NCBI RefSeq assembly: GCF_003712195.1
Contig: NZ_RDSD01000016.1
Location: 46,475 to 110,474, forward strand
Length of the DNA: 64,000 nucleotides
Source of the DNA: Proteiniphilum sp. X52
GTDB lineage: Bacteria; Bacteroidota; Bacteroidia; Bacteroidales; Dysgonomonadaceae
Reading direction: 5' to 3'
How positions within the stretch are numbered: position 1 is the stretch's first letter; each line of letters begins with the position of its first letter. The translations under genes were made by a program, and so were the position numbers. Shown piece by piece: positions 1 through 64,000 of the stretch. A model generated the notes under the pieces. It made no database searches, was not told the origin of the DNA, and worked only from the letters and a program-made list of their open reading frames with translations.

Positions 1-823
1 GATCATCCGGTTTTATGGCACGTACCATCCTGTCATTCCCCGAAATATCCTTTCTCAATTCCACATGGGCAAAACCCTTGCCTCGAAGCATGTCGCACAC
101 TTCCATACCTTTATCCCTGTTGATCTCGAAATACAACTCACCTCCGTTGTAGAGTGACGTCAGTGCCACATCGGCGATCCGCTCATAAAAGATCAAAGCA
201 TGGTCGTCAGGAACAAAAAGCGCCCCATGGGGCTCAAAACCAAGCACATTTGCCTCCATGGTCCTCTTTTCCGATTCGGTCACATAGGGTGGATTGCTTA
301 CTATCAGGTCAAAGAGGGGTTCCTTATCCACCGGCTGAAAGATATCCCGCAACGAAAAGCGCACGTTGACACCGTTCAGGAATGCATTTTCCGATGCGAC
401 CTTCAGCGCCCTTTCCGATATATCCCACGCATAGACGTGGGCGCCCCGTATTTTCTTGGCCAGCGTCACCGCGATACAACCGCTGCCGGTTCCGATATCG
501 AGCACCGAGAAACCCGGCCGCCGGTTTCCGGCAAGGATCCACTCCACGAGTTCCTCGGTTTCCGGGCGGGGGATAAGCACATCCGGCGTAACGGCGAAAG
601 GCATCCCGTAAAATTCCGTCTTTCCCAATATGTACTGTATCGGCTCACCGCTTTTCAGCCTAAAGGTAATATCTTCCGCTTTCCTGCGCTCCGAACCGGA
701 GAAATGATTAATTTTGTTACCGCATACCTCTTCCAGGATAAGTCGCGTGAGAACGGATATCTCCTCTCTTGTGTAGAGACCCTCCAACTCCTGTAGGATA
801 ATATGTTGAACTGAGTGTCGCAT
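1..823 (-). CDS. prmC: Peptide chain release factor N5-glutamine methyltransferase (partial)
   Basis: Methylates the glutamine of the GGQ motif in release factors RF1 and RF2, using S-adenosylmethionine, in the cytoplasm. Reading the minus strand from the ATG at 823 gives MRHSVQHIILQEL, a helical N-terminal region, the SAM-binding motif VLDIGTGSGCIA near residue 108, and the diagnostic NPPYV motif near residue 176, which holds the glutamine substrate. About 274 codons lie in the window. The family is usually 275-290 residues, so only the last few residues should be missing beyond base 1. The start lies a few bases from ribD, which is divergently transcribed. Identity is secure from the motif pair. 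Confidence 0.95.
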   Translation of the reverse strand, partial: MRHSVQHIILQELEGLYTREEISVLTRLILEEVCGNKINHFSGSERRKAEDITFRLKSGEPIQYILGKTEFYGMPFAVTPDVLIPRPETEELVEWILAGNRRPGFSVLDIGTGSGCIAVTLAKKIRGAHVYAWDISERALKVASENAFLNGVNVRFSLRDIFQPVDKEPLFDLIVSNPPYVTESEKRTMEANVLGFEPHGALFVPDDHALIFYERIADVALTSLYNGGELYFEINRDKGMEVCDMLRGKGFAHVELRKDISGNDRMVRAIKPDD

Positions 824-848
824 AACGATGTGTAAAGATAACAAAAAA

Positions 849-1919
849 ATGGAATTAAATCCGCTATTTATGGAGAGATGCCTTCAACTTGCCCGCAAGG
901 GTGAAGGCTTCACAAAGCCGAACCCTTTGGTAGGCGCCGTAGTGGTGCATAACGGCAAAATTATCGGGGAAGGATTTCATCGTCAATATGGAGAGGCCCA
1001 CGCGGAGGTAAATGCCATTGCTTCGGTAAAAGACGGCGCGTTACTGCGGGAATCCACTCTTTATGTCTCTCTCGAACCCTGTGCACATCATGGCAAAACC
1101 CCTCCCTGTGCGGAGTTGATCATTCACAGGGAAATTCCTCGGGTGGTGGTGGCTACCGGTGACCCCAACCCGAACGTTTCCGGAAAAGGCATTGCGATGA
1201 TGCGGGAGAATGGCATCGAAGTGACGCTGGGAATGCTGGAGAAAGAGGCTCTTGAGCTGAACCGGATGTTCTTTGTCAATCAACTCCATCACAGGCCTTA
1301 CATAATTTTAAAATGGGCGCAGAGCAGCGATGGTTTCATGGATTACCTTCGTAAGCCGGGTGATGGCAAGCGTCCGGTTATTATATCCAACACGGTGACA
1401 CACACTATTGTGCATAAATTCCGCACACAGGTACAAGGGATCATGGTAGGAACAAATACCGCCCTGCTGGACGATCCGCGGTTGACAGCAAGAAAATGGT
1501 TCGGCAACGACCCCTTGAGAGTGGTTATCGACAGGCAAAATAAAATCCCCGCCGACGCGTCGATTTTTGACGGACCAGCGCCTACCATCGTTTTCACGGC
1601 ATCCGCTCCTGCCCACACCGCAAAAAAAAGCCCTGTAAAATACATAGAAATAGACTTCTCGGGAGACGTCTGCCAACAGATCTTAGACCGGTTATACGAT
1701 GAAAAAATATACTCCTTGATGATTGAGGGAGGAGCTCAATTGTTAGCCTCTTTCATAGAAAAAGAGATGTGGGACGAGGCCTATGTGGAGATAGCCCAAA
1801 AGGGGATCCAATCGGGTGTGGAAGCGCCGGCCATACGGGGAGATGTGGCCGCTTTCAGAAATTACCCCGGTTCGGTGCAATTTCATTTAAAGAGTAAAAT
1901 AACTCGAAATTTTCATTAA
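849..1919 (+). CDS. ribD: Bifunctional riboflavin biosynthesis deaminase/reductase
   Basis: Catalyses two consecutive steps of riboflavin synthesis: deamination of the pyrimidine intermediate, then NADPH-dependent reduction of its ribosyl side chain. The N-terminal deaminase domain has the zinc site HAEVNA with PCAHHGKTPPC. The C-terminal reductase domain contains the segments KWAQSSDGF and IEGGAQLLASF. The 356-residue length is normal. I prefer the ATG at 849 because MELNPLFMERC aligns with the usual N-terminus; an in-frame ATG at 828 would add MCKDNKK and leave only four bases to the divergent prmC start. No FMN riboswitch is visible, and no other rib gene is adjacent. Confidence 0.93.
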   Translation: MELNPLFMERCLQLARKGEGFTKPNPLVGAVVVHNGKIIGEGFHRQYGEAHAEVNAIASVKDGALLRESTLYVSLEPCAHHGKTPPCAELIIHREIPRVVVATGDPNPNVSGKGIAMMRENGIEVTLGMLEKEALELNRMFFVNQLHHRPYIILKWAQSSDGFMDYLRKPGDGKRPVIISNTVTHTIVHKFRTQVQGIMVGTNTALLDDPRLTARKWFGNDPLRVVIDRQNKIPADASIFDGPAPTIVFTASAPAHTAKKSPVKYIEIDFSGDVCQQILDRLYDEKIYSLMIEGGAQLLASFIEKEMWDEAYVEIAQKGIQSGVEAPAIRGDVAAFRNYPGSVQFHLKSKITRNFH

Positions 1920-1956
1920 ATATTCATTTTAATATGGTTAAAGAGAAAAATCTTTC

Positions 1957-1964
1957 TACTTTTG
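1957..1964 (+). promoter_or_regulatory. Bacteroidota -7 promoter box
   Basis: TACTTTTG matches TAnnTTTG. It lies 41 nt before the ATG at 2006 and inside the longer open frame that begins at 1934, which argues for the 2006 start. I see no clear -33 TTTG at the right distance. Confidence 0.5.
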
Positions 1965-2005
1965 CATATCCTAAACAACTCTGGTGTACAATAGTTTTGA
2001 AACAA

Positions 2006-3352
2006 ATGATATCTAAATATTTCCTTGGGGCATCGCTAGTTATCGCGAACTTATTGTTGTTTTCCTCTTGTCTTAATTCATCCAACAACAATATGGAATA
2101 CCCCACTGATCCGCAAATATATGCTATCTCCCTTACCTCCAAGACCGATACCACCAACCTGTTACCCGGAGTGGTTTTCACCATTGACCAAGTAAACGGG
2201 AAATTATACAACAAGGAACCGCTTCCCTACGGTTTTCACGTGGATAGCGCCATGCTAAAGCTTACAGGATCAACCAGTTGGGCTTTTTCAATGATAGATT
2301 TAACCCTCGATCCCGACAGCACCTATGCATGGAACGCGTCGGATTCAATCTCCATCGCCAGGTTACGCAAAATCAAGACTACGGCTCCCGATGGTGTCAC
2401 GTCAAAAAATTATGATTTTCAACTGAACATATATCAGGAAGACCCATATATCCTCATTTGGGGAAAAATAGCAGGAAACTACCTCGGTTCACCGGTAGAA
2501 AATCAAACAACAATCATCTACAACAACCGGTTTTACACCTATTACAAGTCGGGAGAAGAGATGAAAGCAGTGTCCACCGCCATTTCCGAGACCCCACAGT
2601 GGGGAACAGTCAACCTGTCCGGCATACCCCACACTCTTCGCCTTTCGTCGCTTATCGTCTCCGGAGACATCATCTATGCTCTCGACGCGGCCACAGGCAC
2701 TGTTTATCGATCGACCAACGGCGCCGACTGGAGTTGGGTGCAAACAGAGTACGAGGTGAAAGCCCTTTACGGCGAATTACCCTCATCAACCCCCGGCAAT
2801 ATTTTGCTGGCGGTAAGTCACGACGAAAAAATCAAGTTTGCCCGGGCAAACAACCATCTCTCTGATATGGTCCTGATGAACGACACACCAGCCAACATAC
2901 CGGTAACGGATTTTTCATCGATAAAAGTGGAAAGCAGTACCTCTTATGCCAGCAAATTTATCTTCCTGTCTGGCGGAGCGACAACCCTTGGCACCTCCAA
3001 TGACGATATCTGGCTGTTACAGGAAGACGGTGGGGTTATTAAATATATCAGGTCAAAAAGGCCGGCAGAAGGTGCAATGAAAGGAAGCAGCCTCTTTTTC
3101 TATGACGACAAGCCTTACCTGATTGCCACGTCAGCCGGAAAAAATCTGTTGATGTATTCAGACAATTATGGTGTGGATTGGATCACAGCAGGAGAAAACC
3201 AATCCTTTCCAGCCGACTTTGCGGGAAGGACTTATCCTTCCGTGGTTACCGACGCGAACAACAATATATGGATATTCGGCGGAATATCCTCATCCAATAC
3301 TCCCCTAGTGGATATCTGGAAAGGCAGGCTCAATAAGTTTGCCCTGAATTGA
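2006..3352 (+). CDS. Putative lipoprotein, DUF6242-like
   Basis: A 448-residue exported protein of unknown function. The N-terminus is MISKYFLGASLVIANLLLFSSCLNSS: a hydrophobic signal ending in a lipobox-like SSC, so it is probably lipid-anchored. The rest is rich in beta-strand segments with repeated W-G and D-x-Y patterns, and a phrase resembling beta-propeller or Kelch blades near the C-terminus (NNIWIFGGISSSNTPLVDIWKG). This resembles DUF6242 proteins of Bacteroidales. The open frame extends upstream to 1934, but the promoter box at 1957-1964 and the signal peptide support 2006. The family assignment is from memory; the lipoprotein nature is read from the sequence. Confidence 0.7.
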   Translation: MISKYFLGASLVIANLLLFSSCLNSSNNNMEYPTDPQIYAISLTSKTDTTNLLPGVVFTIDQVNGKLYNKEPLPYGFHVDSAMLKLTGSTSWAFSMIDLTLDPDSTYAWNASDSISIARLRKIKTTAPDGVTSKNYDFQLNIYQEDPYILIWGKIAGNYLGSPVENQTTIIYNNRFYTYYKSGEEMKAVSTAISETPQWGTVNLSGIPHTLRLSSLIVSGDIIYALDAATGTVYRSTNGADWSWVQTEYEVKALYGELPSSTPGNILLAVSHDEKIKFARANNHLSDMVLMNDTPANIPVTDFSSIKVESSTSYASKFIFLSGGATTLGTSNDDIWLLQEDGGVIKYIRSKRPAEGAMKGSSLFFYDDKPYLIATSAGKNLLMYSDNYGVDWITAGENQSFPADFAGRTYPSVVTDANNNIWIFGGISSSNTPLVDIWKGRLNKFALN

Positions 3353-3385
3353 CAGGAAAAGCCACTTTTACGGGTAAAACAAGCC

Positions 3386-3415
3386 TTGTCCTGAACAATT
3401 TATGCGCTAAATTTG
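3386..3415 (+). promoter_or_regulatory. Promoter of the DUF6089-uppS-bamA block
   Basis: TTG at 3386-3388, a 19-nt spacer, then TAAATTTG at 3408-3415. This is a good fit to the Bacteroidota housekeeping promoter. The first start codon follows at 3435. Confidence 0.7.
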
Positions 3416-3434
3416 CGTTAGAGTTGAGACAAAA

Positions 3435-4154
3435 ATGCTCAACAGTATGAAAATTGAAAGATCTGTCGTTGTCTCCCTTTTGGTAAGGGGTCTCTTCTTG
3501 ATGGCACCTATCACAAATATCTGCGCTCAGGAATACAAGTACGAGATAGGAGGCGCTGCCGGCACTTCATTTTATATGGGCGATGCCAATAAGACCAAAT
3601 TCTACCTCCATCCCGGAATAAGCGGGGGACTTTTGTTCCGGCACAACATCAATTTTCTCTGGAGTATCAAAAGCAATATATTTGCAGCCAATGTCTCAGG
3701 GAACAGTGACGACTCGGGCAACCGTTTTCCGTTTGCGCGGCAGGCTTCTTTTCAACGTACGCTGGCTGAGTTGGGCACACAGGTGGAGTTTAATTTTTTT
3801 CCGTATAGCGATAAGTACGCGTACCTCGGGACAAAACCCTATACTCCTTACCTGTTCACAGGGGTAGGCCTCACTTATGCCACCGGGGAGAAAACTTTTA
3901 CTGGTGCGAACATCCCTTTGGGAATGGGATTTAAGTATAAATTAAAAAACAGGATGAATATCGGCATTGAGTTTTCAATGCGAAAACTCTTTGGCGACGA
4001 TTTTGATGTTACTGAAAAAACCACCGGATGGAATTTGGACACTCCTTTCGGCATTAAAAGCAGCTTCCTTAAGAACAGGGACTGGTATTCATTCACAATA
4101 ATTTTTCTGACATGGGAATTCGGCATGCGTGAAGATCCCTGTCACGGGAATTAA
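3435..4154 (+). CDS. Outer-membrane beta-barrel protein, DUF6089-like
   Basis: A 239-residue protein with an N-terminal signal peptide ending ITNICAQ, followed by alternating amphipathic strands typical of a small barrel: YEIGGAAGTSFYMGDANKT, then many aromatic-ended strands, and a C-terminal strand FTIIFLTWEFGM. Proteins of this type (DUF6089) regularly lie beside uppS and bamA in Bacteroidales; their biochemical role is unknown. The gene overlaps the possible 5' end of uppS if that is read from 4129, and it appears to be the first gene of the transcript from the promoter at 3386-3415. An alternative ATG is at 3447. Confidence 0.8.
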   Translation: MLNSMKIERSVVVSLLVRGLFLMAPITNICAQEYKYEIGGAAGTSFYMGDANKTKFYLHPGISGGLLFRHNINFLWSIKSNIFAANVSGNSDDSGNRFPFARQASFQRTLAELGTQVEFNFFPYSDKYAYLGTKPYTPYLFTGVGLTYATGEKTFTGANIPLGMGFKYKLKNRMNIGIEFSMRKLFGDDFDVTEKTTGWNLDTPFGIKSSFLKNRDWYSFTIIFLTWEFGMREDPCHGN

Positions 4155-4173
4155 CCATTCAGACATAAAGAAG

Positions 4174-4923
4174 ATGTCATTGATTGACAAGATAGACAAA
4201 AACCGCCTTCCTGCCCACATTGCCATCATCATGGATGGCAACGGTCGATGGGCAAAAACCAGAGGATTGGAGCGAGGCGAAGGACATAGAGAAGGAGTGA
4301 GTGCGATAAGAAGAGTCGTGGAGGCTGCATCGAAAGCGTCGATACAGTATCTCACGCTCTATGCCTTCTCCACAGAAAACTGGAGACGTCCCAGCGAAGA
4401 GGTGAGGGGATTGATGGATTTGATGGTGTATGCCGTCTCCAAGGAGACCGCCGATCTGAAGAAGAATGGGGTCCGGATCCGCTCCATCGGCGATATGGAG
4501 CGACTTCCCGAATATGCCCGCACCGCGCTGGAAGAATGTGTCAGAGAAACGGCAGGAGGAACAGGGCTTACTTTAGTGCTTGCTTTAAGTTACTCATCTA
4601 AATGGGAACTCACTACGGCTGCTAAAAAGATGGCCGCAGACGTGGTGAAAGGGGTTTTACAGGAAGGGGATATTGATGAAGGAACATTCAGCGGTTATCT
4701 CACCACCGGTGATATCCCTGATCCCGACCTGCTGATAAGAACCGGAGGCGAGCAACGGATAAGCAATTTTTTGTTGTGGCAATGCGCCTATGCGGAATTT
4801 TATTTTACCGGCACTTTCTGGCCCGATTTTGGGGAAGATGCTTTATACGAAGCAATTATCGAATATCAGAGGCGGGAAAGAAGATACGGCAAAACCAGTG
4901 AACAAATAGAGAGTGAACAATAA
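4174..4923 (+). CDS. uppS: Isoprenyl transferase (undecaprenyl diphosphate synthase)
   Basis: Condenses farnesyl diphosphate with isopentenyl diphosphates in cis to make the C55 lipid carrier for peptidoglycan and O-antigen precursors. The catalytic motif IAIIMDGNGRWAK is near residue 17, FSTENWRRP near residue 60, and the C-terminal motif DLLIRTGGEQRISNFLLWQ near residue 185. The ATG at 4174 gives 249 residues, the usual length. The frame is open from 4129, but that start would overlap the preceding barrel gene by 26 bases. The end overlaps the long open frame of bamA. Placement directly before bamA is typical of Bacteroidales. Confidence 0.95.
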   Translation: MSLIDKIDKNRLPAHIAIIMDGNGRWAKTRGLERGEGHREGVSAIRRVVEAASKASIQYLTLYAFSTENWRRPSEEVRGLMDLMVYAVSKETADLKKNGVRIRSIGDMERLPEYARTALEECVRETAGGTGLTLVLALSYSSKWELTTAAKKMAADVVKGVLQEGDIDEGTFSGYLTTGDIPDPDLLIRTGGEQRISNFLLWQCAYAEFYFTGTFWPDFGEDALYEAIIEYQRRERRYGKTSEQIESEQ

Positions 4924-4969
4924 CAGTTCTCCACTGAAAAAGAGAGTCAGAGAAAAGAAAAATATCACA

Positions 4970-7630
4970 ATGTCGAAGAGAATAGCTTATTTACTTCTGT
5001 TATTTATCATGCTGTCGCAGTTTGTGTCAATGGCACAATCCAATGACACCATTCCCTCGTCTACTCCGAGTCCACCCACCGTGAACTATACGGCCACCCC
5101 AAAAAAATATTACATAGCCGATATCGATGTTACGGGTGTGGAAGGCACCATGTATGAGGAGCAGAAGTTTACCCTCGTGGGTTTTTCGGGGTTGGCGAAA
5201 GGACAGCAGATACAAATCCCCGGTGATGAACTATCCAATGTCGTCAAAAAATTCTGGCGGCACGGGCTCTTTTCAGATATAAAAATATTACAGACCCGGG
5301 TAGAGGGTGACAGCGTCTGGCTGGAGATACGTCTGACCGACCGGCCGCGGGTAAGTGATATCCGCTATATCGGCATGAGGAAGGGTGAACAGGATGATAT
5401 TGAGAAAAAATTAGGTGTTGTCAAAGGGAACCAGATCACTCCACCGCAGATATCCCGCGCGGAGATGATCATCAAAAGTTTCTTCTCGGAAAAAGGGTTC
5501 GGCGACGCGGAAGTGAGAATTATGCAGCGGCCTGATCCCGCACAAAAAAACCAGGTAATATTGGAAATTGAGGTCGATAAAAAGGAAAAGCTGAAGGTAA
5601 ACAGAATCAATATCACGGGGAACGAAGCGCTTTCAGACCGCAAATTGAAATGGGCAATGAAGAAAACCAACGAGAAGGGAAAGCTGATCAACCTGTTCCG
5701 TTCCAAAAAATTTGTGGAAGACCTGTATAAGGAAGACAAGAACAACCTCATCTGGAAATATCACGAAGAGGGGTACCGTGACGCGGAAATCATCAGTGAC
5801 TCGGTTTACAAACATGACGAAAAAACGGTAAACATAGATATTGTACTCGAAGAAGGGCCGTTGTACCATATCCGCTCCATCAATTGGGTGGGAAATACTC
5901 ATTATCCCTCTTCTCAACTGGAACAACTGCTGAATATGTCTTCAGGAGATGTCTATAACCAGAAGAAATTACAGGAAAGGCTGACCTCCGATGAAGACGC
6001 GGCAGTCAACCTCTACCAGAATAACGGTTATTTGTTCTCCCGCATAGATCCGGTGGAGATCAATATCGAAAACGATTCGGTAGACCTCGAACTCCGCGTG
6101 GTAGAAGGCCCCAAAGCCACGATCAAGCGGGTGATCATCCAGGGGAACGACCGCCTCTATGAAGATATCATCCGTCGTGAGCTGAGGACAAAACCGGGTA
6201 CCGTATTCAGTAAAGAAGACCTCCTTCGTTCCGTACGTGAGATCGCGCAGACAGGACACTTCGATCCCGAAGCCCTCTCGGCCGACATCTCGGGGGGGAT
6301 CAATCCCAATCCTGAGGACGGCACCGTGGATATTACTTATCCCTTAACATCAAAGGGGAACGACCAGGTAGAATTTTCAGCCGGATGGGGTGTGACAGGA
6401 CTGGTAGGAAAACTCAGCTTACGTCTGAATAACTTCTCGCTGCAAAATCTGTTGAACCCCTCGATGCGCAGAGGTATCATCCCCCAGGGAGAGGGACAGA
6501 CACTGGTGTTGAGCGCGCAGACCAACGGACGCTATTATCAATCTTACCAGTTTCAGTTTATTGAACCCTGGTTTGGCGGGAAAAGGCCCAACAACCTATC
6601 ATTCAGCGCCTACTATTCGAGAATGACCGGGATGAACGAGCGGTATTACAGCCAGAACCTTTACAACAATCCCTATATGTATGGATATCCCTACTACGGT
6701 TACGGAAGTTATGGCGGCTATGGTAGTGGATATTACCAGGATGCGATGGAGTACAGCTACGACCCCAATCAGGTATTCAATATGGTGGGAGTTTCCATGG
6801 GATACGGAAAAAGGCTCGCATGGCCCGACGATTATTTTCAATTTATGGCGGAGTTAGGCTACCAACTCTACAGTTTGAAAAACTGGAGGTATAACTATTT
6901 TCCTTTCCAGACAGGGAATAGCAACAGTGTCACACTCGGCTTGACACTCTCGCGCATCTCTACCGACAGCCCTATCTACACACGGGTCGGCTCTCAATTC
7001 ACTTTAAGCGTCAGCGCGACCCCTCCTTTCTCGTTGTGGGATGGCAACAACTACGCCGATATGGCTGACACCAACCCGGCAAAATACAGATGGAACGAAT
7101 ATCACAAATGGAAATTGAAAGTACGCACTTTCACGCCGCTGACTCCATTGACCGTCAAAAGAACACCGGTAATGGCAACCAGGGCTGAGTTCGGCGTATT
7201 GGGGCACTACAACAAAAATAAACAGACTCCTTTTGAAACATTCGATGTGGGTGGTGACGGAATGACGGGTTATACCACTACCTTCGCTACCGAAAACATA
7301 GCGTTGCGCGGATATGAAAACAACTCGATCGCGCAGCAGGCCCGCGCCTATACTCGTCTTGGACTGGAATTACGCTATCCGTTTATTCTGGAACCCAACT
7401 CCACTATCTATGGAGTGGCATTCCTCGAAGCGGGAAATGCGTGGTGGCAAGTCAAAGATATCAATCCTTTCGATCTGAAACGTTCCGCGGGTGTGGGAGC
7501 ACGTATCTTCCTACCCATGATCGGATTGATGGGAATCGACTGGGCTTATGGGTTCGACACAGTATACGGCCGTGGGACAAGAGAGAGAGGTGGCAGCCAA
7601 TTCCACTTTATTATCGGACAGGAATTCTAA
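4970..7630 (+). CDS. bamA: Outer-membrane protein assembly factor BamA
   Basis: Central component of the BAM complex, which inserts beta-barrel proteins into the outer membrane. The ATG at 4970 begins MSKRIAYLLLLFIMLSQF, a signal peptide ending near VSMAQ. About five POTRA repeats follow (roughly residues 45-430; for example YYIADIDVTGVEGT and HIRSINWVGNTHYPS), then a 16-strand barrel ending in FHFIIGQEF with a C-terminal phenylalanine. A Tyr/Gly-rich segment (NNPYMYGYPYYGYGSYGGYG and onward) near residue 585 probably forms an extracellular loop. The frame is open from 4913, but the signal peptide fixes 4970. The 886-residue length suits Bacteroidota. Confidence 0.94.
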   Translation: MSKRIAYLLLLFIMLSQFVSMAQSNDTIPSSTPSPPTVNYTATPKKYYIADIDVTGVEGTMYEEQKFTLVGFSGLAKGQQIQIPGDELSNVVKKFWRHGLFSDIKILQTRVEGDSVWLEIRLTDRPRVSDIRYIGMRKGEQDDIEKKLGVVKGNQITPPQISRAEMIIKSFFSEKGFGDAEVRIMQRPDPAQKNQVILEIEVDKKEKLKVNRINITGNEALSDRKLKWAMKKTNEKGKLINLFRSKKFVEDLYKEDKNNLIWKYHEEGYRDAEIISDSVYKHDEKTVNIDIVLEEGPLYHIRSINWVGNTHYPSSQLEQLLNMSSGDVYNQKKLQERLTSDEDAAVNLYQNNGYLFSRIDPVEINIENDSVDLELRVVEGPKATIKRVIIQGNDRLYEDIIRRELRTKPGTVFSKEDLLRSVREIAQTGHFDPEALSADISGGINPNPEDGTVDITYPLTSKGNDQVEFSAGWGVTGLVGKLSLRLNNFSLQNLLNPSMRRGIIPQGEGQTLVLSAQTNGRYYQSYQFQFIEPWFGGKRPNNLSFSAYYSRMTGMNERYYSQNLYNNPYMYGYPYYGYGSYGGYGSGYYQDAMEYSYDPNQVFNMVGVSMGYGKRLAWPDDYFQFMAELGYQLYSLKNWRYNYFPFQTGNSNSVTLGLTLSRISTDSPIYTRVGSQFTLSVSATPPFSLWDGNNYADMADTNPAKYRWNEYHKWKLKVRTFTPLTPLTVKRTPVMATRAEFGVLGHYNKNKQTPFETFDVGGDGMTGYTTTFATENIALRGYENNSIAQQARAYTRLGLELRYPFILEPNSTIYGVAFLEAGNAWWQVKDINPFDLKRSAGVGARIFLPMIGLMGIDWAYGFDTVYGRGTRERGGSQFHFIIGQEF

Positions 7631-7923
7631 TCCACTATCTGAAAAACGGAGGAGTGAAGTCACTGAAAAACTTGTCGTTCAGGGAGAATTTCAAACTGAC
7701 CCGACAATGTTTAACATAATTTATTAAGATACCTGTAAACGTTTCACCTATCAGAGCGTCATTATATTCGGTAGTTATTCACATGCAGTGGCAATTCAGT
7801 TGGGATTCATAATTATTTGATGATAACGCGGGAAATAGAGCGTAGCTGAACAATGAGAGCGAAGCAAACGAATAAAAACCAATAACCGATTTGTATAACG
7901 TATATGGCAAAAAATAAGATTAT
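7631..7923. other. Intergenic region between bamA and ompH genes
   Basis: 293 bases with no convincing gene. The part at about 7830-7885 (gcgggaaatagagcg... with cgaagcaaacgaataa) is of the kind often found just upstream of promoters in this phylum, but I could not place a TAnnTTTG box before 7924. No clear terminator for bamA. Confidence 0.4.
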
Positions 7924-8439
7924 ATGAAGAAAACACTTTTTTTAATAGGGATATTCATGGCGATGGCAGTGGGGAGCACCTATGCTCAGCAGAGGTACGC
8001 ACTGATAGATATGGAGTACATACTGAAAAGGATTCCCGCCTATGAAAGCGCCAACAAGCAACTCGAGTCATTCTCAAATCAGTGGCAGAGAGAAGTAGAC
8101 AAAGAGGTGGAAACTGTCGACGCAATGTATAAAAAGTATCAGGCTGATTTAGCGTTCCTGGCAGGAAATGAAAAAACCAAACGGGAAAACGAAATTGTGG
8201 CAAAAGAGAATGCCATCCAGGAACTCAGGAATAAATATTTCGGGCCTAAGGGTGAGTTATTCAAAAAGCAGGAAGAACTGATCAAGCCCATACAGGATGA
8301 TATCTATGAAGCGGTCAAGGCAGTTTCCACCGAATCGGGCTATACTATCGTGGTAGACAGGGCTTCCGCTACTTCGATCATTTTTGCTTCTCCCAGCATT
8401 GATATCAGTGATCAGGTACTCTCAAGGTTAGGTTATTAA
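7924..8439 (+). CDS. OmpH/Skp family periplasmic chaperone
   Basis: Skp-like chaperones hold unfolded outer-membrane proteins in the periplasm and deliver them to BamA. This 171-residue protein has a signal peptide ending MAVGSTYAQQ, a short strand (RYALIDMEYILKRIP), a long charged coiled coil (about residues 38-125), and a C-terminal strand region (ESGYTIVVDRASATSIIFAS) that completes the trimerisation core. It is followed by a second member of the family 67 bases downstream. The two paralogues after bamA are the usual arrangement in Bacteroidales. Confidence 0.9.
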   Translation: MKKTLFLIGIFMAMAVGSTYAQQRYALIDMEYILKRIPAYESANKQLESFSNQWQREVDKEVETVDAMYKKYQADLAFLAGNEKTKRENEIVAKENAIQELRNKYFGPKGELFKKQEELIKPIQDDIYEAVKAVSTESGYTIVVDRASATSIIFASPSIDISDQVLSRLGY

Positions 8440-8450
8440 AAAAAATAGAT

Positions 8451-8458
8451 TAACTTTG
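8451..8458 (+). promoter_or_regulatory. -7 promoter box for the second ompH gene
   Basis: TAACTTTG fits TAnnTTTG and lies 48 nt before the ATG at 8507, so the second paralogue may have its own transcript. No convincing -33 box seen. Confidence 0.45.
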
Positions 8459-8506
8459 TAGCCGATTTTTTATCGAATTACCCACTAAAAAATAGAAATA
8501 GTAATC

Positions 8507-9013
8507 ATGTTAAAGAAATTATTGATTTTGTGTATTGCTTTGGCTCCATTGGCAGCCATGGCCCAAGAAGTGAAAATCGCCACAGTAAATGTGCAGGAGA
8601 TTTTTGCAGCTATGCCCGAACTTTCCGGCATTGAGAATCAACTTTCTAGCAAGCAGGATGAGATCAGAAAAAATATCCAGGCATTGCAAGATGAATACTC
8701 AAAGAAACTGGAAGAGTTTGAGAAGAGCCCGGCAGTATCTGAAGCAGGAAAACAAGACCAGCAAAAACAAATAATCCAGTTGGAGGAGAGATACCAGACT
8801 TATATGCAGAATGGGCAGCAGGAGTTGAATCAATTGCAACAGAAACTGCTTGAACCCATAAATAGAAAGATTTTTGATGCTATTAAAGCTGTAGGAGATG
8901 AAAACAAATACGCGTTTGTCTATGATATCTCCTCCATGCAATCACCCATCGTTTATTTTACCCCTTCGGCCGTGGATATTACACCGCAGGTAAAAACAAA
9001 ACTGGGTCTCTGA
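8507..9013 (+). CDS. OmpH/Skp family periplasmic chaperone (second copy)
   Basis: A 168-residue Skp-like chaperone with a signal peptide (MLKKLLILCIALAPLAAMAQ), the conserved opening strand VKIATVNVQEIFAAMPE, a long Glu/Lys/Gln-rich coiled coil, and a closing strand region YAFVYDISSMQSPIVYF. It is clearly a diverged paralogue of the gene at 7924-8439; the coiled coil here is richer in Gln. A strong convergent hairpin follows 26 bases after the stop codon, so this gene ends the envelope block. Confidence 0.9.
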   Translation: MLKKLLILCIALAPLAAMAQEVKIATVNVQEIFAAMPELSGIENQLSSKQDEIRKNIQALQDEYSKKLEEFEKSPAVSEAGKQDQQKQIIQLEERYQTYMQNGQQELNQLQQKLLEPINRKIFDAIKAVGDENKYAFVYDISSMQSPIVYFTPSAVDITPQVKTKLGL

Positions 9014-9039
9014 TATAAAACGATTAATAAGATAAATTC

Positions 9040-9087
9040 CCCAAAAGGAAAAGGGTTCCTCGCACGAGGAACCCTTTTCCTTTTGGG
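9040..9087. terminator. Bidirectional hairpin terminator, 23-bp perfect stem
   Basis: Arms at 9040-9062 and 9065-9087 are exact reverse complements (cccaaaaggaaaagggttcc and its complement, plus three further bases), leaving only two bases between them, so the tip must open into a small loop. It separates ompH (plus) from the convergent Usp gene (minus). The A-rich and T-rich ends of the arms allow it to serve both strands. Confidence 0.85.
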
Positions 9088-9093
9088 TATAGT

Positions 9094-10239
9094 TTACATC
9101 CCCTTTATCACCAATAATGGTGTATCGGAATGGAATAACATCCGCCTTGCGATTCCGGGATTGAATATCCGCGCGAAAATATTACGCCGCGAACTCGACA
9201 AGGATATCATGTCAACATTGTGTGCCTCTGCAAACTTATCAAGTGCCTCTTCCAATCCCTCGTTCTGGTCGATCAACCTATATTCGATCTGAAGGTGCGG
9301 ATAGAGGTCGGAAAACCGTTTCTGTACGCCTGACAGTTTGATTTCGTTCCACACGTCCTCCTTCTTGGCGATATGGGCCAGATAGACTTTTACCGGATAA
9401 GGTCTCAGGAACTTCATCATGATATCGAACGCCTTAAACTCACGCTCTTGGAAGTTGGTAAGAAAAACAATCGTCTTCATTTCCGAAAGGCCCCTTATCT
9501 TGGCTCCTTCCGGAATAGCGAAAACAGGTGTCTTACATCCTTCCATCACTTCAGCGGTGACACTTCCAATAAGATCCAGTTCCTTGGCATTTTTTCCTCT
9601 TGTCCCCATCACGATAGCAGTGGGACGCATCTTCTTAGAGTAGGAGATAATCTCCTCCTCAGGCAGACCTTCCACCAGGGCGGTCCGGTAAGACACCTCC
9701 GGTATTGATCCGGAAGCAATTCTGTTCTCAACCTTCTCCACCAGACTCTGCATCTCTCTTTCCGTCCTGTTTCTCACATCCTGAAACAGATCTTTATCTG
9801 TCGTCTGCAAGGTAAAAGTATCTCCAAAAGGAACAGATGCCGGATAAAAAGGAGTAAAGAAAGCATGGAGCAATTTTACTTTACAATCCAGATCACGTGC
9901 CAAACGAAATCCGAATTCACATGCAACCAGGGAATAATCGGAAAAATCGACCGGAATGAGAATCTCTTTCTTTGTTTTATTCTGATCTTTCTCCTCCATG
10001 TTTGAGGTAAAATCCACCTCTTCAATGATTTGGAGTGCTCTGGGAAGATCACTCTCATTGATGCGTACACGGACATTTCCTGGCACTACCGGATCGATCA
10101 GCTTTATACCGTGTATGACCGCCGGAATTCCCTCTGACTCAAGGATCGATTTTAATATATGCGCTTTCTCATACGTATGGATGGCAACGGTAACCAGCTT
10201 TTCGTCGTATGAACTGCTGTTTTTTTCATCCTTTCCCAT
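9094..10239 (-). CDS. DUF2007-like domain fused to tandem universal stress protein domains
   Basis: A 381-residue cytoplasmic protein. Residues about 14-73 (VTVAIHTYEKAHILKSILES...VRVRINESDLPRALQIIEE) resemble DUF2007, a small putative signal-transducing domain. They are followed by a first Usp domain (about 92-235, starting EILIPVDFSDYSLVACEFGF, with the ATP-binding-type motif VMGTRGKNAKELDLIGSVT) and a second Usp domain (about 250-381, ending IARRMLFHSDTPLLVIKG). The first domain keeps the G-2x-G-9x-G-S/T-like motif; the second looks degenerate. Tandem Usp proteins are common, but the N-terminal fusion is less usual. The specific role is unknown. Confidence 0.82.
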   Translation of the reverse strand: MGKDEKNSSSYDEKLVTVAIHTYEKAHILKSILESEGIPAVIHGIKLIDPVVPGNVRVRINESDLPRALQIIEEVDFTSNMEEKDQNKTKKEILIPVDFSDYSLVACEFGFRLARDLDCKVKLLHAFFTPFYPASVPFGDTFTLQTTDKDLFQDVRNRTEREMQSLVEKVENRIASGSIPEVSYRTALVEGLPEEEIISYSKKMRPTAIVMGTRGKNAKELDLIGSVTAEVMEGCKTPVFAIPEGAKIRGLSEMKTIVFLTNFQEREFKAFDIMMKFLRPYPVKVYLAHIAKKEDVWNEIKLSGVQKRFSDLYPHLQIEYRLIDQNEGLEEALDKFAEAHNVDMISLSSSRRNIFARIFNPGIARRMLFHSDTPLLVIKGM

Positions 10240-10294
10240 ACAATTATCATTTTTGGGGCATTGAAGGAACGGTTTTCTCCAATGCCAGTGTTTG

Positions 10295-10585
10295 TTATTG
10301 CTCCACTTCGTTTTGCACCGGATTGGGCTCAGGATAATCCTTCAGGCCAAGAATACTCAGTGCCTTATCGAAGATCGTAGTATCATCAAGGACCACAATG
10401 CCGCCATTGGGGCCCGGTTCAATATGTATTCCCACACTTCCGCCTTCCTTGTAATTGTACCCACCAAAATAATTCCTCACGGTTTCGGGTTTCATATCCA
10501 ATTCCTCGGCTATCCGGTGGATACTACCGTCAGGGAGTTTGTCTTTCAGCTCTCTCAACTCGTTAAAAGTGATTGTTCTTGCCAT
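10295..10585 (-). CDS. Small helix-turn-helix DNA-binding protein, Bacteroidota-type
   Basis: A 96-residue protein with an apparent HTH near residues 20-42 (GSIHRIAEELDMKPETVRNYFGG), followed by a glycine-rich segment (GIHIEPGPNGGIVVLDDTTI) and a short acidic tail. I recognise it as a conserved small protein of the phylum annotated only as DNA-binding. It lies between the Usp fusion (55 bases downstream on the same strand) and the PAP2 gene. Its targets are not evident. Confidence 0.7.
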   Translation of the reverse strand: MARTITFNELRELKDKLPDGSIHRIAEELDMKPETVRNYFGGYNYKEGGSVGIHIEPGPNGGIVVLDDTTIFDKALSILGLKDYPEPNPVQNEVEQ

Positions 10586-10721
10586 GGCTTTTTATTTTTT
10601 ATATTAATACTACATTTTGGTAATCAATTTATGCCATAAACATACACAAAAAAACAGAGAAACCCAATTTTTTGTGTGAAAATCTTTATGAAAATCTTCA
10701 GTCTCTATTGTTATAACATCT

Positions 10722-11420
10722 TCAATGGGGTAAAGTTGCCAAAAAAGGGCTAAAAATAGTAATCATGACCAGATATAAAATGATAAAAGCGGCCAGTATC
10801 GTTCCCTCTTTCTTACCATAAGCGCTCTGTCTTCGGGATGAGGGAGGATGAACAATGGTTTTTCTCAACGCCGTGTAAATGCCATACAAGAGAAATGCCA
10901 GAAGGGTACCCACAATCATTCCAGCCAGGATATCGGAAATAAAATGCACTCCCAGGTAGATCCGGGTATAACTGTTGATCATGGCCCATAGCAATGTGCT
11001 GAGTGTGACCAAGCGGTTCCGGAATACCAATGAGAGGAACACGGCCAGCCCGAAACTGTTGGTGGCATGTCCGGAAATAAAGCCGTATCTACCGCCTCTA
11101 TAGCCATTCATAATATCCACCATATCCCTGAAATCGGGATGATGGGTAGGACGAAAACGCTCAAAAAAGGGTTTAAAAAACGAGGACGATATCTGATCTG
11201 TCGCCACAAACAAAAGAATGAAAAAAAGGGTGACAAGAATTGCCTCGTTCCGGCGCGCGCGGTGAAAAAAGAGAAAAAGGATAAAAAGGAACAGCGGGAT
11301 CCAGATAAACCGACCACTGATTGTCCACATCACATTATCCAAAAACAGCGAGTCGCTGCCATTCATGGCAAAAAAGAGATCGCGCTCCAAAGGGAGTAGA
11401 CTCTCCACAAATTCTCTCAT
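10722..11420 (-). CDS. PAP2-family membrane phosphatase
   Basis: A 232-residue integral membrane phosphatase of the PAP2 superfamily. The three signature motifs are present: KPFFERFRP (K-x6-RP form), YGFISGHATNS (SGH motif, with Ile instead of the usual Pro before SGH), and YTRIYLGVHFISDILAG (SR-x5-H-x3-D type). About five or six membrane spans. Such enzymes often dephosphorylate undecaprenyl diphosphate or lipid phosphates; the exact substrate cannot be read from sequence. It lies 40 bases after batE on the same strand, behind a short run of the AGTTCTAA-type repeat. Confidence 0.85.
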   Translation of the reverse strand: MREFVESLLPLERDLFFAMNGSDSLFLDNVMWTISGRFIWIPLFLFILFLFFHRARRNEAILVTLFFILLFVATDQISSSFFKPFFERFRPTHHPDFRDMVDIMNGYRGGRYGFISGHATNSFGLAVFLSLVFRNRLVTLSTLLWAMINSYTRIYLGVHFISDILAGMIVGTLLAFLLYGIYTALRKTIVHPPSSRRQSAYGKKEGTILAAFIILYLVMITIFSPFLATLPH

Positions 11421-11422
11421 AT

Positions 11423-11460
11423 TTATTTAGAACTAAGAAATTAGAAATAAGAAGTTGGAT
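11423..11460 (-). repeat. Short AGTTCTAA-type repeat before the PAP2 start
   Basis: Read on the minus strand, degenerate copies of cttcttatttctaatttc and ttagttcta fill the whole gap between the batE stop and the PAP2 start codon. It looks like a truncated copy of the start-proximal arm of the composite repeats at 27649, 34977, 43117 and 45632. Confidence 0.6.
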
Positions 11461-12417
11461 TTAAATGACTTCCACATCCTGTTGCTGTATCCAGCCTACG
11501 CTGCCATCGGGAATCTGAATTTCGAACCAGTTGCCATCCCTGTTTCTGATCTTCACCTTGGTTCCTTCATGCAATTCAAAAAGTTGATTACTGCCGGTAT
11601 CGGGCGAGGTATTGACTGTGGCCGCCCCCGCCATCACAATAGCGGCATCCCCGCGGGTACGTTCCCTCTTCTGACTAAAAGCAAAGATATTTGCCGCAAT
11701 CATCAACAGGAACAGCGCGATACCTGCATAAAAGGCGGTTTTCCTCGCCCAAAGCAGGCGAATAAAAAGATACACGGCCGCACAAACCAGAAACAAGATG
11801 AAAAATATAATACCTGTGACAGCCCATTGATTGGAGCTAAACAGATTCCTCACACCTCTGAACCAGTTTTCAAGAAAGAGATCGGCAGCCGTGTCGATAC
11901 GATCTACGGTGCGGTTCCGGGCAAACCGGAGGTTATGGCGGATATCACCATCACCGGGATCAAGAAGCAATGCCCTCTCGTAACAGAGGATCGCTTTTCC
12001 CAGTTGATTATCGCGGAAATAGGCGTTCCCAAGGTTATAATAGAGTTGCGCCGACACCCTGTCTTCAGCCATTTCCTGGGCAATAAGTTCCTCATAAAGC
12101 GTTATACTTTCCTTATAGTCCTGGGCACGGTACGCCTGGGCGGCGGCCTCCCGCGCATCGTCCGATACCGCTGCCGAAGGGGTTGCCGCTGCCGTATTGG
12201 CTGTCCGCGGGAGAGTATCACCCACCATCTCCTGTCCCATAGCCACCTCCGCACCACCACAAAGGATCAGTGTGAAAATCAACGTTTTCGTTAAGTAAGG
12301 ACAGGACAACTGGCGCCAAGCTGAAACCCACGACCCAAACTTGTTTGGATGGTGGTGAGCCGCCAAGGAAGCCGAATGTGGAAAACGGCGAATGAAATTG
12401 AATATATCCCGTATCAT
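11461..12417 (-). CDS. batE: BatE: TPR and SH3-like domain protein of the Bat operon
   Basis: The last bat gene. After a hydrophobic signal (TLIFTLILCGGAEVAMGQ) come TPR motifs (about residues 88-170, including AQLYYNLGNAYFRDNQLGKA), two membrane spans (about 197-245), and a C-terminal SH3b-like domain (GTKVKIRNRDGNWFEIQIPD...GWIQ). Bat proteins are linked to aerotolerance in Bacteroides, though their mechanism is unknown. The first roughly 40 residues before the signal look unlike protein (HSASLAAHHHPNKFGSW) and overlap a palindromic DNA motif, so a TTG at 12309 just before SCPYLTKTLIF may be the true start. Family membership is clear; the start is not. Confidence 0.85.
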   Translation of the reverse strand: MIRDIFNFIRRFPHSASLAAHHHPNKFGSWVSAWRQLSCPYLTKTLIFTLILCGGAEVAMGQEMVGDTLPRTANTAAATPSAAVSDDAREAAAQAYRAQDYKESITLYEELIAQEMAEDRVSAQLYYNLGNAYFRDNQLGKAILCYERALLLDPGDGDIRHNLRFARNRTVDRIDTAADLFLENWFRGVRNLFSSNQWAVTGIIFFILFLVCAAVYLFIRLLWARKTAFYAGIALFLLMIAANIFAFSQKRERTRGDAAIVMAGAATVNTSPDTGSNQLFELHEGTKVKIRNRDGNWFEIQIPDGSVGWIQQQDVEVI

Positions 12418-12515
12418 ATTATATCTCTTCGATTTGCAAATTAACTGATTTCCAGATTAGCTGATCATAACCGCATCAACCCGTCATCACATCATCAAGC
12501 CATCAAATTATCACA
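12418..12515 (-). repeat. Degenerate (GATGTGAT) spacer between batD and batE
   Basis: Read on the minus strand, the 98-base gap after the batD stop consists largely of variations on gatgtgat and ttgatggcttgatgatgtga. It contains no gene and resembles the low-complexity spacers seen before other start codons in the window. Confidence 0.55.
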
Positions 12516-14357
12516 TCATTTTCCCGCTTTCCGCAGCCTGTTTTCCATCTCTTCGATCGCCTTCATCGTGTCGTTATAAATCCGATCCATTTCAGCATTG
12601 CTTTCGGCAGGGGCATATCGCGCAAATTCGCAGGTGTTCAGGATTTCAATAAACCTGCCTGCCAACTCTTCACTGATACCTTTTCGCGAGAGTTCTTCTT
12701 CGATATTGTTTCTTGAAAGGCGTGCCAACGGTATGGAAAGCTTATCGCTGAAATATCCCCAGATAGCACGGAGTACTTCATCATAGAAGTGCTCCTTATC
12801 CTGCTCTTTGAGATATCTGTTTGCTGTTTTTAACCGCTTGATAGCCGTCTTATTCGCTTTCCGGGTACGCATCAACGCTACATTGGCATTTTCCCGCGCC
12901 TGCTTCTGGTTAATTATGTATAACACAATCAATAGAATTAGCGGGATCAAATACCACAACCAGTAGTTCAACGAGCCCACAAAAAAGGCGGTTGTGGAAA
13001 GATAAGCCGGCTCACCTGTCTTCAGGAAACGGATATCCTGCTCTACCCTCACATCCTGGCGGTTTACAAAGGTGCTTACCGCGCTGCTGCCCGGATCCCC
13101 TTTCGCTATCCGCAACTTCTGCTCGGGCATGGACAGTGTTTCATACCTGTTCTTGGTCGGATCAAAATAGGTGAATTCCACGGCCGGGATAGTATAGGAT
13201 CCTTCATAGCGCGGGATAGCCATATATTCTATCTTTCTGATCCCGGTCAACCCGTTCGTAGTCACATTCAATGAGTTCGTGACCGTAGGGTCATATACCT
13301 CGAAATTGCTTGGAAAGTCTATTTCGGGATTCCGGATCAGTTTCATATTTCCTGTACCCGATATTTCCAATGTCACGGTGATCGCTTCATTGGCCTTTAC
13401 TTCTGTGGAATTGATGCCGGATTTCAATGTGAAGGCACCTACCGCATTGGCGTAACTGGGAGGGCGGTTTGCCGGAAGAGGTTTCACGTTGATCGATAAA
13501 GGATTTGTAACCAACTCTTTTTTCACATCCACCATCACCTCCTGGGTACCGAAGAAGGTGGAGACTCTCCTCCCCGAGGGGACTGAAAAGACCATCTCCA
13601 GGCTCCCGCGGGGAATGGATATCTGTCCCGAGCGTTGAGGGAACAGCAATGTCTTGCGAAGATCCGCCGTGAAATAATTCCTTCCATTGAATCTCTCCAA
13701 CTGTAATTGCTGGTTCGACGGGAGTTCAACCTCTTCCACCATAAAACCCTCGAATTCGGGGAACTGTATCTTTCCGAAATTGACCACGTTCAATGTGGTA
13801 TAAAGTCGGAATGTAACGGTAAACCCCTCCTGTTCATAGGGATCGTTCTTGGAAACAATGGCCCTGATAAAGGCCTCATCAGCCGAAACGGTGGCCGTCC
13901 CCTTGCCGGAGGAGCGTTCCTCGCCGCGACTTCCACCCGCGGAAGAGCTCCGCGACGATGACTCATCGGGAGGAAGCACTTCTATTTGCAGGGAATTGGA
14001 TTCGTAATTACTCCCTCCTACCTTGATCAATGCGGGGGGAATGGTGAATTTCCCCGTTTTTTTCGCCATCAGGATATAAGTATAGGTGACGGAACTGTGG
14101 GAAGTGGTTTTTCCGTTTATTATCTGCTGGCTGGAGCTGGTGGTTGTGGTAGGGCCAAATAGAATGTCGAAATCGGGAAGATCGGGTACGCGCAGATCCT
14201 TCCCCACTTCATTCGTCAAGATGAAACTCAGCCTGAACTGTTCCCCCTCAACCACCGCCGCCGGCGCGGAAGCCTTGAACGTCACCTGTCCGAATGCCTT
14301 GCCGCCACCGGTAAGTAACACAGCGAAAAGAAGAAAAAATATATAGATACGCTTCAT
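12516..14357 (-). CDS. batD: BatD, oxygen-tolerance protein
   Basis: A 613-residue membrane-anchored protein with a large extracytoplasmic region. The signal peptide is MKRIYIFFLLFAVLLTGGGKAFG. Immunoglobulin-like segments follow (VTFKASAPAAVVEGEQFRL; ANEAITVTLEISGTGNM), then a membrane span near residue 485 (YWLWYLIPLILLIVLYII) and a cytoplasmic helical tail. The longer open frame to 14399 begins inside a simple repeat (MKNEKRRMKNE), so I take the ATG at 14357. BatD is the conserved scaffold-like member of the operon; a direct biochemical activity is not established. Confidence 0.9.
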   Translation of the reverse strand: MKRIYIFFLLFAVLLTGGGKAFGQVTFKASAPAAVVEGEQFRLSFILTNEVGKDLRVPDLPDFDILFGPTTTTSSSQQIINGKTTSHSSVTYTYILMAKKTGKFTIPPALIKVGGSNYESNSLQIEVLPPDESSSRSSSAGGSRGEERSSGKGTATVSADEAFIRAIVSKNDPYEQEGFTVTFRLYTTLNVVNFGKIQFPEFEGFMVEEVELPSNQQLQLERFNGRNYFTADLRKTLLFPQRSGQISIPRGSLEMVFSVPSGRRVSTFFGTQEVMVDVKKELVTNPLSINVKPLPANRPPSYANAVGAFTLKSGINSTEVKANEAITVTLEISGTGNMKLIRNPEIDFPSNFEVYDPTVTNSLNVTTNGLTGIRKIEYMAIPRYEGSYTIPAVEFTYFDPTKNRYETLSMPEQKLRIAKGDPGSSAVSTFVNRQDVRVEQDIRFLKTGEPAYLSTTAFFVGSLNYWLWYLIPLILLIVLYIINQKQARENANVALMRTRKANKTAIKRLKTANRYLKEQDKEHFYDEVLRAIWGYFSDKLSIPLARLSRNNIEEELSRKGISEELAGRFIEILNTCEFARYAPAESNAEMDRIYNDTMKAIEEMENRLRKAGK

Positions 14358-14477
14358 AGGGCTTATTTCATTTTTCATTCTCCGTTTTTCATTCTTCATT
14401 CTTCATTCTTCACTCTTCATTCTTCACTCTTCACTCTATCGACTCATTGGCATATTCGCACATTCATCAATTATTTT
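14358..14477 (-). repeat. (GAAGAATGAA)-type tandem repeat between batC and batD
   Basis: Minus-strand reading gives repeated gaagaatgaagagtgaagaa units up to the batD start, preceded by gatgaatgtgcgaatatgcc after the batC stop. The same family occurs at 29038-29182 and 35140-35188. Confidence 0.8.
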
Positions 14478-15206
14478 TCACCAGTTTTTATTGTTCCTTC
14501 TGTTATTTTCAGCACGCTCCTCTCTTTCCTTAGCCCTTATCTGTTGAACCTTCTCCTGGGTTTCCCGCTCATCCTGTTCGATTGCCTGGAGCAATTGTCG
14601 GGCATTGTCACTTGACATCTGCTCCGGCTGTTCGGGTTGTTCCGCGCGTTGTTCCCTATCCTGTTCATTCTGCCGCGGCTGTTCCTGCTGTTGCTGTTCT
14701 TGTTGTTGCTCCTGCTGATCCTCCTGCTGATCCTGGTTCCCTCCGCCCTGATCCTCCTGGTCCTGAATCATTTTCTGCACTACCGCCAGGTTGTATCGGG
14801 CTTCATCATCCCCGGGATTTAACCGTAACGCCATTTTATAGGCCTCTATCGAGCCTTGCAACTCTTTCTTTTGCAGCATCGCGTTCCCTATATTGTGCCA
14901 CGCGGCGGAGGCTTCCAACGGTTTCTCCTGTTCGAGTGAAATATAGTGATTATATTTTTCAATGGCCTGGTCCCACTCTTTTTGCCGGTAAAGGGCATTC
15001 CCCAGGTTAAAATTCGCTTCTTTGGAGGCAGCATTTTCTTCTACCGCATTTTCGTAGAACCTGGCCGCGTCGGAGAATTTTTCCTGCCGGTACTCCTTAT
15101 TCCCCTTGCGGATGTTCTTCCGGACATCTTTTTGCGCGGAGACAGCTACAGGCAGGATCATCCCCGCCAAGAAACACAGGAGATATCTTTTAATGGATAC
15201 TTTCAT
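14478..15206 (-). CDS. batC: BatC, tetratricopeptide protein of the Bat operon
   Basis: A 242-residue protein with a signal peptide (MKVSIKRYLLCFLAGMILPVAVSAQ). Three or four TPR units follow at about residues 30-150 (for example EANFNLGNALYRQKEWDQAI and AWHNIGNAMLQKKELQGSI), then a very Gln/Glu-rich tail (QEDQQEQQQEQQQQEQPRQ). It probably acts as a protein-protein adaptor with the von Willebrand-domain proteins BatA and BatB encoded upstream. The start at 15206 is chosen because it opens the signal peptide; the frame continues to 15227. The Gln-rich tail explains the CTG/TTG-rich stretch seen in the DNA here. Confidence 0.88.
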   Translation of the reverse strand: MKVSIKRYLLCFLAGMILPVAVSAQKDVRKNIRKGNKEYRQEKFSDAARFYENAVEENAASKEANFNLGNALYRQKEWDQAIEKYNHYISLEQEKPLEASAAWHNIGNAMLQKKELQGSIEAYKMALRLNPGDDEARYNLAVVQKMIQDQEDQGGGNQDQQEDQQEQQQEQQQQEQPRQNEQDREQRAEQPEQPEQMSSDNARQLLQAIEQDERETQEKVQQIRAKEREERAENNRRNNKNW

Positions 15207-15236
15207 TTGATTTTTCAACTTTACCACTTTACCACT

Positions 15237-16259
15237 TTATTCAAACACCCTCACATTCCTGAACAGTGGATTTTTCTTGTCATATACAACTATTTCCAGC
15301 AACAGGATCACCAACAGTATCCATGCGAGTAACGAAAATTTCTCGTCATACTCCGAATAGGTGAGGCTGGTAGTCTTGCCTGTCTGCAACTCATCGAGTT
15401 GTGTTTCCAACGCCCGGATAGCACTGTTCGAGTTATCGGCACGGACATAAAATCCCCCTCCACTCTGAGCTATCTCCATCGCTATCTGTTCATTCAGGCG
15501 GGAGACCACCACATTGCCTTCCGCATCGGTCATGAAATTGCTTCCATATTCAGTGGCGGGTATGGGCGAACCCTCCGGGGAACCGATCCCGACCAGATTA
15601 ATCATCACTCCTGCTTTTGCCGCTTCCGCGGCAATATCGACGGCACTTCCCCCATGATCTTCACCATCGGTTATGATCACCATCGCCTTACTCATCTCCT
15701 GGTCACCGGAGAAGCAGCTCATGCCGAGGCTGATTGCCTGTCCGATGGCAGTGCCCTGTATGGGAACCAAGCTCGGATCGATGGTGTTGAGGAAAATTTT
15801 CGCCGACTGGGTATCCGATGTCAGGGGCATTTGCACATACGCCTCCCCGGCGAACACGATCAGTGCCACCTTATCATTCCTGCGCAGGTCGATCAGTCTC
15901 GACAGGATCTGCTTAGCCCGCGCGAGTCGATTCGGTGACACGTCTTCAGCCAACATCGAATTGGACACGTCAATGGCAATCACCAATTCAATCCCCTCTT
16001 TTTCAACTGTTTCCACCTTTGTGCCGAATTGAGGACGGGCAATCATAAATATGCCGGCACATAATGCCGCAAAGATCAACCAGAATTTCAGGTAGGAACG
16101 TTTCAGGGATAGTTCGGGCATCATCATCTTCAGCGTGGAGAGATTGCCCAATTTTTGGACATCCTTGCGTTTCCTGATGTTCAGATAGATGTACACCGCC
16201 AGCAACAGGGGCATGGCGAAGAACAACCACAAATATTCCGGATTTCCGAATCTAAACAT
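15237..16259 (-). CDS. batB: BatB, von Willebrand factor A domain membrane protein
   Basis: A 340-residue protein with two N-terminal membrane spans (LWLFFAMPLLLAVYIYL and LKFWLIFAALCAGIFMIA), a VWA domain at about residues 88-285, and a C-terminal span (LLAWILLVILLLEIVVY). The metal-binding MIDAS motif is intact (AIDVSNSM, then a conserved T and ITDGEDHGG). It is a close paralogue of BatA. The two probably form an extracytoplasmic complex with BatC and BatD; this is inferred from operon conservation, not from a known reaction. Confidence 0.92.
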   Translation of the reverse strand: MFRFGNPEYLWLFFAMPLLLAVYIYLNIRKRKDVQKLGNLSTLKMMMPELSLKRSYLKFWLIFAALCAGIFMIARPQFGTKVETVEKEGIELVIAIDVSNSMLAEDVSPNRLARAKQILSRLIDLRRNDKVALIVFAGEAYVQMPLTSDTQSAKIFLNTIDPSLVPIQGTAIGQAISLGMSCFSGDQEMSKAMVIITDGEDHGGSAVDIAAEAAKAGVMINLVGIGSPEGSPIPATEYGSNFMTDAEGNVVVSRLNEQIAMEIAQSGGGFYVRADNSNSAIRALETQLDELQTGKTTSLTYSEYDEKFSLLAWILLVILLLEIVVYDKKNPLFRNVRVFE

Positions 16260-16385
16260 TTCCTATTTTTATATTGTATCCCACTATTACCAATCAATTG
16301 TTCCGCTTCGGGGAATCCATTCCCGTTCGGCAAAGCCTCTTCTCACTATCCTCTATCCACTATTCACTTTTCATTGTTCACTTTC
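16260..16385 (-). repeat. Low-complexity spacer between batA and batB
   Basis: The 126-base gap, read on the minus strand, opens with gtgaacaatgaaaagtgaat and gatagaggatagtgag variations, then an AT-rich run to the batB start. No gene is supported; it belongs to the same class of degenerate spacers as its neighbours. Confidence 0.45.
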
Positions 16386-17375
16386 TTATGGCACGCTCCT
16401 CAGCCACGTCCTTCGCAACAACAACTCCAAGAGTATCAATCCCAAGGCAGCCAGCGCGAAGGGGAGGAATAATTCCTTACGCCGCGTCACATTCTGCACA
16501 CTGATCAGGTACTTCTCCATCTCGTCGATCTCATCATATACCTGACGGAGCCCTTCGGTATCCTGCGCGCGGAAATATTGCCCGCCGGTCATCGCGGCAA
16601 TTTCAGTCAGTGTCTTCTCGTCGATGTCCACCCGCATGTTCTGCATCCTGATCCCGTAGGGCGTATTCATAGGGGTGGGCGCCATCCCTTTGGTTCCCAC
16701 ACCCACTGTGTAGACGCGGATACCATAGGAGCGCGCCAGGTCGGCAGCGGTAAGCGGAGCGATCTGGCCACTGTTATTGGTGCCATCGGTAAGCAGGATC
16801 ACCACCCGCGACTCCGATCCGCTATCTTTCAGCCTGTTCACCGAAGTAGCCAACCCCAGTCCGATGGCCGTGCCATCCTCTATCATTCCGAACTCTATCT
16901 CGTTGAGCAGGTTCAATAATACTTTATGGTCGGTGGTAAGCGGGCATTGCGTAAAACTCTCGCCGGCAAAGATCACCAATCCTATATTGTCATTGGGGCG
17001 GTCGGTAATAAATTCAGCCGCCACCTTCTTTGCCGCCTGCAAGCGATCGGGCTGCAAATCCTGCGCAAGCATGGATCCCGACACATCGAGCGCCATCACA
17101 ATATCTATACCTTGTGTCTCGGTCTCTTCCCAACGGTTAACCGATTGGGGACGGGCGATCACCACGATGACCAGTGCAATGGAGATCAGCCGCAAGGCAA
17201 ACGGAAGGTGCCGCATATAGACCCTGAGATCCGATTTCATTCCGCCAAAAGCGCTTGTTGAGGCCAATTTGAATGAAGCCTGTGTCTTCGACAGGCGCAG
17301 CACATACCACACCATCAGCGGGATAATCAGCAGCAACAGATATAGGTATTCAGGATGCAGAAATTCCATTCTCAC
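16386..17375 (-). CDS. batA: BatA, von Willebrand factor A domain membrane protein
   Basis: A 329-residue membrane protein with N-terminal spans (YLYLLLLIIPLMVWYVL and LPFALRLISIALVIVVIA), a VWA domain at about residues 88-290 with MIDAS motif ALDVSGSM and LLTDGTNNSG, and a C-terminal span (LFLPFALAALGLILLELLL). The start overlaps the stop of the preceding gene by four bases (ATGA), a sign of translational coupling. An internal ATG two codons later is also possible. Bat proteins were described from Bacteroides as supporting growth after oxygen exposure. Confidence 0.92.
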   Translation of the reverse strand: MRMEFLHPEYLYLLLLIIPLMVWYVLRLSKTQASFKLASTSAFGGMKSDLRVYMRHLPFALRLISIALVIVVIARPQSVNRWEETETQGIDIVMALDVSGSMLAQDLQPDRLQAAKKVAAEFITDRPNDNIGLVIFAGESFTQCPLTTDHKVLLNLLNEIEFGMIEDGTAIGLGLATSVNRLKDSGSESRVVILLTDGTNNSGQIAPLTAADLARSYGIRVYTVGVGTKGMAPTPMNTPYGIRMQNMRVDIDEKTLTEIAAMTGGQYFRAQDTEGLRQVYDEIDEMEKYLISVQNVTRRKELFLPFALAALGLILLELLLRRTWLRSVP

Positions 17376-18460
17376 TTACTTTTTTTATTACTATTCTCCG
17401 GACTCTTCCCATCTCCCATTCTTCCCGTCTCCCGTTCCCTTTCGGGCTCTTCTTCTCTCACAACAGGATCGGGTTCCCGGGTCTGGTTCACAAAGAAATA
17501 AGCATTTACCAGGCTCAAATCGTTTTCATCAGGGTAGGGTTTGTATTTTGCAAATTTCACCAGGTCGGAAGTCGATAATATCTGCTTTAGGTTCTCATAT
17601 GCCGATTCCACATCCGTCGTTTTCCGGATCTCATTCAGTATCTCTCCCGAGGTCATCTCCATCGCATTGATTCCCTCGCGTTCATAGATATAGATGCGGA
17701 GAACATCGGTCAACCTGGTGTAAAAATCTTTCTCCCTGCCCTGTTGCCATATTTTCTCGGCCTTGAGCTTATCCAGTTCATTGAGCGCGCGCACATGTGC
17801 CGGCAGCACTTCCGGCGGTTTAAAGAAATAACCTTTCTTCTTTTTCTTCAATACAAGGTAGATGATAAAACCAATCAGACCAAGTACCAGTAACACTCCC
17901 AATAGAATCCAAAGTATCCAAAGATAATCTGTCCATACGAAAGGAGCTTTCCGTACCGATTTTATATCGTTAAGTTGCAATTGCCTGAAATCGATAGAAT
18001 CGGTCTCACCCTTGTTGATTTTTTCAAGATAAGCCAAGGTGGAATCGGAGAGTTCCGGAGAAGTGACCTTTAATCCGAATGAGTTGGAGTAAATGGTGTC
18101 CGTTCCGTCGAAAAAAGGAATGTGGGGAATATGGTACAAGGTAGAATCAAATGAAGTGACCACATACTTGAAGTTGAGTGTCATCACGTTGTTCTCGACG
18201 GTGGTGTCGGGAGGCAGCATGGTAATTACTTCAATACCGGGCACAATCTCTTTTTCATACACCGGGAAATGGATGACTTTGTCTTTTGGGGTAATTACTT
18301 TAAGGTTGATCAACGCCTGTTCGCCGATCATAATTTCAGTAGGCTGCACTGTGGCCTGTACCGTAGCCTTTTGCGCGACAAGGGAAGTGATGGATATAAG
18401 GCATAGGGCAACCGCGGCTGCTCTACGGATCGGGATGATATGTAATTTTTTCCGTATCAA
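17372..18460 (-). CDS. BatD-like membrane protein of the Bat operon
   Basis: A 362-residue protein with a signal peptide ending ITSLVAQ, an extracytoplasmic beta-rich domain (ATVQATVQPTEIMIGEQALINL, similar in style to the first domain of BatD), one membrane span near residue 180 (LWILWILLGVLLVLGLIGFIIYLVL), and a cytoplasmic helical region (HVRALNELDKLKAEKIW...FYTRLTDVLRIYIYERE) like DUF4381-type proteins. It lies between the DUF58 gene and batA, with two bases separating it from the former and a four-base overlap with the latter. The function is unknown; conservation in bat loci suggests it is part of the same complex. Confidence 0.78.
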   Translation of the reverse strand: MIRKKLHIIPIRRAAAVALCLISITSLVAQKATVQATVQPTEIMIGEQALINLKVITPKDKVIHFPVYEKEIVPGIEVITMLPPDTTVENNVMTLNFKYVVTSFDSTLYHIPHIPFFDGTDTIYSNSFGLKVTSPELSDSTLAYLEKINKGETDSIDFRQLQLNDIKSVRKAPFVWTDYLWILWILLGVLLVLGLIGFIIYLVLKKKKKGYFFKPPEVLPAHVRALNELDKLKAEKIWQQGREKDFYTRLTDVLRIYIYEREGINAMEMTSGEILNEIRKTTDVESAYENLKQILSTSDLVKFAKYKPYPDENDLSLVNAYFFVNQTREPDPVVREEEPERERETGRMGDGKSPENSNKKSK

Positions 18461-18462
18461 CG

Positions 18463-19332
18463 TTACTTTCTTTGTTTAAATAGTTGCAGTAACAATTTCA
18501 CATAATCGCTTTCGGTAGAGACCGACACACTGTCCACGCCACTCTGGCGGAAAGCGTTGTTCATCGCCATCTGCAAGTCGTTCCACCAGGAACGGTAGCG
18601 GTCCCTTACCTTTTTTGAGGATGTGTTGATCCATCGCTCTTGGCCCGTTTCGGGATCCCTGACTTTCATCAGGCCGACCGGTTGCAATTCGGTACTGAGT
18701 TTGTCGTACACCTGGATAGCCGCCACATCATGCTTCCTGGCTGCAATCCGAAGCGCTTGTTTATAATCGCCCGCATCAATGAAGTCCGATATCAGGAAAG
18801 CCGTACACCGCTTCTTGATAGCGTTGGTCATGTAGCGCAGGGTCACGTTCAGGTCTGTACCATTCCCTTCAGGTTTAAAGCCCAGGATTTCACGAATAAT
18901 ATAAAGGATATGTTTTCTTCCTTTTTTGGGAGGGATAAATTTCTCCACCTTGTCGGTGAAGAAAATCACTCCAATCTTATCATTGTTCTGTATGGCAGAG
19001 AATGCCAGTGTTGCCGCGATTTCCGCCACAATATCACGTTTCAAGAGTGATTGTGAGCCAAAGCCAAGACTTTCCGACACATCGATCAGCAGCATCACGG
19101 TCAACTCCCGTTCTTCTTCAAATATTTTGATATAGGGTCGGTTATAGCGGGCCGTCACATTCCAGTCGATATCACGCATATCGTCCCCGTACTGGTACTC
19201 CCGAACCTCAGAGAAGGCCATACCACGCCCCTTGAAGGCGGAATGGTACTCTCCGGCGAAGATATTCCGCGAAAGGCCCCGCGCCTTGATCTCTATATGT
19301 CGTACTTTTTTAAGTAGGTCGGTCGTCTCCAT
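18463..19332 (-). CDS. DUF58 domain protein of the Bat operon
   Basis: A 289-residue cytoplasmic protein. The DUF58 signature is clear: EYQYGDDMRDIDWNVTARY near residue 46, followed by a VWA-like fold (TVMLLIDVSESLGFG with a DxSxS-type motif, and AFLISDFID). DUF58 proteins nearly always accompany MoxR ATPases and are thought to be their partners in maturing metal-dependent or surface complexes. Here it follows moxR by 21 bases. No enzymatic activity can be assigned. Confidence 0.88.
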   Translation of the reverse strand: METTDLLKKVRHIEIKARGLSRNIFAGEYHSAFKGRGMAFSEVREYQYGDDMRDIDWNVTARYNRPYIKIFEEERELTVMLLIDVSESLGFGSQSLLKRDIVAEIAATLAFSAIQNNDKIGVIFFTDKVEKFIPPKKGRKHILYIIREILGFKPEGNGTDLNVTLRYMTNAIKKRCTAFLISDFIDAGDYKQALRIAARKHDVAAIQVYDKLSTELQPVGLMKVRDPETGQERWINTSSKKVRDRYRSWWNDLQMAMNNAFRQSGVDSVSVSTESDYVKLLLQLFKQRK

Positions 19333-19353
19333 TTAGTCTCCTGCCTTTATTCT

Positions 19354-20349
19354 TTAGGGCACCTCTACCCTGTTCAGAATTTCGCTGACAATCTCCTCGG
19401 AGGTCATATTATTGGCTTCCGCCTCATAGGTGAGACCGATACGATGGCGAAGCACATCATGGCACACGGCACGGATATCTTCAGGGATCACATAGCCGCG
19501 GCGTTTGATAAACGCGAAAGCGCGGGCCGCCAATGCCAGGTTGATGGAAGCGCGGGGTGACGCCCCAAACCCGATCATCTCTTTCAGGTTCGCCATGCCG
19601 AATTGGTCGGGGAAACGCGACGCGAACACAATATCCACAATATACTTACTGATCTTTTCATCGATATAGACTTCTCTCACCACTTTCCGCGCCTCCAAGA
19701 TGGCTTCAGTGGAGATGACCGCCTTATCGATGGCCACCGGCTCGAAAATATTCTGCCGGATGATCTGCTTCTCCTCCTCTTTCGAAGGGTAAGAAATGAT
19801 CACCTTCAGCATAAAACGGTCTACCTGTGCTTCGGGTAGCGGATAGGTTCCCTCCTGTTCGATAGGATTCTGGGTGGCCATCACCAGGAAAGGATTAGGC
19901 AATGGATAGGTCTGCTCGCCAATGGTGACATGGCGTTCCTGCATGGCTTCAAGCAACGCGCTTTGCACTTTGGCGGGGGCACGGTTTATCTCATCGGCCA
20001 ACACGAAATTGGCGAAGACGGGGCCGTGCTTCACCTGGAACTCCTCATTGCGTTGGCTATAGATCATGGTTCCGATCACGTCGGCAGGCAACAGGTCGGG
20101 AGTAAACTGTATCCGGCTGTAATTCGCATCGATGAGTTGAGCCAGCGTTTTGATAGCCAGTGTTTTTGCCAACCCGGGCACCCCTTCCAACAGGATATGC
20201 CCGTCTGATAATAATCCGATCAGCAGCGACTCCACTAAGTGTCTCTGACCCACGATCACCTGATTCATGCCGGTGACGAGTGTCTGGACGAAACTGCTCT
20301 TTTGCTCTATTCTCTCGTTTAGCTCCTTAATATCGACAACTTGGCTCAT
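19354..20349 (-). CDS. MoxR-family AAA+ ATPase
   Basis: A 331-residue chaperone-like ATPase, first gene of the bat operon. Walker A is EGVPGLAKT near residue 55, Walker B LADEINRAPAKVQSALLEAM near residue 117, and the sensor region VMATQNPIEQEGTYPLPEAQ follows with the arginine-containing DRF. MoxR ATPases are proposed to assemble or activate VWA-domain partners, which matches the BatA, BatB and DUF58 genes downstream. Length is typical. A -7 promoter box lies about 100 bases upstream. Confidence 0.93.
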   Translation of the reverse strand: MSQVVDIKELNERIEQKSSFVQTLVTGMNQVIVGQRHLVESLLIGLLSDGHILLEGVPGLAKTLAIKTLAQLIDANYSRIQFTPDLLPADVIGTMIYSQRNEEFQVKHGPVFANFVLADEINRAPAKVQSALLEAMQERHVTIGEQTYPLPNPFLVMATQNPIEQEGTYPLPEAQVDRFMLKVIISYPSKEEEKQIIRQNIFEPVAIDKAVISTEAILEARKVVREVYIDEKISKYIVDIVFASRFPDQFGMANLKEMIGFGASPRASINLALAARAFAFIKRRGYVIPEDIRAVCHDVLRHRIGLTYEAEANNMTSEEIVSEILNRVEVP

Positions 20350-20448
20350 ATTTTTTATTATTGATGTTTCACAAAAGGTAGGCGTTTTGAGTCGCCTCCG
20401 CTCCTCTATTTTCCCTGTTCACCGAAAAGCCGGGATTTTTTTGAACTA

Positions 20449-20456
20449 CAAAATTA
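20449..20456 (-). promoter_or_regulatory. -7 promoter box of the Bat operon
   Basis: The minus strand reads TAATTTTG, matching TAnnTTTG, about 100 bases before the moxR start. A TTTG or TTG at the expected -33 distance was not found, so this is a partial match. Confidence 0.4.
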
Positions 20457-20489
20457 GAAATGTTAAAGAGGTTTCTTACAGTTTGGGGG

Positions 20490-21191
20490 TTAAAAATGTT
20501 TAAGTCTGTAGGATAACTCCATTCCGAAGCGATTGACAAAGGCTTCCTTCATCCGATGGCAGACCTCTTGAAAGTCGACCTCATGACCGAGTTCCTTTTG
20601 TATAGAGGTCACACCGCGGTCCCTGAACCCGCAGGGATTGATATAATTAAAATAGGAAAGGTCGGTATTGGCGTTGAGGGCCAGGCCATGCATCGTCACG
20701 AAACGGCTTGCCCGCACACCGATGGCACAGATCTTCCTCGCTTTGGGCGGGTCGGCCACATCAATCCATACCCCCATTGCCTTCTCATCTTTCTCTCCCT
20801 TCATGCCGTAAGACGCCAGGGTATCTATCACCGCGTCCTCAAGTGCGGATATATAACTTTTTATTCCCATCCCGAACGATTCCAGGTCGATGATCGGATA
20901 TACGACCAACTGCCCCGGCCCGTGATAGGTGATATCCCCTCCCCGGTCGATCGTATGCAGGTCGATATGCTTGCTTTCACAAACGTGGTGGGCGATAAGC
21001 AGGTTTTGTTTGTCGCCATGCTTACCAAGGGTATACACATGCTCATGTTCGCAAAAAAGGAGGTACTGTTCTTTCCCCTCTTTCTTTTCCGATTTCTCCC
21101 GGACTACCGATTCGAACAGCTTTTCCTGGTAATCCCATGCTTCCTGATAACGGATGCGTCCGAGGTTTTCAAAAATCACTTTTCTACTCAT
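20490..21191 (-). CDS. lipB: Octanoyltransferase LipB
   Basis: Transfers octanoyl from acyl carrier protein to lipoyl-dependent enzymes, the first step of lipoate synthesis. Characteristic motifs: DRGGDITYHGPGQLVVYP near residue 76, the lysine in ARKICAIGVRASRFVTMHG, and the catalytic cysteine in NYINPCGFRDRGVTS. The start MSRKVIFENLG at 21191 gives 233 residues. The frame continues to 21236, but that extension is translated repeat. It lies directly downstream of lipA, its pathway partner, with a short repeat-filled gap between them. Confidence 0.94.
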   Translation of the reverse strand: MSRKVIFENLGRIRYQEAWDYQEKLFESVVREKSEKKEGKEQYLLFCEHEHVYTLGKHGDKQNLLIAHHVCESKHIDLHTIDRGGDITYHGPGQLVVYPIIDLESFGMGIKSYISALEDAVIDTLASYGMKGEKDEKAMGVWIDVADPPKARKICAIGVRASRFVTMHGLALNANTDLSYFNYINPCGFRDRGVTSIQKELGHEVDFQEVCHRMKEAFVNRFGMELSYRLKHF

Positions 21192-21239
21192 ATATTTTTT
21201 AGACACAAGAGTCAAGAGCCAAGAGTCAAGAGCCAAGAA
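21192..21239 (-). repeat. Tandem (TTGGCTCTTGACTC) spacer between lipA and lipB
   Basis: On the minus strand the gap after the lipA stop contains two near-perfect 14-base units, ttggctcttgactc, before the lipB start. It is another case of a simple repeat placed immediately upstream of a start codon inside an operon. Confidence 0.75.
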
Positions 21240-22103
21240 TCAAACATGTCTCTCCGCATGGTAGGAAGAACGCACCAATGGTCCACTTTCCACGAACTTG
21301 AATCCTTTTTCCAGGCCTATGATCTTGTATTTGCGGAACTGTTCCGGCGTCACAAATTCTTTCACCGTCAGATGTTTCCTGGTAGGTTGGAGATACTGGC
21401 CGACCGTGAGCACCTGACATCCCACACTGATCAGGTCGTCCATCGTTTCCAATATTTCCTCTTCAGTTTCTCCAAGGCCGACCATGATACCCGACTTGGG
21501 TTTTGCCTTCCCACTCTTTGCGATAGTCTCAATCGTCTTGAGGCTTACATCATATTTGGCACGGCTGCGCACCTTGGGAGTCAACCGCCTTACGGTTTCC
21601 ATATTGTGCGATATAATCTCGGGGCCTGCTTCTATCACTTTATAGATAAGCTCTTCAATACCATTAAAATCGGGAATCAGGGTCTCAATCGTCACCTCAG
21701 GATTCCTCTCCTTGACACGCTTGATAGTGGTGGCCCAGAATCCGGCGCCAAGATCGGGCAGATCATCCCTGTCCACACTGGTAATCACACAGTGCTTCAG
21801 CTTCATCTTCTCAATACTCTCGGCCAGACGATCCGGTTCGTTCCAATCCACGATCCCTTGCGGACTCCCCGTTTTCACCGAACAGAACCGGCAAGCACGG
21901 GTACAGACATCTCCCAATATCATAAAAGAAGCTGTTCCCCTGCCCCAACATTCCGACAAGTTGGGACATTTCCCGCTTACACAGATTGTATGCAGTCCTT
22001 TCCTCGCGATAATTTCTCTTACATCCAGGTATTGCTTCCCTTGGGGAAGCGATATTTTGAGCCAATCGGGCTTTCTTACCATTAATTCGGGTTTGTCATC
22101 CAT
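21240..22103 (-). CDS. lipA: Lipoyl synthase LipA
   Basis: Radical-SAM enzyme that inserts two sulfur atoms into the octanoyl group on lipoyl domains. Both iron-sulfur motifs are present: the auxiliary cluster CVSGKCPNLSECW (C-x4-C-x5-C, near residue 41) and the radical-SAM CTRACRFC (C-x3-C-x2-C, near residue 67). The C-terminal RSSYHAERHV includes the conserved RSSY segment whose serine binds the auxiliary cluster. Length 287 is normal. It is transcribed with lipB from a good promoter at 22202-22233. Confidence 0.96.
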   Translation of the reverse strand: MDDKPELMVRKPDWLKISLPQGKQYLDVREIIARKGLHTICVSGKCPNLSECWGRGTASFMILGDVCTRACRFCSVKTGSPQGIVDWNEPDRLAESIEKMKLKHCVITSVDRDDLPDLGAGFWATTIKRVKERNPEVTIETLIPDFNGIEELIYKVIEAGPEIISHNMETVRRLTPKVRSRAKYDVSLKTIETIAKSGKAKPKSGIMVGLGETEEEILETMDDLISVGCQVLTVGQYLQPTRKHLTVKEFVTPEQFRKYKIIGLEKGFKFVESGPLVRSSYHAERHV

Positions 22104-22201
22104 ATCCTTTAACTTATTTCTTCCGTCACATCAGACAGATAAATAAATGCATTCTACCTGCCGCATAACGAAAAGTGTTTTTTAAAATGTTATCCAGAGA
22201 A

Positions 22202-22233
22202 CAAAAATACGATTTTATTCGGGTATTACCCAA
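22202..22233 (-). promoter_or_regulatory. Promoter of lipA-lipB
   Basis: On the minus strand TTG (22233-22231), a 21-nt spacer, then TATTTTTG (22209-22202). The lipA start is about 100 bases downstream. It lies back to back with the tgt promoter region. Confidence 0.55.
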
Positions 22234-22348
22234 TTATCGACATTTCATATGTTTTTTCCTTTGCCTTTTACCCTCTCCCTGCTTCCTCCCAAACGGACTC
22301 CTAACTATTTTTAAACAGCGACCCTACTGTTTGTAAAGGCAAAAGATT

Positions 22349-22356
22349 TATCTTTG
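22349..22356 (+). promoter_or_regulatory. -7 promoter box of tgt
   Basis: TATCTTTG matches TAnnTTTG, 29 nt before the TTG start codon of tgt. A TTTG at 22330-22333 is present but at 15 nt is closer than the usual 18-21. Confidence 0.5.
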
Positions 22357-22385
22357 CCCTCAAAACGCAGTTAGAGCAGATCATA

Positions 22386-23516
22386 TTGGATTTCCGACTA
22401 TTACATACTGATCCCAAATCGAATGCCCGGGCAGGCATCCTTTCTACCGACCACGGAGAGGTGGAAACACCGGTGTTCATGCCGGTAGGCACCATTGGGA
22501 GCGTGAAAGCAGTGCATGTCACCGAGTTGAAACAGGACATAGGAGCGCAAATCATTCTGGGCAACACCTATCATCTCTACCTGAGACCGGGGCTCGACAC
22601 CCTGCAACAGGCGGGAGGTCTACACCGCTTCAACAGTTGGAACAAGCCGATGCTGACCGACAGTGGCGGATTTCAGGTTTTCTCACTGACGGAAAACCGG
22701 AAGCTCAGTGAAGAAGGCGCGGAATTCCAATCACATATAGATGGCTCGAGACATTTTTTCACACCGGAAAAGGTGATTGATATCCAACGAATCATCGGCG
22801 CCGATATCATCATGGCGTTCGATGAATGTACCCCGGGAGATGCCGATTACGATTACGCGAAAAAATCGCTCGACCTTACGGAACGATGGCTCGACCGCTG
22901 TCTAGCCCGTTTCGGCGAGACAGAATGTCCCTACGGGCACCGTCAAACCCTTTTTCCTATCGTGCAGGGATGTGTTTATCCCGATCTCCGCCGCCGTGCC
23001 GCTGAAAATGTGGCGGCCAAAGAAGCGGACGGGAACGCGATTGGTGGGCTGGCCGTGGGCGAACCTACCGAAAAGATGTACGAGATGGTGGAGCTGGTCA
23101 ACGAAATTCTGCCGAAGGACAAGCCGCGTTACCTGATGGGCGTGGGCAAGCCCGAGAATATCCTCGAGGCGATTGAACGGGGCGTGGATATGTTCGACTG
23201 CATCATGCCCACCCGGAACGGACGTAACGGACAGATCTTCACGAAACAGGGCGTGATGAACATGCGCAACGAGCGGTGGAAAAACGACTTTTCGCCGATC
23301 GAAGATGATGGGGCCTCCTTTGTAGATACCCTGTACAGCAAAGCCTATCTGCGACATCTCATCAATGTCAACGAGATATTGGGATTGCAGATCGCATCCA
23401 TCCACAATCTGGCTTTTTATATATGGCTGGCACAGGAGGCAAGAAAACATATCATTGCCGGTGACTTCTCGGAGTGGAAGCCGATGATGCTGGAAAACGT
23501 GACCAGACGATTATGA
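22386..23516 (+). CDS. tgt: Queuine tRNA-ribosyltransferase (TGT)
   Basis: Exchanges guanine for a queuosine precursor at position 34 of tRNAs with GUN anticodons. The fold is clear: TPVFMPVGTIGSVKAV, the substrate-binding DSGGFQVFSL near residue 95, the nucleophile region MAFDECTPG, and GGLAVGEP, DMFDCIMPTRNGRNG. The usual zinc ligands C-x-C-x2-C near residue 320 are absent: the corresponding segment reads DDGASFVDTLYSKAYLRHL, although the later histidine in IHNLAFY remains. This is a feature I associate with Bacteroidota TGTs. The start appears to be TTG, since the ORF aligns from residue 1 and no ATG is near. It overlaps lptG by four bases. Confidence 0.93.
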   Translation: MDFRLLHTDPKSNARAGILSTDHGEVETPVFMPVGTIGSVKAVHVTELKQDIGAQIILGNTYHLYLRPGLDTLQQAGGLHRFNSWNKPMLTDSGGFQVFSLTENRKLSEEGAEFQSHIDGSRHFFTPEKVIDIQRIIGADIIMAFDECTPGDADYDYAKKSLDLTERWLDRCLARFGETECPYGHRQTLFPIVQGCVYPDLRRRAAENVAAKEADGNAIGGLAVGEPTEKMYEMVELVNEILPKDKPRYLMGVGKPENILEAIERGVDMFDCIMPTRNGRNGQIFTKQGVMNMRNERWKNDFSPIEDDGASFVDTLYSKAYLRHLINVNEILGLQIASIHNLAFYIWLAQEARKHIIAGDFSEWKPMMLENVTRRL

Positions 23517-24616
23517 AAAAAAAGAGTGATTTTCTGAGGTTAAAACGCCTGGACAGGTACATCATCAAAAAGTTCCTGGGCACTTATGTTTTTATGATCG
23601 CGCTGATCCTCTCTATCGCGGTGGTATTCGACATCAATGAGAAGATCGATAAATTCATGACCAACAACGCGACCTTGCAAGGAATTATCTTCGATTACTA
23701 TGTGAACTTCGTCCCCTATTACGCCAACCTGTTCAGCCCCCTGTTCGTTTTCCTTGCCGTCATCTTTTTCACCTCCAAGATGGCGGGCAATTCTGAAATC
23801 ATCGCCATCCTTTCGAACGGCATCGGTTTTAAAAGGATGATGAAGCCCTATATGGTATCGGCTTCAGTGATCGCCCTCTTTTCATTCATCTTCGGGAGTT
23901 ACCTGATACCTCCGGCGAATGCCACCCGTATTGAATTCGAAGTGACTTACGTGAATCCCCGGAACAAGGTAACGGGCGACCGCGACATTCAGTTCAGAGT
24001 GGGACCGCAAACCATTGTTTACTTCGGGAATTTTGACATGACCAGCAATACAGGATATAACTTCTCCATGGATCATTTCGACAGCCTCCAATTAACATCG
24101 AGGCTCACCGCGCAATCGATCCGGTACGACTCTGCCTATCACTGGACGATCCACAATTACCAGATCAGACGCTTCGAAGGATTGAAGGAGATCATCACCA
24201 AGGGTACATCCATAGACACCACCTTGCAGATTGTCCCTAACGATTTCATCATTGCCAATTCAGACCAGCAGATGATGACTTCACCCCAACTACGCCGCCA
24301 CATCCGAAGTCAGAAGGAACGGGGATTGGGAAATATACAGGCATTCCAGATAGAACATCACTCGCGGATAGCCTCCGTATTCTCGGCATTTATCCTTACC
24401 ATCATCGGTGCGGCCATCTCCGCGAGGAAAGTAAAAGGCGGGATGGGTCTCAACATTGGTATCGGACTGACACTCAGCATGGCCTACATCCTTTTCATGA
24501 CTGTGAGTTCCACTTTTGCCGTGAAAGGGGGAATGAGCCCGTTTATTGCCGCCTGGATTCCAAACATTATTTTTGCCGGCATCGCACTCTATCTGTATAA
24601 GAGAGCGCCGAATTGA
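23513..24616 (+). CDS. lptG: LptF/LptG-family lipopolysaccharide export permease
   Basis: A 367-residue inner-membrane protein of the YjgP/YjgQ family, which extracts lipopolysaccharide for the Lpt bridge. N-terminal LDRYIIKKFLGTYVFMIALILSIAVVF and further membrane segments near residues 55-120, a periplasmic beta-jellyroll-like middle, and three C-terminal spans (for example ASVFSAFILTIIGAAISARK). The ATG at 23513 overlaps the tgt stop (ATGA), which supports coupling and this start rather than the longer frame from 23474. LptF and LptG are hard to separate by sequence, so the symbol is tentative. The tgt-lptG pair is common in Bacteroidales. Confidence 0.88.
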   Translation: MKKKSDFLRLKRLDRYIIKKFLGTYVFMIALILSIAVVFDINEKIDKFMTNNATLQGIIFDYYVNFVPYYANLFSPLFVFLAVIFFTSKMAGNSEIIAILSNGIGFKRMMKPYMVSASVIALFSFIFGSYLIPPANATRIEFEVTYVNPRNKVTGDRDIQFRVGPQTIVYFGNFDMTSNTGYNFSMDHFDSLQLTSRLTAQSIRYDSAYHWTIHNYQIRRFEGLKEIITKGTSIDTTLQIVPNDFIIANSDQQMMTSPQLRRHIRSQKERGLGNIQAFQIEHHSRIASVFSAFILTIIGAAISARKVKGGMGLNIGIGLTLSMAYILFMTVSSTFAVKGGMSPFIAAWIPNIIFAGIALYLYKRAPN

Positions 24617-24654
24617 CGGGTTGACGTGATAATTCGACGATATACCGATTGTCA

Positions 24655-24696
24655 ATAACAATCAGCCAATCAACAAATCAGCCAATCAGTAAATCT
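24655..24696 (+). repeat. (AATCAGCCAATCA) spacer repeat before the cyclophilin gene
   Basis: caatcagccaatcaacaaat followed by cagccaatcagtaaat. A short degenerate tandem repeat ending just before the start codon at 24704, like the other spacer repeats of the window. Confidence 0.6.
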
Positions 24697-24703
24697 AAAT
24701 GAT

Positions 24704-25513
24704 ATGATACGGAAGATACTTATTTTCATTTTCATCGCCACGGCATGGCAAGCCAACGCGCAGACAAATTATCCGACCATTGTCATTGAGACCAATCGGG
24801 GTACAATGAAAGCAATATTGTATGATGATACGCCCGTGCATAGCAACCATTATCTGAAACTGGTAAAGAAAGGTTATTTCGATGGCACCCTCTTTCACAG
24901 GGTAGTAAAGGATTTCGTAATACAGGGAGGAGCGCAGGATTCGCGTAATGCCCCCGCAGGCGCACAGATTGGCGGCGGACGTACCGACATGGAATTGATG
25001 CCTGAATTCCGCAAAAACAGGTTCCATAAAAAAGGGGCGCTCGCAGCTCCAAGAAGAGGAGATAATGATAATCCGCAGAAAAAATCAGATGCTTCCCAAT
25101 TCTACATCGTACAAGGAAAAGTCTATACACAGGGGCGGCTCGACACAATGGAGATGGCTGTAAATGTGCCTATCAGGAACCAAATTATCCGCACCCATTA
25201 TGCACCGCACAAACAGGAGCTGGACAAACTGAAAAAAGCGAATGACGCGAGGGGATTCAATGGGCTGTTAGACTCACTTTTAAACGTGGTGGATTCTCTC
25301 TATGCCATAGCTCCGGGGAAATTCTTTCTCCCTGAAGAGTTGAAAGAGGCATACACCACTCTCGGCGGCATTGACAGCCTCGATGGAGAGTATACCGTTT
25401 TCGGGGAGGTGACCGAAGGACTTGAGGTCATCGATAAGATCGCCGCGCTGAGTGTCGACGGTAACAGCCGTCCCAAAACCGACGCCAAGATTATAAGGAT
25501 ATATGTTGAGTAA
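24704..25513 (+). CDS. Cyclophilin-type peptidyl-prolyl isomerase, exported, with insertion
   Basis: A 269-residue periplasmic protein-folding enzyme. The signal peptide is MIRKILIFIFIATAWQANAQ. The cyclophilin core begins TIVIETNRGTMKAILYDDTP and contains YFDGTLFHRVVKDFVIQGG and ASQFYIVQGK. After that strand an insertion of about 75 residues (roughly 145-220, LDTMEMAVNVPIRNQ... through ...PEELKEAYTTLGG) separates it from the final core segment GEYTVFGEVTEGLEVIDKIA. Catalytic Arg and Phe of the LFHRV segment are present. The 87-base gap after lptG is filled with caatcagccaatcaac-type repeats. Confidence 0.88.
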   Translation: MIRKILIFIFIATAWQANAQTNYPTIVIETNRGTMKAILYDDTPVHSNHYLKLVKKGYFDGTLFHRVVKDFVIQGGAQDSRNAPAGAQIGGGRTDMELMPEFRKNRFHKKGALAAPRRGDNDNPQKKSDASQFYIVQGKVYTQGRLDTMEMAVNVPIRNQIIRTHYAPHKQELDKLKKANDARGFNGLLDSLLNVVDSLYAIAPGKFFLPEELKEAYTTLGGIDSLDGEYTVFGEVTEGLEVIDKIAALSVDGNSRPKTDAKIIRIYVE

Positions 25514-25561
25514 GTGACCAGTGGTGAGAATATCCCCTCATGGTTCTTCCACAAGCTGCCA

Positions 25562-26335
25562 TCACTCAATATTTTTCCTTACGCCGGTCAAAAAAGCTTT
25601 CATTTTTTCGGAGTCTTTCTCTCCGATAATATCGAGCAACTCACGCAGCTTCCTCCTGATATTCTCCAATTGTTCCGATGTATGTGGGTTAAAAAGGATT
25701 TCCGTCAGGAGGTAATCATCCTCCGAGAGTAATCCCTGCGCGATATTCATATGCTTTTTAAAGGTCGTGCCCGGCGCATCCTGATGTTTCATCACGGAGG
25801 CAAACACCAATGTCGAAGCAAAGGGTATAGAGAGCGAGTAGGCAATGGTCTCGTCATGTTCCCGGAACGAATATTCAAACACATTGAGCTTGAGTCGGTG
25901 GTACAAATCCCTGAAAAACACCTTTCCCATATGTGACGACTCCGAAATGATGATAGCGCTCTCTCTACTCAGATCGTTAAGGCTGGCAAAAGTGGGGCCG
26001 AACATGGGATGGGTGGAAACATACGGGCGGGTACGCTCCCTGTAGAACTCCTCCAACCCGGTTTTCACCGAAGCAATATCGCTCAGGATGCATGTCTCCG
26101 GAAGATAAGGCAATACGTTGTGAAATGCCGCGATGGTATATTTGAGCGTGGCAGCATTGATCACCAGTTCCGGGGCAAAATCCTTGACCTCCCGCGCATC
26201 GGTCATCCGCCGCGTGTTATAAATAAAACGCAACTTCCGGGGATCACAATCCAATACAGCCACGTCATGGTCGAAACTAAGCACATCGGCAAAGAACGAT
26301 CCCATCTTGCCGGCTCCCAGGATTAATATTTTCAT
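25562..26335 (-). CDS. Prephenate dehydrogenase (TyrA family)
   Basis: Oxidative decarboxylation of prephenate on the tyrosine branch. The N-terminus has a Rossmann motif, MKILILGAGKMGSFFADVL, followed by VAVLDCDPRKLRF, and the middle has the TyrA-type STHPMFGPT with catalytic histidine context near residue 112. The C-terminal region is helical. At 257 residues it is shorter than bifunctional TyrA and has no chorismate mutase domain; that activity is fused to the DAHP synthase in the next gene. The start at 26335 is chosen from the Rossmann motif; an extension to 26368 reads MTPLKINIFSH. It is the last gene of the aromatic operon. Confidence 0.85.
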   Translation of the reverse strand: MKILILGAGKMGSFFADVLSFDHDVAVLDCDPRKLRFIYNTRRMTDAREVKDFAPELVINAATLKYTIAAFHNVLPYLPETCILSDIASVKTGLEEFYRERTRPYVSTHPMFGPTFASLNDLSRESAIIISESSHMGKVFFRDLYHRLKLNVFEYSFREHDETIAYSLSIPFASTLVFASVMKHQDAPGTTFKKHMNIAQGLLSEDDYLLTEILFNPHTSEQLENIRRKLRELLDIIGEKDSEKMKAFLTGVRKNIE

Positions 26336-26366
26336 ATGACTAAAAATATTTATTTTCAATGGTGTC

Positions 26367-26386
26367 ATATGGAACTCGCTTTAGTC
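26367..26386 (-). repeat. 20-base element upstream of prephenate dehydrogenase
   Basis: Minus strand gactaaagcgagttccatat; the plus-strand continuation to about 26435 (ataatgattatcatgctcgt) resembles the element at 30585-30640 near the POT transporter. It could be a regulatory site or a fragment of a small dispersed repeat. Confidence 0.7.
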
Positions 26387-26551
26387 ATGATCTTGGGTGA
26401 TAATGATTATCATGCTCGTTTCATATGATTTCCAATTTGGGATTTGGGATATTTGATGTAGGATGTTGGAATTAGTCTCCTCGTCTCACCATCTCCCTAC
26501 ATTATTCACATTGGCACATTATTCACATTGGCATATTAGCCCATTCATGAA

Positions 26552-27628
26552 TCATTGAGTCTTTTTCGCTCTCTCCATGATCACCATCTGCTGACGCACC
26601 GATTCCGAGTGAATGGCCTCCAGCACCTGTTTGATGAAATCGCCCGACATCTCCATCCTTTCACCCTGTCCGGCCCGATCTGTCAGTATCTGGTCATACC
26701 GGTGGGTTTGCAGGATAGGCATGTCATGTTCCAGTTTATACTGCCCGATCTCTCTGGACACCCGCATCCGTTTAGCCAGCAGCTGCAACAGCTCATTGTC
26801 CAGTTCATCGATCTGCTCGCGCAAGTCGGAAAGATCTTCCGTAGTCTGCACCGTATCGCGTATAATAAGGTTATCGAGAATATCCTTAAGGGTCGCGGGC
26901 GTGATCTGTTGCGCCTTATCGCTCCATGCCTCGTCAGGCGAACAGTGGGATTCTATGATCAACCCCGAATAATTGAGATCCATCGCCTGTTGACTCAATT
27001 TCGAGATCAGGTTGCGGTCTCCCCCGATGTGACTTGGATCACAGATAATGGGCAATGTGGGAAAACGCCGTTTCAGCTCAATAGGGATATGCCATTGCGG
27101 CAGATTACGATAGATGGTTTTGTCGGGTGTGCTGAATCCGCGGTGGATCACTCCCAATTTCCTTATCCCCGCGTTGTATAACCGTTCCAAAGCGCCGATC
27201 CACAACTCCAGATCGGGATTGACAGGGTTTTTTATCAGTATCGGGATATCTACTCCTTTGAGTGTGTCGGCAATCTCCTGCACCGCAAAAGGATTTGCCG
27301 CAGTCCGAGCCCCGATCCAGAGCATATCGATCCCATATTTCAGGGCTTCATAGACATGCTTTTCAGTAGCCACCTCAGTAGCCATGTACATACCGGTCTC
27401 TTTTTCGGCTTCCATCATCCATTTGAGCGCGGGACTACCTATTCCTTCAAAACCACCGGGTTTGGTCCGGGGCTTCCACACCCCTGCCCTGAATATTTTC
27501 ACTCCGGCATCTGCCAGTTGCCGGGCAGTACTGATCACCTGCTCTTCCGTTTCCGCGCTGCAAGGGCCGGCAATCACAAGCGGTCTCTTGTCATCTATAC
27601 CCGGTAATAAGATTGATTCAAATTCCAT
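26552..27628 (-). CDS. DAHP synthase fused to chorismate mutase
   Basis: A 358-residue bifunctional enzyme. Residues 1-260 are a type I-beta/KDO8P-like 3-deoxy-7-phosphoheptulonate synthase (VIAGPCSAETEEQ, RAGVWKPRTKPGGFEGIG, ICDPSHIGGDRNL), the entry step of the shikimate pathway. Residues about 270-350 are an AroQ-class chorismate mutase (LREQIDELDNELLQLLAKRM and REIGQYKLEHDMP). The order synthase then mutase matches Bacteroides. Fusion lets the mutase report end-product levels to the synthase in related enzymes; whether this happens here is inference. A large composite repeat occupies the 257-base gap upstream. Confidence 0.94.
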   Translation of the reverse strand: MEFESILLPGIDDKRPLVIAGPCSAETEEQVISTARQLADAGVKIFRAGVWKPRTKPGGFEGIGSPALKWMMEAEKETGMYMATEVATEKHVYEALKYGIDMLWIGARTAANPFAVQEIADTLKGVDIPILIKNPVNPDLELWIGALERLYNAGIRKLGVIHRGFSTPDKTIYRNLPQWHIPIELKRRFPTLPIICDPSHIGGDRNLISKLSQQAMDLNYSGLIIESHCSPDEAWSDKAQQITPATLKDILDNLIIRDTVQTTEDLSDLREQIDELDNELLQLLAKRMRVSREIGQYKLEHDMPILQTHRYDQILTDRAGQGERMEMSGDFIKQVLEAIHSESVRQQMVIMERAKKTQ

Positions 27629-27648
27629 ATTGTTTTTGTTGTTTTTGA

Positions 27649-27890
27649 ATTAGAAATTAGAACTGAGAACTTGGGACTGAGAACTGAGAATTTAGAACTT
27701 GGAACTCAGAACTTAGAACTGAGAACTTGGAACTGAGAACTTGGAACTGAGAACTGAGAACTGAGAACTTGGAACTGAGAAGTGTGAAGTGGATAAGTCC
27801 ATTAATTACATTAGTCTCATTGGCAAATTAGTCTCATTAGTCACATTAGTCACATTAGTCACATTAGTCACATTAGTCACATTAGTCACA
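27649..27890 (-). repeat. Composite repeat copy A (two simple repeats around a core)
   Basis: In minus orientation: (ACTAATGTG)n at 27890-27808, the core attaatggacttatccacttc... at 27807-27779, then (AGTTCTCAGTTC)n at 27778-27649, ending 20 nt before the DAHP synthase start. The first array overlaps the end of the aminotransferase gene: its last Met codon and TGA stop are made of repeat units. No gene lies inside. Confidence 0.9.
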
Positions 27891-29037
27891 TTAACCGGAT
27901 TCTTTGGTACGCTTCCTCCAGTTTTTCCGCCGACGAGCCAAGCGAGATCCGGACAAACCGGTCTCCGTTGTTTCCAAAGATGGCTCCCGGCGTGATAAAT
28001 ACGCGCGCATTGTAGAGCAGGTCATCGACAAATGTTTTGCTATCGGGCGCATCACCGGGAAGTTTACCCCATACGAAAAGGCCTACCTGGCGTTTGTCGT
28101 AACTGCATTGGAACCTATCCATGATCTTCTCCGCCCAGAGGCGCCGTGCCGCGTAGATCTTATTCATTTCGGCATGCCACTCGTCCGGATTCGACAACGC
28201 GGCAATAGCCGCCAACTGCATCGGCTTGAACTGTCCGCTGTCAATGTTGCTTTTTGCCTTGAGCACCCATTTTACAAATTGCGGGTTGGACGCCAACATC
28301 CCCATACGCCAGCCCGACATATTATGCGATTTACTCAATGAGTTCAATTCAATGCAGATACTCTTAGCGCCTGATACTGACAAGATACTCATCGGATTGT
28401 CGTTCAGGATAAAACTGTAAGGATTATCATGACAGATAATGATATTATGTCTTTTACCGAAATCCACTAATCTTTCGAATAACCCTACTGATGCGTTTGC
28501 ACCGGTAGGCATATTGGGATAATTGACCCACATCAGTTTCACATTTGACAGATCCATCTTCTCCAGCGCCTCGAAATCGGGCTCCCAGTTATTGTCCTCC
28601 AGCAGATCGTAGGGTATTACGTTTGCTCGCAATAAATTCGACACCGAGCTGTAGGTGGGGTATCCGGGGTCAGGCACCAGGACACTATCACCAAAATTGA
28701 GAAAAGCCATCGAAATATGCAGTACGCCCTCTTTCGAACCAATCAACGGTAGCACTTCATCCTCTGCCAACTCCACCCGGTAAATCCTCTCATACCATTG
28801 GGCAAATGCTCTCCTGAGTTCCGGAATACCCGTATAAGGCTGATAAGCATGTGTGTCGGGACGTTGTGCGGCTTCACAAAGGGTCCGGATGGTCTCTTCC
28901 GACGGCATCCGGTCGGGAGCTCCCACTCCCAGGTTAATCACATCTTTCCCTTCGGCATTCAGGCGGGCCACTTCCGCCAACTTCACCGAAAAATAATACT
29001 CCGAAATCGATTTAATATGTTCGGCTGGTTCTATCAT
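27886..29037 (-). CDS. PLP-dependent class I/II aminotransferase
   Basis: A 383-residue fold-type I aminotransferase. Substrate-loop and cofactor motifs: VINLGVGAPDRMPS near residue 34, YPNMPTGANAS, the aspartate in IICHDNPYSFI, and the PLP lysine in LNSLSKSHNMSGWRMG near residue 242. Position between prephenate dehydratase and DAHP synthase suggests it transaminates phenylpyruvate and 4-hydroxyphenylpyruvate, although the sequence resembles LL-diaminopimelate or aspartate aminotransferases too. The C-terminal residues LM and the stop codon fall inside the tandem repeat array, so the 3' end of the gene has been shaped by repeat sequence. Confidence 0.85.
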   Translation of the reverse strand: MIEPAEHIKSISEYYFSVKLAEVARLNAEGKDVINLGVGAPDRMPSEETIRTLCEAAQRPDTHAYQPYTGIPELRRAFAQWYERIYRVELAEDEVLPLIGSKEGVLHISMAFLNFGDSVLVPDPGYPTYSSVSNLLRANVIPYDLLEDNNWEPDFEALEKMDLSNVKLMWVNYPNMPTGANASVGLFERLVDFGKRHNIIICHDNPYSFILNDNPMSILSVSGAKSICIELNSLSKSHNMSGWRMGMLASNPQFVKWVLKAKSNIDSGQFKPMQLAAIAALSNPDEWHAEMNKIYAARRLWAEKIMDRFQCSYDKRQVGLFVWGKLPGDAPDSKTFVDDLLYNARVFITPGAIFGNNGDRFVRISLGSSAEKLEEAYQRIRLM

Positions 29038-29182
29038 ATCGCTATAAATTACTAATTATCAATTACAAATCACCTGTCAATTTATCGTCACGTCAACGTT
29101 TTCTCCCCAATCTTCCCCTTTCGGCTCTTCACCTCCCTCTTCATTCTTCATTCTTCACTCTTCATTCTTCATTCTTCATTCT
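29038..29182 (-). repeat. (GAAGAATGAA)-type repeat between pheA and the aminotransferase
   Basis: After the pheA stop (minus strand) come about eight gaagaatgaa/gaagagtgaa units, then a non-repetitive stretch of about 90 bases ending at the aminotransferase ATG. Same family as 14358-14477 and 35140-35188. Confidence 0.8.
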
Positions 29183-30034
29183 TCATTCTTCACTAAACCC
29201 ATGTTTCTCCTCCCTATATTCTCCCAGAACCTTCAACCCGCTGATCAGCGGCAAGATAGCATCTATCGATTGCCGGTAGCGATTATAATCGGTGAAGGTG
29301 AGATCAATATAGAACTGGTATTCCCATTCTCTTCCGATAATGGGCAGCGACTGGATACGTGTAAGATTGATATTATAGAACGACAATACCGAGAGTACCT
29401 GGGAGAGGCTTCCTTCATTATGAGGCAGCACAAAAACCAGCGACGACTTATTGATATGGTTATCCTTTTGCACCTCCTGTAACATCTCACCCTGCGCCAG
29501 AATAAGGAACCGGGTAAAGTTCCTTTTATTTGTTTCGATTCCGGATGCAACTATTTCCAAGCCATACTTTTCAGCCGCCAACGTGCTGCAGATAGCGGCT
29601 GTCGAGCCCATTTGCCGTTCACGGATATCGCGTGCGGCCAGCGCCGTGTCCTCGTGCTCTACAATCTTCACATCCGGTAAAGTATCGAGAAATGCTTCAC
29701 ATTGCATCAAGGCGATAGGGTGCGACATCACTTCTTTGATCTCTCCCAGAGGCCTGCCGGGAAGCACCACCAATGAATGGGATATACGCAGTTTATGTTC
29801 ACCCGCGATCCGCACATCACTCATTTTCAACAGGTCGTGGTTTTGCAACAAGCTTCCCGCAATGGTATTCTCTATTGCCATCACACCGATCAAATCGGGA
29901 TCTTTTTTCGTTTCCACGAAAATATCGCGAAAAGTGCCGCATGGGACAATTTCCAGTTCTTCACCCTTGAAATATGCGCGGGCCGCGATCTCGTGGAATG
30001 AACCCTCCCCTCCCTGAATGGCTACTCGTTTCAT
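29183..30034 (-). CDS. pheA: Prephenate dehydratase with ACT domain
   Basis: Converts prephenate to phenylpyruvate. The 283-residue protein has the catalytic-domain motifs AIQGGEGSFHEIAARAYF, MAIENTIAGSLLQNHDLL and the NFTRFLIL segment with the conserved TRF, followed by an ACT domain (about residues 200-275, SSLVFVLPHNEGSLSQVL with NINLTRIQSLPIIGREWEY) that normally binds phenylalanine for feedback inhibition. No chorismate mutase domain is attached. It is the first structural gene of a four-gene aromatic operon and stands directly behind the leader peptide and attenuator described separately. Confidence 0.96.
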   Translation of the reverse strand: MKRVAIQGGEGSFHEIAARAYFKGEELEIVPCGTFRDIFVETKKDPDLIGVMAIENTIAGSLLQNHDLLKMSDVRIAGEHKLRISHSLVVLPGRPLGEIKEVMSHPIALMQCEAFLDTLPDVKIVEHEDTALAARDIRERQMGSTAAICSTLAAEKYGLEIVASGIETNKRNFTRFLILAQGEMLQEVQKDNHINKSSLVFVLPHNEGSLSQVLSVLSFYNINLTRIQSLPIIGREWEYQFYIDLTFTDYNRYRQSIDAILPLISGLKVLGEYREEKHGFSEE

Positions 30035-30054
30035 CTGATCTGTTTTTTAGATGT

Positions 30055-30091
30055 AAAAAAAAAAGTCCCATCGTGTAATCGACAGGACTTT
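30055..30091 (-). terminator. Attenuator terminator before pheA
   Basis: Minus strand: AAAGTCC, TG, TCG, loop ATTACA, CGA, TG, GGACTTT, then an unbroken U-tract of seven more T. The stem arms lie at 30091-30085 and 30068-30062. It stands 20 nt before the pheA ATG and after a promoter, so it can only act as a conditional terminator of the leader transcript. Confidence 0.88.
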
Positions 30092-30145
30092 ATTTATTCT
30101 GATATGACTTTTAAATTATTCTCATTCTGCATATAAAATCCTGCC
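30081..30145 (-). promoter_or_regulatory. Antiterminator pairing of the pheA leader
   Basis: RNA segment GGCAGGATTTTAT (30145-30133) can pair over 13 bp, including two G-U pairs, with ATAAAGTCCTGTC (30093-30081). The second segment contains the left arm of the terminator, so the two structures exclude each other. The first segment begins one base after the leader stop codon, where a terminating ribosome would cover it. Confidence 0.8.
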
Positions 30146-30146
30146 T

Positions 30147-30203
30147 TTACCTACTAAAGTAAAAGTAAAACCAGAAACCAAATGCAAAAACGGAACCAAT
30201 CAT
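30147..30203 (-). CDS. pheL: Phenylalanine-rich leader peptide of the pheA operon
   Basis: An 18-codon frame on the minus strand, ATG at 30203 and TAA at 30149-30147, encodes MIGSVFAFGFWFYFYFSR. Six Phe, two Tyr and one Trp make up half of it. It lies 52 bases after a good promoter box and 55 bases before a U-tailed terminator, and precedes prephenate dehydratase. This is the layout of ribosome-mediated attenuation, where scarcity of charged tRNA-Phe stalls the ribosome on the Phe codons. I assign the name by function and context, not by homology to the proteobacterial leader. The peptide itself probably has no further role. Confidence 0.85.
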   Translation of the reverse strand: MIGSVFAFGFWFYFYFSR

Positions 30204-30254
30204 TGTATGTTTCTTTAAGATCGATACGATAAAATATCAGATCGATAATGAATG

Positions 30255-30284
30255 CAAAAGTACTACTTTTTTCTTTTCAACAAA
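30255..30284 (-). promoter_or_regulatory. Promoter of the pheL-pheA operon
   Basis: Minus strand TTTG (30284-30281), an 18-nt spacer, then TACTTTTG (30262-30255). Predicted transcription start about 30249, giving a leader RNA of roughly 215 nt before pheA. Confidence 0.75.
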
Positions 30285-30658
30285 CAAAACGAAGGAGAAA
30301 ATGTATCGAATAATTAAAAATTCAGAAACAACCCTGTCATAAAACAATGAGAAGCTATCAGTTTTTATATAAAACAGCGACAGTTATAACAAAAATATTT
30401 TTATATTTGCGGAAAATAAGATGTGCCCGGGAAAAGCTCAAGCAAGTTTGGGTTTCACCCGGTTTTCATTAATTTTGCACATCAAAAACCCAAATGACTA
30501 AGAAGTTGTTTTGAATTTTTTCATCCATTGTTTTTTAGCAATTTTTTGATGGATTTGGATTTTCATTTCACACCAAGGTCATATGGAACTTTCTATAATT
30601 ATTCATTGGCATGCGAATTATTAGCATGCCCGTTTCAAAACCATAAATAAATTAATCA
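30285..30658. other. Divergent regulatory region between pheA leader and POT transporter
   Basis: About 370 bases without a gene. It holds a TATATTTG box at 30402-30409 (plus), the full promoter with palindrome at 30432-30477, and at 30585-30640 an element related to that upstream of prephenate dehydrogenase: gtcatatggaact, then an imperfect palindrome gcatgcgaattattagcatg. The leader of the transporter transcript would be about 170 nt. Confidence 0.6.
30432..30477 (+). promoter_or_regulatory. Promoter with overlapping palindrome, POT transporter
   Basis: TTTG at 30447-30450, 19-nt spacer, TAATTTTG at 30470-30477. The -33 box forms the right half of CTCAAGCAAGTTTGGG. The same arrangement recurs before dnaE at 47352-47398, suggesting a shared regulator or a shared promoter class. 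Confidence 0.65.
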
Positions 30659-32194
30659 ATGTTCAAAAATCATCCTAAAGGGTTGCTCGCCGCCTCACTG
30701 GCGAACATGGGAGAGCGTTTTGGTTTTTATACCATGATGGCTATTCTGGTGCTTTTTTTAATGACGAAGTTCGGCCTTGACGAGAAGAGCGCGGGAGTTA
30801 TCTACTCTATCTTTTATGCCTCCATCTATCTGTTGGCACTGGTAGGGGGTCTTATTGCCGACAAGACCCGGAATTACAAAGGGGTCATCCTGATCGGACT
30901 GCTCCTGATGGCATTGGGATATGTGATCATTGCCATTCCGACCACCACGCCCGTCCCACCGGATAAATTTGTTATTCTGCTGGCTTTAAGCTGTTTCGGA
31001 CTTTTTATCATCGCCTTCGGCAACGGGATGTTCAAAGGGAACCTGCAAGCGCTGGTAGGACAGATGTATGATAATCCGCAGTACAGTAAAATGCGTGACT
31101 CCGGTTTCCAGTTGTTCTACATGTTCATTAACGTGGGTGCCATATTCGCACCTCTCCTCGCAGTCGGTGTAAGAAACTGGTGGGTGGAAAAGCACGGCTA
31201 TGTGTACAACGCCGACCTTCCCGCGCTCGCGCACCAATACCTGGGCAATACCATTACTCCCGAGGGGACGACCCGGTTGCAAACCCTGGCATCGGAAGTG
31301 GGATTTTCCGGTACAGACCTTGCCGCTTTCAGCAGTGGGTATTTGAACGTGTTCACCACCGGATTCCACTATGCCTTCGCGGTGGCTATCGTGGCCATGA
31401 TGATTTCATTGATAATTTATGTTTTCAATAAGAAAGGATTCCCAGATCCGGCTGACAAACGAATCGACCCCAGCGGGAATGCCGCTGTGGCGGAGATGGA
31501 TATCAAAGAGATAAAACAGCGCCTCTATGCCCTGTTTGCGGTATTTGCCGTGGTTATCTTCTTTTGGTTCTCATTCCACCAAAACGGATTGACCCTCACC
31601 TATTTTGCCAAAGACTATACCGACCTGAGCCAGATAAGGGTCAATCTGGGATTTGCCACGTTACAAGGGGCTGAAATATTCCAATCTATCAATCCTTTCT
31701 TTGTGGTATTCCTTACCCCTATTATAGTGGGATTCTTCGGATGGCTCAGGGCTAAAGGAAAAGAACCTTCCACTCCGCGCAAGATAGCCATTGGGATGGG
31801 AATTGCCGCATTCGCCTATGTGATAATGGCGATAGGGTCGCTAGGACTTCCCCTCAAATCGGAAGTGGACGCCATGGGCGGGCTTGCCGATTCGGCGCGT
31901 GTGACGCCCTGGCTGTTGATTGGCACCTATTTTATCCTTACCGTGGCCGAGCTGTTTATCAGCCCATTGGGGATTTCTTTCGTCTCAAAAGTGGCTCCTC
32001 CTAAATACCAGGGAATTATGCAAGGAGCATGGTTAGGCGCCACGGCAATTGGCAACGCGCTGTTATTTATCGGTGCCATCTTCTATACAAGCATTTCGAT
32101 GACAGGCACGTGGTTGGTATTCGTAACAGCATGTATCATCTCGATGTTCACCATGCTGGCGATGATCAAATGGTTAGAAAGGATCGCTAAATAA
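30659..32194 (+). CDS. POT-family proton-coupled peptide transporter
   Basis: A 511-residue major-facilitator protein that imports di- or tripeptides with protons. The N-terminal POT signature is MGERFGFYTMMAILVLFL, with GGLIADKTRNYKGVILIG and the family motif region FYMFINVGAIFAPLLAVGVRNWW. About 12-14 membrane spans are readable, with a middle insertion near residues 170-215 and the C-terminal motif SPLGISFVSKVAPPKYQGIMQG. Length is usual. It stands alone between the divergent aromatic operon and a convergent two-component system, and it is closed by the terminator at 32217-32248. Confidence 0.92.
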   Translation: MFKNHPKGLLAASLANMGERFGFYTMMAILVLFLMTKFGLDEKSAGVIYSIFYASIYLLALVGGLIADKTRNYKGVILIGLLLMALGYVIIAIPTTTPVPPDKFVILLALSCFGLFIIAFGNGMFKGNLQALVGQMYDNPQYSKMRDSGFQLFYMFINVGAIFAPLLAVGVRNWWVEKHGYVYNADLPALAHQYLGNTITPEGTTRLQTLASEVGFSGTDLAAFSSGYLNVFTTGFHYAFAVAIVAMMISLIIYVFNKKGFPDPADKRIDPSGNAAVAEMDIKEIKQRLYALFAVFAVVIFFWFSFHQNGLTLTYFAKDYTDLSQIRVNLGFATLQGAEIFQSINPFFVVFLTPIIVGFFGWLRAKGKEPSTPRKIAIGMGIAAFAYVIMAIGSLGLPLKSEVDAMGGLADSARVTPWLLIGTYFILTVAELFISPLGISFVSKVAPPKYQGIMQGAWLGATAIGNALLFIGAIFYTSISMTGTWLVFVTACIISMFTMLAMIKWLERIAK

Positions 32195-32216
32195 TCATTA
32201 TGCTATAATTGACCGG

Positions 32217-32254
32217 ACAGGAGGAAAGCAACACTGTTTTCCTCCTGTTTTATT
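32217..32254. terminator. Bidirectional terminator between transporter and sensor kinase
   Basis: Arms ACAGGAGGAAA (32217-32227) and TTTCCTCCTGT (32238-32248) pair perfectly around a 10-nt loop and are followed by TTTATTTT on the plus strand. It serves convergent genes ending at 32194 and 32250. Confidence 0.85.
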
Positions 32255-33587
32255 TTCCGGAATGATAAAATGCCATCCGAAATACCGTCCATCCATCTTT
32301 AGTGAAATGGGTCAATGTCCCCCCGTGCAGGCGCATAATATATCGCGACACACTCAATCCGATGCCGGTACCGGAAGGTTTGGTCGTGAAAAACGGAACA
32401 AAGATATTAGGCAACACCTCTTCAGCGATGGGCCGCCCGTTATTGCAGACATCCAGACATGTTTTCTCCTTCTCTTCCGTCAATTCGATCCTGATCCGTC
32501 CCTCTTCCCCTGAAAGAGCTTCGACGGCATTCTTCAACAGATTGAGCAACACCTGCATGATCTGCGATTCATCCAATTGCCTGACAGCAGGTTGGGCAGG
32601 CAGATGTAAAGTCACCGGTATGCTTTTTTCTTCCAACACAACTGCTTCCAGCACTATTGCCCGCTCGACGACCGACTGCAACGAAACCGGGTTTAGCTCA
32701 GGCTTGGGAATTCCCGTAAACCGGCGATAGGAATTGACAAAACCAATCAAGCCTTTGGCCGTCGAATTGATGGTCTGCAGCGCCTCTATGGTATTCTGCA
32801 TCAGCGAATCCTGTTCATAAGGTTCGTCCTTTCGGAAAGCGGATAGCAACGTATCGGTCAGCGACGTGACAGGCGCGATGGAGTTCATGATCTCATGCGT
32901 CATGACACGGATCAACCGTATCCACGAATCCATCTCCTTGTAATCGAGTTCACTCCCTATATTGTTCAGCGTAATGATCTTCAGCCTTCTCCCTTGCAGG
33001 ATGATCCGCGAGGCCCTCAGGCTCAGCTGCATCTCCTCCCGTTCATTGGCTATTTGAATGGTTTTCGTGTCGGATGGCTCCAGATTGCGGAACAGATCAG
33101 GTAACGACCGGTCAATATTTGCCAGCTGATTGACATGAGTAAAAACCGGCAGACCCAATAGCCTGTTGACAGTGCGGTTTATCTGTACCACCGCACTCTC
33201 TTCATTCAGAATAACAATACCGGTAGACACACTCTCCATAATGACACTCAGGAATTTTTCATTCTCAATCACCTCTTTACGGGCTCTTGAAAGGATCTCC
33301 TTAATGCGATTCATCATCTGATTCAACTCCTTCTCCCTCCTGGAAAGCTTGGTTTCAGCGAAATTGAAAGAGTAATCCCCATTATCCAGCGCGTTGAGCA
33401 GGAAAATGATATTCTTGTTGAACTGATTGTAACTCCGCCGCATATTATGGAGCAGGAAAAAGGCCAGAAGTGCGGCCAACACCATATATACATATTGCGC
33501 TTGTATGGCAAACCAAGTGCTTATCACGACGGCTGCAATCAGCAGGATCGTGTAAAGGTAAAGCTTGTATTCGATGGATTTAAACAT
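32250..33587 (-). CDS. NtrB-like sensor histidine kinase
   Basis: A 445-residue membrane sensor. Two N-terminal spans at about residues 9-27 and 31-47 leave almost no periplasmic loop, so the signal is probably sensed in the membrane or cytoplasm. A linker follows, then a PAS-like domain (about 112-205, LSVIMESVSTGIVILNEESAVV), the phosphoacceptor H231 in MTHEIMNSIAPVTSL, and an HATPase domain with N box LLNLLKNAVEAL, DVCNNGRPI and GTGIGLSVSR. It lies 11 bases behind the response regulator gene and should be its cognate kinase. Confidence 0.9.
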   Translation of the reverse strand: MFKSIEYKLYLYTILLIAAVVISTWFAIQAQYVYMVLAALLAFFLLHNMRRSYNQFNKNIIFLLNALDNGDYSFNFAETKLSRREKELNQMMNRIKEILSRARKEVIENEKFLSVIMESVSTGIVILNEESAVVQINRTVNRLLGLPVFTHVNQLANIDRSLPDLFRNLEPSDTKTIQIANEREEMQLSLRASRIILQGRRLKIITLNNIGSELDYKEMDSWIRLIRVMTHEIMNSIAPVTSLTDTLLSAFRKDEPYEQDSLMQNTIEALQTINSTAKGLIGFVNSYRRFTGIPKPELNPVSLQSVVERAIVLEAVVLEEKSIPVTLHLPAQPAVRQLDESQIMQVLLNLLKNAVEALSGEEGRIRIELTEEKEKTCLDVCNNGRPIAEEVLPNIFVPFFTTKPSGTGIGLSVSRYIMRLHGGTLTHFTKDGWTVFRMAFYHSGK

Positions 33588-33598
33588 GACTGCAGCGG

Positions 33599-34969
33599 TT
33601 AAAGCCCGTATTTCTTGATCTTGCTGTAAAGCGTAGGCCGGGAAACACCTAATTCTTTGGCAATGGCTGAAATATTATTTCCGTAATTGCGCATGGCCCG
33701 TTCGATGAGCACCCGTTCCATTTCTTCCAAGGTAACATTGTCGAGCTGCTTATCCTTCTCACTGCCAGCCGTTGGCCGGAGGAACAGGCCGGAGGAATCG
33801 ATCACCCGGTTGTCGGACAAAATAAGCGCTTTCTCTATCGTATGCTCCAGTTCGCGCACATTGCCCGGCCAGGCATATTCCCGCATCTTCGCAATGGCGT
33901 CTTTGTGTAGTGTTATTCCTGTTTTATTGTATTTCACAGCAAAGCGCCGGAGGAAGAACGACGCCAGTCCGGGAATATCTTCTTTCCTGCGGCGCAAGGG
34001 CGGCACTTCAATCTGAATAGTGTTGATGCGATAAAGCAGGTCTTCCCTGAAAAGACCGTCTTGTACATCCCGGAAAAGGTTATGGTTCGTGGCGCAGATC
34101 AACCGTATGTCCACCGCGACCGGCTTATTACTTCCTACCCGGATAATCTGTCGCGACTGCAAGGCATTGAGTAGTTTTGCCTGAAGCGGATAACTGAGGT
34201 TGCCTATCTCATCAAGAAAGAGCGTCCCTTTATCTGCCGCCTCAATCTTTCCTGCCCGGTCGCTATGGGCGTCGGTGAAGGAGCCTTTTACATGGCCGAA
34301 GAGCTCGCTCTCGAAGAGTGTTTCAGTGACCGCTCCCATATCTACTGTCACAAGCGACTCGTTAGAGCGTGGCGAGAGTTGATGGATTTTGCGGGCAATC
34401 ACTTCTTTACCGGTTCCGTTTTCGCCGGTAATCAAGACATTGGCATCCGTCGTTGCCACTTTCTCCACTAACCGTAACAATTCCCGCATCGCTTGAGATT
34501 CTCCCCAATAGACATCACTTTCCCGGTTCAGTTGGGAGTTAAGCACATGCTGCTTCTCTTTCAGTCTGGCCACTTCCTTTCGCGATAGCCGTAATTCCAG
34601 TGCCGACTGTAATGTAGCCAACAGTTTGGCGTTGTTCCAGGGCTTTACCACGAAATCGGAAGCCCCTTCTTTCAGCGCGGTCACTGCCAGGTCGATATCC
34701 GCATAAGCGGTAAAAAGCACCACCGGCAAATCTGGATTTGCCTTCTTTATTTCCGCAAGCCAGTACAGCCCCTCGTTACCGGTATTGATCCCCGCGGAAT
34801 AATTCATGTCGAGTAACACCACATCGGGGTTCTTCTCCCTCAAATTCATCAGTAACGCGGTGGGCGAAGAGAGGAGGATCACCTCTTCGAAATGGCTATT
34901 CAACAGAATTTTAAGCGCACTAAGCACATTTTTGTTATCGTCAACGACAAGAATTTTTCCCTGTTTCAT
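33599..34969 (-). CDS. Sigma-54-dependent response regulator, NtrC family
   Basis: A 456-residue activator. The receiver domain (residues 1-120) has acidic pocket DD and phosphoacceptor D54 (VVLLDMNYSAG). The AAA+ domain (about 155-385) has Walker A GENGTGKEV, the sigma-54 contact loop as GSFTDA in place of the classical GAFTGA, Walker B GTLFLDEIGNL, and NVRELEHTIEKALIL. The C-terminal Fis-type HTH ends NNISAIAKELGVSRPTLYSKIKKYGL. It is divergent from the efflux operon, which begins with a sigma-54-like promoter, so that operon is its likely target. A composite repeat lies directly upstream. Confidence 0.93.
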   Translation of the reverse strand: MKQGKILVVDDNKNVLSALKILLNSHFEEVILLSSPTALLMNLREKNPDVVLLDMNYSAGINTGNEGLYWLAEIKKANPDLPVVLFTAYADIDLAVTALKEGASDFVVKPWNNAKLLATLQSALELRLSRKEVARLKEKQHVLNSQLNRESDVYWGESQAMRELLRLVEKVATTDANVLITGENGTGKEVIARKIHQLSPRSNESLVTVDMGAVTETLFESELFGHVKGSFTDAHSDRAGKIEAADKGTLFLDEIGNLSYPLQAKLLNALQSRQIIRVGSNKPVAVDIRLICATNHNLFRDVQDGLFREDLLYRINTIQIEVPPLRRRKEDIPGLASFFLRRFAVKYNKTGITLHKDAIAKMREYAWPGNVRELEHTIEKALILSDNRVIDSSGLFLRPTAGSEKDKQLDNVTLEEMERVLIERAMRNYGNNISAIAKELGVSRPTLYSKIKKYGL

Positions 34970-34976
34970 CTTTTTT

Positions 34977-35188
34977 AGAAATAAGAAGTTAGAACCTGGA
35001 ACTTAGAACTGAGAACTTAGAACTTGGAACTTAGAAGTGTGAAGTGGAGAGGTCAATTAATCACATTAGCACATTAGTCACATTGGCACATTAGTCACAT
35101 TGGCATATTAGTCACATTGGCATATTGGCACATCAACTACTCTTCACTTTTCATTCTTCATTCTTCATTCTTCATTCTTCACTCTTCA
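34977..35188 (-). repeat. Composite repeat copy B
   Basis: Minus orientation: (GAAGAATGAA)n at 35188-35140, (ACTAATGTG/CCAATGTG)n at 35132-35062, core attaattgacctctccactt... at 35061-35034, and (AGTTCTAAG)n at 35033-34977, ending 7 nt before the response-regulator ATG. This is the only copy in the window that includes all three simple-repeat families in one block. Confidence 0.9.
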
Positions 35189-35331
35189 CTTTATTAGTCC
35201 TGATTCGTGAATCTAAAATACAAATGTAACCAAAATATTGTCAAATTATCAACACTACTGTAAAATAATTTTACAAATGCACTGACAGCTCTCAAATATT
35301 AAGAAGCTAATAAACAAATAGTTAAATATTT

Positions 35332-35346
35332 TGGCACGATGTTGGT
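35332..35346 (+). promoter_or_regulatory. Sigma-54-like promoter of the efflux operon
   Basis: TGGCACGATGTTGGT: the -24 half TGGCACG is perfect, and the -12 half has TTGG-like bases at the right spacing but T in place of the final C of TTGC. It lies about 30 nt before the tolC ATG at 35376. An NtrC-type activator is encoded on the other side of the divergent gap. Confidence 0.7.
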
Positions 35347-35375
35347 ATATCTCTTTACAAAATATATTGAAAAAA

Positions 35376-36710
35376 ATGAATCGATTTTTATCTATATTAG
35401 TGTTATTGTTCGCTGTTTCTACCGCCTTACAGGCGCAGGAAAAACAATGGTCGCTACACAATTGTATACAATACGCCGTAGAGAACAGTCCTAAAGTCAA
35501 CAAGCAGAAAGCGCAGAACAGCATTTACCAGCAGGACTACATGCTTGCCATGGGTAGATTACTCCCTTCGTTGAACGCCGGCACGAATGCATATTTCAAT
35601 TTCGGCCGCGGGATAGATCCAGAGACAAACACCTATACAGATATCAACACCTTTAGTAACACCTATTCCGTCCATTCCAACTTAACAATCTTCGATGGTT
35701 TTTCGAATATCTACAAGATAAAAATGCAGCAAGCGAATAAGCTCGCGGGCAAGCAGCAGTTGGAGCAAGCGCGCGAGATGGTGGCTTACGATACCATGGA
35801 ATCCTTTTTCAACGTATTGTACTACAAACGAATGGTACAACTGGCACAGGAACAGGCGGAAGAGAGCGCCAATAATATGAAACAAGCGAGACGAATGGAA
35901 GAGCTGGGGATGAAGGCCAAACCCGACGTGGCGGAAATGGCGGCAAAGGAAGCGGCAGACATTTACAACCTCACGCGACAAAAAAACCTGCTCACCATCG
36001 GCATGATCCTGCTCAAGGAAAAGATGAATTTTCCGGTAGAAGATGAACTGGATATCACAGATCAACAGACCGAAGAATTGATCGTCAAATCAGGCGAAAC
36101 AGTTGCGGCAATCTATGAAACGGCCAAAGCGATCAATCCCGGAGCGCTGTCCGCGGAATCGGCACTGAAAGTACAGGAAATGAACCGGCGTGCCGCCATC
36201 GCCGGCTTTTCCCCGGTCATATCAATGGAAGCCGGTTTATCGTCGAGATATGCAAGATACCTCGATGGAGATAATCGTGAATCTTTTTCCGAGCAACTCA
36301 AAAACAGACGGGGAAGTTATGTCGGATTTACGTTGTCCGTCCCCTTGTTCACCGGTTTCTCAAAATCGACCTCCTATAAACGAAGCAAAGCACAGGTGAT
36401 CATTGCCGAAAGCGAGTTTCAGGAAACTCTTCGAGCGCTCTACAGCGCGATCGAGCAGGCGGTGGCAGATATGAACGGGCAGGCGGATGCTTATCAACAG
36501 GCAGTGAAGCAGCGGGAAGCGATGGAAACAGCGCACGAAACGAATCGGAGGAAATATGAAGAGGGGTTGATCAGCCCGCTCGAACTGCACACAAGCGCCA
36601 ACCGGGTAATAGAGGCAAAAGCCGAGGAGCTGAACGCCGAATTGCAATACCGGTTGAAGGCACGCCTGGTGCGGTATTACAAAGGAGAGTCGTTTGTGGA
36701 ATCGTTATGA
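35376..36710 (+). CDS. TolC-family outer-membrane efflux protein
   Basis: A 444-residue outer-membrane channel subunit. The signal peptide is MNRFLSILVLLFAVSTALQAQ; the mature part opens KQWSLHNCIQYAVENSPKVNKQ, the typical first helix of outer-membrane efflux proteins, and two long helical repeats follow with barrel strands (AGTNAYFNFGRGIDPETNTY and GSYVGFTLSVPLFTGFS). The ATG at 35376 is chosen because the signal peptide starts there; the longer frame from 35331 would begin on the sigma-54-like promoter itself. It heads the efflux operon with the adaptor and permeases. Confidence 0.9.
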   Translation: MNRFLSILVLLFAVSTALQAQEKQWSLHNCIQYAVENSPKVNKQKAQNSIYQQDYMLAMGRLLPSLNAGTNAYFNFGRGIDPETNTYTDINTFSNTYSVHSNLTIFDGFSNIYKIKMQQANKLAGKQQLEQAREMVAYDTMESFFNVLYYKRMVQLAQEQAEESANNMKQARRMEELGMKAKPDVAEMAAKEAADIYNLTRQKNLLTIGMILLKEKMNFPVEDELDITDQQTEELIVKSGETVAAIYETAKAINPGALSAESALKVQEMNRRAAIAGFSPVISMEAGLSSRYARYLDGDNRESFSEQLKNRRGSYVGFTLSVPLFTGFSKSTSYKRSKAQVIIAESEFQETLRALYSAIEQAVADMNGQADAYQQAVKQREAMETAHETNRRKYEEGLISPLELHTSANRVIEAKAEELNAELQYRLKARLVRYYKGESFVESL

Positions 36711-36783
36711 ATTAGGAGTTATGAATTGGAAGTGAGGAACTATAAGAGGTAAAAAATATTGAATCTTGCATTCATCAAACAAT

Positions 36784-38034
36784 ATGGATATTTTAGTTGA
36801 AAAGAAAAAAGGATTGAAGAAAAAACATATCCCCCACATCATTGGCGGGCTGTTGTTTCTGGTGGCTATCATATGGCTTATCTTCGGCAATCATGCGTCG
36901 AAGTTGAATGTGGAAGCCAACCGCATCTCCATCCAGTCGGCGACCAGGGGCGAATTTAACGATTACATTCGTGTCAGCGGGCAGGTACAGCCCATCAGTA
37001 CCATACAATTAAGTGCGGTAGAGGGTGGCATGGTGGAAGCCAAGTTGGTGGAAGAGGGCGCCGATGTAAAAAAGGGCGATGTGATCGCCCGGCTGAGCAA
37101 TCCGATGCTGAGCCTGAACATATTGGACAGCGAGGCGCAACTGGCCGAAAAGCAGAACTTCCTTCGCAACACACAGGTAGCTATGGAACAGGACCGCCTG
37201 ACACTGAAAAAGGAAAAGCTACAACTCGACCTGGACGTTACCCGCAAACAGCGCAAATATGAACAGTACAAAAAACTGTATGAGGAGAAGTTGGCTTCCA
37301 AAGAAGATTACCTGCAGGCAAAAGAGGATTACGAGTTTGCCGTGGACGGCCGCCAATTGGTCGTGGAACGGCAGAAGCAGGACTCCATTTACCGCAGCGT
37401 ACAGATCGACCAGATGGAAGAGAGCCTGCACAATATGCGCCAGAACCTGATGCTGATTCGCCAACGGAGCGAAAACCTGAATATCAAGGCACCGGTGGAC
37501 GGACAGCTGGGTCTGCTGGATGTGGAGATCGGCCAGAACATCCCGACCGGCGGGCGCATCGGTCAGATCAGCGTGCTGTCCGACTTCAAAGTAGAAGCCC
37601 TGATCGATGAACATTATATCGACCGGGTGAGAACCGGATTGGATGCCACTTTCGAACGGCAGGACAAGAACTTCGCGCTACGTGTCCGCAAAGTATTCCC
37701 CGAAGTGCGCGACAGGCAGTTCCGTACCGAATTTACGTTTGAGGGCGAACGTCCCGACAACATCCGGGCCGGACAGACCTATTATATCAGCCTGCAATTG
37801 GGACAGCCGGTGGAAGCAGTGCTGATACCCCGCGGGCCGTTCTATCAGACCACCGGTGGGCAATGGATCTTTGTCGTTACCCGCGACGGAAAAAGAGCCG
37901 TGAAACGCAGGATCACCATCGGACGGCAAAACCCCAATTATTACGAAGTGACAAGCGGTCTCGAACCGGGCGAAAAAGTGATCACCTCCAGCTACGAAAC
38001 ATTCGGAACCGCCGAAGAATTGATTTTGAAATAG
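36784..38034 (+). CDS. HlyD/MacA-type periplasmic adaptor
   Basis: A 416-residue membrane-fusion protein linking inner-membrane permeases to the TolC channel. One N-terminal span (HIIGGLLFLVAIIWLIFG), a biotinyl-lipoyl half motif (IQLSAVEGGMVEAKLVEEGADVKKGDVIARL), a long coiled coil (about residues 110-230), the second lipoyl half (NIKAPVDGQLGLLDVEIGQNIPTGG), then beta-barrel and membrane-proximal domains. The ATG at 36784 follows a short spacer after tolC; the frame continues to 36766. Substrates cannot be inferred. Confidence 0.9.
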   Translation: MDILVEKKKGLKKKHIPHIIGGLLFLVAIIWLIFGNHASKLNVEANRISIQSATRGEFNDYIRVSGQVQPISTIQLSAVEGGMVEAKLVEEGADVKKGDVIARLSNPMLSLNILDSEAQLAEKQNFLRNTQVAMEQDRLTLKKEKLQLDLDVTRKQRKYEQYKKLYEEKLASKEDYLQAKEDYEFAVDGRQLVVERQKQDSIYRSVQIDQMEESLHNMRQNLMLIRQRSENLNIKAPVDGQLGLLDVEIGQNIPTGGRIGQISVLSDFKVEALIDEHYIDRVRTGLDATFERQDKNFALRVRKVFPEVRDRQFRTEFTFEGERPDNIRAGQTYYISLQLGQPVEAVLIPRGPFYQTTGGQWIFVVTRDGKRAVKRRITIGRQNPNYYEVTSGLEPGEKVITSSYETFGTAEELILK

Positions 38035-38037
38035 ATG

Positions 38038-38090
38038 AATGAGCCAATATGCCAATGAGACTAATGTGACTAATGTGACTAATGAGACTA
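38038..38090 (+). repeat. (ACTAATGTG) spacer after the adaptor gene
   Basis: After the stop codon, gccaatatgccaatgagact and ctaatgtgactaatgtgact units run up to the ATG of the permease remnant at 38091. A similar stretch (ggcatattgccacatta...) closes the remnant at 38209-38243. Confidence 0.75.
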
Positions 38091-38243
38091 ATGAAGCTAA
38101 TTATCAATAATTTCAAGCAATTTGTGAAATCGTCAAAAGCGGTATTCTTTTTCAATATTGCAGGTTTTACCGTGGCATTCACCGCCTTTTTTGTGATTGC
38201 GATTCAATTGGCATATTGCCACATTAATAGATTAGCACATTAG
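38091..38243 (+). pseudogene. N-terminal remnant of an FtsX/MacB-type permease
   Basis: A 50-codon frame starting MKLIINNFKQFVKSSKAV, then FFFNIAGFTVAFTAFFVIAIQ, aligns with the first 38 or so residues of the next permease (MNIFKSFFGLLKAFKSSSLI, then NIVGLSVALIVFFIVAIQ), including the first membrane span. Right after AIQ the frame turns into translated intergenic repeat (LAYCHINRLAH) and stops. The other 740 or so residues are gone. It looks like the start of a fourth permease gene truncated by a deletion ending in a spacer repeat. Whether the short peptide is made is unknown. Confidence 0.8.
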
Positions 38244-38291
38244 CTTAGGTTCCGAGTTCTAACATGTCTTGACTCTTAAAAAAACAGTGAT

Positions 38292-40625
38292 ATGAATATC
38301 TTTAAAAGCTTTTTCGGCCTGCTGAAGGCTTTCAAATCGTCCTCCCTGATCAATATTGTCGGACTGTCGGTAGCATTGATCGTGTTCTTTATTGTGGCAA
38401 TACAGGTACATTACGACCTCACTTATGACAGGTCATATAAAAACACGGATAAACTGCTTCAATACAACCAATACAATGTAAACACCGGAGAAGCGGGTAC
38501 AAACATAAACTTTCAAATCCCGGCACGGATCGCGCAGGCTGTTCCCGAGATTGAAAAATATTGTATGGCTGCGTTGTGGGGAGTGCAGAAATTCGAAATC
38601 GACAAAGGCGGCACGTCGCCGGAAACCTATTCAATACATCTCTCCGTCACAACATCCGGATTCTGTGACATATTCACCCCTATAATCTTATCCGGAGACA
38701 CAACTGCCCTTTTCTCGCAACCCGGCAAGGCGATGATCTCCCAGAGAACGGCGCTGCGCGTGTTCGGAGATGAAAATCCGGTCGGGAAAATCATACGATT
38801 CCGTTATGGGAAGAATGAACTGATGATCGCGGCCGTCTATAAGGATTTTCCCGACAACAGCAGCCTGCCGAACGGGTTGTTTACCCACTTGCCTGAAAAT
38901 GATGAAACGGAATGGAGCTTCAAATCCTATTTCCTGGTAAGCAGGGAAAATCAGGCGGTCATTCAGGAGAAGTTGAACAGGAAAGAGATCATCGGCGAAG
39001 AATGGGCCAAATACAATGAAGAGCACCCCGACGAGAGATTCGAATTACGACTGACTTCTCCTGGCGACCTGTATCTGAACAACGCCGGAAAAGGAGGCAG
39101 CAAACGCATTAACACAACCTATACGTTACTTGCGATAGGAATCATTACGGTTTTTATCGCATTTGTAAACTTTGTAAACCTGTCGGTAGCGATGGCGCCC
39201 GCCCGTGTACGGAGCATCAATATCCGTAAGATTCTGGGGGTTGACAAAATGAAGTTGAAATTAACGGTGGCCACGGAAAGCGTGTTCTTTACCCTGATTT
39301 CAATCGTTATCGCCCTGATCGCGATATTCTATATCAGCACCACTCCATTCGCGAAAGAGATATTCGCCGCCGATTTGTCGTTCGGCCACCATCTCCCGTT
39401 GCTGGTAGCCGTATCCCTTATTTTACTCATTTCATCCTTTCTGGTGGGACTTTATACGATGCGTTACTGCACTTCGGTTGACGAAGCGGAAGCGCTGAAA
39501 GGCTCTTTTTCGTTGAACAAGCGAAGCGTGAAACTGCGCAACGCGCTGATCGTTTTCCAGTTTGCCACGGCCATCAGCCTGATCGGCGTAAGCCTGTTCA
39601 TCAAGCAACAAAACGATTATATGCTGCACTACGACTGGGGAATACCGAAAGAGAACGTGGTGTACGTGCCCCTTGCCGGGCTTGGCCGCGAAGCGCAGAC
39701 GTTCGGGCAGGAACTCTTGCGCGATTCACGTATAAAAGACTATACCATTACGCGCGACATACCCGGAAGAGTAGGCATGTCGTGGGGAATGGAGTTTGAA
39801 GGGAAACAGATCAGCCTCACGGTGTGGTCGGTCGATGACCGGTTTTTCGATTTCTTCGGCATTGAAATTCTTGAAGGACGCAAGCCGGAAGAGATGGATT
39901 CGGTGGTGTCGCAGATCGTGGTCAACGAAACGTTCCTGCAAAAATATGATTTTACCAACGAGATTGTAGGAAAAGATTTCGACACATTCGGGCCGGGACG
40001 TATACAGGCCGTCTCCAAAGACGTCCATTTCGAGACACTGCACCAAAGCATCTCCCCAATGGCTTTCGGCGTGCTTAGCCAATGGCAGAATTTCAATACT
40101 TTTATGATTAAACTTTCGGGCAATGACATGAAAGGGAGCCTGGATTACATTGAAAGCACGTGGAAAAAGTTCAGCAGCGACCCGTTCGAGATCCATTTTC
40201 TGGACGCGGAGATGGATAATCTATACAAGACCGAAACCAATATGGCCTACTTGATCGCCATTTTCGGGTTAATCATCGTGGCAATAGCTGTCATGGGAGT
40301 GTATGGACTGATACTGTTTGACGCGAAAACAAAATTGAAAGAAATAGCCATCCGTAAAATCAACGGATCGACTGAAAAAGAGATCCTGGTTATGCTGAAC
40401 CGTACGGTTTTACTACAATTATGCATTGCGTTTTTCATCGCGACACCGGTGGTGTACTACACGATCATGAAATGGTTGGAGAACTTCTCCTATAAAGCGC
40501 CTCTGTATTGGTGGATTTTCCCTTTGTCGGGAATGATCGTCTTGTTTATCGTGATATTGACCGTGAGCGCACAAAGCTGGCGTGCGGCAACGGCCAATCC
40601 GGTGGATGCATTGAAAACGGAATAA
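38292..40625 (+). CDS. FtsX/MacB-type ABC transporter permease 1
   Basis: A 777-residue permease with two MacB_PCD-FtsX modules. Each module has an N-terminal span, a large periplasmic domain and three C-terminal spans (first module ends about residue 395; second begins LRNALIVFQFATAISLIGVS). The conserved coupling segments SINIRKILGVDKMKLKL and IAIRKINGSTEKEILVML contact the ATPase, and the C-terminus ends NPVDALKTE. Such mechanotransmission transporters act on envelope substrates rather than moving them through the membrane. It is followed by two more full permeases that appear to share the one ATPase encoded at the end of the operon. Confidence 0.9.
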   Translation: MNIFKSFFGLLKAFKSSSLINIVGLSVALIVFFIVAIQVHYDLTYDRSYKNTDKLLQYNQYNVNTGEAGTNINFQIPARIAQAVPEIEKYCMAALWGVQKFEIDKGGTSPETYSIHLSVTTSGFCDIFTPIILSGDTTALFSQPGKAMISQRTALRVFGDENPVGKIIRFRYGKNELMIAAVYKDFPDNSSLPNGLFTHLPENDETEWSFKSYFLVSRENQAVIQEKLNRKEIIGEEWAKYNEEHPDERFELRLTSPGDLYLNNAGKGGSKRINTTYTLLAIGIITVFIAFVNFVNLSVAMAPARVRSINIRKILGVDKMKLKLTVATESVFFTLISIVIALIAIFYISTTPFAKEIFAADLSFGHHLPLLVAVSLILLISSFLVGLYTMRYCTSVDEAEALKGSFSLNKRSVKLRNALIVFQFATAISLIGVSLFIKQQNDYMLHYDWGIPKENVVYVPLAGLGREAQTFGQELLRDSRIKDYTITRDIPGRVGMSWGMEFEGKQISLTVWSVDDRFFDFFGIEILEGRKPEEMDSVVSQIVVNETFLQKYDFTNEIVGKDFDTFGPGRIQAVSKDVHFETLHQSISPMAFGVLSQWQNFNTFMIKLSGNDMKGSLDYIESTWKKFSSDPFEIHFLDAEMDNLYKTETNMAYLIAIFGLIIVAIAVMGVYGLILFDAKTKLKEIAIRKINGSTEKEILVMLNRTVLLQLCIAFFIATPVVYYTIMKWLENFSYKAPLYWWIFPLSGMIVLFIVILTVSAQSWRAATANPVDALKTE

Positions 40626-40705
40626 ATGAATGTGGTGATTGACTGATTTGATGATCCCGATAAATCGGGACGAGTAATGATGATGATTTTAAGAGACAAA
40701 ATGGC

Positions 40706-43072
40706 ATGAACAACCTGAAGTTAGCATATCGCAACCTGTTCCGCAAAAAACAAAACAACCTGATCAAGATACTCTCTTTGGGTACGGGATTGGCAGTCGG
40801 ACTGGTGCTTCTCTCAAAAGTAAGTTTTGAGCGCAATTATGACGATTTCTATCCCGACGCGGAGCGCATTTATCAGATTTGGTCAACCTTATCAGGAAGA
40901 ACGAATGAGACAGGACTGGACCAATGGGGACAAGTCAGTGGCGCAATAGCTCCCGGCATGAAAGCAGAGATCCCGGAAATTGAAATGGCAACGCGGTTCA
41001 CACCTTTGACCGCTGAAGATGCTGTTTTCTCCACATCCGATAAGAAACGGTACAAAGGGACCTTTATCATGGCTGACAGCTGTTTCTTCGACCTCCTTCC
41101 CCGTCCGATGGTCACAGGCAATGCAAAGGAGATATTGTCCCGACCGATGTACGTTATAATTTCTATGTCGACAGCGGAGAAAATGGGTGGTGATGTGGTG
41201 GGTAAACAGATCCAACTGGAAACATTCCCCGGCAAAGAGCTGACAATAGGGGGAATATTCAGCGATGTTCCTGAAAACAGCCATCAACGTTATGATGTGA
41301 TTGTGTCACTCAATTCGATACCTTCCTTTTTCAGATATGACGGACGGGAGAATTGGCTGGGAAATGACCGATACCGGGGATATGTGAAATTGCATCCGGG
41401 AATCGATCCTGCAAACCTGGCCCCTGCCGTCCGCCGTATGCAAAAGAAACATCAGGATATAGAGAAGATAGAGGCTAAAAACGGTTGGATCCTCACTTAT
41501 GCCTTCCTTCCTTTAAAATCAATTCACAGTGGCTCCCCGGAGGTCAAAAGGATGACACTGCTGCTTACGATTATTGCTTTTTCATTGATCCTTACCGCTA
41601 TCCTGAATTATGTGCTGATTGTCATCACCGCCTTGGTAGGTCGTTCCAAAGAGATAGCCGTATATAAATGCTATGGAGCGCAAAACCGGAATGTGGCCAG
41701 GTTAATAATGACCGAAACGTTACTTCACTTTGTCTGGGCCCTTCTGCTTGCCGGCTTACTAGTCTTTAGTTTCAGAGGAACCATCGAGAGAATGCTTTCC
41801 GCATCGTTGGGCTCATTGTTCAGTTTCCGTTCATCACTCTACTTGTCTGCAATTGCCGTTATTATCTTTTTGTTTACTGCATTCACCCCCGCATACATAT
41901 TATCCCGCATTCCCGTGGCTAGCATTTTTCGCGGTACCGGACAGGTCAGGGCAAAATGGAAGCTGGTATTACTTACTGTGCAATTCGCAGCAGCAGCATT
42001 CCTTTTTTCGCTGTTAGTCATTGTCAGCAAACAATACAATCTGATGACCAACGATGATCCGGGTTATTCGTACCGGAACATTTTGCATGCAGGGACTTCA
42101 GGTGTACCCCGGAATACCGTACAAACGGCTATCGACCGGCTGAAACAATTACCCCAAGTGGCATCCGTGGCAACAGCAAGCTCGCTACCGTTCGAAAGCA
42201 TGTCGGGTAACAACGTGTTGATACCTGGCGAAGAACGCGAGCTGTTCAATATTGCCGACATGTATTGGGCCGATGAGCATTATATTCCGTTAATGGAAAT
42301 ACCCATTGTTGAAGGGAAAACATTCGACATTCACAGCAGCCCCAATGAAATAATCGTCAGCCGGTCATTCAAAGAAAAAATGAAAGCGATAGCCGGATGG
42401 GAAGATGTGGTTGGGAAGGATATGATTATTTCTGAGCACGGACTAAGTCGAATCGTGGGGATATATCCGGACATCCGGTTGGGTTCAATTTCCGATCAGG
42501 ATACACGTCCGTCGGTACTGTTTTTCAGAAATACCCCAAACAACAACATGCTCATCAAACTCAAAGCAATGACAGGAGAAAACATCCAACAAGTGTATGA
42601 TATCTTGCAGGAAACCATGCCCGAAAAAGAAATCGACCTTTCACCTTACAGCGATAGCATGGTTAAAATGTATTCGGGTGAACGGCGGTTCCGTGATGCC
42701 ATTTTCATCGGCGGGTTAATTACCGTGCTCATTACGCTTATAGGGCTGATTGGTTACATCAACAGCGAAATGTTACGACGCAGGTCTGAAATTGCTATTC
42801 GAAAAATCAACGGGGCAAACCTGAGCGAGATATTAAGGCTATTCATGAAAAATATTCTGTTTATCGCTTTGGGCGCCTGTATCGCAGGAGGAATTGTGGC
42901 AGCCATGGTTGCTTCCAAATGGATGGAGAATTTCACTGAAAAAACCGGTGTGTCTCCGTTTTTATTTATCGGTTGCGGCCTCGTTGTGCTGCTGTTTATC
43001 GAATTGATTGTAGGAATTAATTGTCTGAAAGCAGCCAGTCAGAATCCTGTCGAATCGTTGAAGAAAGAGTAA
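40706..43072 (+). CDS. FtsX/MacB-type ABC transporter permease 2
   Basis: A 788-residue double-module permease. N-terminus MNNLKLAYRNLFRKKQNNLIKILSLG with a first span to about residue 38, periplasmic domain, three spans (about 275-400) with coupling helix KEIAVYKCYGAQNRNVARLI, a second span-domain set, and final coupling segment IAIRKINGANLSEILRLF with tail NPVESLKKE. Its N-terminus (YRNLFRKK) differs from the other two, so it is the most divergent of the three. The spacer before it contains degenerate gatgatga-type sequence, not the composite repeat. Confidence 0.9.
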   Translation: MNNLKLAYRNLFRKKQNNLIKILSLGTGLAVGLVLLSKVSFERNYDDFYPDAERIYQIWSTLSGRTNETGLDQWGQVSGAIAPGMKAEIPEIEMATRFTPLTAEDAVFSTSDKKRYKGTFIMADSCFFDLLPRPMVTGNAKEILSRPMYVIISMSTAEKMGGDVVGKQIQLETFPGKELTIGGIFSDVPENSHQRYDVIVSLNSIPSFFRYDGRENWLGNDRYRGYVKLHPGIDPANLAPAVRRMQKKHQDIEKIEAKNGWILTYAFLPLKSIHSGSPEVKRMTLLLTIIAFSLILTAILNYVLIVITALVGRSKEIAVYKCYGAQNRNVARLIMTETLLHFVWALLLAGLLVFSFRGTIERMLSASLGSLFSFRSSLYLSAIAVIIFLFTAFTPAYILSRIPVASIFRGTGQVRAKWKLVLLTVQFAAAAFLFSLLVIVSKQYNLMTNDDPGYSYRNILHAGTSGVPRNTVQTAIDRLKQLPQVASVATASSLPFESMSGNNVLIPGEERELFNIADMYWADEHYIPLMEIPIVEGKTFDIHSSPNEIIVSRSFKEKMKAIAGWEDVVGKDMIISEHGLSRIVGIYPDIRLGSISDQDTRPSVLFFRNTPNNNMLIKLKAMTGENIQQVYDILQETMPEKEIDLSPYSDSMVKMYSGERRFRDAIFIGGLITVLITLIGLIGYINSEMLRRRSEIAIRKINGANLSEILRLFMKNILFIALGACIAGGIVAAMVASKWMENFTEKTGVSPFLFIGCGLVVLLFIELIVGINCLKAASQNPVESLKKE

Positions 43073-43121
43073 ATGAATGTGCCGAACAACGTTCAACCGA
43101 GTGAAGTGTGGTTGATGTGAC
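43073..43121 (+). repeat. 49-base unit after permease 2, duplicated after permease 3
   Basis: Begins directly after the stop codon with atgaatgtgccgaacaacgt and ends gtggttgatgtgac. The same 49 bases with two substitutions follow the next permease at 45589-45637, pointing to duplication of the permease-spacer unit. Confidence 0.85.
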
Positions 43122-43236
43122 AATGTGACTAATGAGACTAATGTGACTAATGTGACTAATGTGATTAATGTGATTAATGGACTTCTCCACTTCACAGTTC
43201 TAAGTTCTAAGTTCTAAATTCAAAGTTCTAAATTCA
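43117..43236 (+). repeat. Composite repeat copy C
   Basis: (ACTAATGTG)n at 43117-43172, core attaatggacttctccactt... at 43173-43200, then (AGTTCTAAG)n at 43197-43236, ending 9 nt before the ATG of permease 3. Same order and orientation relative to the downstream gene as the other copies. Confidence 0.9.
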
Positions 43237-43245
43237 AAAAATAAT

Positions 43246-45588
43246 ATGAACATACTAAGATCATACAAGCGTACCCGATTCTTTTTATGGGTGAATATTA
43301 CCGGATTGGCCATCGGATTGGCTGTTTCCATTATGCTGATCCTGTTTGTGGTAAATGAACTGAGTTACGACAAGCATTTCGCGAACAAAGAGCGCATCGT
43401 ACGCTTGCTGACAATCTGGGAAAGACAAGACCAGGCGACCAGTTATGCGATCAATATGCGTAAAGCTTACACGGAACTGCCACCAAAAATTCCTGGACTG
43501 GAGGCGGCTGTGCAACTCTATAACACAGGCTCGGTAGAGGTAATTTACGATAAAGAGCGTTTTCAGAATGTCCGCTCTTTGTGCGTTGACCCTGAATTTT
43601 TCAAAATCTTTCAGATGAAGTTTGTGGAAGGGAATGCCCAAACGGCATTGGCCAATAACAACTCAGCCGTGCTGACACGACAGCAAGCCGAGATAATTTT
43701 CGGCAGCCCCCAGAAGGCGATGGATCAAATCGTACAAGTCCTGAATCAGGATTTCGTCGTCTCGGCCATCGTCGAGAAACTTCCCGCCAGCACCCACTTC
43801 TCCTTCGATGCTTTGGTCAGCATGCACGCCATAAGCCATTGGATGGAAGGCATGCTGGGATTGGAATTCCAGACCTATTACCTGATCAGGCCGGACGCGT
43901 CGCTCCACGATGTCAGGAATGCTATCGAAAAAGAATATTCTGCCATCACTGCCGCTTTCGGCGAATCGTTCAATGCGAGAATTTATGGCAAGACGGATAA
44001 ACTGACCGATGTATATTTACATTCCGATGCGGTCAGCGGCAATATTGGTAAAGTGGGAGACATGCGCCTCGTCTGGCTTTTGTCCGGGCTCGCGTTGTTT
44101 ATATTGCTGCTCGCTGTCAGCAACTTCATCAATCTGTTCATTGCTCAGGGTGAAACCCGTATGAGTGAAATCGGTATCAGGAAAACCAACGGCGCGGCTA
44201 TCGGAGATATTGTCCGGCAGTTCTTTTCCGAGGTATCGGGTATCGTATTGATCGCCTTTATCATCGGAGTGCTCCTCACAATCATACTCGCTCCCTATTT
44301 TTCGGAATTGATCCGCAGGGAGATCGATATGACCCAGTTATGGAACCCCACCTTTATACTGTCTGCTGCCGGCCTTTTTGTGGTGACCGTCGTTTCTTCG
44401 GCATTTTATCCCGCACTCTATCTCAGCCGCTTCAGCCCGCTCGATATCCTGGGCAAAAGAATCCGGTTTTCAAAACGGAGGCTGACAGTGGGCGTGGTGA
44501 TTTTTCAATCCATCATCACTATTGTGTTAGTGTCTTTCATCCTGGTCATCAATAGCCAGACCAATTATCTGAAAAATATTCCCCTCGGATATAATCCTGA
44601 AAATGTAGTGACTATCCCGTTGAACAGTACGATCCGCAATAGTTTTGAAGCAATAAAACAAGAATTGCTCTCCGTGCCTGAAATAAAACAGGTAAGCGGA
44701 GCTCAACATCTTTTCGGGATGGGTGGCAGCGGACAGCGGATCGGTCTGCTCGACAATAAGGAGGCGAAACATAGCATCAATGAATACCGGATCATGCCGG
44801 GAATCGCTGAATTGATGGAATTGCAATTGCTCGAAGGTGATTTTTTCAAGGAAAACGCACCCGACAGCGTCAATCAAGTCGTGCTGAATGAAGCAGCGGT
44901 CAAGATGTTAGGGTTATCATCACCGGTCGCGGGAAAATCTGTAATGTATACATGGGGGATTACCGAAGTAGTAGGTGTCGTAAAAGATTTCTGTTATGCC
45001 TATCCTGCCGATAAGATTGCACCGATCGCCTTGAGTAAGACAAGCGGAGGAAGTTTGTTATACGCCCGTTTCAGGGAGGGAACCGACCGTAAAGAGGCGC
45101 TCGAAAAAACATTGGCTGTATTCCATCAGTTCGATCCCGATTTCATGCTGAACCCAATGTGGAGTGAAGATATCTATACCCAAAAGTTTGAAACTTTCAG
45201 CACCACTTCAAAGATAATCACGATAGCATCGTTACTTTCAGTATTCATTGCCATGCTGGGATTAGTGGCGATACATTTATATACGACAGTCCGCAAGACA
45301 AAGGAAATAGGGATCCGCAGGATCAACGGAGCCACCTCCGAAGCAATATTCTCACTATTGACAGGTGATATTGTCAAATGGATCATGATTGCCGGAGTGA
45401 TAGCGGTACCCATTATCTATTACATGGCCACGAACATGCTGAACCAATACGCCAATCATACTTCATTGAGTTATATGATGTTTGTGATTCCCATATTGAT
45501 TCAATGCCTCATCGCCATCCTGGCTACATCGGGAGTAACGTGGTGGGCTTTGCAACAAAACCCGGTGAATGCGTTGAAGAAAGAGTAA
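43246..45588 (+). CDS. FtsX/MacB-type ABC transporter permease 3
   Basis: A 780-residue double-module permease. Starts MNILRSYKRTRFFLWVNITGLAIGLAVSIMLILFVVNELSYDKHF. The first coupling segment is SEIGIRKTNGAAIGDIVRQF, the second KEIGIRRINGATSEAIFSLL, and the tail is NPVNALKKE. Membrane spans near residues 280-400 and 660-770. It is flanked on both sides by composite repeats and the 49-base duplicated unit, so it may be the product of, or a substrate for, recent duplication. The ATPase gene follows. Confidence 0.9.
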   Translation: MNILRSYKRTRFFLWVNITGLAIGLAVSIMLILFVVNELSYDKHFANKERIVRLLTIWERQDQATSYAINMRKAYTELPPKIPGLEAAVQLYNTGSVEVIYDKERFQNVRSLCVDPEFFKIFQMKFVEGNAQTALANNNSAVLTRQQAEIIFGSPQKAMDQIVQVLNQDFVVSAIVEKLPASTHFSFDALVSMHAISHWMEGMLGLEFQTYYLIRPDASLHDVRNAIEKEYSAITAAFGESFNARIYGKTDKLTDVYLHSDAVSGNIGKVGDMRLVWLLSGLALFILLLAVSNFINLFIAQGETRMSEIGIRKTNGAAIGDIVRQFFSEVSGIVLIAFIIGVLLTIILAPYFSELIRREIDMTQLWNPTFILSAAGLFVVTVVSSAFYPALYLSRFSPLDILGKRIRFSKRRLTVGVVIFQSIITIVLVSFILVINSQTNYLKNIPLGYNPENVVTIPLNSTIRNSFEAIKQELLSVPEIKQVSGAQHLFGMGGSGQRIGLLDNKEAKHSINEYRIMPGIAELMELQLLEGDFFKENAPDSVNQVVLNEAAVKMLGLSSPVAGKSVMYTWGITEVVGVVKDFCYAYPADKIAPIALSKTSGGSLLYARFREGTDRKEALEKTLAVFHQFDPDFMLNPMWSEDIYTQKFETFSTTSKIITIASLLSVFIAMLGLVAIHLYTTVRKTKEIGIRRINGATSEAIFSLLTGDIVKWIMIAGVIAVPIIYYMATNMLNQYANHTSLSYMMFVIPILIQCLIAILATSGVTWWALQQNPVNALKKE

Positions 45589-45777
45589 ATGAATGTGGCG
45601 AACAACGTTCAACCGAGCGAAGTGTGGTTGATGTGACTAATGTGACAATGTGCCAATGTGACTAATTTGATTAATGGACTTCTCCACTTCACACTTCTAA
45701 GTTCCAAATTCCAAGTTCCAAGTTCCAAGTTCTAAGTTCCAAGTTCTAATTTCCAAGTTCCAAGTTCTAATTTCCAA
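45589..45777 (+). repeat. Duplicated 49-base unit plus composite repeat copy D
   Basis: The 49-base unit (45589-45637), then (ACTAATGTG)n to 45669, core attaatggacttctccactt... at 45670-45698, and a long (AGTTCCAAGTTCTA)n array to 45777. It ends 20 nt before the ATPase ATG at 45798. Confidence 0.9.
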
Positions 45778-45797
45778 CTGATAAAATAAAAACAATT

Positions 45798-46472
45798 ATG
45801 ATCAAGATTAACGATTTAAGAAAAGTATTCCGTACGGAAGAGGTAGAAACCATCGCGTTGAACAATATCGCCATGGAAGTCAAAGAGGGTGAATTCGTAG
45901 CCATCATGGGGCCGTCGGGTTGTGGCAAATCCACCCTGTTGAATATTCTCGGGTTGTTGGATAACCCCACATCAGGAGAATACTGGCTCGACAGCAAGGA
46001 GGTAGGCCACCTCAAAGAAAAAGAACGCACCCAAACCCGTAAGGGAAAGATCGGCTTCGTGTTCCAGAGCTTCAATCTGATCGAGGAAATGACGGTGCAC
46101 GAAAATGTGGAATTGCCGCTCACCTACCTCAAGGTAAAAGCCTCTGAACGCAAGACACGGGTAGAAGAAGTGCTTCGCCGCATGAATATCAGCCACCGTG
46201 CAGGCCACTTCCCCAACCAGCTTTCGGGAGGCCAGCAACAGCGTGTGGCCATTGCCCGCGCTGTAATCGCCAATCCCAAACTGATCCTTGCCGATGAACC
46301 GACCGGTAACCTCGACTCCAAAAATGGAAAAGACGTGATGGACCTGCTCACCGAACTGAACCGGGAAGGCACCACCATCGTGATGGTAACCCACTCGCAA
46401 CATGATGCTTCGTTCGCACATCGCATCGTCAACCTGTTCGACGGACAGATCGTCACTGAAGTAGAGATGTAA
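45798..46472 (+). CDS. MacB/LolD-type ABC transporter ATPase
   Basis: A 224-residue cytoplasmic ATPase that powers the FtsX-type permeases encoded upstream. Walker A GPSGCGKST near residue 38, Q-loop VFQSFNLIEEMT, ABC signature LSGGQQQRVAIARA near residue 143, Walker B LILADEPTGNLDS and the switch histidine in MVTHSQHD. The protein resembles LolD/MacB-class ATPases that pair with MacB-type permeases. It is the only ATPase of the operon, so it would have to serve three permeases as homodimer or alternative complexes; this is inference. Confidence 0.95.
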   Translation: MIKINDLRKVFRTEEVETIALNNIAMEVKEGEFVAIMGPSGCGKSTLLNILGLLDNPTSGEYWLDSKEVGHLKEKERTQTRKGKIGFVFQSFNLIEEMTVHENVELPLTYLKVKASERKTRVEEVLRRMNISHRAGHFPNQLSGGQQQRVAIARAVIANPKLILADEPTGNLDSKNGKDVMDLLTELNREGTTIVMVTHSQHDASFAHRIVNLFDGQIVTEVEM

Positions 46473-46647
46473 AAGTAAAAAAATGATGCAACGTTTCTCC
46501 ATCTCGTACGTCTTAATAGTATATCCTATGATGTGTGGTCATATCACATGGTTGTGATCCCACCACCAACAACATTACACTGGATGAGGCAACGATGAAA
46601 ATCATTCCCCGGACAGAATGGATTTCTAATAACTAAAAAGTACTGGT

Positions 46648-47289
46648 ATGAAACCTTCAGCACAATGTTTCCTGATTGGATTACTTCTTTCCGTTCCACT
46701 TTCTTGGCAGGGCAATCTAAACGCGCAATCAACTTTTTCCGGCTCAAAAGGAGCCATCGGCATCACCTATTCCGGCTTGGGAGACAATGACGCCTTCCAT
46801 TTTGAAAGCCTTGATGGGGCGGGTGGATATGTGGGCAAGGGCTATTACTCTTTGGGAATCACCTATATACACCCCCTCGCAAAACGTTTGGATATCGAAA
46901 CCGGTATCTCCTATGGTAAATATAGGTATCAATTCAGCAATGCATCGCTTGGACCGGACGCGCCGGAACCCTACAAGGTAACGAACACCGTAGTGGACAT
47001 ACCGGTAACGGCGCGTTGGGCATTTCTGAAATATTTCTTTTTGAACGGAGGATTGTTACTGGGTATAGACACCGGAAAAGAGAATCATCTGGATAGCCAG
47101 ACCGGCATTGGCGCGACGATCGGTGTCGGCGCGAAATATGACCTGAAAAACACAGGGGTAAGCTTGTTTGTCAATCCCTACTATAAAATACATAACCTGA
47201 TTCCTTTTTCCATGGGAAATTATCATCTGCGTACAGACGAAAGTGGCTTCCGTTTGGGTGTTGTCTATCATCTGGTTGATAACTTCTGA
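46648..47289 (+). CDS. Putative outer-membrane beta-barrel protein
   Basis: A 213-residue exported protein. Signal peptide MKPSAQCFLIGLLLSVPLSWQGNLNAQ; then glycine- and aromatic-rich strands (KGAIGITYSGLGDNDAFHFE, YYSLGITYIHPLAKRLDIET, ISYGKYRYQF), ending RLGVVYHLVDNF with the aromatic C-terminus common to barrel proteins. This looks like a porin-like eight-stranded barrel, but I cannot name a specific family. It lies 175 bases after the ABC ATPase and may be separate from that operon. No promoter box was found in the gap. Confidence 0.7.
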   Translation: MKPSAQCFLIGLLLSVPLSWQGNLNAQSTFSGSKGAIGITYSGLGDNDAFHFESLDGAGGYVGKGYYSLGITYIHPLAKRLDIETGISYGKYRYQFSNASLGPDAPEPYKVTNTVVDIPVTARWAFLKYFFLNGGLLLGIDTGKENHLDSQTGIGATIGVGAKYDLKNTGVSLFVNPYYKIHNLIPFSMGNYHLRTDESGFRLGVVYHLVDNF

Positions 47290-47341
47290 CAATATCTCCA
47301 CCAACCTTGGCCGATTTTCCGTATTTTTGCAGAATATAGGG

Positions 47342-47398
47342 CGCCCCTCGGGTAAACTCAAACAAGTTTGGTTTACCATGCGGCTTTCACTATATTTG
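47342..47398 (+). promoter_or_regulatory. dnaE promoter with overlapping inverted repeat
   Basis: TTTG at 47367-47370, 20-nt spacer, TATATTTG at 47391-47398, 35 nt before the dnaE ATG. The sequence GGTAAAC-t-CAAAC-aa-GTTTG-GTTTACC (47351-47377) is a near-perfect inverted repeat that includes the -33 box. It could be an operator, or a hairpin ending the upstream transcript. Confidence 0.7.
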
Positions 47399-47433
47399 TC
47401 CTGTTCATAAATAAAAAAATACGACCCAATTAT

Positions 47434-50400
47434 ATGCATCCCTTTGTACATCTACATGTTCACTCGCAATATTCACTGCTCGACGGCCAGGCAAGCATTC
47501 AGCGCCTGATCGACAAAGCCATGGGCGACGGTATGAAAGCACTGGCGCTGACCGACCACGGTGCCATGTACGGCATCAAGGAATTCCTCAATTATGCCGC
47601 CAGGAAAAATGCTCCGGTAAACGCAGAGATCAAAAAAATAAAGAGCGAGATAAGCGATCTGGAGAAAAAAGGGGAAAGTGGGGGGAAGATCGGGCAACTC
47701 CGGCAAAAACTCACCGAGACGGAAACCAAACTATTTAAACCGATAGTGGGGTGCGAATGCTACGTGGCACGCCGTAACCGTCATCTGCAATCGGAGAAGA
47801 TCGACGGCAGCGGGTGGCACCTGGTCGTGCTTGCCAAGAACCTGAAAGGGTATAAAAATCTCATCAAGATGGTCTCCAAAAGCTGGACAGAAGGGTTTTA
47901 TTACCGTCCCCGCATCGATAAGGAACTGTTGGAACAATACCACGAAGGACTGATCGTCTCCTCCGCCTGCCTCGGCGGTGAAATCCCCCGGAAAATCGAC
48001 AGCGGACAGATACAGGAAGCCGAAGAGGCGGTGCGGTGGTTCAAAGGCATTTTCGGTGAAGACTACTATATCGAACTCCAACGACACAAGACCGACAGGG
48101 TTGATGCCGACCAGACCACCTACCCCAAACAGGAGAGGGTGAATCAGGAGCTGATCCGCATCGCCAGGAAATACGATGTGAAGATAATCGCAAGCAATGA
48201 CGTTCATTTCGTGAACGAAGAGGACGCCGACGCGCACGACCGATTAATCTGCCTGAGCACCGGAAAGGATTTCGATGATCCCAACCGGATGCGATACACC
48301 AAGCAGGAATGGCTCAAAACCACTGCTGAAATGAACCGTATTTTTGCCGATATTCCCGAGGCGTTGACCAACACTCTGGAAGTCGCCGACAAAGTTGAAT
48401 GGTATTCGATTGACCATTCCGCGCTGATGCCTTTCTATCCCATCGACCCGGCATTCGGCACCGAAGAGATTTACAAACAAAAATATTCGGAAAAGGAGCT
48501 GACAGCGGAGTTCGGGGAAGCCAATTTCCACCGGCTGGGCGGTTATGACAAAGCGATCCGTATCAAACTGGAAGCCGACTATCTGGCATACCTCACTAAA
48601 AAAGGCGCGCAAAAACGATATGGCGACACGCTTACCCCGGAGATCGAGGAGCGGCTTGATTTCGAGCTGGAGACCATCAAGAACATGGGATATCCCGGCT
48701 ACTTTTTGATTGTGCAGGACTTTATCAATGCGGCCCGGGAAATGGATGTGGCCGTCGGCCCGGGACGTGGATCGGCTGCAGGCTCCGCTGTAGCATATTG
48801 CCTGAGGATCACCGATATCGACCCATTGAAATATGACCTGCTGTTCGAGCGTTTCCTCAATCCGGACCGCATCTCGATGCCCGATATCGATATCGATTTC
48901 GATGACGAGGGCCGCGGAAAGGTATTACGCTGGGTGACCGAAAAATACGGCAGTGAGAAGGTAGCCCATATCATCACCTATGGCACGATGGCTACCAAAT
49001 CGTCGATCCGCGATGTGGCGCGGGTGCACAAGCTGCCCCTGTCGGAATCGAACAGGCTCGCCAAGCTCGTGCCCGACAGAATACCCAACGTCAAAAAAAT
49101 CAATCTGAAAGCAGCGATAGAGAATGTGCCGGAGTTGCAGGAGGCTGCCCAGAGCAACGACCCGTTGGTGAAAAGCACGCTGAAGTATGCCGCGATGCTC
49201 GAGGGGAACGTACGAAGCACAGGGGTCCATGCCTGCGGCGTGATTATCGGCCAGACTGATATTTCAGATGTAGTTCCCATCAGCACGGCAGAAGACAAGG
49301 AGACCAAAGAGAAGCTGCTGGTCACACAATATGAAGGGTCGGTGATCGAGGAGACAGGCCTGATCAAGATGGATTTCCTCGGCCTGAAAACCCTTTCCAT
49401 TATCAAAGACGCGCTATCCATCATCGAACAAAACCGGGGAATAAAGATAAACATCGACGCCATCGACATGAACGATGAGGCTACTTACAGGCTCTATTGC
49501 AACGGACAGACCACCGGGACCTTCCAGTTTGAGTCGGCAGGAATGCAGAAATACCTCAAAGAGTTGCAACCCAGCAAGTTTGAAGACCTGATCGCGATGA
49601 ATGCCCTCTACCGCCCGGGACCCATGGACTATATCCCTTCTTTTGTGGCCCGCAAGCACGGCAGGGAGGAGATCGCCTACGACATTCCCATCATGGAGAA
49701 ATACCTGGATGAAACCTATGGGATTACCGTCTATCAGGAGCAAGTGATGCTTCTCTCCCGTCTGCTCGCAGGGTTTACCCGCGGACAATCGGATGAGTTG
49801 CGGAAGGCCATGGGGAAAAAGCTGATCGACAAGATGACGGCGTTGAAGGAAAAATTCATCGCAGGAGGCACCAAAAACGGCTATGAGGCCAAAGTGCTCA
49901 ACAAGATATGGAACGACTGGGAAAAATTTGCTTCTTACGCTTTCAATAAATCGCACGCGACCTGTTATTCGTGGGTGGCCTATCAGACTGCGTGGCTCAA
50001 AGCCAACTACCCGTCGGAATACATGGCGGCGGTACTCTCCAACAACCTGAACAACATCACTGAAATCACCAAGTTCATGGATGAGTGCATGGCGATGGGT
50101 ATCAACGTGCTTCCTCCCGACGTGAATGAGTCGATGCTGAAATTCTCCGTCAACGACGCGGGTGATGTCCGTTTCGGATTAGCAGCCATCAAGAGTGTGG
50201 GACAAAATGCGGTAAACGATATCATTGCAGAACGTAAGAAAAACGGCCGCTATAAAGACATTTTCGATTTTGTGGAACGAGTGAACCTCTCTTCCTGTAA
50301 TAAAAAGAATATCGAGGCACTGGCGATGGCAGGAGCATTCGACTCCTTTCCGGGCATACACAGGGAACAGTTGGCGGCACAAAACAGCAAGGGCGAAGAA

Positions 50401-51177
50401 TTCCTGGAAACCCTCATCCGTTACGGCAATAAATACCAACAGGACAAAATTGAAGCAATGAATTCGCTCTTCGGAGACGACACCTCTTTCCAGATAACCC
50501 GTCCCGAAATACCCCAGGCTGCCCGCTGGTCGGATCTGGAAAGGCTGAACAAAGAACGGGAACTGATCGGCATCTATTTATCGGCACACCCGTTAGATGA
50601 ATATGAGTTTATTCTCAAGTATGTATGTAATGCCGACACACAGCAATTACAGGATCTCGATTCACTCAATGGGAAAGATATCACCTTCGGGGGTATCGTC
50701 ACGGCGGTGCGCGAAGGACAAACCAAAAGAGGCTCCCCTTACACTATCTTCAAACTGGAAGACTACGCCGGCAAGTATGAGATCGCGCTTTTCAGCGAAG
50801 ACAGTGTAAACTTCGGCAGATACGCGCGTATCGGACTCTCTATCTATATTGAGGGAAAAGTACAGCCCCGACGTTACCGGGAGGGAGAGATGGAAGTAAA
50901 GATATCCTCCATTTCCCTGTTAGCCGAAGTGAAAGAGAAACTGGTCTCGAAGATCACGTTGCAAATTCCTCTTTCAGAGATAGATGACACCTCCGTGGCA
51001 GAATTATCGGCACTTGTGAAAAACAATTCCGGAAATTCATTGTTATATTTCCAAATTATTGGTGAAGAACCGCACATGAGAATTCAGCTGTTTTCACGGC
51101 CAGCCAAAATTCAAGTAAATAAAAAATTCATCGATTACTTAAAGAATAACTTATCTATCGACTTTAAAATCAACTAA
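47434..51177 (+). CDS. dnaE: DNA polymerase III alpha subunit
   Basis: The replicative polymerase catalytic subunit, 1247 residues. PHP domain at the N-terminus (FVHLHVHSQYSLLDGQASIQ), polymerase core with GPGRGSAAGSAVAYCL and the metal-binding aspartates in MPDIDIDFDDEGRGKV (about residue 480), finger and little-finger segments (FQFESAGMQKYLKEL; YQEQVMLLSRLLAGFTRGQSD), helix-hairpin-helix region (EALAMAGAFDSF), and a C-terminal OB fold (KDITFGGIVTAVREGQTKRG). The frame is open from 47368, but the promoter box at 47391-47398 and normal N-terminal alignment place the start at 47434. trxA follows by 25 bases. Confidence 0.97.
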   Translation: MHPFVHLHVHSQYSLLDGQASIQRLIDKAMGDGMKALALTDHGAMYGIKEFLNYAARKNAPVNAEIKKIKSEISDLEKKGESGGKIGQLRQKLTETETKLFKPIVGCECYVARRNRHLQSEKIDGSGWHLVVLAKNLKGYKNLIKMVSKSWTEGFYYRPRIDKELLEQYHEGLIVSSACLGGEIPRKIDSGQIQEAEEAVRWFKGIFGEDYYIELQRHKTDRVDADQTTYPKQERVNQELIRIARKYDVKIIASNDVHFVNEEDADAHDRLICLSTGKDFDDPNRMRYTKQEWLKTTAEMNRIFADIPEALTNTLEVADKVEWYSIDHSALMPFYPIDPAFGTEEIYKQKYSEKELTAEFGEANFHRLGGYDKAIRIKLEADYLAYLTKKGAQKRYGDTLTPEIEERLDFELETIKNMGYPGYFLIVQDFINAAREMDVAVGPGRGSAAGSAVAYCLRITDIDPLKYDLLFERFLNPDRISMPDIDIDFDDEGRGKVLRWVTEKYGSEKVAHIITYGTMATKSSIRDVARVHKLPLSESNRLAKLVPDRIPNVKKINLKAAIENVPELQEAAQSNDPLVKSTLKYAAMLEGNVRSTGVHACGVIIGQTDISDVVPISTAEDKETKEKLLVTQYEGSVIEETGLIKMDFLGLKTLSIIKDALSIIEQNRGIKINIDAIDMNDEATYRLYCNGQTTGTFQFESAGMQKYLKELQPSKFEDLIAMNALYRPGPMDYIPSFVARKHGREEIAYDIPIMEKYLDETYGITVYQEQVMLLSRLLAGFTRGQSDELRKAMGKKLIDKMTALKEKFIAGGTKNGYEAKVLNKIWNDWEKFASYAFNKSHATCYSWVAYQTAWLKANYPSEYMAAVLSNNLNNITEITKFMDECMAMGINVLPPDVNESMLKFSVNDAGDVRFGLAAIKSVGQNAVNDIIAERKKNGRYKDIFDFVERVNLSSCNKKNIEALAMAGAFDSFPGIHREQLAAQNSKGEEFLETLIRYGNKYQQDKIEAMNSLFGDDTSFQITRPEIPQAARWSDLERLNKERELIGIYLSAHPLDEYEFILKYVCNADTQQLQDLDSLNGKDITFGGIVTAVREGQTKRGSPYTIFKLEDYAGKYEIALFSEDSVNFGRYARIGLSIYIEGKVQPRRYREGEMEVKISSISLLAEVKEKLVSKITLQIPLSEIDDTSVAELSALVKNNSGNSLLYFQIIGEEPHMRIQLFSRPAKIQVNKKFIDYLKNNLSIDFKIN

Positions 51178-51202
51178 TCAATAATAACAAAAAAGACAAA
51201 TT

Positions 51203-51517
51203 ATGGCGCTTCAAATTACAGATGCAACCCTTGACGCAGTATTGGATACGGACAAGCTGGTGGTCATAGATTTCTGGGCTGAATGGTGCGGCCCCTGCAA
51301 AATGATCGGACCCATCATCGAAGAGATCGCGGAAGAATACAAGGATAAAGTGGTGGTGGGAAAACTCAATGTGGATGAGAACGACGAAACTACCGGCAAA
51401 TACGGTATCCGCAATATCCCTACCGTGCTTTTCATCAAAAACGGAAAAGTGGTGGACAAACTGGTAGGCGCGGGCCCTAAAACCCTCTTTACCGAAAAAA
51501 TTGACAAGTTAGTATAA
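51203..51517 (+). CDS. trxA: Thioredoxin
   Basis: A 104-residue cytoplasmic dithiol reductase. The active site is FWAEWCGPCKMIGP near residue 28, followed by the conserved cis-proline in IRNIPTVLFIKNG. Length and fold are those of classical TrxA. It is the last gene before a strong terminator and is probably co-transcribed with dnaE, or from an unseen promoter in the 25-base gap. Confidence 0.97.
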   Translation: MALQITDATLDAVLDTDKLVVIDFWAEWCGPCKMIGPIIEEIAEEYKDKVVVGKLNVDENDETTGKYGIRNIPTVLFIKNGKVVDKLVGAGPKTLFTEKIDKLV

Positions 51518-51535
51518 ATAACCTAGGTATGTTAT

Positions 51536-51576
51536 TAAAAAAGAGCTGTCTCAAAACGAGACGGCTCTTTTTTTAG
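51536..51576 (+). terminator. Terminator after trxA
   Basis: AAAAAAGAGCTGTCTC, a short AAAAC loop, then GAGACGGCTCTTTTTTT. The ten core base pairs include one G-U. The A- and T-runs make it usable from both sides; the minus-strand gene at 51604 converges on it. Confidence 0.88.
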
Positions 51577-51603
51577 ATCTCCCTTTCACTCTGCTTGACA
51601 GTC

Positions 51604-51825
51604 TTAATACTCATCCTCGTTGAAGAAGAAGTCCTCCTTGCTTGGATAATCAGGCCAAATATCCTCTATGGATTCGAATATTTCGCCATCCTCCTCAATC
51701 TCCTGCAGATTTTCAATCACCTCCAGCGGAGCGCCCGATCGCTGGGCATAATCAATCAACTCATCTTTTGTAGCGGGCCAGGGAGCATCTTCTAATTTTG
51801 ATGCCAGTTCAAGTGTCCAATACAT
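51604..51825 (-). CDS. DUF2795 domain protein
   Basis: A 73-residue acidic protein: MYWTLELASKLEDAPWPATKDELIDYAQRSG, then EVIENLQEIEEDGEIFESIEDIWPDYP and a tail of acidic and aromatic residues. The pattern WPATKDELIDYA...P-x-EVIENLQEI is that of DUF2795, a small protein of unknown function widespread in Bacteroidales. The ATG at 51825 is preferred over 51867 because it aligns with the family and the extra N-terminal residues (MRKNCTNNKLNRLS) look non-native. Confidence 0.85.
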   Translation of the reverse strand: MYWTLELASKLEDAPWPATKDELIDYAQRSGAPLEVIENLQEIEEDGEIFESIEDIWPDYPSKEDFFFNEDEY

Positions 51826-51882
51826 TGATAATCTATTTAATTTGTTGTTAGTGCAATTTTTTCGCAAATGTATAAAAAGTTT

Positions 51883-52443
51883 TCATATATCGCCTTGTTC
51901 CCAAAATAATTCTTCCGAGGTTTTGTTGCTTTCATACCTGGCAAATACGAAAAAGTAGTCTGAAAGCCGATTCAGGAAAACCAGCACTTCATCCGCCACC
52001 GGAAATTTTTCAGCTACACGGTACACATACCTCTCCGCCCGGCGCGCGACGGTACGACAAATATGGGCCCGCGCGGCCGCTTCATTGCCTCCGGGCAGCA
52101 CAAAGCGGTTCAGCCGCGGCAGATTCCCGTCGATCATGTCGATCTGCTCCTCAAGGCGGGATATGTCTTTTTCGGAGATGATACTGGCAGGTTTTGGCTC
52201 TTTACTTTCTGTCTCTGTTGCAAGGTAAGAACCTACGGTAAATAATTTATGTTGGATGTAACGGAGAAAATCGCGATGGTCGCTTTCTTTTATTTCGCAA
52301 CTCAGCCAGCCGATATAACTGTTCAACTCATCCACCGTTCCGTACGCATCAAGGCGGATATGCGTTTTACTCACCCGCATTCCCCTCACCAACGAGGTAG
52401 TTCCCCTGTCGCCGGTTTTCGTATATACCATACTTTTTTTCAT
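51883..52443 (-). CDS. PduO-type cob(I)alamin adenosyltransferase
   Basis: Attaches the 5'-deoxyadenosyl group from ATP to cobalt, forming coenzyme B12. A 186-residue protein with the N-terminal nucleotide-binding motif YTKTGDRGTTSLVRG and the helical motif FVLPGGNEAAARAHICRTVARRAER near residue 120. Length is typical of PduO/MMAB-type enzymes. The start is ATG at 52443 or an internal ATG at 52431. A 20-base motif shared with the prephenate dehydrogenase upstream region lies 27 bases before this start. No cobalamin riboswitch is visible. Confidence 0.92.
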   Translation of the reverse strand: MKKSMVYTKTGDRGTTSLVRGMRVSKTHIRLDAYGTVDELNSYIGWLSCEIKESDHRDFLRYIQHKLFTVGSYLATETESKEPKPASIISEKDISRLEEQIDMIDGNLPRLNRFVLPGGNEAAARAHICRTVARRAERYVYRVAEKFPVADEVLVFLNRLSDYFFVFARYESNKTSEELFWEQGDI

Positions 52444-52470
52444 ATGATTACTTTATTTTTTCATTTCGGT

Positions 52471-52490
52471 ATATGGAACTCGCTTTAGTC
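52471..52490 (-). repeat. 20-base element shared with 26367-26386
   Basis: Minus strand gactaaagcgagttccatat, identical over 20 bases to the sequence upstream of the prephenate dehydrogenase gene. In both places it stands 27-31 nt before an ATG on the same strand. Confidence 0.8.
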
Positions 52491-52503
52491 CTTTTCCACC
52501 TTC

Positions 52504-53199
52504 TCACACCAGATAGTGTTGCTTACTTAGATCGGGCCTCAGAAAGACAATCCCCGTATCTTTCAGGTCGAATGTAATCCGGGCTCTCACATCATGAACG
52601 ATTTCATCCCAAAATTGTTTAGTCCTTCCCTTTTTTATGGGATGAACCACCCAGAAAGTAGCGGAATGGCTCAATTCTGTCAATGTGTGTATATCGGGAA
52701 TGCAGCTTCCGCCCTGGTTAATAAAGATTGCATCATAACGCTTTCCTTCGCAGGCAGATAATGAAGAGAGGGTCTCTCTTTTTCGTCCTGCCTGTTTCTG
52801 AAGATATTCGGCCACACTGACTTTTTCTCCATCTTCCTCCACGCAGATGCAACGGATATGCGACGAAGGCGCCGTAAGGAACAGGGTATTTATGCCGATC
52901 CCCGGGTTGATCTCTAATATATTTCTGGCTTGAAGATAATGAACCAACCGGAAAGAGAGGTGATTGAATGGGGTAATAGAGTCCGGATCGATGCCATTGA
53001 GCGACAGTATTTCCCGAAGATCTGAAAAGGCATAAAAACTATAGGGAGAATAGATTACGCCAGTGATCAGGTCAAAGGCAAACGGCGAATGGATCCCATA
53101 ACCTTTCGATTGTTTTTTGCGCAAGAGCCACCGGAAACGGCCGTAAAATTTCTTTTCGCAAAAGCCTGCAAATCTGGCAAGCTTATTAAAGCCCGGCAT
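52504..53199 (-). CDS. SAM-dependent methyltransferase-like protein
   Basis: A 231-residue cytoplasmic protein. The N-terminal basic region (CEKKFYGRFRWLLRKKQSKGYGIHSPFAFDLIT) is followed by a Rossmann-like segment ILEINPGIGINTLFLTA near residue 95, a degenerate form of the methyltransferase SAM-binding loop, and CVEEDGEKVSVAEYLQ with a possible acidic cofactor-binding residue. I recognise the pattern GYGIHSPFAF...Y...LR from Bacteroidota proteins annotated as class I methyltransferases, but no substrate is known. It lies between ispF and the adenosyltransferase. Confidence 0.6.
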   Translation of the reverse strand: MPGFNKLARFAGFCEKKFYGRFRWLLRKKQSKGYGIHSPFAFDLITGVIYSPYSFYAFSDLREILSLNGIDPDSITPFNHLSFRLVHYLQARNILEINPGIGINTLFLTAPSSHIRCICVEEDGEKVSVAEYLQKQAGRKRETLSSLSACEGKRYDAIFINQGGSCIPDIHTLTELSHSATFWVVHPIKKGRTKQFWDEIVHDVRARITFDLKDTGIVFLRPDLSKQHYLV

Positions 53200-53209
53200 A
53201 TTTTCAATG

Positions 53210-53689
53210 TTACGGTTTCCGTATAAGCGCTACCGCGTAGGCTGTGATACCTTCTTCCCGACCCACAAACCCCATTTTCTCGGATGTGGTAGCTTTGATA
53301 GAGATAAGTTCCTCACTCACCGCCATCACTTCGGCCAGTTTTCGTTGCATGGCAGGAATATGGGGGTTGAGCTTGGGTTGCTCCGCACAGACGGTAGCAT
53401 CGATATTGCCGAGGCTATACCCTTTATCTCTTAATAAGTTCATCGTATCTCTCAGAAGCAATTTGCTGTCTACATTGTGGTATTCCAGGGAATTGTCAGG
53501 AAAATGATAGCCTATGTCACGCAGGTTGGCGGCACCCAATAACGCATCACAGATAGCATGGATAAGCACATCGGCATCGGAATGTCCCAATAATCCTTTT
53601 TCATAATCCAGCTTCACTCCTCCCATCCAGAGGTCTCTTCCTTCCTGAAGGCGATGCATATCATAACCAAAACCCACCCGTATCTGCAT
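53210..53689 (-). CDS. ispF: 2-C-methyl-D-erythritol 2,4-cyclodiphosphate synthase
   Basis: Cyclises the CDP-ME phosphate intermediate in the non-mevalonate isoprenoid pathway. A 159-residue protein with the zinc-ligand motif GFGYDMHRLQEGRDLWMGG near residue 7, HSDADVLIHAICDALLGAANLRDIGYHFPD near residue 35, and the C-terminal TTSEKMGFVGREEGI. Length is standard. It lies four bases downstream of porV on the same strand; this pairing is likely operonic but not obviously functional. Confidence 0.96.
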   Translation of the reverse strand: MQIRVGFGYDMHRLQEGRDLWMGGVKLDYEKGLLGHSDADVLIHAICDALLGAANLRDIGYHFPDNSLEYHNVDSKLLLRDTMNLLRDKGYSLGNIDATVCAEQPKLNPHIPAMQRKLAEVMAVSEELISIKATTSEKMGFVGREEGITAYAVALIRKP

Positions 53690-53693
53690 AATT

Positions 53694-54854
53694 TTATCGC
53701 ATTAAATTTCTAATTCCTTCCATATCGAAGCCGAGGGAAAGACGCAATGTCTGATCCAACGGATTTGATTGGGCAGTCGACACCAGGTAAGCGGCATCTA
53801 TCTGAAAAATATCATTTCTGAAACCGGCTCCAAAAGCAAAATAACGACGATTGCCCTTATACTCGCTCTCGTGGTAATAGCCAGCCCTGAGGGAGAACCG
53901 ATTATCGTACCTGTATTCTGCTCCGAGCGACCACATGACCTCCTGCATCTCCTCTTTGAATCCTCCGGGAGCATCGCCCAACGACTTGAAAATCCCTCCG
54001 ATGGAAGATATATTCTGATATTTATCAATCCGGGACTGTGCCTCTTCCGCGGTCTCGTTCTCCGACGGCAGTTGCGGAGTAGGTACCAGCAACTTATTGA
54101 CATCGAAACTGAGGGAAAGGGTATTTTTCGGATCCAGAGGATATCCTAAAGAGGCGCCCATACGTAAATTCGCGGGAAGAAACATGGAGCTGTTTCCTCC
54201 ATCGTAAGAGATTTTTGTGCCGATATTGGAGATGTTAAATCCTAATCCCAGAAGCGCTTCCGAGCGCCCCATATAGAAATAGGATTCGTTATAACCGGCG
54301 ATATCGGCCGAAAAGGCGTTGCTCGGTGTCGTTTCATCGTCACCGGTGGAATAATCGGCGCGGATATACCGCAGGGTAACCGCCCCGGAGAATGTTTGGG
54401 TGAGTTTTCTTGAATAAGCCACATCGAACGCGAACTCATGAGGTGACACAGTCTGCCAGAATTCATCATTGAGGCCGCCCACCTCTATGTCTCCCAGCGA
54501 GAAATAGCGTAATGAGGCGCTGATGGCGTTCAGGTTGTCGTTTCCAAACTTCCAGTAACCCGACATGTAAAGCAGGTGAATATCACTGACCAGTTTGCTC
54601 AGCCACGGTGTATAAGAGAACGCGATTCCCGCATCACCCGAAATAAACGGATACTTGGCCGCATTCCAGTGGTGGGAATAGACATCGGGCATAGTGGCCG
54701 CTCCTATATCCCCCATCCCTCCGCCCCTGGCGTCGGGCGCGATCTGCAAGGAAGGCAAAGCAACCGGTATCGGGTTATACTCCTGGGCGACAGCAGAATA
54801 ATTGGTCGTCGCACAGAGTATGCAGCAAAAGAGAGTAAGAATTGCTTTGTTCAT
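53694..54854 (-). CDS. porV: Type IX secretion outer-membrane protein PorV
   Basis: A 386-residue beta-barrel that shuttles type IX secretion cargo from the translocon to the cell-surface attachment complex. Signal peptide MNKAILTLFCCILCATTNYSAVAQ; the conserved opening ALPSLQIAPDARGGGMGDIGAATMPDVYSHHWNAAKYPF; then alternating strands of a FadL-like barrel (AGIAFSYTPWLSKLVSDIHLLYMSGYWK) to the C-terminal LRLSLGFDMEGIRNLMR. Its presence implies that the genome encodes a type IX system, although no por/gld genes are in this window. Confidence 0.92.
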   Translation of the reverse strand: MNKAILTLFCCILCATTNYSAVAQEYNPIPVALPSLQIAPDARGGGMGDIGAATMPDVYSHHWNAAKYPFISGDAGIAFSYTPWLSKLVSDIHLLYMSGYWKFGNDNLNAISASLRYFSLGDIEVGGLNDEFWQTVSPHEFAFDVAYSRKLTQTFSGAVTLRYIRADYSTGDDETTPSNAFSADIAGYNESYFYMGRSEALLGLGFNISNIGTKISYDGGNSSMFLPANLRMGASLGYPLDPKNTLSLSFDVNKLLVPTPQLPSENETAEEAQSRIDKYQNISSIGGIFKSLGDAPGGFKEEMQEVMWSLGAEYRYDNRFSLRAGYYHESEYKGNRRYFAFGAGFRNDIFQIDAAYLVSTAQSNPLDQTLRLSLGFDMEGIRNLMR

Positions 54855-54883
54855 GTTACATCAATATGGTGGTTGCGTGAATA

Positions 54884-55498
54884 TCATTTCACCCGGAAAT
54901 CCAACAGTTTCCGGTCTCCGAGATAGCCCTGCAGATGATCGTTGATTGCCACCGGGCCAATACCCGCCGGGGTTCCGGTAAAGATAAGATCGCCAATCTT
55001 CAATGTAAAGAATCGGCTGATATAGGCAATAATTGTATCCACAGAATAGATCATCTCCTTTGTATTGCCTCGCTGCACCGTCTGATGATTGATCTCAAGC
55101 CGGAAATCAAGGTGCTGAATATCAGAGATCTCGTTTTTGGAGATAAACTTTCCGACAGCCGCGGAATTATCAAAACCTTTTGCGATCTCCCACGGCAAAC
55201 CCAACTCTTTCTGTTTTCTTTGCAGGTCGCGCGCGGTGAAGTCTATACCCACCGTAATCTCATCGTAATAGCGATGGGCGAAACGCTCTCCTATATTCTT
55301 CCCCAGGCGGCTTATCTTCACCACCAACTCCGTTTCGTAATGTACCTCTTCGGAGAAATCGGGAAGGAAAAACGGCTTATCCCCTTTCAGCAAGGCGGTG
55401 TCCGGCTTCATGAAAATGACCGGCTCCTTACTCTGAAACGTGCGTTCCATCTCTTTATTGTGAGACGCATAATTCAATCCGACAGCAAAGATCTTCAT
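54884..55498 (-). CDS. Fumarylacetoacetate hydrolase family protein
   Basis: A 204-residue enzyme of the FAH superfamily, which cleaves or hydrates dioxo acids with a divalent metal. Motifs: FAVGLNYASHNKEME at the N-terminus, EPVIFMKPDTALLKGDKPFFLPDFSEEVHYETELVVKI with the metal-binding EVHYETE acids, and DFTARDLQRKQKELGLPWEIAKGFD. The C-terminus has DLIFTGTPAGIGPVAI. The substrate is unknown; short single-domain members of this length act on oxaloacetate or acylpyruvates. It lies between rex and porV. Confidence 0.9.
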   Translation of the reverse strand: MKIFAVGLNYASHNKEMERTFQSKEPVIFMKPDTALLKGDKPFFLPDFSEEVHYETELVVKISRLGKNIGERFAHRYYDEITVGIDFTARDLQRKQKELGLPWEIAKGFDNSAAVGKFISKNEISDIQHLDFRLEINHQTVQRGNTKEMIYSVDTIIAYISRFFTLKIGDLIFTGTPAGIGPVAINDHLQGYLGDRKLLDFRVK

Positions 55499-55509
55499 TC
55501 CCTACAAAA

Positions 55510-56145
55510 TTATCCGTTCAACCGGTTAAACATCACGGCGAGGTGAGCGTAAAGTGAGGTGTTTTGCAGGACTGTCCCTTCCGGCACACGTATCCGGAAA
55601 GGTGTAAAGTTCCAGATAGCCTTCACCCCACCCCGGATCATATAATCCGACACCTCCTGGGCTATACCGGGAGGTACGGTCAGAATCCCTATTTCCGCCT
55701 TCATCTCTTTGTTCCGCGCTATAAATTCATTGGAATGAAACACTGGAATATCATGTATTGTGTGATTAACAACACCCGGGTTCACATCATAGCCGGCGAT
55801 AATCTTCAAGCCGAATTGTTCGAGACCGGAGTCCGACAACAAGGCAGCTCCCAGACTTCCCACTCCAAAGACCACTGCCGTATGAGTGTTTGTAAATCCC
55901 AGGAACGACTCCAGCACATTGATCAGGTCATCTATATCGTATCCCACCCTCGTCTTACCGCTTATGTCGACGTAGGAAAGATCTTTGGCTATCTGGGAAG
56001 CGGAGACATCTATCTTTTTCGCGATCCGTGTAGAGGAAACAATGGTTTCTCCCTGGCTTTTAAGGAGTTTCACGTACGACAAATACCAGGGGAGTCTCCT
56101 GAGCGCCGGTTCGGGTATTTTTGCGGAACATATCAGATCTGACAT
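55510..56145 (-). CDS. rex: Redox-sensing transcriptional repressor Rex
   Basis: A 211-residue repressor that reads the NADH/NAD+ ratio. The N-terminal winged helix (RRLPWYLSYVKLLKSQGETIVSSTRIAKKIDVSASQIAKDLSY, here broken into parts) begins near residue 16; the Rossmann domain begins near residue 85 (TAVVFGVGSLGAALLSD), and the C-terminal helix is swapped between monomers in the family. Motifs fit Rex throughout. A -7 promoter box lies 150 bases upstream; no clear Rex operator (TTGTGA-type palindrome) was found there. Confidence 0.94.
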   Translation of the reverse strand: MSDLICSAKIPEPALRRLPWYLSYVKLLKSQGETIVSSTRIAKKIDVSASQIAKDLSYVDISGKTRVGYDIDDLINVLESFLGFTNTHTAVVFGVGSLGAALLSDSGLEQFGLKIIAGYDVNPGVVNHTIHDIPVFHSNEFIARNKEMKAEIGILTVPPGIAQEVSDYMIRGGVKAIWNFTPFRIRVPEGTVLQNTSLYAHLAVMFNRLNG

Positions 56146-56514
56146 ACCTTTATTTTCATTAAAATGAGACTATTTCTTCAATCACATTTCAAAACAAGTT
56201 TTGCCTCTGCGCTCGCTTATCGAAAACATTCCAGGCAAGCTTGTCTTCTGTTCGCATTGCTTGGCGAATAATAGTCCGTAATCTTTAGCAGTTTACAAAG
56301 ATAGGTTCTTTTGGAGAAAATTCAGAATTCTAATCCCTATTTATTCTCTTTATTCTACCATCTTTACTCCTGTTATTCGGCTCCACCGTTATTGGTTCGC
56401 TTCCCGTCCGTTGTTGCGCCACGCTGTTATTTTCCACCTTGCGGAATTTTCGGTTCAATACATTCGCGACATTATCGAATAACCATTGAACATCAAAAGA
56501 ATAACCACCGGATA
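56146..56514. other. Intergenic region upstream of rex
   Basis: 369 bases without a gene. On the minus strand it contains TATCTTTG (56303-56296), then tattattcgccaagcaatgc and an inverted aagcttgcc-type element, giving a leader of about 150 nt for rex. No gene or terminator seen in the rest, which separates rex from the downstream end of the DUF3108 gene. Confidence 0.5.
56296..56303 (-). promoter_or_regulatory. -7 promoter box of rex
   Basis: TATCTTTG on the minus strand; good TAnnTTTG match without a clear -33 box. Confidence 0.5.
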
Positions 56515-57321
56515 TTACGGATGCCTGGTTCCCGAGACATCCCGCAAAACCGCTCTGATTGAACCGATTCTTAAAGAAGTGTCTATGATTACCGGGATAC
56601 GGTTTTTATCATTGGTAAGCGAGGCCTTCAAAGCTTCTTTCTGATTGGTGAAAGCATCGTCGAGAATAGTCATTGTGAGGTTAATCACTTCATATTTTTT
56701 TCCATTCCCTGCTTTTACCGATGAAACACCCTGGTAATTGACATACATATTCACAGGTTTTCTTCCGGCAATGAAACGAATATGAAAGTTTTCGCCGGGT
56801 TTCATGCCAGTATAATCGAGATTACGGATGTATGGCAATACAGAGAGGTAATCATACGTACATTGATCGGTAGACAACACCTCATCAAATTGCTCTTTCC
56901 CATTCCAGGTACGGAAAGCACGTATTTTCACCTTACCCCCCTCGTAGGTGTAGGACTGCCTCTCCACAGAATAGTCTTTTCCCTCAAATGCCTCTTTGGT
57001 AAATAACAAAGGACGAAGATCCTTATCAATAAAAGAGGTGAGCGTGTCGTTCACAGTGTACAGGTTACCTGCCAGCCCGGAGGTATTGAACAACATCACC
57101 ATCTTGTAAGCATCCTTGCCGCGGTAATTCGCTTCGGTCACCGTGAGCGATCCTCTCCCCGCGCGCGCATTGAAAAAACCTAAATTCAAATAGAGATCAT
57201 ACCGTATATCCTCGCCGCTCGCAAAAGCAGTGTTGGTCTGTCCACATTGTGCATCTACCCGCATTACCCCCAGAAATAAAAACAGTGAAACAAGAATAGA
57301 TGTAACTTTTTGATTAATCAT
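56515..57321 (-). CDS. DUF3108 domain protein, exported
   Basis: A 268-residue exported protein with signal peptide MINQKVTSILVSLFLFLGVMRVDA followed by the DUF3108 pattern: FASGEDIRYDLYLNLGFFNARAGRGSLTVTEANYRGKDAYKMVM and a later strand set (AFRTWNGKEQFDEVLSTDQCTYDYLSVLPYIRNLDY). Such proteins are probably envelope lipid- or saccharide-binding beta barrels, but no function is established. It follows the Ig-like lipoprotein by 55 bases. Confidence 0.85.
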   Translation of the reverse strand: MINQKVTSILVSLFLFLGVMRVDAQCGQTNTAFASGEDIRYDLYLNLGFFNARAGRGSLTVTEANYRGKDAYKMVMLFNTSGLAGNLYTVNDTLTSFIDKDLRPLLFTKEAFEGKDYSVERQSYTYEGGKVKIRAFRTWNGKEQFDEVLSTDQCTYDYLSVLPYIRNLDYTGMKPGENFHIRFIAGRKPVNMYVNYQGVSSVKAGNGKKYEVINLTMTILDDAFTNQKEALKASLTNDKNRIPVIIDTSLRIGSIRAVLRDVSGTRHP

Positions 57322-57376
57322 AATTTTAATTTTACGGGACGCGGGACGGTAGTAACTACCCCCTACCTCCCGGTTG

Positions 57377-59317
57377 CTATCTCATGTCAGAAGTAGTTCC
57401 CGCACTGCCTCTTCCGGAGAAGGAAGAACCCTGCTGGTTTTGTCGCTGTTGTTGCTCTCTCTCCAGATTCGGATTACGCCGCTTTTTCTCTTCCGGTTTA
57501 TTGATGGTTATCTCCAATGGTTTCTGGCTTATAACAGGCCTCGCACGAACATTCCACTCCTCCGAATGATCTGAAAAAGCCCTTATCACAAATTTATCGG
57601 GATAATAGAACACCTCTTCCGGTTGTCGCCCCTCCTCATAATTTCCGGTAGTCCATACACCGTCCTCATTTTCATCAATTACGACGCGCGCGTAGATCTC
57701 ACCGGGAGGCAGATCCTGAAATCTAGCCTTGTGGGCTTTGACGTAACTTTTCCGAAAAGGTTTATCCGATTTATCGAGTAACTCCACGAAAGCCGGTTTC
57801 TCTTCAGGAAGTCCAGTGATGGATATCTCCAGATTTCCATACTGATCCAAAGGCTTCACGGTGAAGGATTGCTCGTACTTATTGTTCCAAAGTCCGTAAC
57901 GACTGGTAACCGCTGCCGAGTCGATAAGTATCTTGTATTTCCCTCCAGGTTTCCAATGGGGACGCAGGGTAAACTTGCGTGGGTTCAACGAGTCGGATTC
58001 CAGACGGAAAGGAACCGCTTCGAATAAAGAATCCACCTCGGCCAGCAATTGCACATAGGTGGAATCGAATGCTGTGACAGGCTGTTCAAATTCTATCCTG
58101 ACAGGGTTGTATAACTCAAATGTGGATTGGACATTCGTGTTCACTCCTAAAAATCTGATCTGCTCCTCCTCTCCTTTCTTTTCCGTATTGCCACTGCCCC
58201 GACCCGTACGCCTCATACTAAAATTGAGTGTATCCGTCGCAATATAATTTTTGTTGAGTGAGTCTGTTCGGAGATAATTCACCTGCATACGCAGTGAATC
58301 CTGTTGATAGATCAATGAATCGGTGATCCAAAGCATAAGGGTGTCATTTTTAGCACTCCGCTCGGCTACATACCAATCATCACTCCTCACTTGAGGATTG
58401 ATCAAAAAGAAACTCGGCTTGTCGGTCGGCGCGGCGAAAAAGAGATGGAGCTTATGTGATTCGGGGCGCTCATGCTTCTGCAGATATTGTCGCTGGAAAT
58501 CGGACAGGAAAGAACGTAACACCAGATTATCCGGCAAAAAACGGGTATAATGGACAGTATGTATGGTATCGACAGTAAGACTGTCCTGAAAGACAGTATC
58601 TTGCCGCACCGCCGGCACGGTAGAAGGTATGACGATAGAATCCAGAAAGGCAATATTTTCCTGCGGATTATCGTATTTATAATCCCTATTCAGATCATTC
58701 AGTGCAAACACCCTGTATTTTCCGGGCGCGATCCCTCTCACCGTGAAATTGCCCCGGGAGTCAGTTCTGGAGATCCGCTCGAACGGAATACGGGTAAAGG
58801 CCGTATCGTGGTGATTGGAGTGGATACCTACATATATCCCCGTAACAGGTTCCAGATCGTTCGCATTAAGCACTTTTCCGGCAATGGACAATGTGTCGAT
58901 CCGGTCGCCGGTAGAAAAGGAATAGACAAAATTCTCCAACGGATTACCCTCGTTATTATCCACGATGGCATCGGTAAAATCGACCGTATAGGTGGTATTG
59001 GGAAGTAACGTGTCATTCAACTCTACTATGGCTCTTCTACCTATTGAACGGATTACCGGCATGTTCTTCTGGGGAGGGGTTACAATGACCTTCTCATTGG
59101 GTTTCTCGATTTTTATATTCTCGTCAAATTCGATCTCAATCCTTGAGGGGGAAACATTCACCGAATGGAAAGCGGGCGCGGCTCTTCTTACTACCGGCGG
59201 ATCTATGTCATAGGCCCCTCCGGTGGGTGCGGCCATATTGGCACAGGAATGACTCAAGACAGCCAACACAGTCAGGAGAAAAAGCCAGGAGAAGAATGTG
59301 GATATCTTATGTAACAT
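57377..59317 (-). CDS. Ig-like domain lipoprotein
   Basis: A 646-residue surface or periplasmic lipoprotein. Signal peptide MLHKISTFFSWLFLLTVLAVLSHSC with a lipobox ending at Cys25, followed by MAAPTGGAYDIDPPVV, an Ig_5-type domain (about 38-140: SRIEIEFDENIKIEKPNEKVIVTPP), a carboxypeptidase-regulatory-like domain (about 145-230), further beta-rich segments, and a Gln/Arg-rich C-terminal tail (NLEREQQQRQNQQG). Similar lipoproteins (DUF-annotated, Ig-like) are common in Bacteroidales with no assigned role. A -7 box TACATTTG lies at 59358-59365. Confidence 0.82.
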   Translation of the reverse strand: MLHKISTFFSWLFLLTVLAVLSHSCANMAAPTGGAYDIDPPVVRRAAPAFHSVNVSPSRIEIEFDENIKIEKPNEKVIVTPPQKNMPVIRSIGRRAIVELNDTLLPNTTYTVDFTDAIVDNNEGNPLENFVYSFSTGDRIDTLSIAGKVLNANDLEPVTGIYVGIHSNHHDTAFTRIPFERISRTDSRGNFTVRGIAPGKYRVFALNDLNRDYKYDNPQENIAFLDSIVIPSTVPAVRQDTVFQDSLTVDTIHTVHYTRFLPDNLVLRSFLSDFQRQYLQKHERPESHKLHLFFAAPTDKPSFFLINPQVRSDDWYVAERSAKNDTLMLWITDSLIYQQDSLRMQVNYLRTDSLNKNYIATDTLNFSMRRTGRGSGNTEKKGEEEQIRFLGVNTNVQSTFELYNPVRIEFEQPVTAFDSTYVQLLAEVDSLFEAVPFRLESDSLNPRKFTLRPHWKPGGKYKILIDSAAVTSRYGLWNNKYEQSFTVKPLDQYGNLEISITGLPEEKPAFVELLDKSDKPFRKSYVKAHKARFQDLPPGEIYARVVIDENEDGVWTTGNYEEGRQPEEVFYYPDKFVIRAFSDHSEEWNVRARPVISQKPLEITINKPEEKKRRNPNLEREQQQRQNQQGSSFSGRGSAGTTSDMR

Positions 59318-59357
59318 GTAACATTATTTCTTTGTGTGTATAATGCCATTTTCGACA

Positions 59358-59365
59358 CAAATGTA
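59358..59365 (-). promoter_or_regulatory. -7 promoter box of the Ig-like lipoprotein
   Basis: Minus strand TACATTTG fits TAnnTTTG, about 40 nt before the ATG at 59317; no clear -33 box. Confidence 0.5.
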
Positions 59366-59395
59366 CAATGTTTTATGCAGTCTCATACCATTTTT

Positions 59396-60766
59396 TCATT
59401 TTTTACAACTCAGCAGCCTATGCCCTATCCGGCAGAAAAGACATTTCCGCGGATCACAATAAGCCCTTCTCAACTGGATGAGCGCCTGTGTCTCGAATGC
59501 GCTCCTTGGAATTATCCCTGCTTCACGAAATTGGGATACGATAACGTTTCTTTCAGGTTTCAGTGACTCCAGCAGGTGAATAGCCCTTTCGCAATAGCTC
59601 TCGGTCGCCGTTTTTTTACCATAGGCAAATAGCACAGGCGCCACAGTGTTGATGAGTAATATCTGCCGGGAGGCACCGCCCAACTGTCCGGCCGACTCGG
59701 GTGATTGTTTTCCGAAAGAGTAATGCCGGCGCCAATAGCTGGAAGGAGAGGCCATGAATAATAACATCCATTCATCCACTTGGTTTTGCTCCAGCACCAA
59801 AGAAAAGAGCCTGCCGGAGGATTGCAGCAATGCTGCCAGTTGCGCGATACGCATTTCGGGGAATGAACGGGGACGGACTCTCATTCGTTTGAATAAGTAA
59901 CTTTCCAGGGGCGTCAGTGAATATTTGTTTTTCAGGAAACGGTACTCGTTGTGTAGCTGCAGGAAGTAATCATCCTTCCTATCTGCCGACACCCTCTTTT
60001 TTGGCATCTCCGGCGCTACTTCCGTTTTAGGGGTTCTCCCCTGTCTTCCACTCTCCCTCTCTTCCCAGTCTATGGGCTCCTCCAGCAGCCCGGCCTGTCC
60101 GAAGAGTAATGCTTCCACCTGAAACAGGCTGTCGCCGTGCCGCCGGATACATTTAAACGGCAATGAAAGGGCTAGTCTCTCAAAGGCATCGCTGTTCAGT
60201 CCAAATCCGAAATTACGAGTGAGCAACACATAGAACACTTCATCCCAGGATTGGCGAAAACGATCGAGATGGGTGAAGATATCACTGGTTTTTCTTTCCA
60301 GCCGTTCAATGGCTAACCGGCCAAGGAAAGAACGTATAAACATCTCCGGAAGGGAAGAAAGATGATCCTTGCAGGGAGGAGAACTATGGCTATAAAGCAG
60401 ATAATCGGCGTTTTTACGCACCTCGTCGGGAACTAGCAATTGGCACTGTGGTATCTGTTGTCCCTTCTCGTTCATTATCGTCCTATTCACATGTTCCGAG
60501 AGGTGCAGGATCACCGAGTTGTATGCCTTATCGGTATGATGGCCATGCCGTTCCCATTCATCCGAAGAACGGTGGATCTCCACATCTCCGGCCCATAGTT
60601 TATCGCCGATCCTTATCTTGGCATTGAAGAAATCGGGCCCGGCGTGCAGATTATGTATTCCCGGGTCAATCACCTCTATCCTCAGCCCGTCTGCCGTCTT
60701 AAGCGAGTCGGAGGGATAAAGCCCGAACTTCCATATATAGTGCAGCAGTTCTTCTTTGCAAGGCAT
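59396..60766 (-). CDS. DUF2851 family protein
   Basis: A 456-residue cytoplasmic protein of unknown function. N-terminus MPCKEELLHYIWKFGLYPSD; characteristic motifs GPDFFNAKIRIGDKLWAGDVEIH and SSDEWERHGHHTDKAYNSVILHL near residues 45-85, resembling a nuclease-type beta core, and a cysteine-bearing C-terminus (YCDPRKCLFCRIGHRLLSC). DUF2851 is widespread in Bacteroidota. The four C-terminal cysteines with histidine could bind a metal; this is a suggestion only. It has its own promoter at 60786-60817. Confidence 0.85.
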   Translation of the reverse strand: MPCKEELLHYIWKFGLYPSDSLKTADGLRIEVIDPGIHNLHAGPDFFNAKIRIGDKLWAGDVEIHRSSDEWERHGHHTDKAYNSVILHLSEHVNRTIMNEKGQQIPQCQLLVPDEVRKNADYLLYSHSSPPCKDHLSSLPEMFIRSFLGRLAIERLERKTSDIFTHLDRFRQSWDEVFYVLLTRNFGFGLNSDAFERLALSLPFKCIRRHGDSLFQVEALLFGQAGLLEEPIDWEERESGRQGRTPKTEVAPEMPKKRVSADRKDDYFLQLHNEYRFLKNKYSLTPLESYLFKRMRVRPRSFPEMRIAQLAALLQSSGRLFSLVLEQNQVDEWMLLFMASPSSYWRRHYSFGKQSPESAGQLGGASRQILLINTVAPVLFAYGKKTATESYCERAIHLLESLKPERNVIVSQFREAGIIPRSAFETQALIQLRRAYCDPRKCLFCRIGHRLLSCKK

Positions 60767-60785
60767 AGCAGTCAGATTTAAACCT

Positions 60786-60817
60786 CAAATATACAAACAA
60801 TTATCTAATAATTCAAA
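60786..60817 (-). promoter_or_regulatory. Promoter of the DUF2851 gene
   Basis: Minus strand TTTG (60817-60814), 20-nt spacer, TATATTTG (60793-60786), about 20 nt before the ATG at 60766. Confidence 0.75.
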
Positions 60818-60837
60818 CTGACTTCGGACAAATTCAC

Positions 60838-60926
60838 CTCCTTTCCCACCTTCCCATCTTTTCCCCCTTTTCCCCTTCCCACCTTCTCCCATTCCCACCT
60901 TCTCCCATTTCCATCTTCCCTTCCTT
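60838..60926 (+). repeat. Polypyrimidine tract, (TTCCCACCTTCTCCCA)n
   Basis: Nearly 90 bases of almost pure C/T on the plus strand, with units such as cccaccttctcccattccca repeated. It lies between the DUF2851 promoter and the MATE promoter and contains no gene. Such tracts can adopt triplex structure. Confidence 0.8.
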
Positions 60927-60931
60927 AATCA

Positions 60932-60962
60932 TTGGGAATGTGGGGAATTTTGATTAATTTTG
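60932..60962 (+). promoter_or_regulatory. Promoter of the MATE transporter
   Basis: TTG at 60932-60934, 20-nt spacer, TAATTTTG at 60955-60962. The transcript would begin near 60969, leaving a leader of about 138 nt before the start at 61107. Confidence 0.7.
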
Positions 60963-60968
60963 TTCCCG

Positions 60969-61106
60969 CATTGCCATTCCCGCCAAAGGGTACAGCATCC
61001 CCGGAAAAAAGTTGGCATGCAGAAGACCGATCAGTGGGTGCTGGATATTATGACAAAGAAATAGGACGAAGTAATAGATCGTCCGGGTTAGTACAAGAAA
61101 GAAATT
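60969..61106 (+). other. Structured 5' leader of the MATE transporter
   Basis: Contains two possible hairpins: CAGCATCC (60993-61000) with GGGTGCTG (61036-61043), and GGACGA (61064-61069) with TCGTCC (61079-61084). An in-frame 15-codon ATG frame (61017-61064) reads MQKTDQWVLDIMTKK and stops at TAG. A second in-frame TAG lies at 61089-61091, and the transporter frame follows. I do not recognise a known riboswitch. Confidence 0.4.
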
Positions 61107-62489
61107 TTGCAATCAAAACGAGAACAGGATTTTCAGACGAAGAAAATCAGTAAATTAGTATGGGATTACGCCCTCCCCGGCATTGTAGGAACATTGGTCA
61201 CAGCGATGTACAACGTAATTGGGCGTATTTTTATCGGGCAGGGAGTGGGCGCATTGGCCATTTCCGGTCTTGCCATCACATTCCCGGTGATGAATCTCAC
61301 CGCTTCGCTGGGGATGCTGGTAGGAGCAGGCGGGGCTGCCCGTATTTCCATTAGTTTGGGAAAACAGGACAGACTAACCGCGGAGAAGATACTCGGCAAT
61401 TCACTATTGATCACGGTAATACTCAACGCCGTCTTCATCACCCTTATCCTGATCTACCTCGACCCTCTTCTCAGGGCGTTCGGTGCCAGTGACCTCACCC
61501 TCCCTTATGCGCGGGACTATCTGCAAATCGTCCTACTGGGTAATGTGTTCGTGAGCCTCTGTTACAACTTTAACGCGATGATGCGCTCTTCCGGTTATCC
61601 CAAAAAAGCGATGATCACCATGCTTATAGGCGCTGTCTTTAATATTATCCTTACACCTCTCTTCCTCTATCTGTTCAACCTAGGAATAAAAGGGGTAGCG
61701 TGGGCTACGGTGATCTCCATGTTTATCGGTATGCTCTTCGTCATGGATCATTTTACCAGGGAAAGCAGTCTGATCCGTCTCCGGTGGAAGAACGTACGCC
61801 TCGACAAGAAAATCGTCGCCGCCATTCTCTCCATAGGGATCTCGCCGTTCAGCATGCAGGTGGCAGCCTCCGGTGTGGCGGTGCTGTTGAATACCTCCCT
61901 CTTGCGCCACGGGGGCGACCTGGCAGTCGGTGCATACGGCATCATCAATACCGTAATCATGACTTTCGTGATGATCATTATGGGACTTAACCAGGGTACG
62001 CAACCTATCATTGGATACAACTACGGCGCCCGTAATTTCACCAGGGTAAAGGAAACCCTTTACTATTCACTGAAAGTGGCCACGGCACTCACCACCTTCA
62101 CATTCATCGTCGGGCAGTTCTTCCCGCGCCTGTTTGCCTCGGCTTTTACCAACGACCCGGAACTGCTCTCGATCACCGAAAAAGGGATCCGGATCACTAT
62201 TGCCGCCTTCCCGCTCGTGGGTATACAGATAGTGGCCTCCAGCTTTTTCCAGAGCTTGGGCTATGCCGCCAAATCGATCATACAGAGCCTGAGCCGCCAG
62301 TTAATATTCCTGATTCCCTTCATCATTCTCTTTCCCCGTCTATGGGGTTTGGACGGTATCTGGACCGCCATGCCGGTAGCCGACACGCTGTCGGCTATCT
62401 TGTCGATCTATCTGTTGATTATCCAGCTTCGCCTGCTCAACAGAATGGAAGAGGAAGAGCAACGGCGGTTGCGGAGTGCGCCTTTTTGA
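61107..62489 (+). CDS. MATE-family multidrug or metabolite efflux transporter
   Basis: A 460-residue integral membrane exporter with 12 spans in two bundles, driven by a sodium or proton gradient. N-terminal KISKLVWDYALPGIVGTLVTAMYNVIGRIFIGQGVG and the second-bundle counterpart VVASSFFQSLGYAAKSIIQSLSRQ mark the family. No ATG is available at the N-terminus after the TAG at 61089; the TTG at 61107 is the best start, giving MQSKREQDFQTKK. Substrate unknown. It is preceded by a possible structured leader. Confidence 0.9.
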   Translation: MQSKREQDFQTKKISKLVWDYALPGIVGTLVTAMYNVIGRIFIGQGVGALAISGLAITFPVMNLTASLGMLVGAGGAARISISLGKQDRLTAEKILGNSLLITVILNAVFITLILIYLDPLLRAFGASDLTLPYARDYLQIVLLGNVFVSLCYNFNAMMRSSGYPKKAMITMLIGAVFNIILTPLFLYLFNLGIKGVAWATVISMFIGMLFVMDHFTRESSLIRLRWKNVRLDKKIVAAILSIGISPFSMQVAASGVAVLLNTSLLRHGGDLAVGAYGIINTVIMTFVMIIMGLNQGTQPIIGYNYGARNFTRVKETLYYSLKVATALTTFTFIVGQFFPRLFASAFTNDPELLSITEKGIRITIAAFPLVGIQIVASSFFQSLGYAAKSIIQSLSRQLIFLIPFIILFPRLWGLDGIWTAMPVADTLSAILSIYLLIIQLRLLNRMEEEEQRRLRSAPF

Positions 62490-62772
62490 TAAATTCACAT
62501 CCCGATCGCCTGCAATTAGGCCAATTTTATGTAGTTTTGCAGAGGATAAAAGAGAATAAATCAGATTCAAGATTGTGGATTTTGGATTCAAGATTGCGGA
62601 TTGCGGGTTCAAAATTGCGGATTGCGGATTTCAAATTCAGACTCAAGATTCAACATGTTCCTTTGGCCTCTCCGGACATGGTTTCAATGCAAAATATTGG
62701 ATTTCACCCCATAAACTCATTGGTAATTGGTAATTGGTAATTAGTCATTTGTAATTATAAATAAACAGTTGT
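62490..62772. other. Intergenic region between MATE and gpmA
   Basis: 283 bases. TAGTTTTG at 62532-62539 is a -7 box for gpmA with a leader of about 230 nt. At 62565-62660 there are degenerate gattgcggattgcgggttca and gattcaagatt units, and at 62721-62755 taattggtaattggtaatta. No gene or strong hairpin seen. Confidence 0.5.
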
Positions 62773-63519
62773 ATGAAGAAAGTAGTCTTAATTCGCCACG
62801 GCGAAAGCGTATGGAATAAAGAGAATCGCTTTACAGGATGGACTGACGTGGATCTCTCCGAGAAAGGTGTCGCAGAAGCGCACAAAGCTGGTAAATTGCT
62901 GAAAGAAGAGGGTTTCCAATTCGAAAAAGCGTATACTTCCTACCTGAAAAGGGCAGTAAAGACTTTGAATGTGGTACTCGATGAGATGGACCTGGACTGG
63001 ATCCCGGTAGAAAAGACCTGGCGGCTGAATGAAAAGCATTACGGCATGTTGCAAGGACTCAACAAGGCGGAGACAGCAGAGAAGTATGGTGATGACCAGG
63101 TACTTATCTGGCGCCGCAGTTATGACGTTCCCCCCACACCACTTGACAAGGAAGACGAACGTTCACCATTCCAGGACCCCCGCTACAAAGGAGTTGACGG
63201 AAAAGATCTTCCTCTCACCGAAGCGTTGAAAGACACCGTGGAACGCATCCTTCCCTACTGGAACGATACTATCGTACCGGAAATGAAAAAGCTCGACCAG
63301 GTGATCGTAGCCGCTCACGGAAACAGCCTCCGCGGTATTATCAAGCACCTGAAAAATATCTCCGACGAAGATATCGTAGGCCTGAATTTACCGACAGCCG
63401 TTCCCTATGTTTTCGAATTCGACGATGAAATGAATCTGCAAAGGGATTATTTCTTAGGTGATCCGGAAGAGATCAAAAAACTGATGGATGCCGTGGCTAA
63501 CCAGGGAAAAGCCAAGTAA
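62773..63519 (+). CDS. gpmA: 2,3-bisphosphoglycerate-dependent phosphoglycerate mutase
   Basis: Interconverts 3- and 2-phosphoglycerate in glycolysis. The 248-residue protein has the phosphohistidine motif [19 protein letters not shown] with the catalytic His near residue 9, [15 protein letters not shown], the acidic catalytic region [13 protein letters not shown], and the second histidine in [17 protein letters not shown] near residue 182. Length matches the dPGM family. It has its own promoter box 230 bases upstream and converges on the group II intron on the opposite strand. Confidence 0.97.
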
Positions 63520-63607
63520 ATAAACGGGATTAAGCCGGAAAAAGTTGTAAGCCGGAACAAACCGGAAACAGAAAGGTCGTCGACACAACATCAGTTGGCG
63601 AAAATTA

Positions 63608-63653
63608 ATCGAGTAGGGAGGGGGATTACTCCCCCGCCCTCTCAGTCGAGTAG
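63608..63653 (-). repeat. Hairpin with repeated TACTCGA at the intron 3' end
   Basis: AGGGaGGGGGA (63615-63625, plus strand) pairs with TCCCCCgCCCT (63630-63640). TCGAGTA flanks the hairpin on both sides, at 63609-63615 and 63646-63652. The sequence looks like a second or extended domain VI of the adjacent intron, or a terminator next to its integration site. Confidence 0.6.
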
Positions 63654-64000
63654 ATAAAAGGGATTTCACCTTAAACCTCTCACAGAACCGTGCGTGAAAC
63701 TCTCATTTCACACGGCTCTTCTTGAATTAAAAGATTCAGACCTTCTTCGGTGTTGTACACACTCCGAATACCATGTCTTCTGCTGACTTCTTGCAAAGTG
63801 AAAACAACATCGCTGTTGTTCGTGCACTGTTGGTGCGCCTTGCAAGACCTCCCGGGATAGGGTAGTAGACTTTCTCTGCGTCCTGCTCGATTTACTCATC
63901 CAAGTTACGGTTGATTTTTGGGCGTTCCCGATCCATTGCCCGGTTGCCCCCTCGGATGAGCCTTATATCGAATTTCTGTTCGTCAGTACTTCAGATTTGC
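63645..64000 (-). mobile_element. Group II intron, 3' part, apparently without an ORF
   Basis: Minus-strand RNA features, 5' to 3' from the window edge: a domain I-like stretch (GGGCAACCGGGCAATGGATC), an inverted pair CTTGCAAGG...TTGCAAG (domain III-like), GAAGTCAGCAGAAGACATGG, a short hairpin TTCGG-GTGT/ACAC-CGAA in place of an open frame, domain V at 63719-63684 (AGAGCCGTGTG ... CACGCACGGTTCT with the AGC triad), and domain VI ending CTACTCGAC near 63645. No reverse transcriptase is encoded in this part. The 5' end lies beyond the window. Confidence 0.75.

Follow-up and report, generated by a model that had tools for sequence, protein, structure and literature searches.

A predicted ribosome-mediated attenuator with Phe and Tyr control codons before the pheA operon of Proteiniphilum sp. 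X52 and other Bacteroidia

Known Attenuators of Aromatic Amino Acid Operons

In enterobacteria, pheA is preceded by pheL, which encodes a Phe-rich leader peptide and is followed by mutually exclusive antiterminator and terminator helices, and the same logic is seen in the Bacteroidia element described here. The new element is distinguished from pheL by Tyr codons interleaved with the Phe codons, by an operon that also includes a DAHP synthase-chorismate mutase fusion (DAHPS-CM) and tyrA, and by its occurrence in another phylum. When searched with the Rfam model of pheL (RF01859, Phe_leader), the window, by which is meant the whole 64,000-nucleotide stretch of Proteiniphilum sp. X52 DNA that was analyzed, scores 20.1 bits (E = 0.57), where the cut-off is 55.

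The Bacteroid-trp RNA is a trp attenuator. It was described as a cis-regulatory RNA of Bacteroidetes (RF01692; PMC2864571); it serves a different operon, and its model has no match to the window element, either at the gathering score or up to an E-value of 5. A match to rnk_leader (28.4 vs. 50 bits) was taken to be a terminator look-alike.

The closest precedent is from Bacteroides thetaiotaomicron, where a putative attenuator at the operon pheA>hisHb>aroAIb-aroQ>tyrA was tabulated in 2005 (PMC1173090, Table 7). The order of this operon is identical to that in the window, and the attenuator was predicted from a terminator/antiterminator structure. The word “leader” is absent from the text of that paper, and its passages on the attenuator are without amino-acid specificity, spread or covariation. 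The tabulated entry qualifies a remark in the first-pass annotation of the window, which knew of no description of this exact leader in the phylum. For Flavobacterium psychrophilum, signs of attenuation by leader peptides have been noted at amino-acid operons, and pheA there has a conserved 5′ element that lacks an Rfam match (PMC9723704); the relevant passages do not tie this pheA element to a Phe/Tyr leader. Short ORFs reminiscent of leader peptides have also been reported in B. thetaiotaomicron (PMC7366714). In a search of the open-licence literature, no paper was found to describe a Phe/Tyr leader for Bacteroidota. What appears to be new here is the double Phe/Tyr specificity, the spread and the stacking of the element, while the attenuator anatomy itself is of a known kind.

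The pheA Locus of Proteiniphilum sp. X52

Judging from its sequence and that of its relatives, the region at 30055–30284 on the minus strand of the window is very probably a ribosome-mediated attenuator that would respond when charged tRNA-Phe or tRNA-Tyr runs short and would thereby control the pheA-aminotransferase-DAHPS-CM-tyrA cluster. The genes behind it are found in that order on the same strand: pheA, encoding prephenate dehydratase (29183–30034; PF00800, 181.9 bits), a class I/II aminotransferase (27886–29037; PF00155) whose substrate is presumably aromatic, given its context, the DAHPS-CM fusion (26552–27628; PF00793 and PF01817) and tyrA, encoding prephenate dehydrogenase (25562–26368; PF02153, 30.0 bits against a cut-off of 26.5). 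All four genes reach their Pfam cut-offs, several NCBIfam cut-offs are not reached, and the families are those of Phe and Tyr synthesis. The nearest named record is that of Proteiniphilum acetatigenes, with 95% for pheA. A POT/PTR2 peptide transporter gene (30659–32194, plus strand) is divergent from the attenuator, and pieces of a group II intron are found at the end of the window (63645–64000, minus strand).

The predicted promoter consists of a −33 box, TTTG (30281–30284, minus strand), and a −7 box, TACTTTTG (TAnnTTTG; 30255–30262, minus strand), separated by 18 nt, which we take to match the Bacteroides-type consensus. The boxes and their spacing are as the first-pass annotation had read them from the sequence, and the promoter is a consensus match. 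A simple sigma-70 scan of the element's strand found no promoter.

The leader reading frame, MIGSVFAFGFWFYFYFSR followed by TAA (30147–30203, minus strand), starts with ATG at 30203–30201 and comprises 18 codons up to the stop at 30149–30147, which bears out to the base the aromatic frame proposed earlier. The predicted control codons are Phe-Tyr-Phe-Tyr-Phe (TTT TAC TTT TAC TTT) at 30156–30170 on the minus strand, with an FYFYF run end that is common among the relatives.

Segment 2, GGCAGGATTTTAT (30133–30145, minus strand), begins one base past the leader stop and forms the upstream arm of the antiterminator, pairing 30145-30133 with 30093-30081 in a helix of 13 bp that includes two G-U pairs. 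The downstream arm, segment 3 or ATAAAGTCCTGTC (30081–30093, minus strand), is shared with the intrinsic terminator, a hairpin of segments 3 and 4 (30062–30091, minus strand) with 12 bp and a loop of 6, which was recognized by a terminator scan as well as by folding. Its U-tract (30055–30061, minus strand), seen in the sequence and in the same scan, ends at 30055, 20 nt before the ATG of pheA (30034). The two structures overlap at 30091-30081 and are therefore mutually exclusive. The terminator stem has a folding energy of −15.2 kcal/mol (z = −5.5), and that of the antiterminator stretch alone is close to it at −16.6 kcal/mol (z = −3.8). Between 29900 and 30660, there are three terminator-like sites, including the 12-pair pheA terminator, compared to 0.4 expected. 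Both helices had been described in the first-pass annotation, down to the single base between the stop and the alternative helix, and both also covary among relatives, as described below.

Conservation across Bacteroidia

Upstream regions of pheA were gathered from 217 loci, of which five were too short, leaving 212 that were scored. These came from a named sample (the window together with the 80 best of 131 named relatives), an order sample (67 genomes, the remaining ones with a match among 148 searched), a class sample (32 of the 44 same-class genomes that had a match) and an extra sample of 37 regions of the G221 and G362 families, in part from genomes already sampled; the leader counts leave out 127 same-phylum genomes that had a match. 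A leader was scored if it had at least six aromatics in nine codons, and an antiterminator if its pairing reached −9 kcal/mol or better.

A leader and a terminator are present in 194 of the 212 regions, representing 182 distinct leaders. By sample, this amounts to 78/79 for the named relatives with the window, 57/64 for the order, 27/32 for the class and 32/37 for the extra families. The complete unit of leader, terminator and antiterminator is likewise found in 194/212 regions, against 0/636 dinucleotide shuffles. The attenuator unit occurs before pheA in most of the relatives examined, beyond Proteiniphilum sp. X52. In an accidental negative control, 15 of the regions (L100 and 14 of L112–L141) taken in the wrong orientation yielded no leader.

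The unit is absent from 18 of the 212 regions. Among them are five genomes from the class sample, belonging to families f4 and f9, and six of family f63, where pheA is close behind another gene. The six f63 genomes are L128, L224–L226, L228 and L229; in the sister genomes L227 and L230, a Phe-only attenuator is present. The Phe-rich frame at L117, which is weaker and includes one Tyr, fell below the threshold and was not counted; the pheA gene at this locus has no aromatic neighbor within about 1.2 kb.

Across the relatives, the leader is aromatic in one frame only. The last 12 codons include 9.1 aromatic codons in the leader frame, compared to 3.0 and 3.0 in the other two frames and 4.5 in composition-matched shuffles, and 166 of the 182 distinct leaders exceed all 60 of their own shuffles in aromatic codon content. 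Of 175 distinct leaders, 140 have a TAnnTTTG box no more than 90 nt upstream of their start, where a mononucleotide shuffle predicts 12.3; in the window, the box lies 59 nt upstream of the leader start, which is further than the median of 35 over the leaders. Apart from its Phe/Tyr content, the peptide sequence varies freely, from YYYYFFYF to FFFFFFF. This freedom argues against the idea that the peptide is a small protein with its own function and that the terminator only sets a basal level, as do tails that read through segment 2 in some lineages. Some leader peptides do act in trans (PMC7298713), but for the pheA leader such a role is extremely improbable.

Covariation was assessed on 54 rows selected out of 75 low-redundancy rows, the other 21, which are more distant, being dropped; the alignment includes only leaders with a stop no more than 9 nt past the aromatic run. 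In the terminator, 97.1% of cells are paired, against 40–57% when the arms are slid, and 87 cells are changed on both sides, against 23.3 in shuffles. In the antiterminator, the corresponding values are 85.5% against 37–47% and 71 cells against 30.5. The number of antiterminator pairs that have a double change is not above the shuffles (7 vs. 6.1; 155/500 shuffles), because tolerance of G-U makes double changes easy, and the outer A-U pairs are unpaired in 8 to 19 of the 54 rows. The pairing of each segment 2 with its own segment 3 averages −17.1 kcal/mol, compared to −11.3 kcal/mol with swapped partners, and is better than the swapped average in 180 of the 182 distinct leaders; complementarity between segments 2 and 3 was no criterion when these leaders were picked. 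The sequences of the arms diverge widely among lineages while the pairing is retained. Antiterminator and terminator both covary. The test set beforehand was whether the aromatic-rich frame and the two exclusive helices are kept in relatives, and all are conserved (194/212 regions), with compensatory changes.

An additional 1:2 hairpin is possible between segment 1, CTTTTAC, within the control codons (30159–30165, minus strand) and GTAAAGG, which spans the stop and runs into segment 2 (30144–30150, minus strand). In the 54 sequences, CUUUUAC and GUAARRG form 92.6% standard pairs, with 12 double-change cells against 4.2 in shuffles, and in a few rows TAC/TAT changes together with G/A. However, two of five covariation measures are not above the shuffles (pairs with double changes number 2 vs. 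1.7, and further pair types 7 vs. 7.7), so that the hairpin is no more than possible. Such a hairpin built from the control codons, whose covariation is weak, may add pausing.

Ribosome Position and Proposed Mechanism

Three features of attenuators of the trpL/pheL/hisL type are found at this locus: a leader frame rich in codons for the end products, an intrinsic terminator and an antiterminator that excludes it, with its first arm within reach of a ribosome at the stop. Ribosome-mediated transcription attenuation of the trp/phe type is likely the best reading of the element. When both amino acids are plentiful, a ribosome at the stop codon would cover segment 2, leaving segments 3 and 4 free to pair and terminate transcription. 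If the ribosome stalled at one of the final Phe or Tyr codons, it would sit upstream of segment 2, allowing the 2:3 helix to form and transcription to read through. The alternating Phe and Tyr codons would then act as an OR gate for the two end products of one branched pathway. The interleaving of the codons may be explained by the narrow halt window, since only this window leaves segment 2 bare.

The spacing is consistent with this mechanism. Segment 2 begins a median of 12 nt after the last aromatic codon, counted from that codon's first base (5–95% range, 9–16; 177 leaders). With a ribosome reach of 12 nt (PMC4833913), a ribosome at the stop codon overlaps segment 2 or passes its start in 176 of the 177. 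In 79 of the 182 distinct leaders, the frame continues more than 9 nt beyond the aromatic run, often through segment 2; a frame read through segment 2 would mask it equally well. At seven loci (L034, L044, L061, L063, L069, L076 and L079), the usual stop is lost and the frame runs through segment 2 with the pairing sequence kept. Read-through tails include KVEREFVCI and RVKAGVCM.

The helices alone would suit any switch of terminator and antiterminator, and the translation of the leader is predicted. The element could in principle be riboswitch-like, protein-controlled or a T-box, in which case the short frame would be there by chance. This is very improbable in view of the aromatic content of a single frame, the fixed distance from its end to segment 2 and codons that follow the operon content; the arms also diverge while pairing persists, unlike a conserved ligand pocket. 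Neither the window element nor the loci of 10 relatives match any Rfam family at the gathering score, T-box included, and for the window element a relaxed search gave no T-box match either. Since the element is absent from Rfam 15 at the gathering score, it is a candidate for a new family.

If ribosome-mediated attenuation is correct, a major aromatic amino-acid operon of Bacteroidia would be run by ribosome stalling, and the ribosome would have to travel close behind the RNA polymerase in these bacteria. Loose or absent transcription-translation coupling in Bacteroidota would undercut the mechanism. Bacteroidota largely do without Shine-Dalgarno pairing. The element may also guide the annotation of pheA operons and leader peptides.

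Proposed Specificity for Phe and Tyr

Phe codons are present in every leader counted and outnumber Tyr codons (TTT+TTC, 1010; TAT+TAC, 639). In 171 of the 182 distinct leaders, the final five codons of the aromatic run include both amino acids, and in 93 the run ends in FYFYF. Trp is found in the last eight codons of 40 of the 182 and, not being conserved, was rejected as a third signal.

In six distinct leaders, the 15 codons leading to the end of the run are free of Tyr. Four of these leaders (L113, L153 [identical to L230], L227 and L177) precede a lone pheA, with no aminotransferase, DAHPS-CM or tyrA behind it in a downstream view of 7.4 kb for three and 1.2 kb for L227, and with prephenate dehydrogenase (PDH) on another contig. 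The other two (L070 and L071) precede operons that keep the aminotransferase and DAHPS-CM, in genomes where neither PDH nor Biopterin_H (phenylalanine hydroxylase, PAH) was found. Conversely, 173 of the 176 distinct Tyr-containing leaders precede multi-gene aromatic operons, and the remaining three have too little sequence. Lone-pheA loci are Tyr-free in 4/4 cases and multi-gene loci have Tyr in 173/175 (Fisher p = 3.6e-7, uncorrected for kinship), the two exceptions being the genomes without detected PDH or PAH. On a tree of 94 pheA proteins, there are four changes to the Tyr-free state, all forced by well-supported branches.

Some cases bear on this link less clearly. L040/G376 and L135/G249 keep the Tyr codons although no PDH was found; both are fragmentary and may be incomplete at the level of the contig or the genome. 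The Tyr codons are also kept in G057 and four f2 genomes, which have marginal PDH matches only, together with Biopterin_H matches and with DAHPS-CM and shikimate genes in the operon. In L078/L080, PDH is located elsewhere and DAHPS-CM is within the operon. In the Tyr-free leaders L153/L230 and L227, Tyr codons do occur beyond the run, in the stretch that overlies segment 2.

Since they track the operon content, the Tyr codons appear to serve as a second sensor. The alternative is that tRNA-Phe alone is sensed and that the Tyr codons are passengers, for instance because a TAC-rich RNA is needed for pairing. The excess and constancy of the Phe codons and the partial constraint of the 1:2 pairing on TAC speak for such an arrangement, but it is unlikely, given that Tyr codons are retained class-wide in varied arrangements and are missing from the six distinct leaders whose operons stopped serving Tyr.

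The sensor is consequently read as one for Phe and Tyr, because Tyr codons are near-universal and missing where the operon stopped serving Tyr. The first-pass annotation had the operon controlled by tRNA-Phe charging; the Phe part of this is supported, and control by Phe alone is unlikely. Its suggestion that several aromatic amino acids are sensed survives for Tyr and fails for Trp. If the reading as a Phe and Tyr sensor is true, the alternating FYFYF block would be a simple OR gate of biological origin. With Phe+Tyr and Phe-only leaders both occurring in nature, the relation of control codons to pathway content is open to a direct test.

Predicted Tandem Attenuators and the his Operon

The window has one unit only. 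At 15 of the 212 regions, two complete aromatic leader/antiterminator/terminator units are found in series (L078, L080, L115, L132, L137, L140, L148, L157, L162, L167, L172, L239, L241, L247 and L254), against 0/636 shuffles; three of the second units are weak (−9.2 to −10.9). A TAnnTTTG box is present before the first unit in 12 of the 15 loci and between the units in none of the 15. The tandem attenuators of the Salmonella mgtCBR operon are a precedent: a single leader includes two short ORFs, each proposed to act on stem-loops (PMC3641672). The mgtCBR operon is a Mg2+ operon, whereas both units before pheA are aromatic-rich.

The broader picture, which seems reasonably probable, is that of a class-wide Phe/Tyr OR-gate attenuator whose codons would have been re-tuned with the role of the operon, Tyr having been lost at least four times, and whose stacked units in some lineages would add an AND stage in which readthrough requires two stalls.

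A His-rich short frame is found before hisG in 12/12 of the hisG loci that were fetched (L261–L272; 16 genomes had a match among 21 searched), including that of Proteiniphilum sp. X52 itself (L264), where the frame is MKANLFHHHHFHTCNQAS. This suggests that the his operon may be under the same kind of attenuator.
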